Assembly: GCA_017634275.1 (NCBI GenBank)
Contig: JAGBNQ010000028.1
Location: forward strand, 1-55,438
DNA: 55,438 nucleotides
Origin: Ruminococcus sp.
GTDB taxonomy: Bacteria; Bacillota; Clostridia; Oscillospirales; Ruminococcaceae
Direction: 5' to 3'
How positions within the stretch are numbered: the stretch's first letter is position 1; each line of letters starts with the position of its first letter. Of this stretch, positions 1 to 55,438 are shown in pieces. The position numbers and the translations under genes were made by a program. Under the pieces are notes generated by a model that worked only from the letters and a program-made list of their open reading frames with translations, did not search any database and was not told the origin of the DNA.

Positions 1-1
1 A

Positions 2-181
2 AACTTGCTTGGATTTACGAAACTTTTGCTGTGGGTTTTAGAGGATAATTGGAGTGCAAGAAGGTTCTATGAAAAAAATGGTTTTTGGTGTTCTAATGAA
101 TATATGACTGATAATATCGGTGGAAAAGATCTTCGGGAAATAATGTATACTTTTCCTGTTCAAAATTCTGATTTAGCTTAG
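2..181 (+). CDS. GNAT family N-acetyltransferase, 3' end only
   Basis: This is the C-terminal 59 codons of a gene whose start lies before the window. The frame starting at base 2 is open to the TAG at 179-181. It reads ...LWVLEDNWSARRFYEKNGF..., which is the typical acetyl-CoA-fold C-terminal motif of GNAT acetyltransferases (the conserved N-x-x-A-x-x-F-Y-x-K-x-G-F segment). The acceptor substrate cannot be told from the fragment. It is followed by a perfect 11-bp hairpin that separates it from the oppositely oriented yfcE-like gene. Confidence 0.75.
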   Translation, partial: NLLGFTKLLLWVLEDNWSARRFYEKNGFWCSNEYMTDNIGGKDLREIMYTFPVQNSDLA

Positions 182-200
182 CAACATAAATATGCACAAT

Positions 201-230
201 GCCCCTGAGTGCTTTGTAACACTCAGGGGC
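201..230. terminator. Hairpin between convergent genes
   Basis: A perfect 11-bp inverted repeat (gcccctgagtg / cactcaggggc) with an 8-nt loop lies between the GNAT fragment and the convergent yfcE-like gene. The T tract is poor on both strands, so termination is inferred from position and stem strength. Confidence 0.6.
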
Positions 231-274
231 AAAACTTCTATATAGGTATCTGTCTTATCTTCCCGAGGGTGATT

Positions 275-787
275 TTATATATCAATATGTGTGAACACGC
301 CGTTTTCATAGATGACAGCGCTGTGTGATGAGCCGTTTTTGGGGATAGATACAGAACCCGGGTTTACGGCAAGAAAAATTCCGTGCAAAGCATTCTCGGG
401 GATATGCGTATGTCCGTAGACAAGCACATCGCCCTCACAAAGCGCAGGAGGTGAATCGGGAGAGAATTTATGGCCGTGAGTAAGAAACATTCGTGTATCA
501 CCGTCAAAGAGCCATGCATAATCTGCCATTATCGGAAAATCAAGCACCATCTGGTCAACCTCGGTATCGCAGTTGCCGCGAACGCAGATGATTTTATCCT
601 TTAATGGGTTTAACAAGGCTATGACCTCCTTCGGGGCATATTCCTCGGGGAGATCGTTTCTCGGGCCGTGATAGAGAATATCGCCCAAAAGCACGAGCCG
701 CTCGGCACCGCTTTTATCAAATGCATCAAGCATTCTCCTGCACCACTTGGCAGAGCCGTGTATATCAGATGCTATAAATAATCTCAT
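275..787 (-). CDS. yfcE: YfcE/MJ0936-type metallophosphodiesterase
   Basis: A 170-residue calcineurin-like phosphoesterase of the small YfcE type, expected to hydrolyse phosphodiester bonds with two divalent metals in the cytoplasm; the natural substrate is unknown for the family. Metal-binding motifs are all present: D8-x-H10, GD at 35-36, GNCD at 71-74, THGH at 103-106 and GHTH at 125-128. Length is close to the usual 160-185 residues. The ATG at 787 overlaps the stop of the upstream SGNH hydrolase gene by 4 nt (ATGA), so the two are translationally coupled and share a promoter near 1890. There is no signal peptide. The family assignment is firm, the physiological role is not. Confidence 0.9.
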   Translation of the reverse strand: MRLFIASDIHGSAKWCRRMLDAFDKSGAERLVLLGDILYHGPRNDLPEEYAPKEVIALLNPLKDKIICVRGNCDTEVDQMVLDFPIMADYAWLFDGDTRMFLTHGHKFSPDSPPALCEGDVLVYGHTHIPENALHGIFLAVNPGSVSIPKNGSSHSAVIYENGVFTHIDI

Positions 788-1833
788 TTGCTGCCTGCCC
801 TCTTTCTTGCAAAAATAAATGTGGCAACTACAGCCCCCACAAGCACCGCTCCCCCACCGATAAGCAGCAGCGTCTTGGCGGACGTGCCTTCACTATCGTT
901 ATCATCTTCGGGCTCGGCCTGCGCAGGCTCGGCCTTTGGCTTTTCTACCTCTACCGTATAGCTTGTCTGCCTGATAAGCTTATCAAGCGTTTCATATATC
1001 TTTTTATGCCCGTCAGCATTCGGGTGAATATCTACCTTTTTTATATTGGTAAGAGTATCGCCATGCCCCGAGAAAGCCTCGTAGATATCGGCGACCGTAT
1101 AATTATCCTCGCCCTTTTCATTTGCAGCATTCTGAAGTATCTGCTCATTTAGCCCCGTTATCTTGCTCTTGACAAAGGCTATAAAAAGCTTTGGCTTTTC
1201 GGTGGTGTCCATAGGGTTATAGACCGTTTGCAGTATCACCCTTGCATCGGAAATGCTGTTTATATAGGAAAACATCTCCTTAAGATTTTCGCCGTAGGCC
1301 GCAATTTTCTCATCAAGTACCTTTGAAAGCCCCGAATAGACCTCGATGATATTGGTAAGAGAATGCTCCTCAAGCAGTTCCTTAAAGCTGATGCCGTATT
1401 CTGTGTTTTCCGTGAAAAAGCCGTAGAGAGTATGCAGAAGGTCATTTCCGCCGATAGAGATAAGAATAAGATCTCTGTCCTTTAAAAGGCTGTCATATTC
1501 GCCTTTTTTAAGAGAGTCAAGAAGTTCATCGGAGGTCTGCCCGTCAATTGCCTTATTGACAAAATCCTCCTTGCCGACCTTAAGCTCGCTCTCAAAATCG
1601 GCTTTTAGCATATTTGAGTAGCTCATGGTATTTTCTCTGCCCTTATCATACCCGTCAAGCCCATAGCCCGTAGCAATTGAGTCACCTATTACAAGCACCT
1701 TTTCGGGAACAGGCGAGTCGATATAATCATATTCCTTATCATCGGCAAAAGCTAAAACATTACTGCTTACAAACAGCCCTGCCGATAAAAGAAAAGCCGT
1801 GATACGTCTGAGATGTGAATTTTTTAATAGCAT
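784..1833 (-). CDS. Secreted membrane-anchored SGNH/GDSL hydrolase
   Basis: A 349-residue exported SGNH-superfamily esterase/lipase. An N-terminal signal peptide occupies roughly residues 8-31. Block I is GDSIATG with the likely nucleophile Ser52; block III is GGND at 128-131; block V is D268-I-H270, giving the Ser-Asp-His triad. Residues about 295-320 are a charged Pro/Glu/Asp-rich stalk and residues about 320-343 a single membrane helix followed by a short Arg/Lys tail, so the enzyme should be tethered on the outer face of the cytoplasmic membrane. Such enzymes deacylate lipids, carbohydrates or cell-wall polymers; the substrate is not evident. First gene of a two-gene operon with the yfcE-like gene. 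Confidence 0.85.
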   Translation of the reverse strand: MLLKNSHLRRITAFLLSAGLFVSSNVLAFADDKEYDYIDSPVPEKVLVIGDSIATGYGLDGYDKGRENTMSYSNMLKADFESELKVGKEDFVNKAIDGQTSDELLDSLKKGEYDSLLKDRDLILISIGGNDLLHTLYGFFTENTEYGISFKELLEEHSLTNIIEVYSGLSKVLDEKIAAYGENLKEMFSYINSISDARVILQTVYNPMDTTEKPKLFIAFVKSKITGLNEQILQNAANEKGEDNYTVADIYEAFSGHGDTLTNIKKVDIHPNADGHKKIYETLDKLIRQTSYTVEVEKPKAEPAQAEPEDDNDSEGTSAKTLLLIGGGAVLVGAVVATFIFARKRAGSK

Positions 1834-1875
1834 TATCTATCACCTTTCTTAAAATCCAACAATAGATCTATTTAT

Positions 1876-1904
1876 ATTATAGCATACAAGAGTGAAAAAT
1901 ACAA
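1876..1904 (-). promoter_or_regulatory. Sigma-A promoter for the SGNH hydrolase-yfcE operon
   Basis: On the minus strand TTGTAT (1904-1899), a 17-nt spacer and TATAAT (1881-1876), preceded by TGC, i.e. an extended -10. Transcription would start near 1869, about 35 nt before the ATG at 1833. Confidence 0.65.
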
Positions 1905-2068
1905 CAATCCGCCTTAAATTTTTATTTATGTAAAATATTAAAGTATATCAAAAATATCGTAATAACCATAAATTGTAAGATATCAACTAAAGCCCGCTTG
2001 GATTTTGTGTAATTATAATACATTTACCTATAATTTGTAAACAATATAATTTACTTCATACAAAACCC

Positions 2069-2097
2069 TTGACATTTTTTAATTGTTGTGTTATTAT
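2069..2097 (+). promoter_or_regulatory. Sigma-A promoter for the AraC gene
   Basis: TTGACA at 2069-2074, 17-nt spacer, TATTAT at 2092-2097. The start would be near 2104, giving a leader of about 50 nt before the ATG at 2157, which is preceded by an AAAGGG ribosome binding site. Confidence 0.75.
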
Positions 2098-2156
2098 AAA
2101 ATAGGATAATATGAAACGTGAGTATTAATTTTTTAACACAGAAAGGGTGACAGAAA

Positions 2157-2987
2157 ATGACCGATTATTGCTACCCCGTCCTCGGTGAAGAGGCAGGCCT
2201 GCCAATGTATGTACTCGGTGCGGGTGCAAGGGATCAGGAGTTTCATTTTATCAGAGAAACGGGCTACCCTAACGATCAGATCATTTATTGCGTAAGAGGA
2301 AACGGAGTATTAAAGCTTGACGGAGAAAGCTATGAGATAGATGCAGGCACGGGCTTTTTTCTGCCCGAGGGCAAGCCGCACGAATACTACCCCACTGAGG
2401 ATATATGGGAAACACATTGGGTGACTTTTGCAGGAAATGAGGTAAGCAACATCTTAGGCTTTATCAAGCTTGACAAGGCGCGCGTGTTTACAATTCACGA
2501 CTTAAACCAGCTTGATGCCATATTCAAGAAAATGCTCTACCTTATGAAAACAAATTACTATTACTGCGGAATACAATGCTCGGTGCTGTTATATCAGTTT
2601 TTTATGGAGCTGCACAGAGTAGTAAATCTGCAAAACGGCTCGCAGGAGAGTCAGAAATTAAACCAGTTAGCGCCCGTAATGGAATACATCGACAAGAACT
2701 ACAAAAACGACATTACTCTTGTAGAGCTTGCCGACCTTGTAGACCTTTCTCCGCAGTATTTATGCAGGCTTTTCAAGGAGTGCTTAAGCATTCGTCCGTT
2801 TGAATACCTTGCAAGAAAGCGCGTTCAGCAGGCAAAGATACTGCTATTAGAAGGCAAGTGGAACATAAACGAGATAGCCTCAATGGTAGGCTATAACGAT
2901 TGCAGCTATTTCTGCGCGGTGTTCAAAAGGCATGAAATGCTCTCGCCTGCGGAATTCCGCAGCTTGCACAGAAAGGCAAATAAGTAA
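2157..2987 (+). CDS. AraC-family transcriptional regulator with cupin sensor
   Basis: A 276-residue cytoplasmic regulator. Residues about 15-100 form an AraC-type cupin (ligand-binding beta-barrel, with GNGVLKLDGE and a LPEGKPHEYYP segment containing the conserved proline and histidine), and residues about 175-272 form two helix-turn-helix motifs of the AraC/XylS DNA-binding domain (LVELADLVDLSPQYLCRLFK and the second helix set INEIASMVGYNDCSYFCAVF). Such proteins usually control sugar or oligosaccharide genes, but no such gene is adjacent here: it stands alone with its own promoter and a strong terminator at 3028. Its targets must be elsewhere, and the ligand is unknown. Confidence 0.88.
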   Translation: MTDYCYPVLGEEAGLPMYVLGAGARDQEFHFIRETGYPNDQIIYCVRGNGVLKLDGESYEIDAGTGFFLPEGKPHEYYPTEDIWETHWVTFAGNEVSNILGFIKLDKARVFTIHDLNQLDAIFKKMLYLMKTNYYYCGIQCSVLLYQFFMELHRVVNLQNGSQESQKLNQLAPVMEYIDKNYKNDITLVELADLVDLSPQYLCRLFKECLSIRPFEYLARKRVQQAKILLLEGKWNINEIASMVGYNDCSYFCAVFKRHEMLSPAEFRSLHRKANK

Positions 2988-3027
2988 GCCCCACTTAATC
3001 AAAGGGGCAGCACAAAGAGATACTATG

Positions 3028-3057
3028 GCTGCGCAGAAAATGCTCTGCGCAGCTTTT
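3028..3057 (+). terminator. Rho-independent terminator after the AraC gene
   Basis: Perfect 9-bp stem gctgcgcag / ctgcgcagc (3028-3036 with 3045-3053), 8-nt loop, then TTTT. It insulates the AraC gene from the ECF sigma operon. Confidence 0.85.
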
Positions 3058-3160
3058 GCTGTTTATTTACGCTCTTGCTTGCAAAAAAATTTTATAGTCC
3101 TGCACAATTCTGCGCATTTCATTCGTATATATATTAAGGATACTGAAAGGAGGGGAGCTT

Positions 3161-3637
3161 GTGGACAGGCAGCGAATGGCTTTGATATATGAAGACTATG
3201 CCGAAACAGTCACAAGGGCTGCGTGGCACTACACGGGCAGCCTGCATACTGCGCAGGACTGCGCTGAAGAGGCCTTTCTTCGCCTTATGCGGCAGGAGGA
3301 TATGGAGGATTCTCACATTCTCCCGTGGCTGATAAGAACGGCGGTCAATGTTGCTAAGGACACGCTAAAAGCTCACGAACATAGCCGCACAGTTCCCCTT
3401 GACGAGCTATCGTGCGCAGTCACCGACGACGAGCTTACCCTTTCGGAGCGTGCCGCTATGAGGGCTATGCTCTCACTTGATGAGCGCTACAGACTTCCGC
3501 TTTATCTGCACTTAGCGCAGGGCTATACGATAATAGAAACGGCAAAGCTGCTCGGGAAGGGTATGAACACTACCGCATCGCTGATAAGGCGAGGGAAAAA
3601 GCTTTTGCAAAAGGCTTACGAAAAGGAGGGATTCTGA
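3161..3637 (+). CDS. ECF-type RNA polymerase sigma factor
   Basis: A 158-residue sigma-70 family protein of the extracytoplasmic function type. Region 2 covers residues about 5-65 (the FLRLMR segment and the following helices that bind core RNA polymerase and the -10 element), and region 4 about 105-155, ending in a basic recognition helix (LIRRGKKLLQKAY). The start is a GTG at 3161 placed 3-5 nt after an AAAGGAGGGGAG Shine-Dalgarno. The stop overlaps the next ATG by one base (TGATG), so it is coupled to the anti-sigma-like membrane protein, the usual arrangement for membrane-stress responses. The genes under its control are probably this operon, but no clear ECF promoter was recognised upstream. 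Confidence 0.87.
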   Translation: MDRQRMALIYEDYAETVTRAAWHYTGSLHTAQDCAEEAFLRLMRQEDMEDSHILPWLIRTAVNVAKDTLKAHEHSRTVPLDELSCAVTDDELTLSERAAMRAMLSLDERYRLPLYLHLAQGYTIIETAKLLGKGMNTTASLIRRGKKLLQKAYEKEGF

Positions 3638-4518
3638 TGCGGAAAAATAATGCGGTGAACAGCTATATCAGCGGCGTAAAAAAGCTCAGCGCCCGTGAAA
3701 ACCCTTTTGCTGATGATGTTACTGATGACAGCCCTATCAACAGCAAGCGTGAAATAACGCACAAAGCCGCTTATGTCCGTCCGCAGCTCGGGGTATTTGC
3801 GGCTGCTGCGGTGCTGATCGTTTTTGTATCATTCGGGGCGGTAATACTTGGTAATCGCATAGGAAAAGACAGCCCTGCGACAGACAGTTTTGAAAGCACA
3901 GCACCCTCAAGTGAAGAAAACTATTTTCCCTACGATGATACAAATTCAAATGAAACACCTGCCGTAAATAAGTTTACAGATGCTAAAGATGCGATAAATG
4001 CCTACCGTGAGACCGATCGTCAGGCACAGGAGATACTTTGTGACTTTGACCGACAGATAGAAACTGCGCAGGATATAGATATGTTAAGAAATGATGTGCT
4101 TACTAAGCTTATGCCGCTTGCAAATACAAGTAACTCGGCTGTGGAATATCTCAAAAGCGTTGATGTGAGCGTACTGCTGCTTGATGTTTACAGACACGAG
4201 GGCGACGAGGCTTATTATCTTGAAATTTTCAACGGCTTAAATCAAAAAATCACACTTTCCGAGGAGGCCGAGGTGAATAACAACATCACGGGTGAGAAAT
4301 ACACAAACGCAAGGCTTGACGAGCCCACAGCAATTGAATCAAAAAGCATTACCGAGATAAGGCTGCTGCCCGATAAGCCGCTTGTAGGTGAGCTTAATGT
4401 GAAATTCGCAGCAGATGACGGTGACGGAGTTATTTTTGATTTTGATTTTTCCGAGACCGTAACTACTCTAAGCCGTGAGCGGATAGCAGAGCTTACAAAA
4501 ATGCTTGGCAAAGAATAA
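3637..4518 (+). CDS. Single-pass membrane protein, probable anti-sigma factor
   Basis: A 293-residue protein with a cytoplasmic N-terminus of about 48 residues, one membrane helix at about 51-72 (GVFAAAAVLIVFVSFGAVIL), and an acidic extracellular domain of about 220 residues starting with a Ser/Asn/Glu-rich linker. This topology, the one-base overlap with the ECF sigma gene and the good AAAAGGAGGG site indicate a cognate anti-sigma factor that would hold the sigma factor at the membrane. There is no HxxxCxxC zinc anti-sigma motif in the N-terminal part, so it does not belong to the common zinc-binding class. The outer domain is not recognised. Function is inferred from position and topology. 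Confidence 0.65.
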   Translation: MRKNNAVNSYISGVKKLSARENPFADDVTDDSPINSKREITHKAAYVRPQLGVFAAAAVLIVFVSFGAVILGNRIGKDSPATDSFESTAPSSEENYFPYDDTNSNETPAVNKFTDAKDAINAYRETDRQAQEILCDFDRQIETAQDIDMLRNDVLTKLMPLANTSNSAVEYLKSVDVSVLLLDVYRHEGDEAYYLEIFNGLNQKITLSEEAEVNNNITGEKYTNARLDEPTAIESKSITEIRLLPDKPLVGELNVKFAADDGDGVIFDFDFSETVTTLSRERIAELTKMLGKE

Positions 4519-4529
4519 TGCACAATTTT

Positions 4530-4568
4530 CGCCCCTTCATTCGTATTAAGAATGAGGGGGCGGTTTTT
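4530..4568 (+). terminator. Hairpin plus T tract at the permease start (putative attenuator)
   Basis: A 13-bp stem with one G-T wobble (4530-4542 with 4550-4562), 7-nt loop, followed by GTTTTT at 4563-4568, i.e. the form of an intrinsic terminator. It sits inside the operon. Its 3' arm contains the GAGGGGG ribosome binding site of the GTG start at 4569, so pairing would both end transcription and hide the site. Confidence 0.6.
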
Positions 4569-5726
4569 GTGTCTTATGTTTTTAAGAACCTGAAAAACTT
4601 TATTCATTGTGAGCGGCTTATTTTTATTGTGGCGGTGGTGTGCATTATAGCATCGTCTTTTATCGTGAACTTTTCCTATGGGCTGTACTATAACTACAGC
4701 GTTAAGATAACCGAGGCGGAGATCGACACCAAAGACCTTGACACCTCTATTGCAGAGGGTGTGACGCTTACCAAAGGAGAGCTGCAAAGCTATGCCGAGG
4801 CGCTTGATGAAAAGACACTTAACGGCATGACCGTTATTTACACCGCTGCAAGGATACCCGAATTTGCCGACGAAACGACCTACGGCCCTATGGCAATGAG
4901 GTTCGTTATCCATAATGGCAGCTACGGGATATGCGAGGTCACAAAGGAAAACTACGAGCGGCACGGCTTAATATCCTCGGGCAGATACATAACAAACGAG
5001 GAGGAATCAGCAGGCAGCCTTTGTGCATTGATGTGGGGCGAGAGTGAGGATAGCTGGAACGAGGCAGGCGAAATGATCAGAAACCCCGACGGAACTGTAA
5101 GGCTGTTCGGTAAGGATTACAAGGTCGTCGGCACATATAGAGGCGGCATGGGAACACCTATCGTGCCGTTTCTGACCGTCCCGAATGACCTTGTGCTGAG
5201 CGAGATAGGGTTCAGTTTTGAGAAGAACATCACACGCTCTGCCTATGATGATATGGTAAAAAAGGCGGAGCTTATCGTTCCCGGGAAGATAGTTTTCCCC
5301 GAGCTTGAATTCCCCGACAATGACACTATAGCTGTGTATAACAATATGCTCTCGGTGTCGCTCGTGCTGTCGGTCATCTCGGTGGCAAACTTTGCGCTGC
5401 TGTTCTGGTTCATTCTGCAAAAGCGGCAGCGCAGACTTGCGATAATGCGTATAAGCGGCTGCACAAGACTGAGGGCGGCGCTTATGTATCTGTGTGAATG
5501 CAGCCTGCTTGTGCTGCCCTGCTATGCGGTGGGGGCGGTACTTAATATGCTGCTTTGCAGATATGTTTTCGGCAAGGCGTTTGAGTTTTTCGCGCAGGCC
5601 TACAGCCCGAGGGTATATCTGACGATATTCGGGGTATATGCACTTTCCTTTGCGGTGATAACGCTGATAATGGTAATTGCCGCCGTGAGAAAAACGCTTA
5701 TATGCAGCTTAAAGGAGGCGGTATGA
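4569..5726 (+). CDS. ABC transporter permease, FtsX-like (first of two)
   Basis: A membrane protein of 385 residues from the GTG at 4569. That start follows GAGGGGG by 9 nt and gives the normal short basic N-terminus (VSYVFKNLKNF) before the first helix (LIFIVAVVCIIASSFIVNF). The longer reading from an ATG at 4518 adds 17 residues encoded by the hairpin and overlaps the previous stop by one base. Architecture: one N-terminal membrane helix, an extracellular domain of about 230 residues, then three C-terminal helices (about 270-385), as in MacB/FtsX-type permeases that do not translocate through a channel but transmit force. With the next gene it should form the membrane part of one exporter or stress-sensing complex. 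Confidence 0.8.
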   Translation: MSYVFKNLKNFIHCERLIFIVAVVCIIASSFIVNFSYGLYYNYSVKITEAEIDTKDLDTSIAEGVTLTKGELQSYAEALDEKTLNGMTVIYTAARIPEFADETTYGPMAMRFVIHNGSYGICEVTKENYERHGLISSGRYITNEEESAGSLCALMWGESEDSWNEAGEMIRNPDGTVRLFGKDYKVVGTYRGGMGTPIVPFLTVPNDLVLSEIGFSFEKNITRSAYDDMVKKAELIVPGKIVFPELEFPDNDTIAVYNNMLSVSLVLSVISVANFALLFWFILQKRQRRLAIMRISGCTRLRAALMYLCECSLLVLPCYAVGAVLNMLLCRYVFGKAFEFFAQAYSPRVYLTIFGVYALSFAVITLIMVIAAVRKTLICSLKEAV

Positions 5727-5727
5727 T

Positions 5728-6957
5728 ATGCTTTGGAGTACAGCGCTAAAGGAGATAAAACGGCACCTTGTAATGAATTTATTGATCTTCATTGAGCTTG
5801 CGGTCACGGTGATACTTGTGTCTGTTATGGTAACATCGGTGATGATTAGATACAAATACTACGCCCCGTTCAAGGATCTGTACAGCTCCGAGGGGCTTTA
5901 CTGCGAGTTCACAAAGGCAGCATCAACGGGTGCTGCTTTTACCTCAATGGAGGAATTTCTTGACGGTGAGGATATTTTTCCCTTTCTCTCATCGCCTGAA
6001 ACGATCGTCTGCTCGGACAGTGTAATGGCGTTCCCAATGAACGGGAATGAGAGCATACAAAGCAAGTGCTACAGCTACAATGATGAGCTGATAAGCAGGT
6101 ACACCCCCGAACTGGCAGAGGGGGAATGGTTTGATATTTCTAATTCGGGCGACACTATAGAAGTGGTCATTTCCGAAAACGAAAATGGCTGGAGTGTCGG
6201 AGATGTTATCCCCGTGCAGTTTGCCTGCAAGGGGTGGGACGGACAGTTAGATGTGAAGATAATCGGAATGCTTAAAAAAGGCACAAAGCTGCCGTGCATA
6301 ACCCATGAACACACGGGTGATAGCAACTCAAATATGGTCTTTTCAGAATACGACATTGAAGAAAACGATTGTCCGCTTTTGCTGTTTTCCTACTCGCAGC
6401 TTAAAGCAAGAAACGTTTTTCAGTCGATAAACTGCGCATTCATAAAGTACAAGGACAGCACCTCTGCCGAGGCTTTGCTTGACGATCAGAAAAAAATAAC
6501 ACGCTTTGGCGGCGTGTTCTCGGCAACTCTCTCCGAGATAAACGATAACAGCATAAGCTATTTCAAGGTGCAGATTTTTAATTATCTGCCTATTATCATT
6601 GTGGTACTGATACTGACGCTTGTGAGCAGCATCAGCATAACCGCCCTTTCAACCCGACGCAGGCTGCACGATTACGGGATATACTTTCTCTGCGGTCTGA
6701 AATGGAAAAGCTGCTGTCTGGTAAACCTGTTCTGGGCATTAATGGTAGAGTGTGCCGCTGTCATAGCCGCAGCGATGTTTATCACATTCTCGGGCACGCT
6801 GCCGCTGATCGGGAAGATAACAGTTTTGCCGAATATATGGACGATCTCGGCGGCTGCCGCGGTGCTGTTGATATTCACAGCCGGCTCGATGCTGATGCCG
6901 CTTATAATAATAGGAAACAGCACTCCGAAGGAAATACTTTCAAGAGGTGACGCATAA
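5728..6957 (+). CDS. ABC transporter permease, FtsX-like (second of two)
   Basis: A 409-residue membrane protein with the same plan as its neighbour: an N-terminal helix (LLIFIELAVTVILVSVMVTSVM), an extracellular domain of about 240 residues, and three C-terminal helices with the typical FtsX-domain start (PIIIVVLILTLVSSISITALS...RRRLHDYGIYFLCGLKWKSC). The ATG at 5728 follows AAAGGAGGCGG by 6-7 nt and comes one base after the first permease stop. Two such permeases normally work with one cytoplasmic ATPase encoded directly beside them. Here the ATPase gene is reduced to a stub starting inside this gene's stop codon, so the pair either uses an ATPase encoded elsewhere or is no longer functional. 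Confidence 0.82.
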   Translation: MLWSTALKEIKRHLVMNLLIFIELAVTVILVSVMVTSVMIRYKYYAPFKDLYSSEGLYCEFTKAASTGAAFTSMEEFLDGEDIFPFLSSPETIVCSDSVMAFPMNGNESIQSKCYSYNDELISRYTPELAEGEWFDISNSGDTIEVVISENENGWSVGDVIPVQFACKGWDGQLDVKIIGMLKKGTKLPCITHEHTGDSNSNMVFSEYDIEENDCPLLLFSYSQLKARNVFQSINCAFIKYKDSTSAEALLDDQKKITRFGGVFSATLSEINDNSISYFKVQIFNYLPIIIVVLILTLVSSISITALSTRRRLHDYGIYFLCGLKWKSCCLVNLFWALMVECAAVIAAAMFITFSGTLPLIGKITVLPNIWTISAAAAVLLIFTAGSMLMPLIIIGNSTPKEILSRGDA

Positions 6958-7013
6958 TGATAAAGATCGAAAACGTAACGAAGATATATAAGCCAAAGCA
7001 CAAAACGAGTTAA
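6957..7013 (+). pseudogene. 18-codon remnant of an ABC transporter ATPase gene
   Basis: The ATG at 6957 overlaps the permease stop (TAATG) and encodes MIKIENVTKIYKPKHKTS before a TAA. This is a standard N-terminus of a MacB/LolD-type ABC ATPase (I-x-N-V-T-K-I-Y-K), but the Walker A, signature and Walker B parts are absent. A bidirectional terminator begins 14 bases after the stop, leaving no room for the rest of the gene, and no ATPase sequence continues in another frame. This looks like a 3' deletion that fused the stub to the terminator. Confidence 0.7.
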
Positions 7014-7026
7014 GGCCGAGCATAAA

Positions 7027-7062
7027 AAAGCACCCCGATGTCAAATAACATCAAGGTGCTTT
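7027..7062. terminator. Bidirectional terminator
   Basis: Stem AAAGCACC / GGTGCTTT (7027-7034 with 7055-7062) with an inner GATGT/ACATC stem after a 2x2 mismatch. On the minus strand it is followed by a run of T (complement of 7024-7029). It ends the permease operon from the left and the flavodoxin gene from the right. Confidence 0.8.
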
Positions 7063-7125
7063 GATCAGCTGTTTAGTTGTTAGTTTAAATACTTTTTGTA
7101 ACTATCCGCCCATATCGTGAGAATA

Positions 7126-7605
7126 TTACATATAAGTCTTAGCAAAGCTTTCGACCTCATTCTTTTCAAATCTGCCCGAGAAAACCTTTCCCTCGATGAT
7201 CTCTGTATCGGGGGAAACGCTGTTTTTAAGGTAAGAAACAGTTTTACCAAAGCCCGAGCCGCCCGAAGTGGCAAACAGAACTATCCGCTTGCCCGAGAAA
7301 TCATTAGCCTCAAGGAAAGTGTTTACAATAGTCGGGGCAATATACCACCATAAAGGGAAACCTACAAAAACCGTATCAACACCCGTCAGGTCAAGCTTTT
7401 CATTAGCTATTTCGGGGCGCGAGGTTTTATCGCTCATTTCAAGAGTAGTGCGCGATTCCTTATTGCGCCAGTTAAGATCCTCTCTTGTATAAGCGACCTT
7501 CGGGGTTATCTCAACAAGAGGTGAAGAAAGTGCATCTGCAATTATCTGTGCTGTATTTTTAGTAACGCCGCCTGCCGAAAAGCAAGCTACAAGGTATTTA
7601 GACAT
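7126..7605 (-). CDS. Flavodoxin-like protein
   Basis: A 159-residue cytoplasmic flavodoxin-fold protein. The N-terminal strand and phosphate loop (LVACFSAGGVTKNTA, residues about 4-18) bind the FMN phosphate; FPLWWYIAPTIVNTFLE (about 82-98) and the TSGGSGFG loop (about 113-120) line the isoalloxazine ring, as in the small flavodoxin group found next to oxidoreductases in clostridia. It would carry electrons for an unidentified partner. It lies 24 nt after the chemoreceptor gene on the same strand and probably shares its transcript, though no functional link is evident. Terminator at 7027-7062. Confidence 0.85.
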   Translation of the reverse strand: MSKYLVACFSAGGVTKNTAQIIADALSSPLVEITPKVAYTREDLNWRNKESRTTLEMSDKTSRPEIANEKLDLTGVDTVFVGFPLWWYIAPTIVNTFLEANDFSGKRIVLFATSGGSGFGKTVSYLKNSVSPDTEIIEGKVFSGRFEKNEVESFAKTYM

Positions 7606-7629
7606 ATATAACCAATTCCTTTCAGTTTA

Positions 7630-9558
7630 TCAGATCTTAAGCCTGCCGACCTTCTCTCTGAGTGCATTTGCCTGAACAGAGAGCTGTTCGCAGGAGGAGG
7701 CTGTATGTATAGCCGTAACAGAGTTCTGCGCTACGACCTCGGAAATCTGCTCGATACCGGCAGTCGTCTGCGCTATCGCTGTAGCCTGATCGGCAGAGTT
7801 TTGGGAAATGCCCGAAACAAGCTCGGAAACTTCTTCGGTCATCTTTCTGACCTCCGTCATCTTATCGGCACTCTCGCTTGCAGCCTTAAAGCCGCGGTTT
7901 ACAGCGGCAAGCGTCTGCGAGATAAGGTTTGCGGAATCCTGCGCTGCCTGCGAGGATTTATTAGCAAGGTCAACTACCTCATCAGCAACTACAGCAAAGC
8001 CCTTGCCTGCATCGCCTGCTCTTGCAGCCTCGATTGATGCGTTAAGTGCTAAGATATTCGTCTGGAACGAGATATCCTCGATAGTTTTGATGATAGTGCT
8101 TATCTCGTTTGATTTTTCCTTGACCTCGGAAATAGCCGTAAGCATATTCTGCATCTCTATCTCCTGCTGGCTTACTCGTTCAGCAGAGGAATTTGACAGC
8201 TTAGCGGCATTCTTAGCATTCTTAGCTGTATTTTCAGCCTGATCGGCTATCTTTGACATTGTTGTGTTAAGCTCCTCGACCGCTGTAGACTGTTTGGTAG
8301 AGCCGTCAGCAAGTGCCGCTGAGTCGTTGGATATCTGGTGAACACCCGTAAGGACGTCAGATGCGGCAACATTTATCTCTGAAATAAGACTGCCGAGGGT
8401 AGTATTTATCTCACCGAAAGCCTCATTTATCTTCTCAAAGTCACCGTTAAACTCAATATCATTGGGCAGAGTAAAGTCACCCTTAGCCATTCCCTGCAAA
8501 TTCTCGGTAATAGCGCTGATATACTGCCTGAGCTTACTTACCGCAAGCGACAGAGAGGCCGTCATTTCCTCTGTTTCATCATTTGTATACTTTATCTCAG
8601 CCTCAGAGTGTATATCGCCATAGGAAAGAAGGTTGAGCCTTTCGGCAGAATATGCAACCGAGTCGGTTATCTTATTTGACACCTTAAAAGCTACCACAAC
8701 TTCAAGGAAAATAAGGAACACCGCAAGGCCTACGGAAATATATATAGCCATCATAACGCCGTCAAGTGCATCTTTATACGAGCCGATAACGCACACACTC
8801 CAACCGTCGCTGCCCTCGATAGGCTCAAAATACGCGCCAAAGGATTCGCCGTCGGAATTAAGCGTCATTATGCCGTTATCGCCCACTATCATTTTCTTTG
8901 AAAGTTCACTGTATACCTTATCCTCATCGGAGATATAGTTCTTTCTTTCCTCTACCAAAGAAGGATCGCTTGAGGCTATTACTGTTCCTTCCTTATCAAG
9001 CACGAGCACGAGCCTTGATTCATCGGTCTTTGATTTGAGCCCGTCAGAGAAAAGTGATGATTTCAGTGCGCCGTAAAGCACCCTGCCGTCAGGCATCTTT
9101 GTGCCTACCATTGTAGTGATACTGTTATCGGTAAGCCTTACTACGGGACTTGAAATATAAGTTTCCCCCGCAAGGGCGCGCTTGAAATACTCGCGCTCGG
9201 AAATATTTGTTGCATTGAGCGTTGTGCCGTCAGGCTTTGCTATACTGAAATCCTGAAAATATGTAGTGACAACAAGCTCACTGAGTATCTTTTTTATCTC
9301 TTCATCAGAGATATCGGGGTCAACAAGCTTAGGGTAATTAGCCGTGCTCTCTATCTGCATTTTTATAGTATTAGTCATACTTGACAGATTTGTCACATAA
9401 GCATCGGAGAGTGATTCAAGCTCCTCATCAAACTTTTTTGTCTGAATAGTCTGCGTAATTATTGATGATGCAAGCGTCATTACCACACCGCAAACCACGA
9501 CAGATATAATGCCAAGACGCATTATCCTGTATTTGATCTTAGTTTTTCTTCCTAACAT
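7630..9558 (-). CDS. Methyl-accepting chemotaxis protein with extracellular Cache sensor
   Basis: A 642-residue transmembrane chemoreceptor. Membrane helix 1 is at about 14-36, an extracellular dCache-like sensor at about 40-265 (with the FSIAKPDG and [15 protein letters not shown] segments typical of Cache domains), membrane helix 2 at about 268-292, then a HAMP-like region and a long cytoplasmic signalling coiled coil. The conserved tip ([21 protein letters not shown]) lies at about 495-520 and binds CheA/CheW. Cache domains usually bind small organic acids or amino acids. A consensus-like promoter lies 46-75 nt upstream. It implies a motile cell, although no other chemotaxis gene is in the window. 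Confidence 0.92.
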
Positions 9559-9604
9559 ATCATATCACCATATCCAAAAAATAATATAGTATTAACCATT
9601 TTTT

Positions 9605-9633
9605 ATTATAGCACATAATCACAAAAAATGCAA
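9605..9633 (-). promoter_or_regulatory. Sigma-A promoter for the chemoreceptor gene
   Basis: Minus strand TTGCAT (9633-9628), 17-nt spacer, TATAAT (9610-9605) preceded by TGC (extended -10). Start expected near 9598, 40 nt upstream of the ATG. Confidence 0.7.
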
Positions 9634-9679
9634 GACAAATACACAATAATTTATAGATTTATCTAAAAAATTCTCCTTC

Positions 9680-9708
9680 TTGACAGTATTGCCGTATTGT
9701 GATATAAT
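9680..9708 (+). promoter_or_regulatory. Full-consensus promoter that decides the exonuclease start
   Basis: TTGACA at 9680-9685, 17-nt spacer, TATAAT at 9703-9708. Transcription would begin around 9715, so the ATG at 9709 immediately after the -10 box lies outside the mRNA and cannot be the start codon. Confidence 0.85.
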
Positions 9709-9744
9709 ATGCAAGGTGATTTTTTTATTAAGGCGGTGAGAAAT

Positions 9745-10746
9745 GTGGCGCTTTGCTTTGCGGATTTTGAGTTTACCTGCGGAGGAAATATAGTAGGGCA
9801 GGAGGTTGAGCTTTTAAGCATCGGCCTTGTTATAACCGATGATGATGCAGGGAGCATACTCACCACATTTTACGATACAGTACGCCCGATAAGGCACCCG
9901 AAATTGACAAAGCAGTGCAGAAAGCTAACGGGGCTGACGCAGAGCATAATCGATGCATCGTTCGATGCTCATTACGTTTGCTCAAAGGCAAACGCTTTGC
10001 TTGAAAGCTACGATATAGAGAAAATATTCGTCTGGGGAAATTATGACACGGTAGGGCTCAATTCAACTGTTGCAAACTATGAGCGCTCAGCCCTTGATGC
10101 CGAGCCTGTAAGAAAGACCGCAAATGCTGTGACAGATGTTCAGAAAACGGTAATGCAGCGCTTTGGGACTAAGGATATAATAAACGTAAAGGATTTATCA
10201 TACGCACTTGAATTTGTGCCTGACGGGAGCTTTCACAATGCCCTTGTTGATGCGCAGGCACTTTTATGCATATATTCCCACTCGCTTAGGCCTGATGAGG
10301 GGTGCGATAAGGTATATGAGCTTTTAAACGAGAGAATGGAGCTTAAAAAAGCGCGCGAGGCCGAGCAGCGCAGGCTTGTTGAGGAGCGCCGCAAGGTAAT
10401 AATAGATGCTATGAGCGAGAATGAAAAGGCGCTTTATTCCTCGCTCGTTGACAGCGGAAACAAGCGCGGGGCAAGCCTGCTCATAAAGCTGCACGCAAAG
10501 GTAGAGGAGGGCTACAAAAAGCTGCCCGAGGGGTGTGAGATAGTGGCTCTCAGCTTTGATGATGACGAGCATCACGCGGCGATAAAGCTTATAGAAAAGC
10601 CGAAATTCCGCATTCCCGAGGACAGCGCCGCAACCTACAAAAGCTACGGGTATGATGAAAAGGAAAAGATGATACTTGACAGCTTTAAGCAAAAAAGCGG
10701 GTCAAGCAAGCCGCACATTAAAAGAAAAAAGCGCATAAGAACATAA
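9745..10746 (+). CDS. DEDDh-family 3'-5' exonuclease with charged C-terminal extension
   Basis: From the GTG at 9745 the product has 333 residues. This start follows AAGGCGGTGAG by 5 nt; an upstream in-frame ATG at 9709 is ruled out because it abuts the promoter -10 box. The N-terminal 200 residues are an RNase T/DnaQ-type domain: FADFEFT supplies the first Asp and Glu, WGNYDTVGLNSTV the second Asp, and FHNALVDAQAL the His and final Asp of the DEDDh set. It should trim single-stranded DNA or RNA 3' ends. The remaining part is a charged helical tail with a KRKKR C-terminus, probably for nucleic acid contact. Similar KapD-like stand-alone exonucleases exist in Firmicutes; the substrate is unknown. 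Confidence 0.85.
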   Translation: MALCFADFEFTCGGNIVGQEVELLSIGLVITDDDAGSILTTFYDTVRPIRHPKLTKQCRKLTGLTQSIIDASFDAHYVCSKANALLESYDIEKIFVWGNYDTVGLNSTVANYERSALDAEPVRKTANAVTDVQKTVMQRFGTKDIINVKDLSYALEFVPDGSFHNALVDAQALLCIYSHSLRPDEGCDKVYELLNERMELKKAREAEQRRLVEERRKVIIDAMSENEKALYSSLVDSGNKRGASLLIKLHAKVEEGYKKLPEGCEIVALSFDDDEHHAAIKLIEKPKFRIPEDSAATYKSYGYDEKEKMILDSFKQKSGSSKPHIKRKKRIRT

Positions 10747-10748
10747 GC

Positions 10749-10783
10749 CCCCTGCAAGGAAAAGCCTTGCAGGGGTCATTTTT
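10749..10783. terminator. Terminator between convergent genes
   Basis: Perfect 11-bp stem cccctgcaagg / ccttgcagggg (10749-10759 with 10765-10775), 5-nt loop, then TCATTTTT. It ends the exonuclease gene and lies just beyond the stop of the leftward HPr-kinase-like gene. Confidence 0.85.
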
Positions 10784-10784
10784 A

Positions 10785-11512
10785 TTATTTGCTCATAGTG
10801 CTAAAAGAAAGCTCGGCGGCGGAGATATCCATATTCGCTTTAAGGCGGTAAAGTGATAGGCGCTCGCAGGCTTTGTCAATAAGCGTCAGCGTCCTTGAAA
10901 GGGCGATCGGGTCAGTCGGGCGGTAGACCTGCTGCAAGAGCATAGAGTAGGCATCTTCTTTTGTTACCCTTTCGATGCTGTTTTGCTCGCCGCGCTCGAT
11001 TATGCATATAGCCTTAAGCGGGGCAGACATATTGCAGCCTAAGTTATGCTTGCCGTTATAGGGCGTGCCATAGACTGTCACCTCTTTCTCCCCTACCCTT
11101 AACAGCGGCTTGTCATCATTCACCATTACCGCCCTGTCACCGAGCAGCTGCCGCCATAGCCTTGTGTGGGTCGATTTCCCCGTGCCGCTTTTTGCGGTAA
11201 AGAGATAAGCCTGCCCGTCAACAGCTATTACCGAGCCGTGAAAAAGAAAGGTGTCGTATTCCGTCATCTTTACAGCGAGCTTTCTGTATGCCGCAAGCGT
11301 TTCAAGGTAATCATCTGCAAATTTAAAAGGCTTAAGCCCCTCAAACTCACGCTCACGGTCTGATTTTTCGCGTTCAAAGGCTATATTCTCTTCAGTAGTT
11401 TCTATCTCAAATTCGGGCTCGCCGTCAAAGGCGAAGTCCTTATAGATATCATATACCTTATCATTTACTGCCTTAAGCGCAAAGCATCTGTCTGCAATTT
11501 TATATGTTCTCA

Positions 11513-11513
<1 letters not shown>
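10785..11513 (-). CDS. HPr-kinase/PEP-carboxykinase-fold P-loop protein
   Basis: A 242-residue cytoplasmic protein related to the C-terminal catalytic domain of HPr kinase/phosphorylase. A Walker A loop, AKSGTGKST, is at 107-115, preceded by the FHGSVIAVDG strand (91-100), and followed by VNDDKP (131-136), the acidic metal-binding motif of this fold, and YGTPYNGKH (about 149-157). HPr proper needs a longer protein of about 310 residues with an N-terminal domain that is absent here, so the target is probably not HPr. Its ATG overlaps the beta-galactosidase stop by one base (TAATG), so it is translated from the lacZ message. The link to galactoside use is an inference from this coupling. Confidence 0.75.
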
Positions 11514-14542
<3,029 letters not shown>

Positions 14543-14551
14543 TCAACTATA

Positions 14552-14580
14552 ATTATAACAGTTATTTACCCTCTTGTCAA
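14552..14580 (-). promoter_or_regulatory. Full-consensus promoter for lacZ
   Basis: Minus strand TTGACA (14580-14575), 17-nt spacer, TATAAT (14557-14552). The -35 box starts right at the T tract of the upstream gene's terminator. No obvious operator palindrome overlaps it. Confidence 0.85.
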
Positions 14581-14581
14581 C

Positions 14582-14609
14582 AAAAAGACCGCTCAAAAAG
14601 AACGGTCTT
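14582..14609 (-). terminator. Terminator of the EAL protein gene
   Basis: On the minus strand AAGACCG / CGGTCTT (14609-14603 with 14591-14585) followed by TTTTG, 18 nt past the EAL gene stop and directly before the lacZ promoter. Confidence 0.7.
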
Positions 14610-14626
14610 AGTACAGTTTTCTCATA

Positions 14627-16804
14627 TTATTTTATAAATGCCTCATTTATCTTCAGCTCGCCCTTATAAATGCGCTCTCTGAGGTCATCAATAGGCATGG
14701 GCTTTGAAAAAAGATAGCCCTGTGCAAGCTCGCAGCCGATAGATGCAAGAAACTCAAACTGGTCCTTATCCTCAACGCCCTCGGTGAGAGAGCGCATTTC
14801 TATCTGCCTTGAAAGCTCGACTATATTGTTAAGGATAGGCTTGGATTTGGAATTCTCGGAAAAATCGGATAAGAACTTCATATCTATTTTCAAAACATCA
14901 AAATAATAATCCTTCAAAACGTTGAGAGAGGAATAGCCGCTGCCGAAATCATCAAGCCATACAGTATAGCCCGACTCCTTAAGCCTCTTCATAGCATCCT
15001 TAAGGGTATTTTGCTGGTCGGTAAGGGCGCTCTCGGTTATCTCAACATCAACAAAGCTTTTATCTACCGAAAACTCCTCAACATAGCCCGTCAGCACGCC
15101 GACTATATCGCAAAGCTCAAAATCAAGCCGCGAGAAATTGATAGACACGGGCGCAAAGGGCAGCTGCTCGTCCTTAGCCCTGCGGTATTCCTTGCAGACC
15201 TCTCTGATAATGCAGGAATCAAGCTTGTGAATCTGTCTGTATTCCTCCAGGACCTCGATAAACGCACCGGGCGGCAAAAGCCCGTAGGTAGGGTCAAGCC
15301 ACCTTGCAAGTGCCTCAAAGCCGACTATCGTCCTATCCTTAGTTGACACAACGGGCTGATAGTAGACCTTGATATAGCCTTTTTCTATTGCATTGTCGAT
15401 GTTATTTACGATATACTGCTTTAGCCTGAACTTTTCAGCAAGCGCCTTATCATAGAGCTTGAAGTTTAGCTCATAGTGTTTTTTTATGCTGCCACAGGCA
15501 AAGCGCGCTCTGTCACACGCGAGCGAGGGGTCTGTCTCGCCATCTGTAGGGCGGTAAGCGCCGCATTTCAGCTCTAAATGCACCTCGCGCTCAAAATCAT
15601 GTATCCTCTCGCATAGCTTTGAAATTATCCGATCTGCGCCCTCATACCTTGTAAGCACCACAAAGTGGTCATCCGAAAAGCGCGAAACAAGAGAATCCTT
15701 AAAGCTTTCATCTATCATATTCGCGGCACTCTTAAGCAAGTCATTTCCCTCATGAAAGCCGTATTTTTCGTTATAGTATTTAAAATTCACTATATCAAAG
15801 AACAGAAAAACAAAATCATCCTTATTCTCTGAGCTGTTACTTAGCAGCTTATCAGCCTCGGAGCGGAAATAGACCATATTATGTATCCCCGTAAGCTCAT
15901 CATAGGCGGATATCTTTGACAGGTAGGAATTAACGTCCTCAAGATCCTCCTCCTTGACAGCCTGCGAGAGCGTCTTATTATAATTGCTGATACAGAAAAG
16001 CAACGTGGAAAGCCACATTGTAAAGCCATTTATCTTGATGCCGTCGCCAAGCCCCGTCTTGACTGTTGAAAAATCAATTACACCCGTAAACTTGCCGACG
16101 GTGTTAAGGTCGATCATATCACTTATTTTATAGTAAAAGACAAGGTAAGACGCCGAAAGCACCAAAAAGCCGATATACGGCCGCCATACCAAAAGGCATA
16201 TAACAAAAAGCTCCATTGTAAGAAAGGTAAGTATCTGACCGCCGCTTTGGTAGCTGTTGGCGGAGATTATAATGCCAAAGTTTATACATTCAAATGAGAA
16301 TATATACATAACAGATAAGCTTTCCCATTTTTTATCCTCGCCGTTTTTTAACAGAACAAATGAGAAAACGATCATCGAAAGAGCCGAGAGCATTAAAATG
16401 ATATAGTTATGCAGATCGCTGCCCGTCTTTGTTTCGGGGGAATACTCATAGAGCATTTTGACCTCAAACGCGCAGACCGCCGCTGACATGATCATTACAA
16501 CAATTGCGGCAAAACGGCATTTTCTGAAATTATACAAAGCCCTGACTGCAAAAAGCAGCATAAGTAATCCCGAGCTTAAAAGCAAAAAATAATTGGAATA
16601 ATACTTTTCCGTCAGATGCCAAAACTGTGCCTGCAAATGGTTTTCATAGATAGTTCTTGTCATTCTGACTATCATCCAAAGCTCTAAAACTATAACTACT
16701 ACCGACATATAAATGCTTGCGCGCATATTTGTATCGTAAAAGTATTTTCTGACGTAATCGCTCTGCTTATCAAGGCCGAGCATTCTTTTTATCCTTTGGG
16801 TCAT
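14627..16804 (-). CDS. Membrane c-di-GMP phosphodiesterase: degenerate GGDEF plus intact EAL
   Basis: A 725-residue inner-membrane protein from the ATG at 16804, chosen because it follows AAAGGGGG by 9 nt while an upstream in-frame ATG at 16837 is only 7 nt from the predicted transcript start and lacks a site. Residues about 28-275 contain roughly seven membrane helices; about 295-450 is a GGDEF fold whose signature is RFSDDHF (375-381) instead of GGDEF, so no cyclase activity is expected; about 465-715 is an EAL domain with EALARW (497-502), the Asn in SINFSRL, EITES (588-592), DDFGSG (618-623), KID (639-641), EGVE and QGYLFSKP. All catalytic residues for hydrolysing c-di-GMP are present; the GGDEF may serve as a GTP sensor. 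Confidence 0.9.
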   Translation of the reverse strand: MTQRIKRMLGLDKQSDYVRKYFYDTNMRASIYMSVVVIVLELWMIVRMTRTIYENHLQAQFWHLTEKYYSNYFLLLSSGLLMLLFAVRALYNFRKCRFAAIVVMIMSAAVCAFEVKMLYEYSPETKTGSDLHNYIILMLSALSMIVFSFVLLKNGEDKKWESLSVMYIFSFECINFGIIISANSYQSGGQILTFLTMELFVICLLVWRPYIGFLVLSASYLVFYYKISDMIDLNTVGKFTGVIDFSTVKTGLGDGIKINGFTMWLSTLLFCISNYNKTLSQAVKEEDLEDVNSYLSKISAYDELTGIHNMVYFRSEADKLLSNSSENKDDFVFLFFDIVNFKYYNEKYGFHEGNDLLKSAANMIDESFKDSLVSRFSDDHFVVLTRYEGADRIISKLCERIHDFEREVHLELKCGAYRPTDGETDPSLACDRARFACGSIKKHYELNFKLYDKALAEKFRLKQYIVNNIDNAIEKGYIKVYYQPVVSTKDRTIVGFEALARWLDPTYGLLPPGAFIEVLEEYRQIHKLDSCIIREVCKEYRRAKDEQLPFAPVSINFSRLDFELCDIVGVLTGYVEEFSVDKSFVDVEITESALTDQQNTLKDAMKRLKESGYTVWLDDFGSGYSSLNVLKDYYFDVLKIDMKFLSDFSENSKSKPILNNIVELSRQIEMRSLTEGVEDKDQFEFLASIGCELAQGYLFSKPMPIDDLRERIYKGELKINEAFIK

Positions 16805-16850
16805 ACACTTAACCCCCTTTTCTATAAAAATAAACATACCTATTTATTAT

Positions 16851-16879
16851 ATTATAAAGCTTTTATTATTCATTGTCAA
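16851..16879 (-). promoter_or_regulatory. Full-consensus promoter for the EAL protein gene
   Basis: Minus strand TTGACA (16879-16874), 17-nt spacer, TATAAT (16856-16851). Start near 16844, giving a 40-nt leader before the ATG at 16804. Confidence 0.85.
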
Positions 16880-16919
16880 CTATTATTTTTAAAATTATAC
16901 AAAATTTTATTGTCGGCGC

Positions 16920-16948
16920 TTGACAAATTATGCAATATATACTATAAT
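16920..16948 (+). promoter_or_regulatory. Full-consensus promoter for the aldo/keto reductase
   Basis: TTGACA at 16920-16925, 17-nt spacer, TATAAT at 16943-16948, about 50 nt before the ATG at 16999. It is divergent from the EAL promoter 40 bases away. Confidence 0.85.
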
Positions 16949-16998
16949 ATATAAAACCAAAGTGCTATAAGTGACATAAATAATAAAGAGGTGTTATT

Positions 16999-18105
16999 AT
17001 GGATAAGGTAAAGAAAAAATTAGGCTTTGGCTGCATGAGGCTGCCAATGAAGGGTGCCGAAGTCGATAAAGAGCAGTTTTGCAAAATGGCTGACAGATTC
17101 ATCGAGGAGGGCTTTAACTACTTTGACACAGCCCACGGCTATATCGGCGGAAAGAGCGAGCTTGCTATAAAAGACTGCGTCACATCGCGCTACCCGAGGG
17201 AGAAATACATTCTCACCGACAAGCTGACCGACAGCTACTTCAACAAGGAGGAGGATATAAGGCCTTTCTTTGAGAACCAGCTGAAATGGTGCGGTGTGGA
17301 TTATTTTGACTTTTACCTTATGCACGCGCAAAACAGAGGGAACTATGAGAAATTCAAGCGCTGCCGCGCCTACGAAACCGCCTTTGAGCTTAAAAAAGAG
17401 GGGAAAATAAGGCACGTTGGCATTTCATTCCACGATACTGCAAAAACGCTTGATAAGATTCTTACCGAATATACCGAGATAGAGATAGTTCAGATACAGC
17501 TCAACTACCTTGATTTCAACGACCCTGCCGTTCAGTCAAAGCTCTGCTACGAGACCTGCCGCAGGCACGGGAAAAACGTGCTTGTTATGGAGCCCGTAAA
17601 GGGCGGCAACCTTGTAAGGCTGCCCGAGGAGGCAAAGACCGTACTTGATGAGCTTAACGGCGGAAGCCCTGCAAGCTATGCTATAAGATTCGCGGCAGGC
17701 TTTGAGGGAATGGTATCTATCCTATCGGGGATGAGCAGCATAGAACAGCTTGAGGACAACATAAGCTATATGAAGGATTTTGAGCCTTTAAATGACTCCG
17801 AAAAAGCCGCGCTCACAAAGGTAGTGAGCATTCTTCGCGGAAAGCACCTTATAGAATGCACAGCCTGCCGCTACTGCACTGACGGGTGCCCGAAGAAAAT
17901 ATCTATCCCCGACCTGTTTTCGTGCATGAACACCAAAAAGCTCACGGGCGACTGGAACCCCGATTTTTACTACAACGAGGTATACACCAAAAACGGCGGC
18001 AAGGCAAGCGAGTGCATAAAATGCGGAAAATGCGAGAAGATATGCCCTCAGCATCTTCCGATAAGAAAACTGCTTGAAGATGTGGCAAAGGTGTTTGAAA
18101 GATAA
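16999..18105 (+). CDS. Aldo/keto reductase with C-terminal 2[4Fe-4S] ferredoxin domain
   Basis: A 368-residue cytoplasmic oxidoreductase. Residues about 5-275 form the aldo/keto reductase barrel with catalytic Asp43 and Tyr48 in FDTAHGYIGG, Lys75 in TDKL and the His in LMHAQN. Residues about 285-345 carry two cysteine clusters, CTACRYCTDGCP and CIKCGKCEKICP, which hold two [4Fe-4S] centres. This fusion is common in anaerobes and is thought to let electrons pass between NAD(P)H, the carbonyl substrate and ferredoxin; the substrate is unknown. A monocistronic unit: perfect-consensus promoter upstream, ribosome site AAGAGG before ATG, and a strong shared terminator at 18130. Confidence 0.9.
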   Translation: MDKVKKKLGFGCMRLPMKGAEVDKEQFCKMADRFIEEGFNYFDTAHGYIGGKSELAIKDCVTSRYPREKYILTDKLTDSYFNKEEDIRPFFENQLKWCGVDYFDFYLMHAQNRGNYEKFKRCRAYETAFELKKEGKIRHVGISFHDTAKTLDKILTEYTEIEIVQIQLNYLDFNDPAVQSKLCYETCRRHGKNVLVMEPVKGGNLVRLPEEAKTVLDELNGGSPASYAIRFAAGFEGMVSILSGMSSIEQLEDNISYMKDFEPLNDSEKAALTKVVSILRGKHLIECTACRYCTDGCPKKISIPDLFSCMNTKKLTGDWNPDFYYNEVYTKNGGKASECIKCGKCEKICPQHLPIRKLLEDVAKVFER

Positions 18106-18129
18106 TATAAGTCCAATAATTCGTACACA

Positions 18130-18161
18130 AAAAGCTCCTCCGATATTTCGGAGGAGCTTTT
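18130..18161. terminator. Strong bidirectional terminator
   Basis: A 14-bp perfect stem (AAAAGCTCCTCCGA with its complement, 18130-18143 and 18148-18161) with a 4-nt loop and T runs on both strands, between the convergent reductase and HD-GYP genes. Confidence 0.9.
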
Positions 18162-18165
18162 GTTA

Positions 18166-21100
18166 TCAGTCCTTTTTGTTATAGAGCTTTTCGACATCTA
18201 TCGTGCCGTTGTCGATAAGCTTAAGCAGAACATCTACCATTTGCGGGTCAAACTGCTTGCCGCGTCCCTCGGCAAACTCGTTTCTTACATAGCCCATATC
18301 AAGCTGCTTACGGTAAACTCTGTTAGCCGTCATCGCGTCAAACGCATCGGCAACACCTATCAGTCTGCCGTAGATAGGAATTTCCTCGCCCTTCAGGCCT
18401 GAGTTATAGCCGCTGCCGTCATAGCGCTCGTGGTGATAAAGTGCGCCGTCAACAACGTGTTCAATAAGTGTAAAGTCCTTAAGTATCTCAGCACCCTTTG
18501 TAACGTGGGTCTTCATTATCTTATATTCATCATCGGTAAGGCGCGAGGGCTTATTCAGAATACTGTCGGGAATGCCTATCTTGCCGATATCGTGCAAAAG
18601 TGCGGCATTTCTGAGGTTCTCTATCTCCTTTTTATCCCAGCCAAGCTCTTTAGCCATCATGACCGCATATTCGGAAACGCGGAAAGAATGCCTGCTCGTG
18701 TTGCCGTCCTTAGCGTCCACCGTCTTAGCGATAGCAAGGATAGTTTCGTTGCCCATTTGTACTTGTTTCTCAGCAAGCTCTAACTGTGCCTTCTGTCTTT
18801 CAAGGATACGCTGTGTCTGCCGTCTTACGATAAACCATGTCAGCCAAGCTACCGCGAGCATCGCAACTGTTATCATATAAACGCTGAAATAGGAATTATC
18901 ATATATTTCCTTTTGCTTGCGTATCGGGAAAGACAGCTCGTCAATAGTATTTCCGTTGTTGTCAAGAACCTTTAAGCGGAATGTATAGTTTCCTACGGGG
19001 AGGTTTGTGTAGGTAATGCTGTCAAGCTCGCTGTTTGAAAGTACTGTCGGCTCTTTATCAAAGCCCTCTAAGATATAGCTTACAGTCGGGTCTTCGATCG
19101 AGTAATTGATCACCTCGGGGAAAAGCTCTATCCTGTTGACATTTCTTGCTATATCCGCAGGCTCGTAGCTGTTTACGCTGACATAGTCCTTATCAAGTCT
19201 TAAAGTAGTGAGTTTCATTTTGAATGACTCGGCATTTGAGAGGTAGTTTTTCATATCAAACATAAGAACGCCCGTGTCACAGCTTATATAAAGCCTGCCC
19301 TCATCATCGCAGTAATTCCATGAATTGGCGGTGATAGATGCGGTAAGTCCGCGCTTTGCATCAAGCTTTACATAGCTTAGCTTATCATTGGCGATAAGCT
19401 TTTGCTCGTCAACTACATATATTCCCGCACTTCCCAAAACGAAAAGCTTGCCGTTGCCGTCGCTCCAGAGGTCAAAGTTATTTGAATAAGGGAAGGATGA
19501 AAGCGTTTTTATCTCGCCCGATTTGTTTATATAGCAAAGGCCGTTGCTCGTTACGGCAAAAATGCCGCCGTCAGAGCTTTTTGCAAGCCTTAGTATAACT
19601 CCCGAGGAAAGCCCCTCGTTTCTTGTGATGTGACCTGTGACCTTTCCGTCTTTCAGGAAGAAAATACCATCACCGTCGCTGCCTGCCAAAAGGTCGCCGT
19701 CATCACCCTCAAGCAGGCAAAGCACAGCCGACGAGGTAAAGTCATCGCCGTAGCCGATACTTCCCGTGATTTTTAAGTCCTTGATAAAGGAAATGCCCGT
19801 ATCACCTGCCGAGGCAACAGTTCCGTCGCTCATCATAGCTGTTACTCTTGCCCAGTTGCCCGATGCGCCGTCTGTAGCATCAAAAACCTTTATCTGCCCC
19901 CCGGGTGAGCATACCACAAGCCCCTTGCCATAGCTGCTTACCCATAGGTCGCCGCCCTTATCGGTCTTTATGCAGCGGATACGAACACCGTCAAGCATTT
20001 GTGTGAGCTTGTTTTCAATTAGCTCGCCGCTGTTTTCATCAAGTATCTTAAGCCCCTTGTCCGTTCCTACATACATTTTTCCGTCAGAGCGCTCTACTGC
20101 GTTTACTACCGAATTCTCAATGCCGTAGGTCGTGAAAATATCGGTAAAAACAGATGCCGACATCTTCAAAAGCCCGAGCCTTGATGATGTAAGCCATATA
20201 TTTCCCTGATAATCCACCTCAACGTTGTCGATAGAGTTATTGAAAGAATTGGTGTTTATACGGAAAAAGCTGCCTTCTTTGTCAAAATAGCCCACACCGT
20301 TGTCAGCGCAGATAAACACCTTCCCGTCACTGCCCTTATCAATTTCGTTTATATAGGACAGATCGCCGCATTCAAGGGTCTGCGTCTGCGAGAGCTTGCC
20401 GCCAGAAACGTCATACACCCTTACGAAATTATCGCTCATTCCCGCATAGAGCTTATCGCCTATAAACTGCGCGCAGGCAAATGAATGCTCATCATCACCG
20501 AGATTCAATGAATCAAGTATCTGCTTATCCCTCATAAGGTAAAGTGTTCCGCCTGCTGTTACACAGGCAGCGTTAAAGCCGCTTGTGACCACGCAGTCTC
20601 CTGTGCCTACATCTGAAAGCTCACCCACAACAGTAAGCTTATTATCAGCGTCCATAGTAAGTATCATAAGCGAGCCTGCCGTACCTACATAGTAAAGCCC
20701 GTCATCAGTCTGAGAAACACTTCTTACCGAGTTTGAGCTTAGGCCGCCCTCTTCATCAAGGGTAGCTATCACCTTTTCGTCCTTGGCAACAGCAAGGCCG
20801 TTATCGTTTGTGCCTATCCAAAGTCTGTCCTTAGGGTCAACATAAAGTCTGTTTACGTTTTTAACAGTCTTGTATTCATCCTCTATCTTAAACTCCTTGC
20901 CTGCATAGCGGTAAAGGCCTGCGTATGTACCTATCCAAAGCACACCGTCAGAGGTCTGCTCGATATCGTTAGCCTCGCCGCATTCAAGCCCGTCTGCTTT
21001 GCTGTAGACTGTCTGAATATACGAATCATACTCGGATACCGCCGCGGCTTTCGGCATGCTGTCTGAACTCTCCTGCTTTGCGCTTACGGGCAGGCTGCTT

Positions 21101-21729
21101 GCAAGAGATAGTGTAACTACCGCCGCCGCAATAACACTTACAGCCTTGCCTGCCTTATCGGAAAGCTCTGCGCTGTCATTATTCTTGATAAGAGAGCCGA
21201 AAAGCTTGATAAACACATAAAGCAGCGCCAGCACAAGCACCTTATCAAGGAAATCGACATAGAACTGCCCTATCACCCTGCAAAGAAACAGAGGAACATT
21301 TCTCTCATAAAGGTAATCAATAACGCCGTTGCCCCAGATATTCCCCGTCCTGCCCTTCATAGTAAGCAGATTGAGCGGAACGGAGATGATGACAGACACA
21401 AGCGTTACCATAACGCTTACCGAGATAGTGCCAAAGAGCGTATCAAAGCGCTTTTTTCTTGCACTAAGGCCTACAATAATGCCTATGGCCGCAGAAGTTA
21501 ACGTATAAAAAAGTGCATTGGTATCATTTAGTATACCGTAAAGCCCGTTTCCGATAACACCTACCACCGCGCCGCATACGGGCCCGAAGGCATAGGCTGA
21601 CAGCACAGTGCCGAATGAATCAGCCCACACGGGCAGGTCAAATGTCTCCGACATCACCCTGCCGAAGTAATTGAGCGCTATACATACAAGCATCAGTATC
21701 ACAGCAAAGAGCTTTCTTTTATTGGTCAT
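18166..21729 (-). CDS. ECF-S-like membrane domain / beta-propeller sensor / HD-GYP phosphodiesterase fusion
   Basis: A 1187-residue membrane signalling protein. The ATG at 21729 is chosen over a GTG at 21738 because AGGGG lies 8 nt upstream of it. Residues about 5-185 contain six hydrophobic helices resembling an ECF transporter substrate-binding (S) component, including the AYAFGPVCGAVVGVIGNGLYG segment. A further signal-like helix lies at about 200-222. Residues about 235-870 are repeated WIGT-type Reg_prop blades of a two-component-style beta-propeller, and about 880-970 a Y_Y_Y domain (VGNYTFRLKVLDNNGN). A helix at about 978-1000 and a short coiled coil lead to an HD-GYP domain with HDIGKIG (about 1046), HHERYDGSGY (about 1099) and GVADAFDAMT, all complete. 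It should degrade c-di-GMP in response to an external ligand. Confidence 0.88.
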   Translation of the reverse strand: MTNKRKLFAVILMLVCIALNYFGRVMSETFDLPVWADSFGTVLSAYAFGPVCGAVVGVIGNGLYGILNDTNALFYTLTSAAIGIIVGLSARKKRFDTLFGTISVSVMVTLVSVIISVPLNLLTMKGRTGNIWGNGVIDYLYERNVPLFLCRVIGQFYVDFLDKVLVLALLYVFIKLFGSLIKNNDSAELSDKAGKAVSVIAAAVVTLSLASSLPVSAKQESSDSMPKAAAVSEYDSYIQTVYSKADGLECGEANDIEQTSDGVLWIGTYAGLYRYAGKEFKIEDEYKTVKNVNRLYVDPKDRLWIGTNDNGLAVAKDEKVIATLDEEGGLSSNSVRSVSQTDDGLYYVGTAGSLMILTMDADNKLTVVGELSDVGTGDCVVTSGFNAACVTAGGTLYLMRDKQILDSLNLGDDEHSFACAQFIGDKLYAGMSDNFVRVYDVSGGKLSQTQTLECGDLSYINEIDKGSDGKVFICADNGVGYFDKEGSFFRINTNSFNNSIDNVEVDYQGNIWLTSSRLGLLKMSASVFTDIFTTYGIENSVVNAVERSDGKMYVGTDKGLKILDENSGELIENKLTQMLDGVRIRCIKTDKGGDLWVSSYGKGLVVCSPGGQIKVFDATDGASGNWARVTAMMSDGTVASAGDTGISFIKDLKITGSIGYGDDFTSSAVLCLLEGDDGDLLAGSDGDGIFFLKDGKVTGHITRNEGLSSGVILRLAKSSDGGIFAVTSNGLCYINKSGEIKTLSSFPYSNNFDLWSDGNGKLFVLGSAGIYVVDEQKLIANDKLSYVKLDAKRGLTASITANSWNYCDDEGRLYISCDTGVLMFDMKNYLSNAESFKMKLTTLRLDKDYVSVNSYEPADIARNVNRIELFPEVINYSIEDPTVSYILEGFDKEPTVLSNSELDSITYTNLPVGNYTFRLKVLDNNGNTIDELSFPIRKQKEIYDNSYFSVYMITVAMLAVAWLTWFIVRRQTQRILERQKAQLELAEKQVQMGNETILAIAKTVDAKDGNTSRHSFRVSEYAVMMAKELGWDKKEIENLRNAALLHDIGKIGIPDSILNKPSRLTDDEYKIMKTHVTKGAEILKDFTLIEHVVDGALYHHERYDGSGYNSGLKGEEIPIYGRLIGVADAFDAMTANRVYRKQLDMGYVRNEFAEGRGKQFDPQMVDVLLKLIDNGTIDVEKLYNKKD

Positions 21730-22168
21730 ACTTTGCACCCCTGTTTCTATAATTTATAATATTCATTATTCCTTTTATAGCAGATCGTTAAAAAAACGGG
21801 AAAAACCGCCCCTGATAGAGGCGAAAATTGCTAAAAAGAGCAAAGTAGCTTTTGAAGCATTTCTTTATGTGTATGGAAGTTCTGCTAAACCATTTAGTAA
21901 TGTCTCGATGCCTGAATAATACGAATAACTGTCATACTCGGTATTATTTGGTTCTCCGAGATAATGCTAGCTATCTTCTTTTCATAGCTTTTCTCCATTA
22001 TAAACATACTTTTAAAAAAACAGATGTGGTTGATTGTTTATGAATATTTCCTTTATATTATAACACATTATTTTCATTTTGTACAGAGGAAAATAAACAA
22101 AAAAGAGAAACCGTCATTATCTGCCTTTAGCAAAAAATGCCGATTTCTCAAATAATACTTAGTTAAGC
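21730..22168. other. Intergenic region without a recognised gene
   Basis: About 440 bases upstream of the HD-GYP gene and downstream of the ACT gene. Short open frames exist on the plus strand but have no ribosome site and no recognisable product. An 8-bp inverted repeat AATAATAC/GTATTATT (21915-21922 with 21941-21948) is present. The HD-GYP promoter probably lies here but no convincing -35/-10 pair was found. It could be the remnant of a decayed gene. Confidence 0.4.
22100..22149 (-). terminator. Probable terminator of the ior-paaK operon
   Basis: On the minus strand GAGAAATCG pairs with CGGTTTCTC (22149-22141 with 22113-22105, one G-T pair) around a long loop, followed by TTTTTTG, 20 nt past the ACT gene stop. 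Confidence 0.55.
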
Positions 22169-22600
22169 TCAGATCTTAGCCATATCCTCCTGAGAAAGGA
22201 GCTTAAAGCCGCCCTCTGTAAGGGCTGTTACCGCCTCCTCGTTATTATCGACACGAAGAATAAGGCAGGCATTATTTTCCGAGGGGTTAAGGAAAGCCGA
22301 ATACATATACTCAACGCTTATATTAGCCTTATAAAGAGTATCCATTATTCCCGAAAGGCCGCCCGGCTTATCCTCGGCAATTACCGCAAGAACATTTGAC
22401 TCGGTAACTACCGCATCTTCCTTAAGGCACTGCTTTGCCTTGTCGATATCGCTCACAATCAGCCTTAAGATACCGAAATCCTTAGTATCCGCTACCGATA
22501 TAGCTCTGATATTAACACCGCTTTTTGCAAGAATGCCCGTAAGCGCCGAAAGTCTTCCGGGCTTATTCTGCGCAAAGACCGATAACTGCTTTACTGTCAT
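22169..22600 (-). CDS. Tandem ACT-domain protein
   Basis: A 143-residue cytoplasmic protein made of two ACT domains (about 3-70 and 71-140), each with the beta-alpha-beta-beta-alpha-beta pattern and a conserved glycine/proline turn (QNKPGRLSALTGIL; EDKPGGLSGIMDTL). ACT domains bind amino acids and regulate enzymes. Stand-alone proteins of this form are regularly encoded beside phenylacetate-CoA ligase and indolepyruvate oxidoreductase, as here, and likely sense an aromatic amino acid. Last gene of the operon, 15 nt after paaK, with a good AAAAGGGGG site. Confidence 0.9.
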   Translation of the reverse strand: MTVKQLSVFAQNKPGRLSALTGILAKSGVNIRAISVADTKDFGILRLIVSDIDKAKQCLKEDAVVTESNVLAVIAEDKPGGLSGIMDTLYKANISVEYMYSAFLNPSENNACLILRVDNNEEAVTALTEGGFKLLSQEDMAKI

Positions 22601-22615
22601 AATAAATACCCCCTT

Positions 22616-23923
22616 TTACACAAGCTTTCTCTTATCTATTACTCTTACAGCCTTGCCCTCCGAGCGCGGGATAGACTTAGGCTCAACAAGGCTTATCTTA
22701 GCCTTTATGCCGAGAATCTGAACGATATCGGCAGAGAGTTTCTTTTCAAGCGCCTCGATACTCTTGATAGTGTCATCAAACATTCCGTCAGAAAGCTCTA
22801 CCTTTATCTCAAAGGTGTCTGTAGTGCCAACTCTGTCAACAACTATCTGATAGTTAGGTGTAGCGCCGAAGTCCTTAAGCAGAACTGTTTCTATCTGTGA
22901 CGGGAATACGTTAACGCCCTTGATTATGAGCATATCGTCAGATCTGCCCATAGGCTTGCACATCTTGACAAGCGTTCTGCCGCACTTGCACTTTTCTCTG
23001 GTAAGCACGCAGATATCCCTTGTTCTGTAGCGAAGAAGGGGAAAAGCCTCTTTGGTTATGCTTGTAAAAACAAGCTCACCCTTTGAGCCCTCGGGCAGCA
23101 CCTCGCCCGTATCGGGGTCGATTATCTCGGCAATAAAGTTATCCTCATTTATATGCATACCCGTCTGGCATTCGCACTCAAACGCCACTCCGGGACCTGA
23201 TGTTTCGGTAAGGCCGTAGATATCGTATGCCTTTATACCCAGGCTCTTTTCTATCGACTTTCTCATTTCCTCAGTCCACGGCTCTGCACCGAAGATACCT
23301 GCCTTAAGCGGTATCTGCTCGGGGGTCAGCCCCATTTCCTCGGCAGTTTCACCGATATATGCCGCATAAGAGGGTGTGCAGCAAAGTATAGTGGAGTTTA
23401 AGTCCATCATAAACTGTATCTGTCTTTCGGTATTTCCCGACGACATAGGAAGTGTAAGGCAGCCTACCTTATGCGAGCCGCCGTGCAGCCCTGCACCGCC
23501 CGTAAAAAGCCCGTAGCCGTATGCTACCTGACAAACATCGTCCTTTGTGCCGCCTGCTGCGGTGATAGCACGGGCAACGCAGTCCTCCCACATATCAACG
23601 TCATTCTGTGTGTAGAATGCCACAACTCTCTTGCCCGTAGTTCCGCTTGTGGACTGTATCCTTACGCACTCGGAGAGCGGCTTTGCAAGCAGCCCGTAGG
23701 GGTAAGCATCTCTAAGGTCTGCCTTTGATAAGAAGGGCAGCTTGTGAAGGTCATCAACACCCTTGATATCATCGGGGGTAACGCCCTTTTCGTCCATAAG
23801 CTTTTTGTAATACTCCACGTTTTCATAAACGTGCCTGACCTGAGCTACAAGTCTTTCGCTTTGCAGCGCTTTCATCGACTCGTAGTCCATAGTCTCGATC
23901 TTCTCGTTCCAATACCTTGCCAA
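22616..23923 (-). CDS. paaK: Phenylacetate-CoA ligase
   Basis: A 435-residue cytoplasmic acyl-adenylate-forming ligase that makes aryl-acetyl-CoA from the aryl acetate, ATP and CoA. The phosphate-binding loop is QSTSGTTGKRVVAFYT (about 91-106), the second adenylate motif YGLTETSGPG (about 236-245), followed by the C-terminal domain with RSDDMLIIKGVNVFPSQIE (about 327-345), the hallmark of the PaaK family. Length is standard. Placed directly after iorB: indolepyruvate/phenylpyruvate oxidoreductase yields aryl-acetyl-CoA, and PaaK interconverts it with the free acid. In rumen ruminococci phenylacetate is used reductively to build aromatic amino acids, so the pathway may run in that direction. 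Start preceded by AGGAGGTTTG. Confidence 0.93.
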   Translation of the reverse strand: MARYWNEKIETMDYESMKALQSERLVAQVRHVYENVEYYKKLMDEKGVTPDDIKGVDDLHKLPFLSKADLRDAYPYGLLAKPLSECVRIQSTSGTTGKRVVAFYTQNDVDMWEDCVARAITAAGGTKDDVCQVAYGYGLFTGGAGLHGGSHKVGCLTLPMSSGNTERQIQFMMDLNSTILCCTPSYAAYIGETAEEMGLTPEQIPLKAGIFGAEPWTEEMRKSIEKSLGIKAYDIYGLTETSGPGVAFECECQTGMHINEDNFIAEIIDPDTGEVLPEGSKGELVFTSITKEAFPLLRYRTRDICVLTREKCKCGRTLVKMCKPMGRSDDMLIIKGVNVFPSQIETVLLKDFGATPNYQIVVDRVGTTDTFEIKVELSDGMFDDTIKSIEALEKKLSADIVQILGIKAKISLVEPKSIPRSEGKAVRVIDKRKLV

Positions 23924-23992
23924 TTTTCAAACCTCCTGTTTTAATAGATATATACTAAGTCTTATTGCAGGATATGTAGTAAGACCAAATAT

Positions 23993-24571
23993 TTATACAG
24001 CCGCCTGTGCGCCCAGAGCAAAGGCCTTCTTATTAAGCTCTAAGAATTTTGCAGGCACGCAGGCCTCAAGTGCCGACTGCCATACGCTTTCATCAAAGTC
24101 CATTTTCTTGGACACTACGCCCATAAGCACAACGTTGGATGCCTTTGATGTTCCTGCCTGCTCGGCAAGGGTAAGCGCATCAACTGCGGTCACATCTATT
24201 CCCTTGGCTGTCAGCTTGCCGATAATATCCTCGGGGTAAACAGCCGCACCCGTGATAACGGGCATAGGGTCGATAGACTGAGTTGAGGTAACGATATGGC
24301 CGCCCTTTTTGAGAAACTCGACATACCTTGCCGCCTCTAACTGTTCAAAGCTGATAATTATATCAGCCTCGCCCTTCTGAACCACGGGAGAATACACCTT
24401 GTCGCCGTACTTTACATAAGTAACGACCGAGCCGCCGCGCTGGCTCATTCCGTGTACCTCAGAGAGCTTTACATCATAACCCTGACTGAGCAGGACGTTT
24501 CCTATTATTCGGCTCGCAAGCAGTGAACCCTGACCGCCTACGCCGACTATCATTATTGATTTAGTTTCCAT
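23993..24571 (-). CDS. iorB: Indolepyruvate:ferredoxin oxidoreductase, beta subunit
   Basis: A 192-residue cytoplasmic subunit, equivalent to the gamma domain of pyruvate:ferredoxin oxidoreductases. The glycine-rich start IMIVGVGGQGSLLASRIIGN (about 6-25) and HGMSQRGGSV (about 40-49) are diagnostic. With IorA it oxidatively decarboxylates aryl pyruvates to aryl-acetyl-CoA with ferredoxin as electron carrier, or the reverse. Normally iorB directly follows iorA; here the two are separated by about 1.0 kb holding three small membrane-protein genes. The ATG has AAGGAG at 9 nt. It is followed 69 nt later by paaK. Confidence 0.93.
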   Translation of the reverse strand: METKSIMIVGVGGQGSLLASRIIGNVLLSQGYDVKLSEVHGMSQRGGSVVTYVKYGDKVYSPVVQKGEADIIISFEQLEAARYVEFLKKGGHIVTSTQSIDPMPVITGAAVYPEDIIGKLTAKGIDVTAVDALTLAEQAGTSKASNVVLMGVVSKKMDFDESVWQSALEACVPAKFLELNKKAFALGAQAAV

Positions 24572-24614
24572 TTATCACAACTCCTTAGTTAATTGTTGTA
24601 TCAACAAATAAGTA

Positions 24615-25055
24615 TCAATTGTCTATGATACCCAGCTTGAAAAGCATATAGAATCCGCCGCCTATGGTGAACAGATAGCCAAGTGCGAGGTCTTTATAGA
24701 AAGAACTCTTTTCTCCCAGTGTTTCAAGCAGATCTATTATCTTGCCATAACAATCTCCGAACGACATTGTGCCGTCAAGCTTATTATAAAGCCAAAGACC
24801 ATAGCTTATCCTTGTAGAAAAATACACCGCTGCGATAAGGAGCACACAGCATATCACAAATCCACCGATGCTCATACCATTTCCGAACAGATAGTATCCG
24901 CCGATAACACCAACGCACATAGCGATGCCGCATATAAATGCCATCTTCCCGAAATAGCCCAGCAGACACCACAGACCCATTGCGAGTACTGCTCCGATAA
25001 ACGCACCTATAATGCCCAAAGCCATTTTGTCGTCTTTATCAAATTCAAAATCCAC
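24615..25055 (-). CDS. Small multi-pass membrane protein inside the ior operon
   Basis: A 146-residue protein from the GTG at 25055, which has AAGGAG 9 nt upstream and does not overlap the previous gene; a longer reading from the ATG at 25082 would overlap it by 14 nt and has no site. Four hydrophobic helices are visible (about 11-28, 31-52, 55-77 and 122-141), with an acidic N-terminus (MDFEFDKDDK) and a soluble loop between helices 3 and 4. I do not recognise the family. It sits between the 85-residue membrane protein and iorB on the same transcript, so a role with the oxidoreductase or with uptake of its substrates is possible but only inferred from position. Confidence 0.6.
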   Translation of the reverse strand: MDFEFDKDDKMALGIIGAFIGAVLAMGLWCLLGYFGKMAFICGIAMCVGVIGGYYLFGNGMSIGGFVICCVLLIAAVYFSTRISYGLWLYNKLDGTMSFGDCYGKIIDLLETLGEKSSFYKDLALGYLFTIGGGFYMLFKLGIIDN

Positions 25056-25068
25056 CTTGTTTTTCTCC

Positions 25069-25326
25069 TTAAGAGTTATCATTTTGTCTGAATTTTTTTA
25101 TTTCGTCGTTTTCCTTTTTATCCCTGTATCTTGCATACACGATAACAGCCGATATAATTATCATCAGACTTACCGGCGATGTGATAAGAAGTGACGTAAA
25201 CACTTGTGCATAGTCGATGCCCGGCTCCTCTGTCGCTCTTGCAGCGCTTATAAAACAAGCCATGATAAGTATCATCTGCAATATCAAAAGTAAAACAAAC
25301 ATACATAAATAAAAATTCTTTTTCAC
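25069..25326 (-). CDS. Two-helix small membrane protein, copy 2
   Basis: An 85-residue protein with a GTG start at 25326 (GGAG 9 nt upstream). It has two hydrophobic helices (about 5-28 and 43-64) joined by a polar loop and ends in a charged tail. It is clearly related to the protein encoded just upstream: both start MKK, and both share a SL-x-x-x-P-x-S segment entering helix 2 followed by a basic K/R-x-(K/R)-D exit. The ribosome site and start region lie in a 23-nt sequence repeated in front of the other copy. Function unknown. Confidence 0.6.
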   Translation of the reverse strand: MKKNFYLCMFVLLLILQMILIMACFISAARATEEPGIDYAQVFTSLLITSPVSLMIIISAVIVYARYRDKKENDEIKKFRQNDNS

Positions 25327-25340
25327 TGCTTTATTCTCCG
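25318..25340. repeat. 23-nt direct repeat, copy A (other copy 25589-25611)
   Basis: The 23 bases at 25318-25340 recur at 25589-25611 with a single mismatch, at the first base of the start codon (GTG versus TTG). Each copy spans the end of one gene (codons for Gly-Glu-stop), the GGAG ribosome site and the start of the next gene. Spacing is 271 bases, exactly one small gene. Confidence 0.85.
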
Positions 25341-25597
25341 GTTTTATCTTTGCTGTTAGTGTTTTTGATCAGTCTTAGGCTTTGTATTTTTTTATTATCT
25401 ATCGAATCTTTAAGCTTTATAAAAGACAAAACCGCAACAACTATCAGTATTATGCTTGCAGGAATTGATTCTATAAGTGAGCGTGCGATATCACCAGTAG
25501 TTATTTCATTACGAAAGCCTTGCCAAAATGCCAGTCTGATGATACCATATTCCAGCATAACACAAATAATAAAAACAAATAAATACCGCTTTTTCAA
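25331..25597 (-). CDS. Two-helix small membrane protein, copy 1
   Basis: An 88-residue protein from a TTG at 25597, chosen because the sequence GGAGAATAAAGCA-TTG is the same as the GGAGAATAAAGCA-GTG in front of the next gene, and because the alternative ATG at 25618 lies within the end of iorA with no site. Two helices (about 5-24 and 43-62) flank a polar loop (TTGDIARSLIESIP). The stop is followed by 4 nt before the paralogue's start. Not a family I recognise; the pair looks like a tandem duplication. Confidence 0.55.
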   Translation of the reverse strand: MKKRYLFVFIICVMLEYGIIRLAFWQGFRNEITTGDIARSLIESIPASIILIVVAVLSFIKLKDSIDNKKIQSLRLIKNTNSKDKTGE

Positions 25598-25611
25598 TGC
25601 TTTATTCTCCG
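25589..25611. repeat. 23-nt direct repeat, copy B (other copy 25318-25340)
   Basis: The partner of 25318-25340. This copy covers the last codons of iorA, so the repeat joins the iorA 3' end to the first small membrane-protein gene. Confidence 0.85.
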
Positions 25612-27329
25612 ATAGCACCGAGCTTGCACATTTCCTTGCAGATTCCGCAGCCTACGCAAAGGGTATGGTCTATCTCCATTTTACCGTTATGTATGCTTAT
25701 TGCAGGGCAGCCTATCTTCAGGCACTGCTTGCAGCCTACGCACTTTTCCTTATCGCATTTGAGCGGAGGGTTGTGCTTGACGTATTTGAGCAGCGCGCAG
25801 GGTCTTCTTGAAATAACTACTGAAGGGCCGTCCTTTTCAAGCTCTTCCTTGATTATCTTCTCTGTTTCTGCCATATTGTAGGGGTCTGCTACCCTTACGC
25901 TCTTTATGCCGATAGCGTGACAAAGCTCCTCTAAATTAACAGCCGCGGCAGGGTCGCCCTTTAGGTTCTTGCCTGTTGTCGGGTTCTGCTGATGGCCCGT
26001 CATACCCGTGATAGAGTTATCAAGTATTATCGTTACTGTATTTGATGCGTTGTAAGCTACATTCACAAGCCCTGTCATACCGCTGTGCATAAATGTCGAG
26101 TCACCTATAACAGCAACGCTCTTTTTCTCGCTCTGCTCACCGCGAACCTTGTTATATCCGTGAAGTGCCGAGATAGATGCGCCCATGCAGATAGTAGTAT
26201 CCATAGCGCAAAGCGGTGCGGCAGCGCCGAGAGTATAGCACCCTATATCGCCCGAAACATAAACGCCGAGCTTAGAGAGGCAGTAGAAAAGGCCTCTGTG
26301 CGGGCAGCCTGCACACATAGCAGGCGGACGGGGCGGAACCGGCTCATCAAAGGTCATGACCTCTGCCTTCTCGCCGAGTATCTTCTCACGAACGCCCGAC
26401 TGGAATATCTCGCCGCACATTCCGAAAAGCTCCTTGCCTATTACCTCGATGCCGAGCGATTTGCAATGGTTCTCGATTATCGGGTCAAGCTCCTCTATAA
26501 CATAGAGCTTATCTACCTTAGCCGCAAAATCCTTTATAATCTTTGTAGGCATAGGAACGACGATACCGAGCTTTAAGTAGCTCGCCTTGTCGCCAAGTGC
26601 CTCCTTAGCGTACTGATAGCAAATTCCGCTTGTGATAACGCCTATTTTTGTATCGTTTATCTCTACCCTATTGAGCGGCGAGGTTTCACTAAACTCCGCA
26701 AGCCTTGCGAGCTTGTCCTCAACTATCGGGTGACGCTTGATAGCGTTGCCGGGCATCATGACAAATTTGCCTATATCCTTTTTGTATTCCTTAAGCCCGA
26801 TATCTGCCCTGTCGCAAAGCTCAACTATCGACTGAGAATGTGCAACTCTTGTAGTCATTCTAACGATAACGGGTGTATCGAACTGCTCTGAAAGCTCAAA
26901 AGCCGCCTTTGTGAAATCCTTGCACTCCTGCGAATCGGAGGGCTCTACCATGCACACCTTTGATGCGATAGCGTGATGACGTGAATCCTGCTCATTCTGA
27001 GAGGAATGCATTCCGGGGTCATCGGCAACACATATTACCATACCTGCATTAACGCCCGTATAGCCTGCTGTGTAGAGCGGATCTGCCGCAACGTTTAAGC
27101 CGACGTGTTTCATTCCGCAAAAGCTCCTCGCACCTGCGATAGACGCACCGAGAGCCGCCTCCATAGCAACCTTTTCGTTGGGTGCCCACTCTGCGTACAT
27201 CTCATCATATTTTGCTGCCTCCTCAGTGACCTCTGTAGAAGGCGTACCCGGGTAGGAGGATACAAATGTGCAGCCTGCCTCATAAAGACCTCTTGCAAAG
27301 GCTGCATTTCCAAGCATAAGCTTGTTCAT
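25602..27329 (-). CDS. iorA: Indolepyruvate:ferredoxin oxidoreductase, alpha subunit
   Basis: A 575-residue cytoplasmic subunit carrying thiamine diphosphate and two [4Fe-4S] clusters. The pyrimidine-binding domain is at the N-terminus (GLYEAGCTFVSSYPGTPSTE, about 14-33), the central domain follows, the TPP-binding domain contains MCAGCPHRGL, GDIGCYTLG and GDSTFMHSG (about 335-420), and the C-terminal ferredoxin domain has CVGCKQCLKIGCP and CVGCGICKEMC (about 532-568). It cleaves indolepyruvate, phenylpyruvate and related 2-oxoacids to the aryl-acetyl-CoA. Length matches the family. First gene of the operon, transcribed from a promoter at 27410-27438 with a 73-nt leader that contains a small CGGCG/CGCCG hairpin. 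Confidence 0.95.
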   Translation of the reverse strand: MNKLMLGNAAFARGLYEAGCTFVSSYPGTPSTEVTEEAAKYDEMYAEWAPNEKVAMEAALGASIAGARSFCGMKHVGLNVAADPLYTAGYTGVNAGMVICVADDPGMHSSQNEQDSRHHAIASKVCMVEPSDSQECKDFTKAAFELSEQFDTPVIVRMTTRVAHSQSIVELCDRADIGLKEYKKDIGKFVMMPGNAIKRHPIVEDKLARLAEFSETSPLNRVEINDTKIGVITSGICYQYAKEALGDKASYLKLGIVVPMPTKIIKDFAAKVDKLYVIEELDPIIENHCKSLGIEVIGKELFGMCGEIFQSGVREKILGEKAEVMTFDEPVPPRPPAMCAGCPHRGLFYCLSKLGVYVSGDIGCYTLGAAAPLCAMDTTICMGASISALHGYNKVRGEQSEKKSVAVIGDSTFMHSGMTGLVNVAYNASNTVTIILDNSITGMTGHQQNPTTGKNLKGDPAAAVNLEELCHAIGIKSVRVADPYNMAETEKIIKEELEKDGPSVVISRRPCALLKYVKHNPPLKCDKEKCVGCKQCLKIGCPAISIHNGKMEIDHTLCVGCGICKEMCKLGAIGE

Positions 27330-27409
27330 AAACTGATTACCTCACTTTCATCGGCGAAAAACGCCGCAAAAATATAATATTCCTCGTAAAATAATTTACA
27401 TACAAGTCA

Positions 27410-27438
27410 ATTATATCACAAATTGCAGAAAAAAGCAA
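27410..27438 (-). promoter_or_regulatory. Promoter of the iorA operon
   Basis: Minus strand TTGCTT (27438-27433), 17-nt spacer, TATAAT (27415-27410) with TGTGA before it. Start near 27402. Confidence 0.65.
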
Positions 27439-27541
27439 TATATTTTTGCAAAAACATTTATGTTAAAAAGTGTATCAAAATATCCATGCAGGGAAAAATA
27501 ATTGTAAAATTTCTATCTTTGCTCTTGTAACGGAGGTAAAT

Positions 27542-28660
27542 ATGTTGTATAATAAACTATATAAACGCTTTAGCTCGGCAGATCCCGTGATGTTGCTTTG
27601 CGCGTTCTTTTTGTGCGGTGTGTCGCTTTATTCGCTTTATATGCTTAGCATAAATAACGGCGCACACTCGCTCACCTACGGCTTTTCGTTAAGCAGCGCG
27701 TTAATGCAGGCGGTATCCGTCCTTGTCGGGGTGGCTGTCTTTTTAACGATACTGCTAATGGGTGCGCGTTTTATAAAAAGGCTGTCACCGTATATTTTTG
27801 CAATAAGCTTAGCTCTTTGCGCGCTTACCCTTACCCCTCTCGGCATAACCGTTGATGATGACAGAGCGTGGCTCAGGGTGTCGGGGATATCCGTTCAGCC
27901 GTCAGAGCTTTTAAAGGTCGGTTTTATAATGTGCGCGGCCTTTGTTTTGTCATCGGGCTTTGGCAGGGTAAAGAAATATCTGCTCTTTGCTCTTTGCGCA
28001 CTCCCCTCCCTTGCGGTCATTTTCCTGCAAAGGGATATGGGAACGCTTTTGATTTTTTCGCTTATCATTCTCGGAATGCTCTTTTGCGCAGGAACGAGCA
28101 AGCGGATATGGGCTTTTCTTATTATCCTCTCCCCTGCGATAGGGTATATCGGGTGGCGCTTTGTTTTAAATAACGCACAGCGGCTGAGGATAATGACTGC
28201 TGCCAACCCCTCGCTTGACCCGTATGGTGTCGGCTATCAGCAGTTAAGTGCTAAAAATGCAATAGCAAGCGGCGGCTTTACGGGAAGGCTTTTTGAGGAC
28301 AGGGGCTCGTTTTTGTTCGTATCCTCGGCGCATAATGATTTTATTCTCTCTTTTATCGCCCAGCTTTTCGGGACCTTGGGCATATTTTTAGTATGCCTCT
28401 CCTTAAGCCTGCTGATAATAAGGGCAGCCCCGAGAAGGAATGACAGCGGTTATATCTACTATTTAAAAGCAGGAGCATTTATAAGCCTTGCATCGCAGGC
28501 GGTCATTAATTCCGCTATGAATCTGTCGCTTTTCCCCGTGATAGGGATAACCCTCCCCTTTGTTTCGGCAGGAGGAACGGCTATGATATCTTCCTTTGCT
28601 ATGCTTGGGCTGATATCGCTTTATGATGAAGAAAACTCTAACCCGAAAGGGGTCATATAA
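27542..28660 (+). CDS. FtsW/RodA/SpoVE-family SEDS protein
   Basis: A 372-residue polytopic membrane protein from the ATG at 27542, which has GGAGG 5-6 nt upstream; an upstream in-frame ATG at 27470 adds 24 residues without a site. About ten membrane helices. SEDS hallmarks are visible: the DDDRAWLRVSGISVQPSELLK segment after helix 3-4, FLQRDMGTLLIF in the middle, and SSAHNDFILSFIAQLFG in the large extracellular loop, with the conserved AHNDFI. SEDS proteins polymerise lipid II glycan strands with a partner class B PBP. No PBP gene is nearby. RodA, FtsW and SpoVE cannot be told apart safely here; it heads an operon with galactokinase. Confidence 0.85.
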   Translation: MLYNKLYKRFSSADPVMLLCAFFLCGVSLYSLYMLSINNGAHSLTYGFSLSSALMQAVSVLVGVAVFLTILLMGARFIKRLSPYIFAISLALCALTLTPLGITVDDDRAWLRVSGISVQPSELLKVGFIMCAAFVLSSGFGRVKKYLLFALCALPSLAVIFLQRDMGTLLIFSLIILGMLFCAGTSKRIWAFLIILSPAIGYIGWRFVLNNAQRLRIMTAANPSLDPYGVGYQQLSAKNAIASGGFTGRLFEDRGSFLFVSSAHNDFILSFIAQLFGTLGIFLVCLSLSLLIIRAAPRRNDSGYIYYLKAGAFISLASQAVINSAMNLSLFPVIGITLPFVSAGGTAMISSFAMLGLISLYDEENSNPKGVI

Positions 28661-28683
28661 CAGAAAATAAGGAGGAAGTAAAA

Positions 28684-29922
28684 ATGTCAATAAACAAGCT
28701 CGAAAAAATATACCTTTCAGCGGCTGACGCTCAGCGCGAAAGGTTTGAAAAGGCAAAGGAAAAGTTTGAAAGCATTTTCGGCCAAAAGCCCGAGAGATTT
28801 TTCTCTGCATCAGGCAGAAGTGAGGTAGGCGGCAATCATACCGACCACAACTGCGGCAGAGTTTTGGCGTGCGCAGTTTCGCTTGACGTTATCGCCTGCG
28901 TTACCCCGAGAAGTGACGGCATAGTAAGAGTTAAATCCGAGGGCTTTCCCGAGGACGAGGTAGACCTTACAAGCTTAGAGCCTATCGAAAATGAAATAAA
29001 CTCCTCAGCAGCGCTTATAAGGGGCGTTGCGGCGGCGCTTAAGAGAATGGGCTATAATATCGGCGGCTTTAACGCTTATACCACATCAAGCGTTTTAAAG
29101 GGCTCGGGCATTTCCTCATCGGCGGCATTTGAGGTGCTTATAGGAAACATCTTAGGCTCGCTCTACAACGGCGGCGAGATAGATGCTGTAAAGATAGCGC
29201 AGGCATCGCAGACTGCGGAAAATGAATTTTTCGGCAAGCCTTCGGGTCTTATGGATCAGATGGCATCAAGTGTCGGCGGATTTATAACTATAGATTTCAA
29301 AGACCTCAAAAACCCCGTTATCAGAGCTATTGACTTTGATTTTGAAAAGTACGGCCACAGCCTTTGCATAGTTGATACAAAGGGCAGCCATGCCGACCTT
29401 ACCCCCGAGTATGCGGCTATACCTGCGGAAATGAAGAGCGTTGCCGAGTTTTTTGCAAAGGACTGCTTAAGGGAGCTTGACAAAAGCGTTATACTTAAAA
29501 ACTACGAGGCTTTAAGACGGCGCTGCGGTGACAGAGCGGTTCTGAGGGCTTTGCATTTCTTTGATGATAACGAGCGTGTGCTTAAGCAGGCAGATGCGCT
29601 TGAAAAGGGGGATTTTGAAACATTCTTAAAGCTTGTAAACGAATCGGGCTATTCGAGCTACTGCTATTTGCAGAATATCTACGCAAACTCCGACCCCAAA
29701 AATCAGGGCATGAGCCTCGGCCTTTACACCGCTAAGAGCGTGCTTGGCGACAGAGGTGCGTGCAGAGTTCACGGCGGCGGCTTTGCAGGAACGATACAAG
29801 CATTTGTGCCAAACGACCTGCTTGATGAGTTTATCGCAGCGCAGGAAAACCTTTTCGGCAAGGGTGCTTGCTTTGTATTATCAATAAGACCTGTAGGCGG
29901 AACTGAGGTCGACCTTACATAA
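28684..29922 (+). CDS. galK: Galactokinase
   Basis: A 412-residue GHMP-family kinase that phosphorylates galactose at C1, the first step of the Leloir pathway. The galactokinase signature is GRSEVGGNHTDHNCG (about 42-56), with the catalytic Asp in TDH; the ATP-binding loop is LKGSGISSSAAFEV (about 139-152) with a Leu in place of the usual P-L-x-x-G-L-S-S-S start; the C-terminal motif is RVHGGGFAGTIQAF (about 361-374). Standard length. The ATG at 28684 follows AAGGAGGAAG. 24 nt after the SEDS gene and joined by a one-base overlap (TAATG) to the next hypothetical gene. It would process galactose released by the lacZ product. Confidence 0.92.
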   Translation: MSINKLEKIYLSAADAQRERFEKAKEKFESIFGQKPERFFSASGRSEVGGNHTDHNCGRVLACAVSLDVIACVTPRSDGIVRVKSEGFPEDEVDLTSLEPIENEINSSAALIRGVAAALKRMGYNIGGFNAYTTSSVLKGSGISSSAAFEVLIGNILGSLYNGGEIDAVKIAQASQTAENEFFGKPSGLMDQMASSVGGFITIDFKDLKNPVIRAIDFDFEKYGHSLCIVDTKGSHADLTPEYAAIPAEMKSVAEFFAKDCLRELDKSVILKNYEALRRRCGDRAVLRALHFFDDNERVLKQADALEKGDFETFLKLVNESGYSSYCYLQNIYANSDPKNQGMSLGLYTAKSVLGDRGACRVHGGGFAGTIQAFVPNDLLDEFIAAQENLFGKGACFVLSIRPVGGTEVDLT

Positions 29923-30500
29923 TGAAAGCTAAAAAGAACAAAGGCAGGCTAAATGCAGCACAGCAAGACCTTGTCAGAAAAATGACCCGTAAGTTTATGG
30001 GAAATGATGTAAAGCTGAGGCTTTTGCAAAACAGCGGCATTATGATAAACGGGCTTGAATTTACCTTTATGGGTGAGAGCATCGGGCGCGGTTCCTCAAA
30101 GGGGTTTGCTGTAAGCCTTACCTGTGATGAGATAGATAAGGACAGGCTGCGCTTTTCAACCATAACCATGACGGCAGGCAGCGGTTTTAAAAACAAAATC
30201 ATCACCAAAAGGCTTGAACGAATTAAAAAAAGCGACGGGAAATATGCATATCAGGCAAAATTCCCGAATATCCAGATCCCCGAGGCTGAGGACTTGAATG
30301 GTATGGATAAATTAGAGCGGCTCATGGCAGGAACTAACAATCAGTTTGTTTTTAAGCTCACCCCGCACTACGAGGGCGAAAAGGAATGCGAGGTAATGAT
30401 AACCCTCTACCCTTATGAGAGCGTTCTCACGGGGGCGGCAACACTTTATAAAAAGGTGACGAGCAATACAAACTACTATGCGGACAGCTTGAAGAGGTAA
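29922..30500 (+). CDS. Conserved-looking hypothetical protein
   Basis: A 192-residue basic, apparently soluble protein with no signal peptide or membrane segment. It starts with MKAKKNKGRLNAAQQDLVRK and is predicted to be mixed alpha/beta, with a beta-rich central part (GLEFTFMGESIGRG...FAVSLTCDEI...LRFSTITMTAG). I do not recognise a family. Its ATG overlaps the galactokinase stop by one base and the CmpB-family gene follows 15 nt after it, so it is co-translated with galK, but the operon is otherwise mixed and gives little hint of function. Confidence 0.65.
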   Translation: MKAKKNKGRLNAAQQDLVRKMTRKFMGNDVKLRLLQNSGIMINGLEFTFMGESIGRGSSKGFAVSLTCDEIDKDRLRFSTITMTAGSGFKNKIITKRLERIKKSDGKYAYQAKFPNIQIPEAEDLNGMDKLERLMAGTNNQFVFKLTPHYEGEKECEVMITLYPYESVLTGAATLYKKVTSNTNYYADSLKR

Positions 30501-30515
30501 AGGCCTATAAATACT

Positions 30516-31316
30516 ATGAAAATGAACATACTATTATATTTGGTAAGTATTGCACTGCTGTTTTCGGCAGGAAGTGTGATCGGCTGGTGCATAGAGGTCG
30601 TATACCGCAGATTCAAGCCCGATAACAAGGAACGTCTGTGGATAAATCCCGGCTTTCTATGCGGCCCGTGCCTGCCGATATACGGCTTTGGCCTGATTTT
30701 ATTATATCTGCTTTCCCTTGGTGAAAAATATATAGGCATCAAAAACGTTCCTTTAAGGACGATCATTGTACTTTTGGCAATAGCTGCCGCTATGACGCTG
30801 ATAGAATTCATAGCAGGCGAGATATTTATAGTGCGCCGCCATATAAAGCTGTGGGATTATTCTGATAACCGCTTTAACTATAAAGGGATAATCTGCCCGA
30901 AGTATTCTTTTTTCTGGGCTTTGATAGGAGCATTTTACTATTATTTTCTCCACCCGAAGGTGCTTGCCGTTCTTTTATGGTTCTCGCATAATCTGCTGTT
31001 TTCCTTTGTGATAGGGCTTTTTTACGGGGTACTGTTTGTGGATATCTCATATACATTCAAGCTCGCCGCAAAGATCAAGGCATTTGCCGAGGAAAACGAG
31101 ATCGTCATCCGCTATGAGGAGCTAAAAAGAGATATACGCATAAGAGCAAGGCAGACAAAGGAAAAATACAACTTCCTGCGCGCACTCGGAGCTGAGCAGT
31201 CGTTCAGGGAGCGCTTAAAGGAATATATGCAAAAGCAGATAGATCAGGCTGATATTGAAAGACTGCATGATTTTTATAAACGAACAATAAAAAAGAACAA
31301 AAAAACAAAGGACTAA
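30516..31316 (+). CDS. CmpB-family (putative ABC-transporter type IV) membrane protein
   Basis: A 266-residue membrane protein with about six helices in the first 190 residues. GWCIEVVYRRF (about 23-33) and INPGFLCGPCLPIYGFG (about 43-59) match the conserved core of the ABC_trans_CmpB family (Pfam name from memory), which is common in Firmicutes and of unknown function despite its name. The C-terminal 70 residues are a charged cytoplasmic coiled-coil-like tail (IKAFAEENEIVIRYEELKRD onwards). It lies in the galK operon, 6 nt before trmB. No ATPase is nearby, so transport is not supported by context. Confidence 0.75.
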   Translation: MKMNILLYLVSIALLFSAGSVIGWCIEVVYRRFKPDNKERLWINPGFLCGPCLPIYGFGLILLYLLSLGEKYIGIKNVPLRTIIVLLAIAAAMTLIEFIAGEIFIVRRHIKLWDYSDNRFNYKGIICPKYSFFWALIGAFYYYFLHPKVLAVLLWFSHNLLFSFVIGLFYGVLFVDISYTFKLAAKIKAFAEENEIVIRYEELKRDIRIRARQTKEKYNFLRALGAEQSFRERLKEYMQKQIDQADIERLHDFYKRTIKKNKKTKD

Positions 31317-31322
31317 AACACT

Positions 31323-31994
31323 ATGAGAATGAGAAGAAAAAAGCACCTTGAGGACAGACTTTCGGCGTGCGGTGACAAGATAATCTTTATGGACAGAGAT
31401 GACCGCAACTTTGAGGTAAAAACCACCGACAGCTTACTTGACCTTAAGGCGCTGTTTAAAAATGACAACCCCGTACATATGGAGATAGGCTGCGGAAAAG
31501 GCAAGTTTGTCTGCGATATCGCAAGGCAGAACCCCGATATAAACTACCTTGCCGTCGAAAAGGCGAGCAATGTTATAGTTGACGCGGCAGAAAAGGCAAT
31601 TGAGCTTGATATCCCCAATATAATCTTCCTGCGCGGCGGTGCGGAGTATCTTGAAAGCTATATCCCCACCCGGTCTATCGGCAGGATATATCTTAATTTC
31701 AGCTGCCCGTTTCCTAAAAAATCCTATGCATCTCACAGGCTCACACATCATAAGTTCCTGAGAATTTACAAGGAGCTTATGCAGGAGGGTGCAGAGATAC
31801 ATCAGAAGACAGATAATATGCAGCTTTTTGAGTTTTCTATCGAGGAGTTTTCTCACTCGGGCTTTGGGATCAAAAATGTATCGCTTGACCTGCACAAGTC
31901 GGGCTTTGAGGGCAACATTATGACAGAGTATGAAACGCGCTTTGCCGAGCTTGGCCAGCCGATATATCGTTTAGAGGCTGAGATACTTAAGTAA
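31323..31994 (+). CDS. trmB: tRNA (guanine-N7-)-methyltransferase-like protein
   Basis: A 223-residue Rossmann-fold methyltransferase that by family would methylate G46 of tRNAs using S-adenosylmethionine. The SAM loop is MEIGCGKGKFV (53-63), with the acidic residue in VEK (78-80) and the TD motif (HQKTDN) near 160. The family's catalytic segment, normally F-x-D-P-W-x-K-x-R-H-x-K-R-R, reads NFSCPFPKKSYASHRL (125-140): Cys128 replaces the conserved Asp, Tyr135 the His and His138 the Arg. The rest of the fold is intact. It may be a divergent subfamily or have altered activity. Last gene of the operon, followed by a strong terminator. Confidence 0.8.
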   Translation: MRMRRKKHLEDRLSACGDKIIFMDRDDRNFEVKTTDSLLDLKALFKNDNPVHMEIGCGKGKFVCDIARQNPDINYLAVEKASNVIVDAAEKAIELDIPNIIFLRGGAEYLESYIPTRSIGRIYLNFSCPFPKKSYASHRLTHHKFLRIYKELMQEGAEIHQKTDNMQLFEFSIEEFSHSGFGIKNVSLDLHKSGFEGNIMTEYETRFAELGQPIYRLEAEILK

Positions 31995-32018
31995 ACGTAA
32001 ATAAATTACACATAAAAA

Positions 32019-32045
32019 AGCGGAGCATAAGCTCCGCTCTTTTTT
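32019..32045. terminator. Bidirectional terminator between trmB and the mini-protein gene
   Basis: Perfect 8-bp stem AGCGGAGC / GCTCCGCT (32019-32026 with 32031-32038), 4-nt loop, with CTTTTTT on the plus strand and TTTTTT on the minus strand. Confidence 0.88.
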
Positions 32046-32049
32046 ATTC

Positions 32050-32169
32050 TCAGTTGCAGCCGCAGCCACAGCCGTTGTTGTTGCCGCAGCCACAGCCGCA
32101 GCCGAAACCGCCCATTGCGATTATGAGGATAAGAATGATTATCCACCAGCAGTTGTTATTTCCACACAT
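32050..32169 (-). CDS. 39-residue Cys/Gly-rich membrane mini-protein
   Basis: A short gene with ATG at 32169, preceded by AAGGAG at a 7-nt distance, and TGA at 32050-32052. The product has a short polar start (MCGNNNC), one hydrophobic helix (WWIIILILIIAMGG, about 8-21), and a tail of alternating Gly-Cys pairs interrupted by three Asn, with eight cysteines in all. No known enzyme family fits. It resembles the very small hydrophobic proteins common in spore-forming Firmicutes only in size and layout. The good ribosome site, regular composition and dedicated terminator support a real gene. Metal binding or disulfide-linked assembly at the membrane is a guess from the cysteines. Confidence 0.7.
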   Translation of the reverse strand: MCGNNNCWWIIILILIIAMGGFGCGCGCGNNNGCGCGCN

Positions 32170-32394
32170 AGTAGTTATCTCCTTTTTGTTTATTTGAAGT
32201 GTTTTGCGTTTGCCTCACTTCATAGTACAGTTTATGTCATAAGGGAAAAATGTGTTACAACACTCTTAGCTGCAAAAAACATGAAAGTAGGATTTGTCCT
32301 GTGCATAGAATTGTAAGGAAACGAAATAACTGTTTAAAAAAACCTTATCTGTCAATACTTATGTTGATAAATGTTTTACAAGGCGGTGTTTTAT

Positions 32395-34746
32395 TTGGCG
32401 CTTACAGGCAAGAGCCCCGATATAGAGGGCTTTACTAAAAAGGCAAAGGACATAATAAGGCAAAGCACGCTCTCGGCAGGCAGGCTCGGCAGTGAATATA
32501 TAGGCTCGGAGCATCTGCTGCTGAGCATTCTTGAAGACGCTACGAGCGGCGCGGCGGCTCTGCTTATAAGAAACGGTGTTACCTACAAAGCGGTGCTTGA
32601 TGAGGTGATAGCTCAGTGTCCTCCCCTCACACCCAAAAAGCTGACTCTCTCACAGCTTACGCAAAATGCAAAGGATATAATAAGCAAGGCTGTCAGCCTG
32701 TCAAAAAGCCTTGATTCGACCCCTGCATCTACCGAGCTTTTGCTTGCGGCAATGCTTGATAACTGCGATTGCTTTGCATTCGATATCTTAAGGGGCTTAA
32801 GGATAAACACGGCAGGGCTTTATAACTACCTGACTGTAGGTGACAGCAGGGTCTTTGACAAAAAGGAAAGAAAGACCTTTAAAGCCCTTGAACGCTTTGG
32901 AAGAGAGCTTACAAGCAAAGTATCCCTCTCCTTTGACAGCGTATGTGAGCGCGATGATGAGATATCGCAGATAATGGAGATACTCACACGCAGGACTAAA
33001 AACAACCCCTGCTTAGTCGGTGAGGCAGGGGTAGGTAAAACAGCGATAGTCGAGGGGCTTGCAAAGCTTATCTATGAGGGGAACGTTCCAGAAAGCCTTA
33101 AGAGTGCAAGGATATTCTCACTTGACCTTACCTTGCTTTTGGCAGGGGCTAAATACAGAGGCGATTTTGAGGAGCGCTTAAAGGCCTGCACCGATGAGGC
33201 GGCAAATGATAAAAACGTGATCCTCTTTATCGACGAGCTGCACGGGATAGTTGGGACGGGCGCTGCCGAGGGGGCGATAGATGCAGGCAATATCCTAAAG
33301 CCGCAGCTTGCAAGGGGTGAGATAAGGCTGATCGGTGCGACCACCCACGCGGAGTTTGCAAAGACCATAGAGCGCGACAAGGCCTTAGAGCGCCGCTTTG
33401 CAAGGGTAGAGATAACCGAGCCCGACTTTGACAAGGCGGTAAGCATTCTAAAGGGCGCAATGCCGAGATATGCAGCATTCCATAAAATAAACGTGCCGAG
33501 CGAGCTTGCGCAGTACATCTGCGAAATGTCAGCGCGCTTTATACACGCAAGATGCTTTCCCGATAAGGCGATAGATATCCTTGACGAGGCCTGCGCATAT
33601 GCAAGGCTAAGGAACGAGCAAATAAGCAAAAGCGGCGTTTCAAAGCCGTTTGATGATTACCTGAGAGGGAAAATATCAAGGGAGCGATATATGCAGCTGA
33701 TAAGCCTTGACAGTAAAAAGCCAACCCTCACGCATGAGGATATTTCCTTTGTGATAGCGCGTAAAACGGGGCTTAAGGGCAGTTCCACGCTGCTTGAGCG
33801 AAAGGTTCTCACATCTCAGCTTGAAGGGCGGCTATGCTCACAGGTACTGGGGCAGGAGCAGGCGATAAGACAGGTCTGCACGGCAGTAAAGCGCAGCTTT
33901 GCAGGCCTTGACAGAAAGGGCAGACCCGTTGCAGGCTTTATCTTCGCAGGGCAGAGCGGTGTCGGCAAAACAATGCTTGCAAAAGCGCTTGCTAAGGAGC
34001 TGTTTTGTAATGATGACGCGCTTATAAGACTTGATATGTCCGAATATTCGGACAGAATGAGCATTTCAAAGCTTTGCGGCGCAGCCCCGGGATATATAGG
34101 CTTTGAGCAGGGCGGTCAGCTTACCGAGCTTGTAAGAAAGCAGCCCTACAGCGTTATTTTATTTGACGAGCTTGAAAAGGCGCACAGAGATGTATGGAAT
34201 ATACTTTTACAGATACTTGAGGAGGGCGAGCTTACCGATTCATTTGCAAGAAAGGTGAGCTTTAAAAACTGCATAATTATACTGACATCTAACTTAGGCA
34301 GCAGCGAAAAGGGCGCGCATATAGGCTTTATAGACGAAAACCATGACAGCCGCAAAAAGGAGGTAACAAAAGCAGTTTCCGCCTACCTTTCCCCCGAGAT
34401 AATGGGGCGGCTTGACGGGGTGATAGTTTTTGATACGCCAAATAAGCAGACGCTTGAAGAAATATGCGCGCATGAGCTTGATGAGATGACCAAAAAGCTT
34501 GAAAGCAAGGGGCTTACACTTGACTGCCCTCGGCAGCTGCTTTCGCTTATAGCACAAAAAGCCGAAAGCGGCTCGGGCGGCGCAAGGGCTGTAAGAAAGC
34601 TGATAGAAAACGAGATAGAGCCGCAGATATGTGACTTTATCCTTGACGGGGTGAAGGGCGCGCTTACCCTTTGCTATGAAAATGACAAGATAACCGTCCG
34701 CCAGCTCGATGAAGAAACGGCGGATAGATTAGAGCTTAGCAGCTAA
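32395..34746 (+). CDS. clpC: ClpC/ClpA-type AAA+ unfoldase
   Basis: A 783-residue cytoplasmic Hsp100 protein from a TTG at 32395, chosen because AAGGCGGTG lies 6 nt upstream; the in-frame ATG at 32371 precedes that site. A Clp N-domain repeat covers about 8-150, AAA domain 1 has Walker A GEAGVGKT (209-216) and Walker B ILFIDE (276-281), a short middle segment lies at about 408-445, and AAA domain 2 has Walker A GQSGVGKT (519-526), [11 protein letters not shown], and an HIGFIDE loop matching the IGF/VGF loop that docks on ClpP. It should unfold proteins for ClpP. It stands alone: no ctsR, mcsA or mcsB is beside it, unlike the classic Bacillus operon. Confidence 0.88.
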
Positions 34747-34779
34747 AAAGCCACCCGACCGCATAAGCGGCCGAATGGC
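34745..34779 (-). terminator. Terminator of the rnhA-nifS-mnmA operon
   Basis: On the minus strand a 13-bp stem with three G-T wobbles (34779-34767 with 34762-34750), TTAT loop, then TTTTT. It abuts the clpC stop. A second small palindrome TATCCGC/GCGGATA lies at 34784-34800. Confidence 0.75.
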
Positions 34780-34804
34780 CATATATCCGCGCAGCGGATA
34801 CCTT

Positions 34805-34841
34805 TATTATTCATTATTCATTTTTCATTATTCATTATTTC
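34805..34841. repeat. Short TATTCAT-type direct repeats
   Basis: Four imperfect copies of a 7-10 nt ATTATTCATT unit lie between the terminator and the mnmA stop. The run is intergenic and may simply be slipped AT-rich sequence. Confidence 0.6.
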
Positions 34842-35913
34842 ACTCGATCTCTCCGCCGCCCACAACGTAATCACCGTCATAGAACACTACCGCCTGTCCT
34901 CTTGAAACAGCGCGGTGAGGTTCGTCAAATTCGCAAAGCACCCTCCCGTCCGAAAGCGGTGAGATAGTGCAGTCAGCAGCTGTCTGATGATACCTTGTCT
35001 GCGCCTTGCAGCGGTAAGGCTCTTTAAGCTCATCAAGCATTATAAAGTTGCAGTTTTTCGCAGTCAGCGAGTCCGAATACAGCTTATCCTTAGTTCCGAG
35101 GATAAGCGTATTTTTTTGCACGTCCTTAGAAATCACAAAAAGCGGCTCACTGTAGGATACCCCTACCCCACGGCGCTGACCTACCGTGTAGTGGATAAGG
35201 CCGCTATGCTCACCGAGCTTTGTGCCGTCTGTAAGGATAGTGTCACCCTTCGGCTGCGCGCCTGCGTTATCTTCAATAAAGCCTGCATAATCCCCGTCGG
35301 GAATAAAGCAGATATCCTGCGAATCGGGCTTATTTGCATTTACAAGGCCGTTTTGCAAAGCCACCTCTCTAATCCTTTCCTTTGTAAGCTCGCCGCATGG
35401 GAAAAGTGTGTGAGCAAGCTCGTCCTGCGTCATATTGTAAAGCACATAGCTCTGGTCTTTTTTTGCATCGGGTGAGCGCTTTAACAGCCAGCGCCCTCTC
35501 GCCTCATCATATTCCTTTATAACATAATGCCCCGTTGCGATGTACTCAAAGCCCAACAGTCTTGCCCTTTGCAGGAATTTACCGAATTTGAGGTGCTTAT
35601 TGCATTCAATGCAGGGGTTTGGCGTCTTGCCGTCAAGGTAAGATGAAATAAAATGGTCTATAACAAACTCCCTGAACTCATCGGAAAAATTAAAAACATA
35701 ATGCTCCACCCCAAGCTTAAGTGCTGCAAGCTTTGCATCGGTAGTATCATCAAGCGAGCAGCAGCTTTTTGTCTTGTCAAGGCCGATATCCTCATTTGAG
35801 TAAAGCCGCATAGTTGCCCCTGCGCATTCATACCCCTTTGACTGCAAAAGCTTTACTGCCGCTGAGCTGTCAACACCGCCGCTCATTGCCACAAGAACTT
35901 TTTTATTATCCAT
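34840..35913 (-). CDS. mnmA: tRNA-specific 2-thiouridylase
   Basis: A 357-residue cytoplasmic enzyme that adds sulfur to position 2 of U34 in Lys, Glu and Gln tRNAs. The ATP pyrophosphatase loop is AMSGGVDSS (about 9-17). The two catalytic cysteines are in NPCIECN (about 99-105) and SQDICF (about 203-208), which accept persulfide sulfur. The C-terminal part holds the beta-barrel domains with GLIHYTVGQRRGVG (about 240-253). Length matches the family. It is the last gene of an operon with the cysteine desulfurase that supplies the sulfur; only the EF-Tu-domain gene stands between them. Confidence 0.95.
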   Translation of the reverse strand: MDNKKVLVAMSGGVDSSAAVKLLQSKGYECAGATMRLYSNEDIGLDKTKSCCSLDDTTDAKLAALKLGVEHYVFNFSDEFREFVIDHFISSYLDGKTPNPCIECNKHLKFGKFLQRARLLGFEYIATGHYVIKEYDEARGRWLLKRSPDAKKDQSYVLYNMTQDELAHTLFPCGELTKERIREVALQNGLVNANKPDSQDICFIPDGDYAGFIEDNAGAQPKGDTILTDGTKLGEHSGLIHYTVGQRRGVGVSYSEPLFVISKDVQKNTLILGTKDKLYSDSLTAKNCNFIMLDELKEPYRCKAQTRYHQTAADCTISPLSDGRVLCEFDEPHRAVSRGQAVVFYDGDYVVGGGEIE

Positions 35914-35924
35914 ATCCTTATCCT

Positions 35925-36305
35925 TTACATAAAGAGCTTATCGCCCTTGCAAATGTCATCTTTTTCAGCGCCAAGCAGCAGCAAACCGACATTATCACCC
36001 ATGCTTGCCGAATCGAGCAGCTTGCGAAAGCTCTCTATACCGCCGATAGTAAATGCAGCACTTTTTCTTTTTCCGTTTAACGTCACCGTGTCACCCGTGT
36101 GGATAGTTCCGCTTTCGATCACTCCCGTAACAACAGTTCCCCTGCCCTTAACGGTAAAAATATCCTGCACGGTAAACATAAAGTTGCCCTCGTTTGCAGT
36201 TATGTAAGCTACCGAGTCGGGCGAGTTTTCATCATACTGCACCTTATACATCGAATCAAAATCGTTCTCATCCGGCAGCCCGAAAAGCTTTTTTATAAAA
36301 CTCAT
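35925..36305 (-). CDS. Stand-alone EF-Tu domain II-like protein
   Basis: A 126-residue cytoplasmic protein. Residues about 35-126 match domain II of EF-Tu/SelB translation GTPases almost step by step: MFTVQDIFTVKGRGTVVTG, VIESGTIHTGDTVTLNG, TIGGIESFRKLLDSASMGDN, GLLLLGAEKDDICKGDKL. There is no GTPase domain. The N-terminal 35 residues (KKLFGLPDENDFDSMYKV) are acidic and specific to this protein. In EF-Tu this barrel contacts the aminoacyl end of tRNA. The gene sits between the cysteine desulfurase and mnmA with gaps of 11-14 nt, so a tRNA-modification or delivery role is attractive but unproven. It is not a gene fragment: it has its own GGAGAG site and ATG. Confidence 0.8.
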   Translation of the reverse strand: MSFIKKLFGLPDENDFDSMYKVQYDENSPDSVAYITANEGNFMFTVQDIFTVKGRGTVVTGVIESGTIHTGDTVTLNGKRKSAAFTIGGIESFRKLLDSASMGDNVGLLLLGAEKDDICKGDKLFM

Positions 36306-36319
36306 TTTATTCTCTCCTC

Positions 36320-37474
36320 TTACCTAAGCGCCCGAAGTCTGCTGACGATCTCGGGCAGCTTTTCAAGTATGTAATCTATATCCTCATCACTATTAAGCTC
36401 ATTTATAGTCAAGCGCAGCGAGCCCTTTGCGCGCTTTTCATCAAGGCCTATGCTCTTTAAAACGTGTGACGGGTCAAGCGATGCACTCTCGCAGGCCGAG
36501 CCCGATGACGCGCAGATACCTGCCATATCAAGCATAAGCAGAAGACTCTCCCCCTCGATGCCGTCAATAGCAATGTTTACATTTCCGTCAAGGCGGCGTT
36601 CTCTGTCGCCATTCAGGCGTGTATCGGGAATTGATGATAATATCCCGTCGATAAGCCTGTCACGCATAGCTCTGACCCTCTGTGTGCGCTCAGATACGCC
36701 GCTTACAGCGTCGCCTATCACAGCGCCGAGTGCGGCAATTGCAGCAACATTCTCTGTTCCCGCGCGCTTTCCGCGCTCCTGCGAGCCGCCGAAGATTAGC
36801 GGCGAGATATCAGTACCACTCTTAGCATATAAAACGCCCACCCCTTTCGGCGCAAATATCTTGTGACCCGAAAGGGAGAGCATATCTATCCCCTGCTTTT
36901 TTACATCAATATCAATATGCCCTACTGCCTGCACGGCATCGGTGTGAAATAACACGCCCCTTGCTTTGCATATGCCTGCAATTTCTTCTATGGGCTGGAT
37001 AGTTCCTATCTCATTGTTTGCATACATCACGCTCACAAGGCAGGTGTCATCCCGCAAAGCCGCCTCAATGTCGCAGGGAGATATAAGCCCCCTGCTGTCA
37101 GGCTTTACATATGTCACATCAAAGCCGCGCCGTTGCAGGTATTCGCAGGTGCGCAAAACTGCGTGATGCTCAAATGCAGTTGTCACTATATGCCGTTTTC
37201 CTTTTTTCTCACCCGAAAGTGCCGCCGAGCGCAGTGCCTGATTGTCAGCCTCCGAGCCGCCCGAGGTAAAATAGATCTCCTGCGGCCTTGCGCCTATTGC
37301 CGCTGCAACATTCTCGCGCGCTTTGAGTATTGCCTTAGCCGCCCTCATTCCGAGCGAATAAACGCTTGAAGGGTTGCCGTATTCCTCATATAAAAACGGC
37401 AGCATAGCATCTATCGCCTTTGGGGAGGGCTTTGTAGTCGCGGCATTGTCAGCATAAACAAATTTCTTATCCAT
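36320..37474 (-). CDS. nifS: Cysteine desulfurase (NifS/IscS type)
   Basis: A 384-residue PLP enzyme that removes sulfur from cysteine as a persulfide. [11 protein letters not shown] (about 7-17) opens the fold; the PLP Lys is in [12 protein letters not shown] (about 202-213); [13 protein letters not shown] holds the ring-stacking His; and the persulfide Cys lies in [17 protein letters not shown] (about 324-340). This SSGSAC-x-S loop is of the long, IscS-like group. Its placement upstream of mnmA, rather than beside iscU/sufU, indicates a dedicated role in tRNA 2-thiolation (as with NifZ/MnmA pairs of Firmicutes). No scaffold gene is in the operon. 8 nt after rnhA. Confidence 0.93.
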
Positions 37475-37482
37475 TTTACCCC

Positions 37483-37917
37483 TCAGAATTTCTTGCTTTC
37501 TGCTACTGCGAGCTTGTCGCAGCGCTCATTCTCGGGGTGGCCAGCGTGCCCCTTTACCCAAACGAATGTAACATCGTGCTTATCAAGCAGGTCTAAAAGC
37601 TTTTCCCACAGGTCGGGGTTTAGTGCAGGCGATTTGTCGGCCTTTTTCCAGCCCCTCGCCCTCCAGCCGACAGCCCAGCCCTTTGTCACGCTGTCGATAA
37701 TATATTTCGAGTCGGAATAAAGCGTTACCTCGCACCTCTCTTTAAGTGCCGAGAGTGCGGTGATAACTGCCGTCATTTCCATTCTGTTGTTTGTAGTTTC
37801 GCGCTCACCGCCCGAAAGTTCCTTCTCTATCCCGTTAAATCGTAGAATCGCCCCCCAGCCCCCGGGTCCCGGATTTCCCGAGCAGGCGCCGTCTGTAAAT
37901 ATGTCAACGTGTTTCAT
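37483..37917 (-). CDS. rnhA: Ribonuclease HI
   Basis: A 144-residue cytoplasmic enzyme that cuts RNA in RNA-DNA hybrids. The start is the ATG at 37917 with AAGGAG 7 nt upstream; an upstream extension to 38013 would add a hydrophobic stretch read from the promoter region and is rejected. The four-acid active site is seen in [16 protein letters not shown] (Asp9), NNRMEMTAV (Glu), LYSDSKYI (Asp) and [11 protein letters not shown] (Asp), with VKGHAGH supplying the mobile His. Standard length for RNase HI. It leads the operon with the cysteine desulfurase, though no functional link is known. Confidence 0.93.
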
Positions 37918-37945
37918 CATTTTTCTCCTTAAAGAATGTATTTCT

Positions 37946-37974
37946 ATTATACTACAAATTTCAATATAAATCAA
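37946..37974 (-). promoter_or_regulatory. Promoter of the rnhA-nifS-mnmA operon
   Basis: Minus strand TTGATT (37974-37969), 17-nt spacer, TATAAT (37951-37946). Start near 37939, about 22 nt before the ATG. Confidence 0.65.
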
Positions 37975-38127
37975 GACAATTAAAATAATAGCGCATACAA
38001 AAATAAGAAACAATAAAATATAAATATTTTAGCTTTTGACTAATATATTCATTTTCTCACAATTTAGGACGCACTTTGTTGTATAGGTTGCACAAAAATG
38101 CAGTTAATAGTCTGTTAAATCGGCTTA

Positions 38128-38156
38128 TTGACAGAGTTTTTTATAGTTGGTATAAT
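38128..38156 (+). promoter_or_regulatory. Full-consensus promoter for the sugar-binding lipoprotein
   Basis: TTGACA at 38128-38133, 17-nt spacer, TATAAT at 38151-38156. Start near 38163, giving a 90-nt leader. Confidence 0.85.
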
Positions 38157-38170
38157 ATTTTTAGGGTATT

Positions 38171-38190
38171 ATACATAGTGTGTTATGTAT
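38171..38190 (+). promoter_or_regulatory. Operator-like palindrome in the leader
   Basis: A perfect 7-bp inverted repeat ATACATA / TATGTAT with a 6-nt centre lies just after the predicted transcription start of the lipoprotein gene, where a repressor could block transcription. There is no T run after it, so a terminator is unlikely. The regulator is unknown. Confidence 0.45.
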
Positions 38191-38252
38191 AGTATTTTGC
38201 AGTTTACTAAGGAGATATGAAACCTTTTTCAAAAATCTGGAGGTTATTTATT

Positions 38253-39671
38253 ATGAGAAATCTAAAAAGACTTTTTGCACTTACAATGTCGATTCTCATG
38301 GCCTGCGGCGTTGCGGCGTGCAGTAATTCAAGCAGCTCATCGGGCTCTTCCGAGGAGTCTTTTGAGGCTACCGATAACGTTGAGGTACAGGAGAATATGG
38401 AGATAGAGGCTATCCCCGACGGCGCTGAGAAAACTATCCGCTATCTTGGCGAGAATGACTTAAACCCTACAAAGTCAAACCCCGAGATATCTACAGAGCT
38501 TAAGCTTTTCCAGCAAAAGGGCGGCTCTATCGAGTGGACGAGATGTACAAACGAGGGAAGATTTGATGCGCTTGCTAAGGCGATCGCCGCAAACTCCGAT
38601 GTTCCCGATATATTCAATTATGAGTGGCTCTCGTTCCCTGCTCAGGTAGTTAATAAGATGTTCCAGCCCGTTGATGAGATAGTTGATTTTGAATCCCCGA
38701 TGTGGAAATCTTCAAAGACTACTGCCGACCAGTTCGTTCTTAATAACAAGCACTATGTTGCACCGCTCGGCTATGACCCGTCTGCTCTTATTACATATGA
38801 CAAGAAAAAGGTCGAGGAATTAGGCCTTGAGGATCCGTATGATCTTTATCTTAAGGGCGAGTGGAACTGGACTAACTTCAAGAATGCTATGGACGAGTAC
38901 GTTTCGGGCGCTACAGCTGATGAGGAAAGATACGGCATCAACGGTTTCTTCAAGCCCCATATCACACAGCAAACAGGTAAGACTCTTGTTAACTTTGACC
39001 CTGCAACATCTACTTTCTCGAGCAATCTGAATGACCCCGATATCGAGGCTGCACAGCAGTTCCTTTATGACCTCAAAAAGGAAGGCCTTGTGCTTGACGG
39101 CTGGATAGGCTCTGCATCAGAATGTTTCCAGAAGAACTGTTTCTTCTATGGAATGGGCGCATGGGCTGTTAAGCCGCTCGACGGCGACGAGTGGGGCATC
39201 GTTCCTATGCCGCAGTATGACAAGAACCCCCAGAAGATAACCACATCTGATATGAAGGCATTTATGTGGGTAAGAGGCTCTACAGCTAAGGAGGCTGTTA
39301 AGTGCTGGCTCGAATGCTACAAGTCCGCAAGAACAGACCCCGAGTATGAGCAGACCAACAAGGATAAGTTCTTTGAGAACAACCCCAACTGGACTGAGGA
39401 GATGTACGGCGTATTCCAGGACGTTATTTCCGATGATTACTTTATGATATTTGACTATGCGTTCGGCGTTTCCTTCAAGCTCGGTGACAGAAAGCAGTTT
39501 GACGGCAACCAGTGCTTAGTTGATGCGCTTTACGGTTCTTCCTCCTCCGAGGACGAGGACGGAAACCAGATGACATGGACTCAGGTTCGTGAAACTTATT
39601 CCTCAACTGTTGACAGCGAGGTCAATACTCTTAATAAGGCTGTTGAGCAGTACATAAAAGAGGACAACTGA
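38253..39671 (+). CDS. Sugar ABC transporter solute-binding lipoprotein (orphan)
   Basis: A 472-residue exported lipoprotein from the ATG at 38253 (GGAGG 9 nt upstream; an earlier ATG at 38217 has its GGAG only 2 nt away). The signal peptide ends in a lipobox VAAC, so Cys23 would be lipidated, followed by a Ser-rich linker. The rest resembles family 1 extracellular binding proteins: FDALAKAIAANSDVPDIFNYE near the start of the mature fold, GYDPSALITYDKKKVEELGL with the typical hinge, and an E-W-N-W segment. Such proteins capture oligosaccharides for ABC import. No permease or ATPase gene is nearby, so it must use components encoded elsewhere. Consensus promoter and long leader suggest high expression. 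Confidence 0.8.
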   Translation: MRNLKRLFALTMSILMACGVAACSNSSSSSGSSEESFEATDNVEVQENMEIEAIPDGAEKTIRYLGENDLNPTKSNPEISTELKLFQQKGGSIEWTRCTNEGRFDALAKAIAANSDVPDIFNYEWLSFPAQVVNKMFQPVDEIVDFESPMWKSSKTTADQFVLNNKHYVAPLGYDPSALITYDKKKVEELGLEDPYDLYLKGEWNWTNFKNAMDEYVSGATADEERYGINGFFKPHITQQTGKTLVNFDPATSTFSSNLNDPDIEAAQQFLYDLKKEGLVLDGWIGSASECFQKNCFFYGMGAWAVKPLDGDEWGIVPMPQYDKNPQKITTSDMKAFMWVRGSTAKEAVKCWLECYKSARTDPEYEQTNKDKFFENNPNWTEEMYGVFQDVISDDYFMIFDYAFGVSFKLGDRKQFDGNQCLVDALYGSSSSEDEDGNQMTWTQVRETYSSTVDSEVNTLNKAVEQYIKEDN

Positions 39672-39682
39672 TAGAATAGATC

Positions 39683-39718
39683 AACCGCCGAGGGGGCTTG
39701 CTCCTCGGCGGTTTTTTT
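39683..39718. terminator. Strong terminator after the solute-binding lipoprotein gene
   Basis: Stem CCGCCGAGG / CCTCGGCGG (39685-39693 with 39703-39711) followed by seven T. The last T bases overlap the stop codon of the convergent poly-Thr lipoprotein gene. Confidence 0.9.
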
Positions 39719-40313
39719 ATCTTAATCTTTCTCTTGCCATTTCAATAAAGCTCTTGCCCTCGTCAGCAGGGTTTAAATCAACGTCGATAACGTTTTTTTT
39801 CCACTCACTTGTGTCGGGCAAAATATCATATGCGATGTTGTGCTGCTCCCACTCATATACAAGGCTATCGACTGTGCGGTTTCCCTGATAGTCGGCTGTA
39901 GGGATAGGGTGGATATCGCTTAGCGCCTTGCAGATAAGCCCCATATCCGCCTTGTTTCTTATCTTGTATGAGTTTATTATCTTCCAGTTATCGGGTGTGT
40001 AAAAGGCCTGATACTGCTCGGTGCCATACTCAAAGGTATAGCTCCCCTCGCTCACCTCTGTAAGCAACAGGTCATCAACAGAATCAAGCAGCTTAGGGCT
40101 TACCTGTGCTGTTGCAGCCGCCTTAGTTTCGGGCATGAAAGTTGTTGTAGTTGTCATTGTTGTAGTGGTTGTAGTGGTAGTCGTCGTTGTAGTAGTTGTA
40201 GTAGATGTTGTTTGTCCCGACGTTTCAGACTGCGAGCCTGCCTCACCTATGCTTACCTCAAATGAGCAAGCCGTCAGCAAAAACGCCGAAATAATAAGTA
40301 TCAGCTTTTTCAT
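39717..40313 (-). CDS. Secreted lipoprotein with a poly-threonine linker
   Basis: A 198-residue exported lipoprotein. The lipobox is LLTAC with Cys16 lipidated. Residues about 35-58 are almost pure threonine, which is a common spacer between a lipid anchor and a surface domain and may be O-glycosylated. The C-terminal 130 residues (from about LLDSVDDLLL) form a compact domain I do not recognise. The Thr tract is encoded by mixed ACN codons, which makes a trinucleotide-like repeat at about 40138-40212. Third gene of an operon after the 96-residue membrane protein and the DUF4317 gene, 10 nt after the latter. Confidence 0.75.
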   Translation of the reverse strand: MKKLILIISAFLLTACSFEVSIGEAGSQSETSGQTTSTTTTTTTTTTTTTTTMTTTTTFMPETKAAATAQVSPKLLDSVDDLLLTEVSEGSYTFEYGTEQYQAFYTPDNWKIINSYKIRNKADMGLICKALSDIHPIPTADYQGNRTVDSLVYEWEQHNIAYDILPDTSEWKKNVIDVDLNPADEGKSFIEMARERLR

Positions 40314-40323
40314 AGCTCCTCCG

Positions 40324-41454
40324 TTATTCTACGCTTGCAGGAATGCCGTTTATCTCAACAGACGCATCATCAAGCGCTATAACAATGCAGCGCTTGCCGT
40401 CTACCATCTGTGTTCTCACCTTGTCAACAGCGTCCTTGCCGACATTTACCGTCACGCTCGGCAGCGCTATCGTTGTTTTCTTTTCTATCAGATTGTATGC
40501 GGTAAACGGCTTTTTCTCCATAGCCTTTTCATAAGCCTGCGGCAGCTTTTCAAGGTTTTCCTGACTTACGCCTGCCTCCCATAGAATTGTGTTAAGGCGC
40601 TTTTCATCTATCTTCGGTATCTCTGTTTCATTCGCATTCTGCGCCGCATAGCTCTGTATCTTCTCGTTTACCTTTGTAACGATCTCATAGTCAAGCTCAT
40701 CGCCAACAACGTTATTTATAAGCGCCTTGAAAACAGTTTTTTCGCCCTCGCTCGAAAGGTTGAATTCACATTCAAGCAAGTCCTGAACCACCGATGCATT
40801 CGGCTTTTTGGCATTCTTTGAGTAAACCATAACCGCGTTTATATCGGGCATTCTGTCCGAGAAAACGGGGAAAAGAAAACCGTCAGTCGGCAGCTCAACT
40901 ATCTTGTCAGCAGTCACCTTTTTGATAATAGAATTGCTCTCATCATCATAAATAAGCCCGTCAAAGCGCGTATTCACGGGGGATATCGCCGTTATTATAA
41001 AATTGTAGTTTATCTCGCTCTCGTCCATATCCATATCATCATTTTTGTTTTTAGCGAAAATGCTGTAGGTGCAGTGCGCTGAAAATATCGCATAAGTCGA
41101 AACGTAAGCCATTTTTTCGGCAATGCGCTGCAAATATGTATCAACAAGCTCATCGTCCTTGAATTTTGATACCATCAGGTCATATAACAGCTTTTGCGCG
41201 CCGCCCTCGCCGTATGCCGCCTGCGGGAATGCAAATTCGTTCAGGTTTTTGCCGAGCTGTCCGCTGAAGGCTTTTTTGAGGTTTATCATTATCTGCTCGC
41301 TCTCGTCCTGCGAAAGTGTTACAAAAGCCTCGTTTGATTTATACTTTATATTCTTTTCGCTGTCCACAAAAGCGGACACTACCCTGTTTATGGTCATAAA
41401 TCCGCAGTCCTCGGAAAAGTTCTTTTTCAGCTCGTTTATTTCTTTTTTGTTCAT
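40324..41454 (-). CDS. DUF4317 family protein
   Basis: A 376-residue apparently soluble protein whose start, MNKKEINELKKNFSEDCGFMTINRVVSAFVD in pattern, matches the DUF4317 family (name from memory) that is widespread in clostridia and has no assigned function. It has no signal peptide or membrane segment. Conserved-looking parts are the N-terminal KKEI-x-E-x-KK-x-F motif, the YGEGGAQKLLYDLM region (about 80-93) and the acidic centre. It is flanked by a small membrane protein upstream (13 nt) and a lipoprotein downstream (10 nt), which hints at an envelope-linked task. Confidence 0.8.
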   Translation of the reverse strand: MNKKEINELKKNFSEDCGFMTINRVVSAFVDSEKNIKYKSNEAFVTLSQDESEQIMINLKKAFSGQLGKNLNEFAFPQAAYGEGGAQKLLYDLMVSKFKDDELVDTYLQRIAEKMAYVSTYAIFSAHCTYSIFAKNKNDDMDMDESEINYNFIITAISPVNTRFDGLIYDDESNSIIKKVTADKIVELPTDGFLFPVFSDRMPDINAVMVYSKNAKKPNASVVQDLLECEFNLSSEGEKTVFKALINNVVGDELDYEIVTKVNEKIQSYAAQNANETEIPKIDEKRLNTILWEAGVSQENLEKLPQAYEKAMEKKPFTAYNLIEKKTTIALPSVTVNVGKDAVDKVRTQMVDGKRCIVIALDDASVEINGIPASVE

Positions 41455-41467
41455 CTTTATCTCTCCG

Positions 41468-41758
41468 TTATCTTATATAAAAAATGTATATGAGCAATGC
41501 TGCCGTACCGACAGCCCACGCCGCCAAAAAGGTTACAAGCTCGCTCTTTTTCTTTCTAAGCTTTATTATTGCTGCCGCCATAACGACAAGCCAGATCAGC
41601 ATCATCAAATACCCAAACGGCACAAAGGTGATATCTTCCTCATAGTCCTTAGAGCCTGGCTCTGACTCCGGGAAAGCGAAACAATACCCCAAAACTGCCC
41701 AATATGACCCCAAAGTGCCCTGCAAAAGCCCCAATAAAGCAAGCAATACCTTTTTCAT
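41468..41758 (-). CDS. Small membrane protein upstream of DUF4317 gene
   Basis: A 96-residue protein with three hydrophobic stretches (about 3-29, 47-66 and 76-95) and an acidic loop (SEPGSKDYEED). Not a family I recognise. The ATG has AAGGAG at 6-7 nt. First gene of the three-gene operon; the promoter would lie between it and the oad operon stop, but no clear -35/-10 was found there. Confidence 0.65.
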   Translation of the reverse strand: MKKVLLALLGLLQGTLGSYWAVLGYCFAFPESEPGSKDYEEDITFVPFGYLMMLIWLVVMAAAIIKLRKKKSELVTFLAAWAVGTAALLIYIFYIR

Positions 41759-41804
41759 ATTTTCTCCTTAAAGCCAAAAGGCTCTTATTTCTTATCTATA
41801 ACGA

Positions 41805-41827
41805 AGGGACTGCGTTTAACAGTCCCT
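41805..41827 (-). terminator. Hairpin after the carboxyltransferase operon
   Basis: Perfect 8-bp stem AGGGACTG / CAGTCCCT (41805-41812 with 41820-41827), 7-nt loop, 12 nt past the oadA stop. The T tract is weak, so some read-through into the DUF4317 operon is possible. Confidence 0.55.
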
Positions 41828-41838
41828 AATAATGTACA

Positions 41839-43239
41839 TTATACTACGGGGTGTACCTTCTGCTCAGCGTCACTGTGCTCGGAATCAACACCGTATTTCT
41901 TATCTCTCCTTGCCTTGAAGAACTTTGGCGCAACCTTCGGGAACATAGCGTAGGTGAGGATATCCTCCTCCTGCTCTGTCCACTCGGCAGCCTCCTTCTT
42001 CATGGTCTCAAACTCAGGAGCAAGCTGGTCTGCCGGGCGGCAGGTTATCGGCTCCTCATCGCCCAGTATCTTCTTCTGGAAATCCTTATCGATCTCAACG
42101 GGGGTCTTGCCGTATTCGCCCCTGACTAAGCCCTTGAATTCCTTTGTTACAGTCTTGTATCTCTCTCCCATAATAACGTTAAATACAGCCTGCGTGCCAA
42201 CGATCTGCGAGGTAGGTGTAACAAGCGGAGGGAATCCCGAATCCTTTCTTACTCTCGGAACCTCTCTCAGAACCTCGTCGAGTTGGTCAGCCTTGCCTGC
42301 CTGCTTAAGCTGCGAAAGGAGGTTTGAAAGCATTCCGCCGGGAACCTGATAAAGCAGCGCGTTTGTGTTCGTAGCGAGCATCGAGGGGTCTAAAAGGCCT
42401 GAATCAATGTATTTCTTTCTAAGCCCCATAAAGTAATCTCTTATCTCGTTAAGCTTAACAAGGTCAAGACCTGTATCATACTCTGTGCCCTTGAAGGTAG
42501 CAACTATACTCTCTGTAGGTGCGTGAGATGTGCCGAGTGCAAGCGGTGACATAGCCGTATCAACGCCGTCAACGCCTGCCTCAACAGCCTTGATTATGCA
42601 CATAGATGCGAGACCCGAGGTGTAGTGAGTATGCAGCTGTATCGGTATCTTCACAACGCTCTTTAAGTCCTTGACGAGCGACTCTGCCTCATATGGGGTA
42701 AGAAGTGCCGCCATATCCTTGATGCAGATAGAATCAGCGCCTGCCTCCTCTATTTGCTTAGCGTAATTCATATAATACTCATGTGTGAATACCTCACCCA
42801 GCGTATAGGAAATAGCCACCTGAGCGTGACCCTTTTCCTTGTTAGCCGCCTTGATAGCTGTTTCAAGGTTTCTTATATCGTTTAGCGCGTCAAATATTCT
42901 TATGATGTCGATTCCGTTTGCGATAGATTTCTGAACGAAATACTCAACAAGGTCATCGGCATAGTGACGGTATCCCAGCATATTCTGTCCTCTAAAAAGC
43001 ATTTGCAGCTTTGTATCGGGCATTTCCTTTCTGATTATCCTGAGCCTTTCCCACGGGTCTTCGTTTAAAAACCTAATGCAGGAGTCAAACGTAGCGCCGC
43101 CCCAGCATTCGCAGGAATAAAAGCCTATCTTGTTCATTTCGCTGAGTATCGGGCGCATATCGTCCATACTCATTCTTGTTGCGAGAAGTGACTGGTGAGC
43201 ATCACGCAGTACAGTCTCGGTAATTCTTAATTTTCCCAT
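41839..43239 (-). CDS. oadA: Oxaloacetate decarboxylase alpha / pyruvate carboxylase B-type carboxyltransferase
   Basis: A 466-residue cytoplasmic enzyme with the HMGL-like TIM barrel (about 3-285) and the conserved carboxylase domain (about 290-440). ETVLRDAHQSLLATRMSMDDM (pattern at about 8-28) holds the metal Asp and substrate residues; GGATFDSCIRFLNEDPW (about 42-58), RGQNMLGYRH (about 79-88) and the Lys in SICIKDMAALL (about 169-179) complete the active site; QLHTHYTSG (about 196-204) gives the metal histidines. It moves a carboxyl group between oxaloacetate/pyruvate and biotin. It has no attached biotin domain; that is encoded by the gene 20 nt upstream. The biotin partner and the acyl-CoA carboxyltransferase-like gene form one operon with it. 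Confidence 0.92.
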   Translation of the reverse strand: MGKLRITETVLRDAHQSLLATRMSMDDMRPILSEMNKIGFYSCECWGGATFDSCIRFLNEDPWERLRIIRKEMPDTKLQMLFRGQNMLGYRHYADDLVEYFVQKSIANGIDIIRIFDALNDIRNLETAIKAANKEKGHAQVAISYTLGEVFTHEYYMNYAKQIEEAGADSICIKDMAALLTPYEAESLVKDLKSVVKIPIQLHTHYTSGLASMCIIKAVEAGVDGVDTAMSPLALGTSHAPTESIVATFKGTEYDTGLDLVKLNEIRDYFMGLRKKYIDSGLLDPSMLATNTNALLYQVPGGMLSNLLSQLKQAGKADQLDEVLREVPRVRKDSGFPPLVTPTSQIVGTQAVFNVIMGERYKTVTKEFKGLVRGEYGKTPVEIDKDFQKKILGDEEPITCRPADQLAPEFETMKKEAAEWTEQEEDILTYAMFPKVAPKFFKARRDKKYGVDSEHSDAEQKVHPVV

Positions 43240-43259
43240 AGTCTGCTTACCCCCGTACC

Positions 43260-43625
43260 TTAGCCTACAACAACGAGAACAGCGCCTGTCTCAACAGATG
43301 AGCCCTTTGTTGTGTTGATGCTCAGCACCTTGCCGTCAACGGGCGAGTTAACATCGTTTTCCATCTTCATAGCCTCAAGCACGCAAACTGCCTGGCCGCT
43401 CTTTACACTGTCACCTACTGCCACCTTGATATCAAGGATAGTTCCGGGCATAGGAGCTGTTATCTTTGTTCCGTCTGCAACGGGTGCAGCAGCCGCAGGT
43501 GCAGGTGCAGCAGCAGGTGCGGCAGCAGGAGCGGATACGGCAGCAGGTGCAGCAGCGCCTGCGTCAAGCTCCTCAACAGCTACGTCATAAGCCTTTCCGT
43601 TTACGGTAATATTATATCTTTTCAT
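43260..43625 (-). CDS. Biotin carboxyl carrier protein
   Basis: A 121-residue carrier from the ATG at 43625, which has GGAGG 8 nt upstream; an earlier ATG at 43655 lies within the upstream gene's end and has no site. After an N-terminal strand ([20 protein letters not shown]) comes a flexible Ala/Pro linker (about 22-50) and a biotinyl domain (about 53-121) with the lysine to be biotinylated, Lys87, in EAMKMEND. The long Ala/Pro linker is typical of carriers that swing between two carboxyltransferases, as in decarboxylase and transcarboxylase complexes. Confidence 0.93.
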
Positions 43626-43651
43626 TGTAATTCCCTCCGTTATTTTTCTTA

Positions 43652-45034
43652 TCAAAGCTGGATATTGCTATGCTTTTTAGGCAGTCTCTGAGCGCGCTTG
43701 CCTGCCATTATCTCAACAGCCTCTCTTATTGCGGCTCTGAGTTCAGATGCATTAACAACGCCGTCAACTGCGCCCTTTTGTGCAGCAGCGTAAGCTGTGC
43801 ATTCACTCTTTACAAAATCATCTGCAAGCGCCTTTCTTGCAGCGGCAAGATCATCTGTTCCTGCGAGCTTGTCATGCTCCATAAACTCAACCGCGGTTAT
43901 CGGGTCAAGTGCGGAAATGACAGCCGTGTCAAGTGCAAATGTCATATCAGAATTTGCGCCCTTGCCTGCAAGTGCCATAAATGCCGTGCCGTAAGCCTTG
44001 CCCGTAACGGCTGCCACCTTAACATTCGTAGCCTCGGCATAAGCGTGAGAAAGCTTGGCCATTGCCTTTACAGCGCCGCACTTAGATGCAGCCTCATCGC
44101 TCTTAAAGCCCTCTGTATCAACAAGCGTTACAGCAGGGATATTAAAGCAGTCAAGCATTCTCATAAACCTTGCAAGCTTAGAGGAATCATGAACTGTGAG
44201 CTTATCCTCGGTCTTATTTGTAGCAAGCACACCTACGCAATTTCCGCCGATTGATGCAAGGGCGGTAAATGATGCCTTGCCGAAATCCGTGTAAAGCTCC
44301 TTAACAGAGCCCTCATCGAAGATAGCATCAGCCTGCGAGAGCGCGTCATTACCGAAAGCACTTGTCGGCTCCTCAAATTCATACATAGGAACGGGTGCAA
44401 GATTATTCTGCGGAACTCTGCCGAGCAGGCTCTTTACAGCCGCAAAAGCCGCCGCGTCATCATCAGCAACAAGTGCTGCAACACCCGTAGCCGCCGCATG
44501 AGCCGCAAGATCCTTTATACCCGTGTTGGGGGCAGCGTAAAGCTCGCTGTCCTTAGTAACTATCACAAAATCGGCATTTGTTGCAAGCATAGCCGCTGCG
44601 CCTGCGCAAACTCCGCACACAACGGAAACCGTAGGAACAACGCCCGAGAGATTTGCGCTCTTCAAAAACAGCTCGCCATAAGAAGAAAGAGCCGTAAGCG
44701 CATCGGAAACATCGGCGCCGTAGGAATCATAAACACCTACAACGGGAGCGCCTGTTTCGGCAGCAAGTGAGAAAAGCTTGCTTATCTTTTGAGCGCCCTC
44801 TTTGGTAAGAGCGCCGCTCTTAGCCGAAATATCCTGCGAAAAAGCATAAACGGGCACGCCCTCGACATAGCCGAATGCCGTTACAACGCCCGAAAGAGCG
44901 CCGTTACTTGTGACAAACCTGCCAACCTCGGTAAACTTCCCGTCATCAAACAAAAATGTAAGCCTGCTAACTGCCTTAGATGACGCGTCTGCAAGCGTTT
45001 CAAGCTCGGCAGCAGTTTTAAGCTCATTAGACAT
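43652..45034 (-). CDS. Acyl-CoA carboxyltransferase-domain protein (MmdA/PccB-like)
   Basis: A 460-residue cytoplasmic carboxyltransferase from the ATG at 45034 (GGAGG 8 nt upstream). It has the double crotonase-like fold of MmdA/PccB: N-half with [18 protein letters not shown] and [14 protein letters not shown], and C-half with [13 protein letters not shown] and [20 protein letters not shown]. The usual length is about 510 residues; here the first 40-50 residues, including the GKLTARERI stretch, are reduced, and the glycine-rich GARIQE oxyanion region is replaced by GADVSD. It may take the carboxyl group from biotin to an acyl-CoA, or be a structural relic. It leads the operon with the biotin carrier and OadA-like protein. 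Confidence 0.8.
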
Positions 45035-45077
45035 ACATATTTCCTCCGTTCTTAAATTTGCATAATCATACATACTA

Positions 45078-45106
45078 ATTATACTATTTTTTTCTAAACT
45101 TATCAA
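45078..45106 (-). promoter_or_regulatory. Promoter of the carboxyltransferase operon
   Basis: Minus strand TTGATA (45106-45101), 17-nt spacer, TATAAT (45083-45078). Start near 45071, 37 nt before the ATG at 45034. Confidence 0.75.
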
Positions 45107-45193
45107 GTGCAGTCAGCGGCTTTCTTCAAATTTTACTTTTAGTTCATAATTTTCTATCATATTTATAGTTTCCGACTGCTTTTATACAAACCG

Positions 45194-45227
45194 AAAAAAA
45201 TATAGAGGTACACGGGGTACCTCTATA
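45194..45227 (-). terminator. Terminator of the dockerin protein gene
   Basis: On the minus strand a perfect 11-bp stem TATAGAGGTAC / GTACCTCTATA (45227-45217 with 45211-45201), 5-nt loop, then TTTTTTT. Confidence 0.9.
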
Positions 45228-45240
45228 TAATACTATTCTG

Positions 45241-45432
45241 TTATTTTAGTGTGACCTTCCACCCTGCCAGCTTTTGCTGAATGCGGATAACGTCCGCGAT
45301 ATTTACCTTTCCGTCACCGGTAACGTCTGATGCGCTTTCATCTATCGTTACCTTCCAGCCTGCCAGCTTTTGCTGTATCCTGATAACGTCTGCGATATTC
45401 ACCTTGCCGTCACCGGTAGCATCACCCGATAT
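45241..45432 (-). repeat. Duplicated dockerin segment
   Basis: Two tandem units of about 100 bases encode nearly identical 25-residue calcium-binding segments. The DNA of the two copies is also close, differing mainly at third codon positions, as expected of an old internal duplication kept by selection. Confidence 0.75.
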
Positions 45433-46263
45433 ACGCTTTTCATCTAAGGGGATAAAGGTAAAGCCGTTGTTATTTGCGTATTCTTCGGCAGCCGTGCCGG
45501 AGTAGCCGTAGATAGTGAAGCCGTTCATTTTATTCAAAGCCGAATCATAGCCTAATGCATAATCGCCTATTTGTGTTACCTTCTTTGGTATAATAATGCT
45601 TTTGAGCTTTGAGCATTCACAAAAGGCATATTGTTCAATAGCTTTTACATTTTCAGGTATCTTTATGTTTTCAAGCGATGTACAAAAAGCAAATGCCGAC
45701 CATTCAATATCGGTAACAGTTTCGGGCAGTTCTATTTCTTTTAGGCTGCTGCAACTATAAAACGCCTTGTTTTCTATCTTTTTGAGATTTTTAGGCAGCT
45801 TGACCTTTTCAAGTGACGTACAGCCTTCAAAAGCGCCCCATGAGTTATCCTCGTCCAAAGACGGTATCTCGGTGATAGTGTCGGGGAAGGTTATCTCCTT
45901 AAGATTTTTTAGGTATGAAAATGCATACATACCGACATTTGTGACAGTATCGGGCACGGTAATGGCGGTTATCTTTGAAAGTGATTCACTCCTGTATTTA
46001 AGGTTTGCCATAGAAAATGATTCATCGGCTAAAGATGTTACCTTTTTGCCGTTAAGTGTCTTGGGAATCACCACATTTCCGCCATTTCCGATATAATTTG
46101 TTATCTCCGCCGTCCCGTCCGAAAGCACGGTATATTCATAATCACCATATGTCAGCGCGCTTGCAGAAATAGCCGTATCAAACGTTAATGCTCCCTCGGG
46201 CAGAGCCGCCGACGTGCCGAAAACAAGCGCCAATGATGCTAAAAATGATACTATCTTCTTCAT
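45241..46263 (-). CDS. Secreted BspA-like leucine-rich repeat protein with type I dockerin
   Basis: A 340-residue exported protein. The signal peptide spans about 1-20 with further hydrophobic residues to about 36. Residues about 70-265 are BspA-type LRR_5 repeats (blocks such as AFEGCTSLEKVKLPKNLKKI). Residues about 277-340 form a dockerin with two calcium-binding segments, each G/V-T-G-DGKVNIADVIRIQQKL-AGWKV, the type I dockerin duplication. Dockerins plug into cohesins of a scaffoldin, so this protein would be part of a cellulosome. The LRR part has no catalytic function and is more likely a binding or adhesion module. Monocistronic: ends in a strong terminator; upstream of it lies an (AT)n tract at 46307-46325. 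Confidence 0.9.
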   Translation of the reverse strand: MKKIVSFLASLALVFGTSAALPEGALTFDTAISASALTYGDYEYTVLSDGTAEITNYIGNGGNVVIPKTLNGKKVTSLADESFSMANLKYRSESLSKITAITVPDTVTNVGMYAFSYLKNLKEITFPDTITEIPSLDEDNSWGAFEGCTSLEKVKLPKNLKKIENKAFYSCSSLKEIELPETVTDIEWSAFAFCTSLENIKIPENVKAIEQYAFCECSKLKSIIIPKKVTQIGDYALGYDSALNKMNGFTIYGYSGTAAEEYANNNGFTFIPLDEKRISGDATGDGKVNIADVIRIQQKLAGWKVTIDESASDVTGDGKVNIADVIRIQQKLAGWKVTLK

Positions 46264-46306
46264 ATTCTAACGTCCTTTCAGTTATTATTTTATTAACAAT
46301 TATAAT

Positions 46307-46325
46307 CTATATATATATATATATT
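46307..46325. repeat. Short (AT)n tract
   Basis: An alternating AT run of 19 bases upstream of the dockerin gene start; it sits in the promoter region, next to a TATAAT at 46298-46303 (minus strand). Confidence 0.7.
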
Positions 46326-46380
46326 GGACATATTATTAACAGACTGTAAATTTGAAAACAATACTCTGCAAGCTTTGCAT

Positions 46381-46428
46381 AAAAAACGGTATCGCCGCAC
46401 GATCATTAAATCATCGCGCAGCGATACC
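46381..46428 (-). terminator. Terminator of the GH5 lipoprotein gene
   Basis: On the minus strand GGTATCGC / GCGATACC (46428-46421 with 46395-46388), with an inner imperfect stem, followed by GTTTTTT. Confidence 0.85.
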
Positions 46429-46451
46429 TTAATTTTTAATTATTAATTATT

Positions 46452-48332
46452 TTATGCCGCCTTAGCCGCAGCACCCTCGGTGAATGTAAACTGTATCTCG
46501 ATAGTTTCGACCTTATCGGTCTTTTTGAGCGGCATAGGTGTGGGTGTGGATTTATCGGTCGCTCCCCTTGCGTCCTCGGGCAGCTCGTTTACCCAAGCGT
46601 TATAGAGGTTAACTCTTGTGCAGACACCGTCATCGGAAGATGTGTAGGTATCGCTTGCAAGCGCATACTCCTCGCCGTTTATAAGTATCTTGTTGATAGT
46701 GATGATGTTGCCCGGGAAAAGCTCCTCGGCATTTGAAATACCCAGTGCTGAGAATGCAACGCCCTTTGCAGCACCGCAGCCTGTGAAATCAAGCGAAACG
46801 GTATAATCGCCCGTTCCCGTTATCTCGACATTTTTGGCAACCACGCCTGCTGTAGCCGAGGTCGGGTCATAATCATCGCCCACGCTGTAGGTCTTTGAGT
46901 AATCCTCGCTCTGGAACATGATCCACGCTATCGCCTTATTCTCATCGGGCATAAGCACGCCCTCATCAGCAAGCTGGTTATTTGCAGCGGCAAGCGCATC
47001 GTCAATGATCTTCTGAGCGTTCTGCTTTACTTCATCCTCGCTCTTATCCTTTTCCTTTGCGTATGACTTATCAAGGAAGAGCTGTTTCATAGTCGCATCG
47101 GGCATATCACAGTCATGTCTCTGATAGAGGTTGTTGCAGTCCCAGAGCATGGGGCAGAAATTGTAAAGGTCGCAGTTTGCAAGGAAATTCGTATAGAATT
47201 TATCCGTATCGTTCTTAGGAGTCGAGCCGTTTGTCAAAACTGCATACTCGCCTATTACAACGCCGTAACCCGCATCTGTAAACTTGCTAAGATCCTTCAG
47301 GAGCTTGTTCTGCTCCTCATAATCTCTCACGCTGCCCCAGCTGTTAACGCCGTCAGTTCCGCAGTAATCCCACGGGGTATAGTAGTGAACGGAGAGCAAA
47401 AGCTTATCCTTAGCGGAATCTGTGGGCATTTTGAACTTATCATCGCAGGTCATAGCTATATCGGTATTATAGCCTGCTATCAGGAGAAAACGCTGCTCGT
47501 TGTTGCCGCCTGTCGAACGGATAAGGTCAACAAAGGTCTGGTTTATCTCGTTGGTCTTTTCATAGCACTCGTTTCTTTTGAGCTTGCCCTTTTTGCCGTT
47601 TATCTCGTCATTAAGTCTGTCACCGAGTTCCTCGTTTGCCGACTCGAAGATGAGCTTATCCGAATAGCCCTTAAAGCGCTCGGCTATCTGTGTCCACATT
47701 GACTTATACATTTCCATAGCCGCATCGCGCATTGCCTGATCCTCAGCGCCGAAACGCCCCCACCAGCCGCCGTCCCAGTGGTCGTTGATGATAACGTACA
47801 TATCGGCATCTATCGCGTAGTTGACTATTTCCTCAACTCTGTCAAGGTAGGATTTATCTATCTCATAGTTTCCGTCCTCATAATAGCTCATAGCGTTAGT
47901 CCACGCTACGGGGATACGCAGCGAATCAAAGCCGCAGTCCTTCATGCCCTTTATCATTTCGGGGGTGGTTATCGGCTGACCCCATGCATTCTCGCTCTCA
48001 TCGGGGTAGATATCGTCCTTGCCGTAAACGTGGGTGTATGCCTCCATTGTATTGCCGAGGTTGATGCCGTTGCCCATGAGTTTAACAAGCTCAAGGCTTG
48101 TAAGGTCGGCATTGACCGAGCCGTCATCGTGTGTTTCGGCAGTCGAGCTGCTCTCATCGGGTGATGAGCCGCTGTCATTGCTGATTTGTGACGAGCCGCT
48201 GTCGCTGCCCGAAGATGAGGACGACGAGCCTGATGATGAGCTTTCGTCACCGCAGGCGGTAAGCAGCATACTTACACTCAAAAGCGCTGAAAGTGCGGCT
48301 GTGAAAGCCTTTTTACTCCTTTTTGAAAACAT
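46452..48332 (-). CDS. GH5 endoglucanase/endoglycanase lipoprotein
   Basis: A 626-residue surface lipoprotein from the ATG at 48332 (GGAGG 8 nt upstream; an ATG at 48347 precedes the site). Signal peptide with lipobox LTAC, Cys27. Residues about 31-70 are a Ser-rich linker. The GH5 barrel (about 78-430) has the acid/base Glu234 in SANEELGD, the nucleophile Glu362 in VVIGEYAV, and NDHWDGGWW and VHYYTPWDY as substrate-site motifs; the layout resembles subfamily 4 (cellulase, xyloglucanase, lichenase), with NEE where others have NEP. A C-terminal beta-rich domain (about 455-620) is probably a carbohydrate-binding module I cannot name. Last gene of the AraC-GH43-GH5 unit. It would act on the cell surface, unlike the cellulosome protein next door. 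Confidence 0.9.
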   Translation of the reverse strand: MFSKRSKKAFTAALSALLSVSMLLTACGDESSSSGSSSSSSGSDSGSSQISNDSGSSPDESSSTAETHDDGSVNADLTSLELVKLMGNGINLGNTMEAYTHVYGKDDIYPDESENAWGQPITTPEMIKGMKDCGFDSLRIPVAWTNAMSYYEDGNYEIDKSYLDRVEEIVNYAIDADMYVIINDHWDGGWWGRFGAEDQAMRDAAMEMYKSMWTQIAERFKGYSDKLIFESANEELGDRLNDEINGKKGKLKRNECYEKTNEINQTFVDLIRSTGGNNEQRFLLIAGYNTDIAMTCDDKFKMPTDSAKDKLLLSVHYYTPWDYCGTDGVNSWGSVRDYEEQNKLLKDLSKFTDAGYGVVIGEYAVLTNGSTPKNDTDKFYTNFLANCDLYNFCPMLWDCNNLYQRHDCDMPDATMKQLFLDKSYAKEKDKSEDEVKQNAQKIIDDALAAANNQLADEGVLMPDENKAIAWIMFQSEDYSKTYSVGDDYDPTSATAGVVAKNVEITGTGDYTVSLDFTGCGAAKGVAFSALGISNAEELFPGNIITINKILINGEEYALASDTYTSSDDGVCTRVNLYNAWVNELPEDARGATDKSTPTPMPLKKTDKVETIEIQFTFTEGAAAKAA

Positions 48333-48361
48333 AATATATTCCTCCAATCAAGCCATATGGC

Positions 48362-49693
48362 TTATTTCATAAATGTAAACTCCAAAAGTTCAAAAAGCGG
48401 TTTGATATCAAAATACGGTTCAGTCCAGCCCTCTACACCGTGAGTGGGTCTGAAATATATAGCGTGTCTGCCCGTTATCGCCTTGACCTTGCCCTTATAG
48501 ACACCGTCTGAAAGGCCGACATTTACCGAGCCTATGACCTCGCCGTTTTCGTAATCATCAATGATAACGTCTACTCTTGAATAAACGCCCTGCCCCCTAA
48601 CCTTAAGGGCGAGGGTATATTCTGAGCTTGAAAAATCATCACCGAAATCAAAATATTTATAGCCGATAATCGCATCCTTTTTGATGCCGACAATTGGGCG
48701 CGTGAAAATATCAAGCTCGGTAACAAAGCAGCCGCCCTTTAACACGCAGGCTATCTCCGCAGGGGTGGGCTTATAGGGGTCAAGTGCCTTTTCAAAGCCC
48801 AGTGAAGTCATCTCAACCGGCGGTATAGTGCCGTCGGGAAGGATCTCAACGGGCTCGACACACGCGCGGCGCGACATTATTGTGTTATTTGTCATTCTAT
48901 GGTAGAAGATATACCACTGACCGTTTACCTGCATAAGCGAGCCGTGATCGTTTCCGCCGGGGTAATCGACAGAGTTATCGACAATATAGCCCTTATATTC
49001 AAAGGGGCCTTTGGGACTGTCACTTATCGCATAGGCAAGGCGGCTGCCCTTTCTCGGGGAATAGATAAGGTAATATTTCCCGTTTATCTTTCTCGGGGAG
49101 CTTGCCTCGAAAAAGCGCTGCTCCTCGGGGGCGTTTTCTGTATCGTCGATAACGGGGCGCATATGTGAGCCCTTTATTATCTCATACATATTATCGGGGG
49201 CAATCTCATTCATATTACTTTCTGTAAAGCCGTAGTAGATATACACCTTACCGTCATCATCAACAAGCACGCCTGCATCATTATAAACACCGTCATCGCC
49301 TGCATCGGCCTCATCATACTTATAGCGTGAAAGCAGCTTAAACGGCCCCTCGGGCTTATCGGCAACACCTACGCAGCCCTTTGAGCCGACTATATAAGCA
49401 TAGAGGTAATACTTCCCGTCCTTTTCGACAACATCGGGGGCATAAAGCTCGCTTTGCGTCCACTCCTTTGTATCGGAGGGGCGGTCGGGCTTATCGGCTG
49501 TTGAAAAGCTGACACCCGAGCATTTGAAATTATTAAGGTCATCAAGGTCTGCGTACCACACCTTTAGCTTATAATCGCAGAATTTATCGCAGGCGGCACG
49601 GTCATGCGAGCCGTAGAGGTATAATCTATTCCCAAAAACACGCGGTTCACCGTCGGGGATATATTCCCAGAGCGGCAGGATAGGGTTTGGCAT
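48362..49693 (-). CDS. GH43 glycosidase, cytoplasmic, with beta-sandwich domain
   Basis: A 443-residue enzyme without a signal peptide. The five-bladed propeller of GH43 is at about 1-300: the base Asp is in YIPDGEPRVF (about 11-20), the pKa-setting Asp in YAPDVVEKDGKYYLYA, and the acid Glu in FFEASSPRKINGKYYLIYS. The C-terminal domain (about 320-443) looks like a CBM6-type beta-sandwich (SSSEYTLALKVRGQG, and GRHAIYFRPTHG). GH43 enzymes release arabinose, xylose or galactose from oligosaccharides; the substrate cannot be fixed. Lacking a signal peptide it should act on imported oligosaccharides. 17 nt after the AraC gene, AAGGAG 10 nt before the ATG. Confidence 0.9.
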   Translation of the reverse strand: MPNPILPLWEYIPDGEPRVFGNRLYLYGSHDRAACDKFCDYKLKVWYADLDDLNNFKCSGVSFSTADKPDRPSDTKEWTQSELYAPDVVEKDGKYYLYAYIVGSKGCVGVADKPEGPFKLLSRYKYDEADAGDDGVYNDAGVLVDDDGKVYIYYGFTESNMNEIAPDNMYEIIKGSHMRPVIDDTENAPEEQRFFEASSPRKINGKYYLIYSPRKGSRLAYAISDSPKGPFEYKGYIVDNSVDYPGGNDHGSLMQVNGQWYIFYHRMTNNTIMSRRACVEPVEILPDGTIPPVEMTSLGFEKALDPYKPTPAEIACVLKGGCFVTELDIFTRPIVGIKKDAIIGYKYFDFGDDFSSSEYTLALKVRGQGVYSRVDVIIDDYENGEVIGSVNVGLSDGVYKGKVKAITGRHAIYFRPTHGVEGWTEPYFDIKPLFELLEFTFMK

Positions 49694-49710
49694 TTTGTAT
49701 CAACTCCTTA

Positions 49711-50508
49711 TCATTTATTATTTCGTGAAAGCAGTCTGTATTCGGTAGGTGTCCTGCCCGTTTTATTGCGAAACTGGCGCATAAAGGAGTATGAGCTGCG
49801 ATAACCGCAGCTTAGGGAAACCTCCTCAACGCTCATAGCCGTGCCCGATAACAGGCGCTTTGCCTTATCAAGGCGCGAGGTTATGATATCCGAGATAGGG
49901 CTGACACCGAACATCTTTTTATAGCTGTGCTGAAAGCCCGAGCGGCTCATTCCCACCTCAGCGGCAAGGCTGTCGATAGAAAGCTCCGCCTCGGGAACTG
50001 AGTAAATTTTTGTACGAATATTAGTAAGGCTTTCAGACTTTGCAGGGTGGATATTATATGCCGCCTCACTTACCGAGCCGGTTAGTCTTGCAAGCTTATA
50101 GAGCATACATTCAAGCAGCGCCGTTTCAAGCTCGGCGCTGAAACGCTCAGTGCTGTAATGCTCGTAGGAGAGCATTTTAAAAAGCCTTGCTATCTCGCTG
50201 ACAGGCTCGATATAAACGGGGGTATCGACAGCTATGCCCAAACGCGAGAACCATTCAAGGTCACGCTCGTCATAATCAAAATAGAACCAGTCATCGACAT
50301 AGCTCTCCCCTGCCGCGCTGTATCTGACGGGGGTATCGCGCCTTAGCAGAACGAATGAATTTGCCCTGACCGAATGCTCAACGCCCGAGATAACAAAATC
50401 CGCATCGCTTTTGACGAGCAGAAAAAGCCCCGAGCCTGCACCGGACGGCCTATCCATAACAAAAGAGGAATCGTGAGCATAATCGCAGCCGATAGAGCCA
50501 ATTTTCAT
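49711..50508 (-). CDS. AraC-family regulator of the adjoining glycosidase genes
   Basis: A 265-residue regulator from the ATG at 50508 (GGAGG 9 nt upstream; the earlier GTG at 50514 is too close to the site). N-terminal AraC-type cupin at about 8-90 (VKSDADFVISGVEHSVRANSFVLLRRD), C-terminal double helix-turn-helix at about 165-262 (IDSLAAEVGMSRSGFQHSYKKMF, in pattern, and MSVEEVSLSCGYRSSYSFMRQF, ending in the RTPTEYR motif). It is transcribed with GH43 and GH5 and most likely senses an oligosaccharide to switch them on. The upstream GH26 gene is separated from it by a palindromic repeat element. Confidence 0.9.
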   Translation of the reverse strand: MKIGSIGCDYAHDSSFVMDRPSGAGSGLFLLVKSDADFVISGVEHSVRANSFVLLRRDTPVRYSAAGESYVDDWFYFDYDERDLEWFSRLGIAVDTPVYIEPVSEIARLFKMLSYEHYSTERFSAELETALLECMLYKLARLTGSVSEAAYNIHPAKSESLTNIRTKIYSVPEAELSIDSLAAEVGMSRSGFQHSYKKMFGVSPISDIITSRLDKAKRLLSGTAMSVEEVSLSCGYRSSYSFMRQFRNKTGRTPTEYRLLSRNNK

Positions 50509-50557
50509 AAACACGTTCCTCCTTTTTTATTGATATTTTAAACATTGGATTTTAGAC

Positions 50558-50759
50558 AAACCGGAGTTTGTAACTCCCCCTTCCCTTTGAAGGGAAGGGG
50601 GCTGGGGGGTTAGGTAGAGCCCCTCCCGAGCGAAAGTCCAAGGCTTTGTTCATCGCTCCGAGGGGGCAAGCCGCCTGCGGCGGCTTATTGGGGGCTTTCC
50701 GGTCGCCCCCCAAACCCCTTCGGAATGCCCCCTCCCAACACTTCGCCAAACTCCGGTTT
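50558..50759. mobile_element. MITE-like palindromic element
   Basis: A 202-base G/C-rich element with perfect 12-bp terminal inverted repeats AAACCGGAGTTT (50558-50569) and AAACTCCGGTTT (50748-50759). Inside it are two perfect hairpins: 12-bp CCCCCTTCCCTT / AAGGGAAGGGGG (50576-50587 with 50590-50601) and 8-bp AAGCCGCC / GGCGGCTT (50668-50675 with 50679-50686). It contains no transposase. Its base composition differs sharply from the AT-rich spacers nearby. It lies between the GH26 stop and the AraC start. Such repeats are often present in many copies per genome. Confidence 0.65.
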
Positions 50760-50777
50760 TTATTTACAAAGCACTTA

Positions 50778-52220
50778 TTAAAGAACTGCCTCGTACTCTA
50801 TTCTTATATCGGGGAGCTTGTCGATAGTGGTATAGCTGTTATAAAGGCCGTCATCGGTCGATATATCGTTCATGCCGCTTGCAGGGGGGGCAAATATCCT
50901 TAAAGTAAGGTCTTGAGCGCCGTCAAGGGGCTTTTCAAAGAAAGCACTCATAAGGTCGATAGTTTTAGCCTTTGGCGATTTATAGAACCATTTGCCGTTT
51001 ATTTCAAGCATAAGGTTCAGGTCATTATCAAATGTCACCTCGCAAAAATGGGGGTTCTTCTCAAAGTGGAGGGGAACTTCAATTCCCTCAGCGTCCTCAG
51101 CGCCGCCCCAGCGAAGTGTTACGGGGAAGGAAACCTCCTCGCCCTTTGTCATAGAGGGCTTGAAGAAATCATCGTGGATAATTTCCTTATAGGTCTGCAT
51201 AACGGGCTGCTCAATACCGCAGTCGGGGTAGTTGGGGTCTTCTATTTCAAGGCCTAATCTTCCTCTGTCGCGGAACTGGTAGAAGGTAAATGCCGAGAAC
51301 CAATCCTCGGGGTCTGCCTTAAGCATATCGCAGAATTCCTTCACCATCTGCGCCTGCTCATAAGCCCCGGTGACGTCGCCGTCAGCGTTGAACTCACTCA
51401 TAACCATAGGCTTTCTTTCACCGCCGTTTATTTCCTTAAAGCGGTTATAGCTCATTTTTGTCAAAGTATAGGTATCCTCAACGGAACTTCTGCCATAGCT
51501 GCGCGGGTCGCTGTCCTTAAGCGCAACATCGTAAGGCCAGCCCCAATGGAGAGCCATATATTTATCAACGCTCCATATATCAGTCACCTTAACGGCCTCG
51601 GAGAATTCCTTTTCCATGATTATCTCGGTAGCGTTCTTATCCTCGATACCGCCGATACAGAGGATAGTTGAAACATTGGGGGCATACTCCTTAAGTATCT
51701 TATGAAATCTCACATAGAAATCAGCAACGCCCTGATAGGTAGTTCTCTTTGTAAAGCTGAACCAGTTGCCCGTAGCCTCATGGTTGATCCTCAGAAGAAG
51801 TCTGCCATAGGGGCGAAGGTCGTTTGCGATGGCGATAAGGTGATCGTCCGTCACATTCGGGTCGATAGTCAGAGTAAGAGTAACATCCTGCCCGTGGCGG
51901 CGGACATCTCTCATATAGTTAAACGGCTCAGCCTCGGTATCGCCATTAAGACCGCCCTTATATGTAAAGTAGTCATCATAAGGATAATCCCACTGGAAGG
52001 ATACCTCCATATCCTTCATAGCCTCGGATATCCTCTGCGGCCACTGTTCATCGAGCGGATAGTAGCAATACATAAGCGAGATACTTCTATGAGGTCTGCC
52101 GAGCTTATTGAGGATATAATCCTGATTTACATACTCGCCCCTCTCCGAGCCGTCGCCCAGATCAACAGCGCACTTTGCCTTACCCATTAATACCTTTACA
52201 GCCTTTAATTCATTTGCCAT
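50778..52220 (-). CDS. GH26-like glycosidase (beta-mannanase family), cytoplasmic
   Basis: A 480-residue enzyme from the ATG at 52220 (AAAGGGG 7 nt upstream; the longer frame to 52304 has no site). The barrel (about 10-350) carries the GH26 acid/base in RINHEATGNWF (H147-E148) and the nucleophile Glu276 in VMSEFNADG; the W-x-x-x-Y...W pattern (WSVDKYMALHWGWPY) fits the family's substrate cleft. The C-terminal about 120 residues form a beta-rich domain, possibly carbohydrate binding. No signal peptide, so it would cleave imported manno- or mixed-linked oligosaccharides. The GH26 match rests on a few motifs and the length; a related clan A family is possible. A strong promoter lies 100-130 nt upstream. 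Confidence 0.75.
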   Translation of the reverse strand: MANELKAVKVLMGKAKCAVDLGDGSERGEYVNQDYILNKLGRPHRSISLMYCYYPLDEQWPQRISEAMKDMEVSFQWDYPYDDYFTYKGGLNGDTEAEPFNYMRDVRRHGQDVTLTLTIDPNVTDDHLIAIANDLRPYGRLLLRINHEATGNWFSFTKRTTYQGVADFYVRFHKILKEYAPNVSTILCIGGIEDKNATEIIMEKEFSEAVKVTDIWSVDKYMALHWGWPYDVALKDSDPRSYGRSSVEDTYTLTKMSYNRFKEINGGERKPMVMSEFNADGDVTGAYEQAQMVKEFCDMLKADPEDWFSAFTFYQFRDRGRLGLEIEDPNYPDCGIEQPVMQTYKEIIHDDFFKPSMTKGEEVSFPVTLRWGGAEDAEGIEVPLHFEKNPHFCEVTFDNDLNLMLEINGKWFYKSPKAKTIDLMSAFFEKPLDGAQDLTLRIFAPPASGMNDISTDDGLYNSYTTIDKLPDIRIEYEAVL

Positions 52221-52321
52221 ATTATTACCCCTTTCAAGAAAAATATTATTATACGATGATTTATTTTTAATATGCAGGCGCTTTTCGCCCTGCACAAAAA
52301 GCAACTTAGCCCTTAATTAGT

Positions 52322-52350
52322 AATATAGCACATAAACTAACCATTGTCAA
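52322..52350 (-). promoter_or_regulatory. Promoter of the GH26-like gene
   Basis: Minus strand TTGACA (52350-52345), 17-nt spacer ending in TGTGC (extended -10), TATATT (52327-52322). Start near 52315, leader of about 95 nt with an imperfect palindrome GCAGG...CCTGC at 52274-52293. Confidence 0.75.
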
Positions 52351-52561
52351 GCATTTTTTAAAAGCAGGCAAATGCCGCGAAAACCTTTTCTTGGCACAAA
52401 AGTTAACCCGAGGGATAAATTCATATGAGAATATGAAACCGGTTTTGTTTTATTTACCGTTTCTTTGTTGGAAATAGACAAATTAACGGCAAAAAATTTG
52501 GCAGGTCGGAAAATCTCAGTAAATGCAAAAAAGCTGTCCGTTTTATAGGACAGCTTTACTA
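52351..52561. other. Spacer upstream of the GH26 promoter
   Basis: About 175 bases between the GH26 promoter and the dacA terminator show no convincing gene. A minus-strand open frame exists (52347-52565) but it begins inside the terminator and lacks a ribosome site. Confidence 0.55.
52527..52557 (-). terminator. Terminator of the dacA gene
   Basis: On the minus strand AAAGCTGTCC / GGACAGCTTT (52557-52548 with 52539-52530), 8-nt loop, then TTT, following the dacA stop by 4 nt. Confidence 0.85.
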
Positions 52562-53941
52562 TCATTCTTCTTTTTGCTTTTTTACATATTTATGCTGGAG
52601 CTTATAGATAAACCACGATGTATAGCCGACAAAGAGAAATGCTATACCGCCAACGCAGAGCTTGAACTCCTTTGATGAAAAGAAGGATTTTGCGACCCTT
52701 GCCTTTTCTTCCTTTTCCGAGCGTGTCATATTGCTTGTGGCCACAAGGTCTACCTCGGCGAGCTTTTCGCCTTTATAGGTAAGGGCAAGCTTACCGAGCT
52801 TATCGCCCTCATGAACGGGGGCAACGACATTTTCCTTCAGGGTTATCTCCTGCTTGATATCGCTAAGCTCTATATTATCAGGCCAATCGCGCTTAAAGCC
52901 CTCGGCAGGCTTTAGATTGACGCTGTCGCCCTCCTCCGCGAACTCCACCTTGACATCGGTTATCTCGGAGCTTACGTTGATAAAGTCGGTAGGAACGAGG
53001 TGGTAAAAGCCCCACTGATAAAGCGCCTTATGGTCGATAAGGTTATAAAGCACGGGGTCTTCGTCCTCCTTAGCGCCCTCCTTATCAAGCGGCGCGCCCA
53101 TTGTAACTATCATATAATTCTTGCCGTCAAGAGAGCCAATAGAAACAAGGCATCTGCCTGCCTCATCAAGAGTACCCGTTTTAACACCCTTAACGGGGCT
53201 ATAGTAGTAATCGGACGTTTCATCAAGCATTTCGTTTGTGTTGATGATAAGCGTTCCGTCGGGGTGATCCTCTGTCGGGGGGAGGTTATAGGTGGGCTTA
53301 CTAACTATCTCGCTGAAAACGGGGAAATTATCGAGCGCATACTGAGTCAGCAGAGCCATATCCTTGCAGGTAGAATAGTTTTTATTTGCAAAAAGGCCGT
53401 GAGCATTTGAGAAATGGGAATTTTCCATTCCTATCTTCTCCGCCTCCTCATTCATGAGGTCACAAAAATGAGGGATAGAATCGCTGACATTGAGAGCTAT
53501 TATATTTGCCGCCTCGCAAGATGAGGGCAGCATGAGTGCTACAAGCAGGTCATAATAGCTTACGTCCTCAAAGGGGCGGATATCGGCGGTAGATGCGCCC
53601 GTGCCGTAAAGCTCATCAAAGGCGGTATTATCGCCGTGGACCATTGTAGTCTTTAAAGCCTCGGGGTCATCCTTATACTTTTCAAGCAGAACTACCGCTG
53701 TCATTATTTTAGTAAGCGACGCAGGAACGCGCGCCTCCTCGGAGTTGATATCAACAAGCACATCGCCCGTATCGGTATTTACCATATACACCGCCTCAGA
53801 GTGGATATCAATAGGTGTTGTGCCGCCCTCGCCGTCAGAGGTATAGGGGGTAAAGTTTATAGCCCCTGCGCTTATCGGCAAAGCAGATGTTACCATTACC
53901 ATTGCTGACAAAAACGCGCAGAGGAGTTTTTTAGCTTTCAT
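52562..53941 (-). CDS. dacA: D-alanyl-D-alanine carboxypeptidase (S11, PBP5/DacF-like)
   Basis: A 459-residue exported penicillin-binding protein that trims the terminal D-Ala of peptidoglycan peptides. Signal peptide at about 1-27. The catalytic SxxK is S75-LT-K78 in ASLTKIM; the second motif, normally S-x-N, reads SSCEAAN, with Glu/Cys where Asn is usual, as in many clostridial members; KTG lies in GVKTGTLDEAG. A C-terminal beta-domain follows, then a membrane helix (about 427-448) with a basic end (KLQHKYVKKQK), so it is held by a helix rather than the amphipathic anchor of E. coli PBP5. It follows the nuclease-like gene by 5 nt. Confidence 0.9.
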   Translation of the reverse strand: MKAKKLLCAFLSAMVMVTSALPISAGAINFTPYTSDGEGGTTPIDIHSEAVYMVNTDTGDVLVDINSEEARVPASLTKIMTAVVLLEKYKDDPEALKTTMVHGDNTAFDELYGTGASTADIRPFEDVSYYDLLVALMLPSSCEAANIIALNVSDSIPHFCDLMNEEAEKIGMENSHFSNAHGLFANKNYSTCKDMALLTQYALDNFPVFSEIVSKPTYNLPPTEDHPDGTLIINTNEMLDETSDYYYSPVKGVKTGTLDEAGRCLVSIGSLDGKNYMIVTMGAPLDKEGAKEDEDPVLYNLIDHKALYQWGFYHLVPTDFINVSSEITDVKVEFAEEGDSVNLKPAEGFKRDWPDNIELSDIKQEITLKENVVAPVHEGDKLGKLALTYKGEKLAEVDLVATSNMTRSEKEEKARVAKSFFSSKEFKLCVGGIAFLFVGYTSWFIYKLQHKYVKKQKEE

Positions 53942-53946
53942 TTATA

Positions 53947-54699
53947 TTATCCTTTCGGGTCATTGATTTCATAGATTATCTCGCGCCCGTTTTTGCCGAC
54001 GCGCGAAACACATTCTGTATATGTAAGTATATTAAGGGCGATACCTGCAAGCGTTCTTGAAATGCCTGCCGCCTTTGCAAGATCCTTTGATGTGAACCTA
54101 CCCGAAAGCTCGGGGGGAATGAGCATCATATAATCACGCGGACATTCAAAGCGGCACTCGCAAAGTATATCGATCGGCACTCGGTCAAATTTAGTTGAAT
54201 GCTTTTTCTTATCCTTGCCATATCCGTCAAGAAGTCTTATATCCTCAGCCTCGAGCATTACCGCGATGAATGTAAAGCGCGGATTATCAAGGGCGAATTT
54301 GATACTTACAAGCTCCTTGCAGGCATCATAGATGCTCCCCTTACGCGGTGATACACGCCGCGCGGAAAGCTCACCCGTTTCGGGATCAAGCCACCTTACA
54401 TATTTTTTGGCGATTATGGGGTAGACAACTGTAACGTGGGTATATTCAAGAAAGCAGTCAAGCTTTTTTACAAGGCGTGAAAACTGACGCGTCTGAATTT
54501 CGATTATACCGTCCTCGCCTGCGATATCGGCAACAAAATCACCGATCCTTATCTCAGTATTATCGCTTTGCGGCTCAAAGTATGCCTTAAGGGCGGCATG
54601 AACGCTTTTTTCGCCGAGCGTACCTATTCCCTTTTCGCCCTTAAGCCTGTTACAGCTTTTTTCAACCGCTGCAAGAAAACGCTCTCTGTCCAAGATCAT
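53947..54699 (-). CDS. Nuclease-like protein with C-terminal winged helix
   Basis: A 250-residue soluble protein I cannot assign to a named family. Residues about 25-85 contain a pattern like a PD-(D/E)XK nuclease core: LGEKSVHAALKAYF, then DFVADIAGEDGIIEIQT, with an Asp, and Glu-x-Gln where Glu-x-Lys is usual. A basic central part follows. The C-terminal 60 residues resemble a winged-helix DNA-binding domain (FTSKDLAKAAGISRTLAGIALNIL in pattern). A role in DNA repair, restriction-like defence or regulation is only inferred. The ATG at 54699 is 3 nt from GGGAG; a TTG two codons later would be better spaced. Perfect-consensus promoter upstream; transcribed with dacA. Confidence 0.6.
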   Translation of the reverse strand: MILDRERFLAAVEKSCNRLKGEKGIGTLGEKSVHAALKAYFEPQSDNTEIRIGDFVADIAGEDGIIEIQTRQFSRLVKKLDCFLEYTHVTVVYPIIAKKYVRWLDPETGELSARRVSPRKGSIYDACKELVSIKFALDNPRFTFIAVMLEAEDIRLLDGYGKDKKKHSTKFDRVPIDILCECRFECPRDYMMLIPPELSGRFTSKDLAKAAGISRTLAGIALNILTYTECVSRVGKNGREIIYEINDPKG

Positions 54700-54723
54700 C
54701 TGCTCCCATAATCATATATACTA

Positions 54724-54752
54724 ATTATAGCAACATTTATTCAACTTGTCAA
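54724..54752 (-). promoter_or_regulatory. Full-consensus promoter for the nuclease-like gene and dacA
   Basis: Minus strand TTGACA (54752-54747), 17-nt spacer, TATAAT (54729-54724). Start near 54717. Confidence 0.85.
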
Positions 54753-54756
54753 ATAT

Positions 54757-54785
54757 AAAAAGCAGAGGAGAAAGCTCTGCTTTTT
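54757..54785 (-). terminator. Terminator of metF
   Basis: Perfect 11-bp stem AAAAAGCAGAG / CTCTGCTTTTT (54757-54767 with 54775-54785), 7-nt loop, T run on the minus strand running into the next promoter's -35 box. Confidence 0.88.
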
Positions 54786-54790
54786 ATATA

Positions 54791-55438
54791 TTATGCCTTT
54801 ATTATATTCTTTATCGCGTCATATATACGCTTTGCGACGTAGGGGTTATTCATAGTATAGAGGTGTATCCCGTCAACACCGTTTGCGATAAGGTCGGTTA
54901 TCTGATCTATTGCGTAGGCAATACCTGCATCTCTTAAAGCCTCATCATTGAACTCATATTTATCAAGGACTTTTCTGAATTTTTCGGGAAGAGTTGCGCC
55001 GCACATTTTAGTCATACGCTCGATCTGCCGCTTATTGGTAACAGGCATTATCCCTGCCTCGACGGGAACGTTTATCCCTGCGATATCGCACTTTTCAAGA
55101 AAACCATAGAAGAAATTATTATCAAAGAAAAGCTGGGAAATAAGCTCATTACAGCCGCAGTCTACCTTATATTTAAGGTGCTTTATATCCTCAGCGGCGG
55201 AGGAAGCCTCAAGGTGAGTTTCGGGGTAGCAGGCGCCTATTACGTTAAAGCCGCCGTAAACGCTGATAAACTTAACAAGGTCACTCGCGTGGGCAAATTC
55301 GTTAACGGGGGGGATATCGGGGTTAAGGTCGCCCCTGAGTGCAAGGATATTCTCAATTCCGTTTGCCTTAAGCTCATCAAGCATTCTTGCCGCCTCGGAC
55401 TTTGTAAGGTAGATACAAGGCATATGTGCAACACTTTC
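54791..55438 (-). CDS. metF: Methylenetetrahydrofolate reductase, 5' part outside window
   Basis: The C-terminal 215 residues of a 5,10-methylenetetrahydrofolate reductase, which makes 5-methyltetrahydrofolate for methionine synthesis or one-carbon metabolism. The frame is open through the window edge: it reads ESVAHMPCIYLTKSEA, matching the SVAHLTC segment in the middle of MetF. ALRGDLNPD and the GGFNVIGACYPETH segment bind FAD and folate; SQLFFDN and GVDGIHLYTMN follow as in the family. An ATG at 55423 is internal and not the start. The window stops in the gene and the upstream third is unseen. Confidence 0.92.
   Translation of the reverse strand, partial: ESVAHMPCIYLTKSEAARMLDELKANGIENILALRGDLNPDIPPVNEFAHASDLVKFISVYGGFNVIGACYPETHLEASSAAEDIKHLKYKVDCGCNELISQLFFDNNFFYGFLEKCDIAGINVPVEAGIMPVTNKRQIERMTKMCGATLPEKFRKVLDKYEFNDEALRDAGIAYAIDQITDLIANGVDGIHLYTMNNPYVAKRIYDAIKNIIKA

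Follow-up and report, generated by a model that had tools for sequence, protein, structure and literature searches.

An ECF S-component-like domain fused to a predicted HD-GYP receptor in Ruminococcus sp.: a candidate nucleoside-responsive precursor protein

A single gene in a 55,438-nucleotide stretch of Ruminococcus sp. DNA (contig JAGBNQ010000028.1 of assembly GCA_017634275.1; hereafter the window) joins a membrane domain related to ECF transporter S components to an extracellular propeller and an HD-GYP domain, with a signal-peptide-like segment in between (Table 1). The best explanation, which we put forward tentatively, is that the product is a nucleoside- or purine-responsive one-component c-di-GMP phosphodiesterase receptor made as a precursor. 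That these three domains share one chain, as the first-pass annotation had stated, was borne out: the gene is one open frame of 1187 residues, running on the minus strand from the ATG at 21729 to the stop at 18166. An in-frame GTG lies three codons 5' of this ATG, at 21738. An assembly artefact can be ruled out, since three genomes and 70 of the 80 named loci have the same domain order in one frame. In the three genomes of the first search, full-length identity to the window protein was 77, 71 and 47%. Known RNA families at gathering score were absent from the window, and just two tRNAs were found in five other loci.

Table 1. Features of the fused gene in the window
Feature	Position	Strand	Residues	Support
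Whole gene: S-component domain, signal-peptide-like segment, propeller, Y_Y_Y, transmembrane helix, HD-GYP	18166..21729	-	1187 aa	
ECF S-component-like membrane domain	21169..21729	-	1-187	NF045596 1.5e-19; TIGR04518 3.4e-8; PF12822 6.6e-7
Signal-peptide-like segment; putative signal peptidase I site after Ala217 (LPVSA/KQ)	21079..21147	-	195-217	sequence
Extracellular Reg_prop propeller region, ends approximate	19180..21030	-	~234-850	PF07494 2.8e-21; PDB 4a2l 2.5e-25
Y_Y_Y domain	18937..19092	-	880-931	PF07495 3.9e-11
Transmembrane helix 3' of propeller	18826..18888	-	~948-968	by eye from sequence
HD-GYP domain	18202..18720	-	~1004-1176	PF13487 2.3e-37; PDB 4mcw 1.8e-48

The suspected kinship of the N-terminus with ECF S components was confirmed when residues 1-187 were searched alone. 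They scored 70 bits against NCBIfam ECF_S_CD3073 (NF045596), a model matched by 69/69 family members tested; since its equivalog cut-off is 180, the domain is kin to ECF_S_CD3073 and at the same time another protein. The FolT-family S-component model (TIGR04518) gave 33 bits, under its cut-off of 60, PF12822 gave 29.9 bits, slightly below 30.7, and PF07155 gave 27.0 bits (5.3e-6), above 26.7. Judged by these profiles, residues 1-187 are a genuine relative of ECF S components at the family level. When 69 S domains were searched as a profile against the PDB, no S-component structure came up, and there was one chance match (E 2.5). The S-domain alignment comprised the window and 68 of 73 candidate references, and 49 of 93 fused S domains were taken into the tree. 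The 5TM-5TMR_LYT profile (PF07694) was matched by the isolated domain with 28.0 bits (1.9e-6; cut-off 24.6), the whole chain staying under the cut-off with 23.8 bits. An ordinary 5TMR sensor was considered and ruled out by eye. Helix H0 and the NXR motif, which according to a part of PMC11109136 define 5TMR-LYT receptors, are both lacking: helix 1 starts within the first ten residues, so that there is no room for H0, and N20-x-x-x-R24 stands in place of NXR.

Between the S domain and the propeller lies an extra hydrophobic segment (residues ~197-217) that was absent from the first-pass annotation. It displays the sequence pattern of a signal peptide, with a positive n-region, a hydrophobic core and small residues at -3 and -1, and resembles a cleavable internal signal peptide, at which the chain may be cut. 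The cytochrome b/c1 fusion FbcH is a precedent for an internal signal peptide. Across four aligned full-length proteins, the window included, Ala217 is invariant and position -3 is V or A. The wider comparison used 92 relatives, i.e. 99 propeller fusions minus 7 at 90% identity or more, a set that excludes the window and the first-found loci L010-L012. An A-x-A-type site was present in 85 of these and missing within the searched offsets in 7/92, against a mean of 51.9 for their own shuffles and a highest value of 64 among 500 shuffles; by comparison, it occurred in 8/87 last transmembrane helices and 105/459 S-domain helices. Alanine-rich composition alone would yield such a site in 52/92 relatives. 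Net charge before the hydrophobic core was at least +2 in 77/92. Hydrophobicity of the segment was close to that of the last transmembrane helix (1.47 vs 1.54), and the median lengths were 16 for TM7 and 19 for TM8. The stretch separating H6 from the following hydrophobic core ranged from 22 to 110 residues, and in six genomes the S gene and the propeller receptor are separate neighbouring genes. Synthesis of the propeller half from an internal start was rejected as a rule, because start codons in the linker, present in 59/92 relatives, came with a Shine-Dalgarno-like motif in only 5/92.

An extracellular propeller had also been claimed and held up on both the profile and the PDB match. In the profile search of the window protein Reg_prop (73.3 bits, cut-off 20.4) and Y_Y_Y (43.1 bits, cut-off 26.6) were both over cut-off. 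PDB 4a2l, which the propeller resembles, is a sensor kinase with a link to carbohydrate. For the output domain, the HD_5 match covered residues 1004-1163 (2.3e-37). In an alignment of the window protein with 47 of 66 full-length references (48 proteins), H1014, H1046, D1047, K1050, H1075, H1099, H1100 and D1128, which we take to be the metal and catalytic residues, were invariant. The output domain had been called complete, and this stands for the domain and its eight invariant residues but not for the GYP motif: the window reads HHERYDGSGYN, with Asn in place of Pro, where the consensus of the 48 is GYP. Asn1010 aligns with a Glu of PDB 4mcw. We predict the HD-GYP part to act as a c-di-GMP phosphodiesterase, although the GYN reading in the window counts against this.

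The full architecture in the 70 named loci was distributed over 50 Bacillota, 19 Spirochaetota and one locus without assignment. Lachnospiraceae account for 29 of the 80 named loci and Spirochaetota for 22, so that the idea of a protein specific to gut ruminococci could not be upheld, and a fusion unique to Ruminococcus was likewise ruled out. The hosts are rumen and gut bacteria, including gut Lachnospiraceae, Oscillospiraceae and Treponema (we take RUG to be the code for rumen genome sets).

Of the 74 non-redundant HD-GYP fusions that had room, 72 have a gene for a BMP/PnrA-like protein adjacent to them or one gene off. The nearest PDB chains of this partner were 3s99 (5.2e-45) and AtzT (1.1e-40); it seems to be anchored by a transmembrane helix, and a lipobox-like motif was seen in 2/53. 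The BMP alignment of 53 partners (52 of 70 BMP references and the one in locus L012) revealed that the purine contacts of AtzT are largely kept, namely Tyr45, Trp194 and Glu165 in 50 each and Ser97 in 44. The positions of Asn218 and Asn220 are occupied by His (50) and Asp (46), like in 3s99, and that of Asn169 by Gly (51/53), a departure that counts against our explanation; a part of the AtzT paper states that adenine was modelled in the site of 3s99. Since most relatives thus have a purine-binding-type protein encoded next door, nucleosides are more likely to be the signal than plant fibre; the S-domain signature described below points to nucleosides as well. No BMP match was found in three fusion-bearing genomes of the window's genus, G000 (59% complete), G002 and G005 (99% complete). 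The S domain and the propeller must thus sense without BMP there, and for the window protein itself the chief pointer to the ligand is an indirect one.

We propose that translation yields a single precursor composed of the S-component domain, an internal signal peptide and a complete propeller-Y_Y_Y-TM-HD-GYP receptor. The S-component domain would act as a binding module and an extracellular nucleoside- or purine-like ligand as the signal. In most relatives the membrane-anchored BMP-family protein encoded by the next gene would bind a purine outside and press on the propeller, which through the single helix would change the HD-GYP dimer; in the window's genus, sensing would be BMP-free, by S domain and propeller. 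In LuxP-LuxQ, likewise, a binding protein acts on a receptor. The ligand, complex formation, the direction of the response and a receptor rather than a transport role are what we infer from these patterns. A more specific version seems doubtful: signal peptidase I would cut the product into a free S component and a propeller-HD-GYP receptor, which would reassemble as a nucleoside sensor setting c-di-GMP, in most species as a three-part complex with the TM-anchored purine-binding protein.

The S domain might instead dock on a shared ECF module and import a nucleoside, the propeller-HD-GYP half sensing something else and fusion or cleavage coupling expression only. No EcfT/EcfA module was recognised by eye in the gene list beside the window gene; the EcfT family was present in 4/4 genomes tested, and the split gene pairs (6 loci) would suit this explanation. 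So would a signature shared with nucleoside-linked ECF S components, W35, N120 (S allowed), N130, W132 (F allowed) and G133, which was present in 91/93 fused, 5/6 split, 0/5 propeller-less fused and 9/41 stand-alone S domains (counts exclude four S loci truncated at contig ends). The nine stand-alone carriers all lie beside EcfT and are letter-identical to the fused domains at ten conserved positions, whereas an EcfT-like gene was near 24/41 stand-alone S genes overall. Nucleoside-phosphorylase-like neighbours accompanied 7 of these nine vs 4/32 other stand-alone genes (Fisher p 0.0004, with events made non-independent by kinship), and 6/8 vs 1/22 loci at the same nominal flank. On docking the evidence is divided. 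The literal AXXXA motif is no rarer in fused (12/93) than in stand-alone S domains (5/41) and does not separate the groups, and the window has Ala18, next to L14. However, position 18 of helix 1 carries one of the large residues L, I, V, M and F in 69/93 fused, 9/41 stand-alone and 0/9 signature-bearing stand-alone domains, and large residues at the docking motif mark receptors according to a part of PMC11109136. In the register of our own alignment, A, G or S occupied position 18 in 17/93 fused vs 30/41 stand-alone domains. Small residues at both 14 and 18 occurred in 4/93 vs 30/41 when Pro and Cys were counted as small, and in 2/93 vs 5/41 with A, G and S alone; since the contrast depends on Pro14 in many stand-alone domains and on position 18 alone, we do not take the loss of AXXXA to prove that the domain is a receptor. 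Taken together, a transporter role of the S domain appears somewhat unlikely.

The model of the first-pass annotation amounts to one uncleaved chain that directly sets c-di-GMP breakdown when the S domain binds a small molecule or the propeller an oligosaccharide, making a fibre-sensing switch. This we consider unlikely. The frame without internal stop, the likeness of the propeller to sensor kinase 4a2l, and a GH43 gene, a dockerin protein and a beta-galactosidase-like gene (the last by eye) in the window are in its favour, but the operon partner and the S-domain signature point to purines or nucleosides, so that the fibre or oligosaccharide signal was not sustained. Of direct control through one chain the single frame remains, whereas rigid coupling is disfavoured by the 22-110 residue linker and the signal-peptidase-like site, and further weakened by the two-gene relatives. 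Even less probable is a mere membrane anchor or folding aid for inserting the large extracellular receptor, with the pocket as a relic. It would agree with two lines, one of propeller and one of Cache-like type, in which receptors behind S-like domains look complete without them. Unlike in a relic, however, W35, D37, N130, W132, D162 and K163 show 97-100% conservation across the 92 fusions, which span two phyla, and the conserved residues may line a pocket.

If the nucleoside-responsive precursor is real, the connection already published for ECF S components and receptors extends to c-di-GMP phosphodiesterases, in a new layout where a single frame encodes a transporter domain, a signal peptide and a full receptor. 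For an uncharacterised receptor family of gut Lachnospiraceae, Oscillospiraceae and Treponema there would then be a concrete class of ligands to test, namely nucleosides or purine bases. With cleavage and reassembly, a transporter subunit and an ABC-type binding protein would together form a c-di-GMP receptor common to two phyla of gut bacteria. Split and fused versions provide a natural experiment on the need for covalent linkage, and the genus without a BMP gene one on the need for the binding protein. In the open-licence PMC literature, no paper combining HD-GYP with a two-component regulator propeller was found, nor, by title and start of abstract, a description of S component, propeller and HD-GYP together.

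S-component-fold domains as receptor domains are already described in a part of PMC11109136, the main text of which contains neither HD-GYP nor beta-propeller. Like the 5TMR-LYT sensors treated there (LytS type, YpdA, BtsS; PF07694), the window protein has an S-component-related N-terminal membrane domain in a signalling protein; unlike them it scores better for the CD3073/FolT S-component models, and its output does not follow right after helix 6, since the signal-peptide-like segment and the propeller intervene. CD3073-group ECF S components (NF045596), above all those with EcfT and nucleoside phosphorylase genes as neighbours, belong to the same sequence family as the window S domain, but they stand alone without an attached receptor, and position 18 of their helix 1 is usually A or G. 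Reg_prop/Y_Y_Y receptors (PDB 4a2l and 4a2m; Xanthomonas GdpX2 and GdpX3, in part of PMC6637768) likewise combine extracellular propeller, Y_Y_Y and signalling output, which in them is a histidine kinase or GGDEF domain instead of HD-GYP, and the window protein has an S-component domain in front. The dCache_1 purine sensors, as presented in part of PMC11245519, would resemble it in tying purine-type sensing to c-di-GMP turnover if our ligand assignment is right, with another extracellular domain and no S component. Finally, the BMP/PnrA purine binders (AtzT 6pi5, 3s99, BmpD 6SHU) are the family of most relatives' partner, which differs in its apparent membrane anchor and its place beside a receptor, and which was not found in the tested members of the window's genus.

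Pfam searches of the fused window protein returned Reg_prop (2.8e-21, four stretches), Y_Y_Y (3.9e-11) and HD_5 (2.3e-37). With residues 1-187 alone, matches came from several ECF S-component models and from PF07694; the top match, NCBIfam ECF_S_CD3073 (1.5e-19), scored well under the equivalog cut-off. The HD-GYP part, whose GYP motif reads GYN, aligned to PDB 4mcw (1.8e-48). Because of these matches, the domain order of the first-pass annotation, an ECF S-component-like membrane domain (S domain) followed by an extracellular propeller and HD-GYP, was correct.

Coordinates of the fused gene and of neighbouring genes (window positions unless a locus is named)
Feature	Position	Strand	Remark
beta-galactosidase-like gene	11513-14512		named by eye
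GGDEF+EAL protein	14630-16837	minus	close to HD-GYP gene
Fused gene	18166-21729	minus	single open frame, 1187 residues counted from ATG
ACT, PaaK-like, indolepyruvate oxidoreductase-like genes	22169-27329	minus	named by eye; upstream of fused gene
dockerin/BspA-LRR protein	45241-46263
GH43 enzyme	48362-49693
Gene directly before fused gene	L100:6931-7953		no Pfam match for L100 copy

Three more one-frame fusions were present in the 61 genomes first searched (G002, G005 and G008, with 77, 71 and 47% identity to the window protein). The S-domain profile matched in 66 of the 396 genomes of the window's family, and in 24, counted by hand from the match table, the match lay within an open frame of at least 1100 residues. 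A named genome collection yielded 113 stretches encoding a relative, the best 80 of which were kept for counts. S domain, propeller and HD-GYP shared one frame in 70 of these 80; one locus carried S domain, propeller, histidine kinase and receiver, five S domain and propeller only and four the S domain only. Eight of the nine partial loci end at a contig end (L050, L063, L078, L103, L105, L107, L119, L125) and the ninth, L120, is split into two frames. Bacillota account for 50 and Spirochaetota for 19 of the 70 full-architecture loci, one being unassigned; in a word count over the 80 titles, 27 named a gut compartment and 19 more carried RUG codes, which we take to mark rumen genome sets. With this spread, the proposal of a device specific to ruminococci falls. 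The architecture is real and widespread.

Variants fetched from the window's family comprised six fusions of S domain, propeller, HD-GYP and receiver, four of S domain, propeller and kinase (plus receiver; one ending at a contig end), four of S domain, Cache-like domain and HD-GYP without propeller, and one of S domain and kinase. The Cache label was given by eye, Pfam finding HD only on L138. In L138, L139, L140 and L167 the S domain precedes an apparent Cache-type HD-GYP receptor (approximately 700-730 aa), and in L143 a kinase. The S-propeller-kinase-receiver fusions L134, L135 and L137 adjoin a receiver plus HD-GYP gene, and phosphotransfer may thus relay the same signal to HD-GYP at these loci. 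Six loci (L013, L128-L132) show a split layout: immediately 5' of a distinct propeller-kinase-receiver gene lies an S gene of roughly 200-240 residues. The two reading frames overlap in five loci and nearly abut in L129, and by eye the start of the second gene resembles an ordinary N-terminal signal peptide.

In the fused proteins, helix 6, the last of the S domain, is followed by a mostly basic stretch, a hydrophobic core, a variable segment and the propeller. Among 92 non-redundant fusions, the stretch before the core had a net charge of at least +2 in 77. The steady feature of the variable segment, a small residue, any residue and alanine, occurred within offsets 13-24 from the start of the core in 85, compared with a mean of 51.9 and a maximum of 64 in 500 same-residue shuffles; a wider span gave 90 of 92, a figure without shuffle control. 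The same pattern was found in 8/87 last TM helices of these proteins and in 105/459 S-domain helices. At 86 scored sites, position -3 was V or A in 65 and +1 was Glu in 36; the window site is LPVSA-KQ, and the spacing from helix 6 to the core ranges from 22 to 110 residues. These features suggest that the fusion arose when an S gene was joined to the gene of a secreted receptor, with retention of the receptor's signal peptide. Signal peptidase I may still cut at the putative internal site, which would be an unusual and testable feature; against such cleavage speak the hydrophobicity of the segment, about equal to that of the last TM helix, and two relatives, L077 and L085, in which no such site was found.

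Among 93 fused S domains, 84 to 93 keep each of W35, D37, N61, Y75, N120, N130, W132, G133, D162 and K163, residues that may line a pocket; D37, N61, D162 and K163 are common in stand-alone S genes too. The signature W35-N120-N130-W132-G133, with S allowed at 120 and F at 132, was present in 91/93 fused, 5/6 split, 0/5 propeller-less fused and 9/41 stand-alone S domains. An EcfT-like gene lies near all nine signature-bearing stand-alone genes (24/41 overall), and a nucleoside-phosphorylase-like gene near seven of them versus 4 of the 32 others (p 0.0004, which overstates independence because the loci are related); at loci of the same nominal flank the counts were 6/8 and 1/22. Two phosphorylase-like neighbours matched uridine phosphorylase TIGR01718 (1.5e-60 and 5.5e-62) under the cut-off in the family search, so this assignment is family-level only; L186, L190 and L017 lie beside ribonucleoside-hydrolase-family genes, likewise at family level. 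A TudS-related desulfidase, over the cut-off, neighbours L172, a true CD3073 equivalog, and by eye similar genes lie alongside L171 and L173-L179. The common thread of these neighbours is nucleoside or nucleobase salvage, not the fibre earlier proposed as the signal, and a nucleoside or purine would be the best-supported guess for the ligand.

The S-domain tree, built by one quick method, held 101 sequences, including 49 of the 93 fused ones; 35 of 98 inner branches were starred and 42 open. A starred branch (95) separated propeller-linked S domains, fused or split, from the stand-alone genes with the shared signature; two stand-alone rows, L142 and L166, sat on long branches on the propeller-linked side. 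Cache-type fusions clustered with L015 and L016, a pattern that suggests repeated recruitment of S domains into receptor proteins.

Most relatives are directly followed by a partner gene of about 400 residues, start and stop often overlapping; of 69 downstream genes examined, 53 lay no more than 60 nt away in the same orientation. All four partners submitted to Pfam were Bmp/PnrA-like (8.8e-34 for L060). The partner was present in 72 of 74 non-redundant HD-GYP fusions with room for it, adjacent downstream in 68 and upstream with one gene between in four, and absent in L048 and L049. Outside these 74, L012 has a partner, and the gene list and genome search gave none next door to the window copy or L011 (G005). 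None was found beside the six receiver-bearing HD-GYP fusions or three of four kinase-receiver fusions, nor at the split loci. A genome search gave no PF02608 match in G000 (59% complete), G002 or G005 (99% complete); in G306, whose fused gene (L149) is apparently identical to that of L049, the sole match was weak and lay in a 633-residue frame. These four lineages therefore either work without the partner or have lost the function.

The partner seems to be TM-anchored, and 2 of 53 have a lipobox-like motif. Among proteins of solved structure the closest were 3s99 (5.2e-45) and AtzT (1.1e-40); 16/53 weakly matched a putative B6 transporter binding protein. The AtzT paper (PMC6834077) lists guanine contacts of AtzT and states that adenine was modelled in 3s99. 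When the listed contacts were carried by hand to 53 partners through the HMMER alignment, Tyr45, Trp194 and Glu165 were each kept in 50 and Ser97 in 44; Asn218 was His in 50 and Asn220 Asp in 46, both as in 3s99, and Asn169 was Gly in 51.

The GGDEF+EAL protein has, by eye, a degenerate GGDEF motif (SDDHF) and an intact EAL, and so may be a second phosphodiesterase near the HD-GYP gene. The ACT/PaaK-like/indolepyruvate oxidoreductase-like set also lies upstream in G002 and G005 (L010, L011), where the gaps are about 130 and 80 nt (440 nt in the window), so in the window's genus the receptor and genes of aromatic acid metabolism may share a transcript. The dockerin/BspA-LRR, GH43 and beta-galactosidase-like genes suggest that the host uses plant polymers. 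In the Spirochaetota loci L100, L094, L096, L102, L114, L121, L126 and L127, the gene directly 5' of the fused gene encodes approximately 340-370 aa, begins in a similar, membrane-like manner and is preceded by a BMP gene in L100, L102, L114 and L121. A family 3 solute-binding protein is encoded upstream in L082 and L098 (PF00497, 7.7e-24 and 8e-23), and by eye L072, L073, L092 and L115 have similar protein starts.

According to Partipilo and Slotboom (PMC11109136), 5TMR receptors have a predicted S-component fold in common, carry large residues instead of the AXXXA docking motif of helix 1, and have GGDEF, EAL, kinase and chemotaxis outputs, among others. The evidence on whether the fused S domain acts as receptor or transporter is mixed. 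Helix-1 position 18 is large in 69/93 fused, 9/41 stand-alone and 0/9 signature-sharing stand-alone S domains, a pattern that speaks for a receptor role. On the other side, literal AXXXA is about equally frequent in fused (12/93) and stand-alone (5/41) S domains, positions 14 and 18 are both small (A/G/S) in 2/93 and 5/41, respectively, the window S domain has Ala18, and EcfT is encoded in its genome. Neither HD-GYP nor beta-propeller occurs in the main text of that paper, and as far as our literature searches go the combination of S domain, propeller and HD-GYP is undescribed. The architecture is a new variant of both S-component-fold receptors and propeller receptors.
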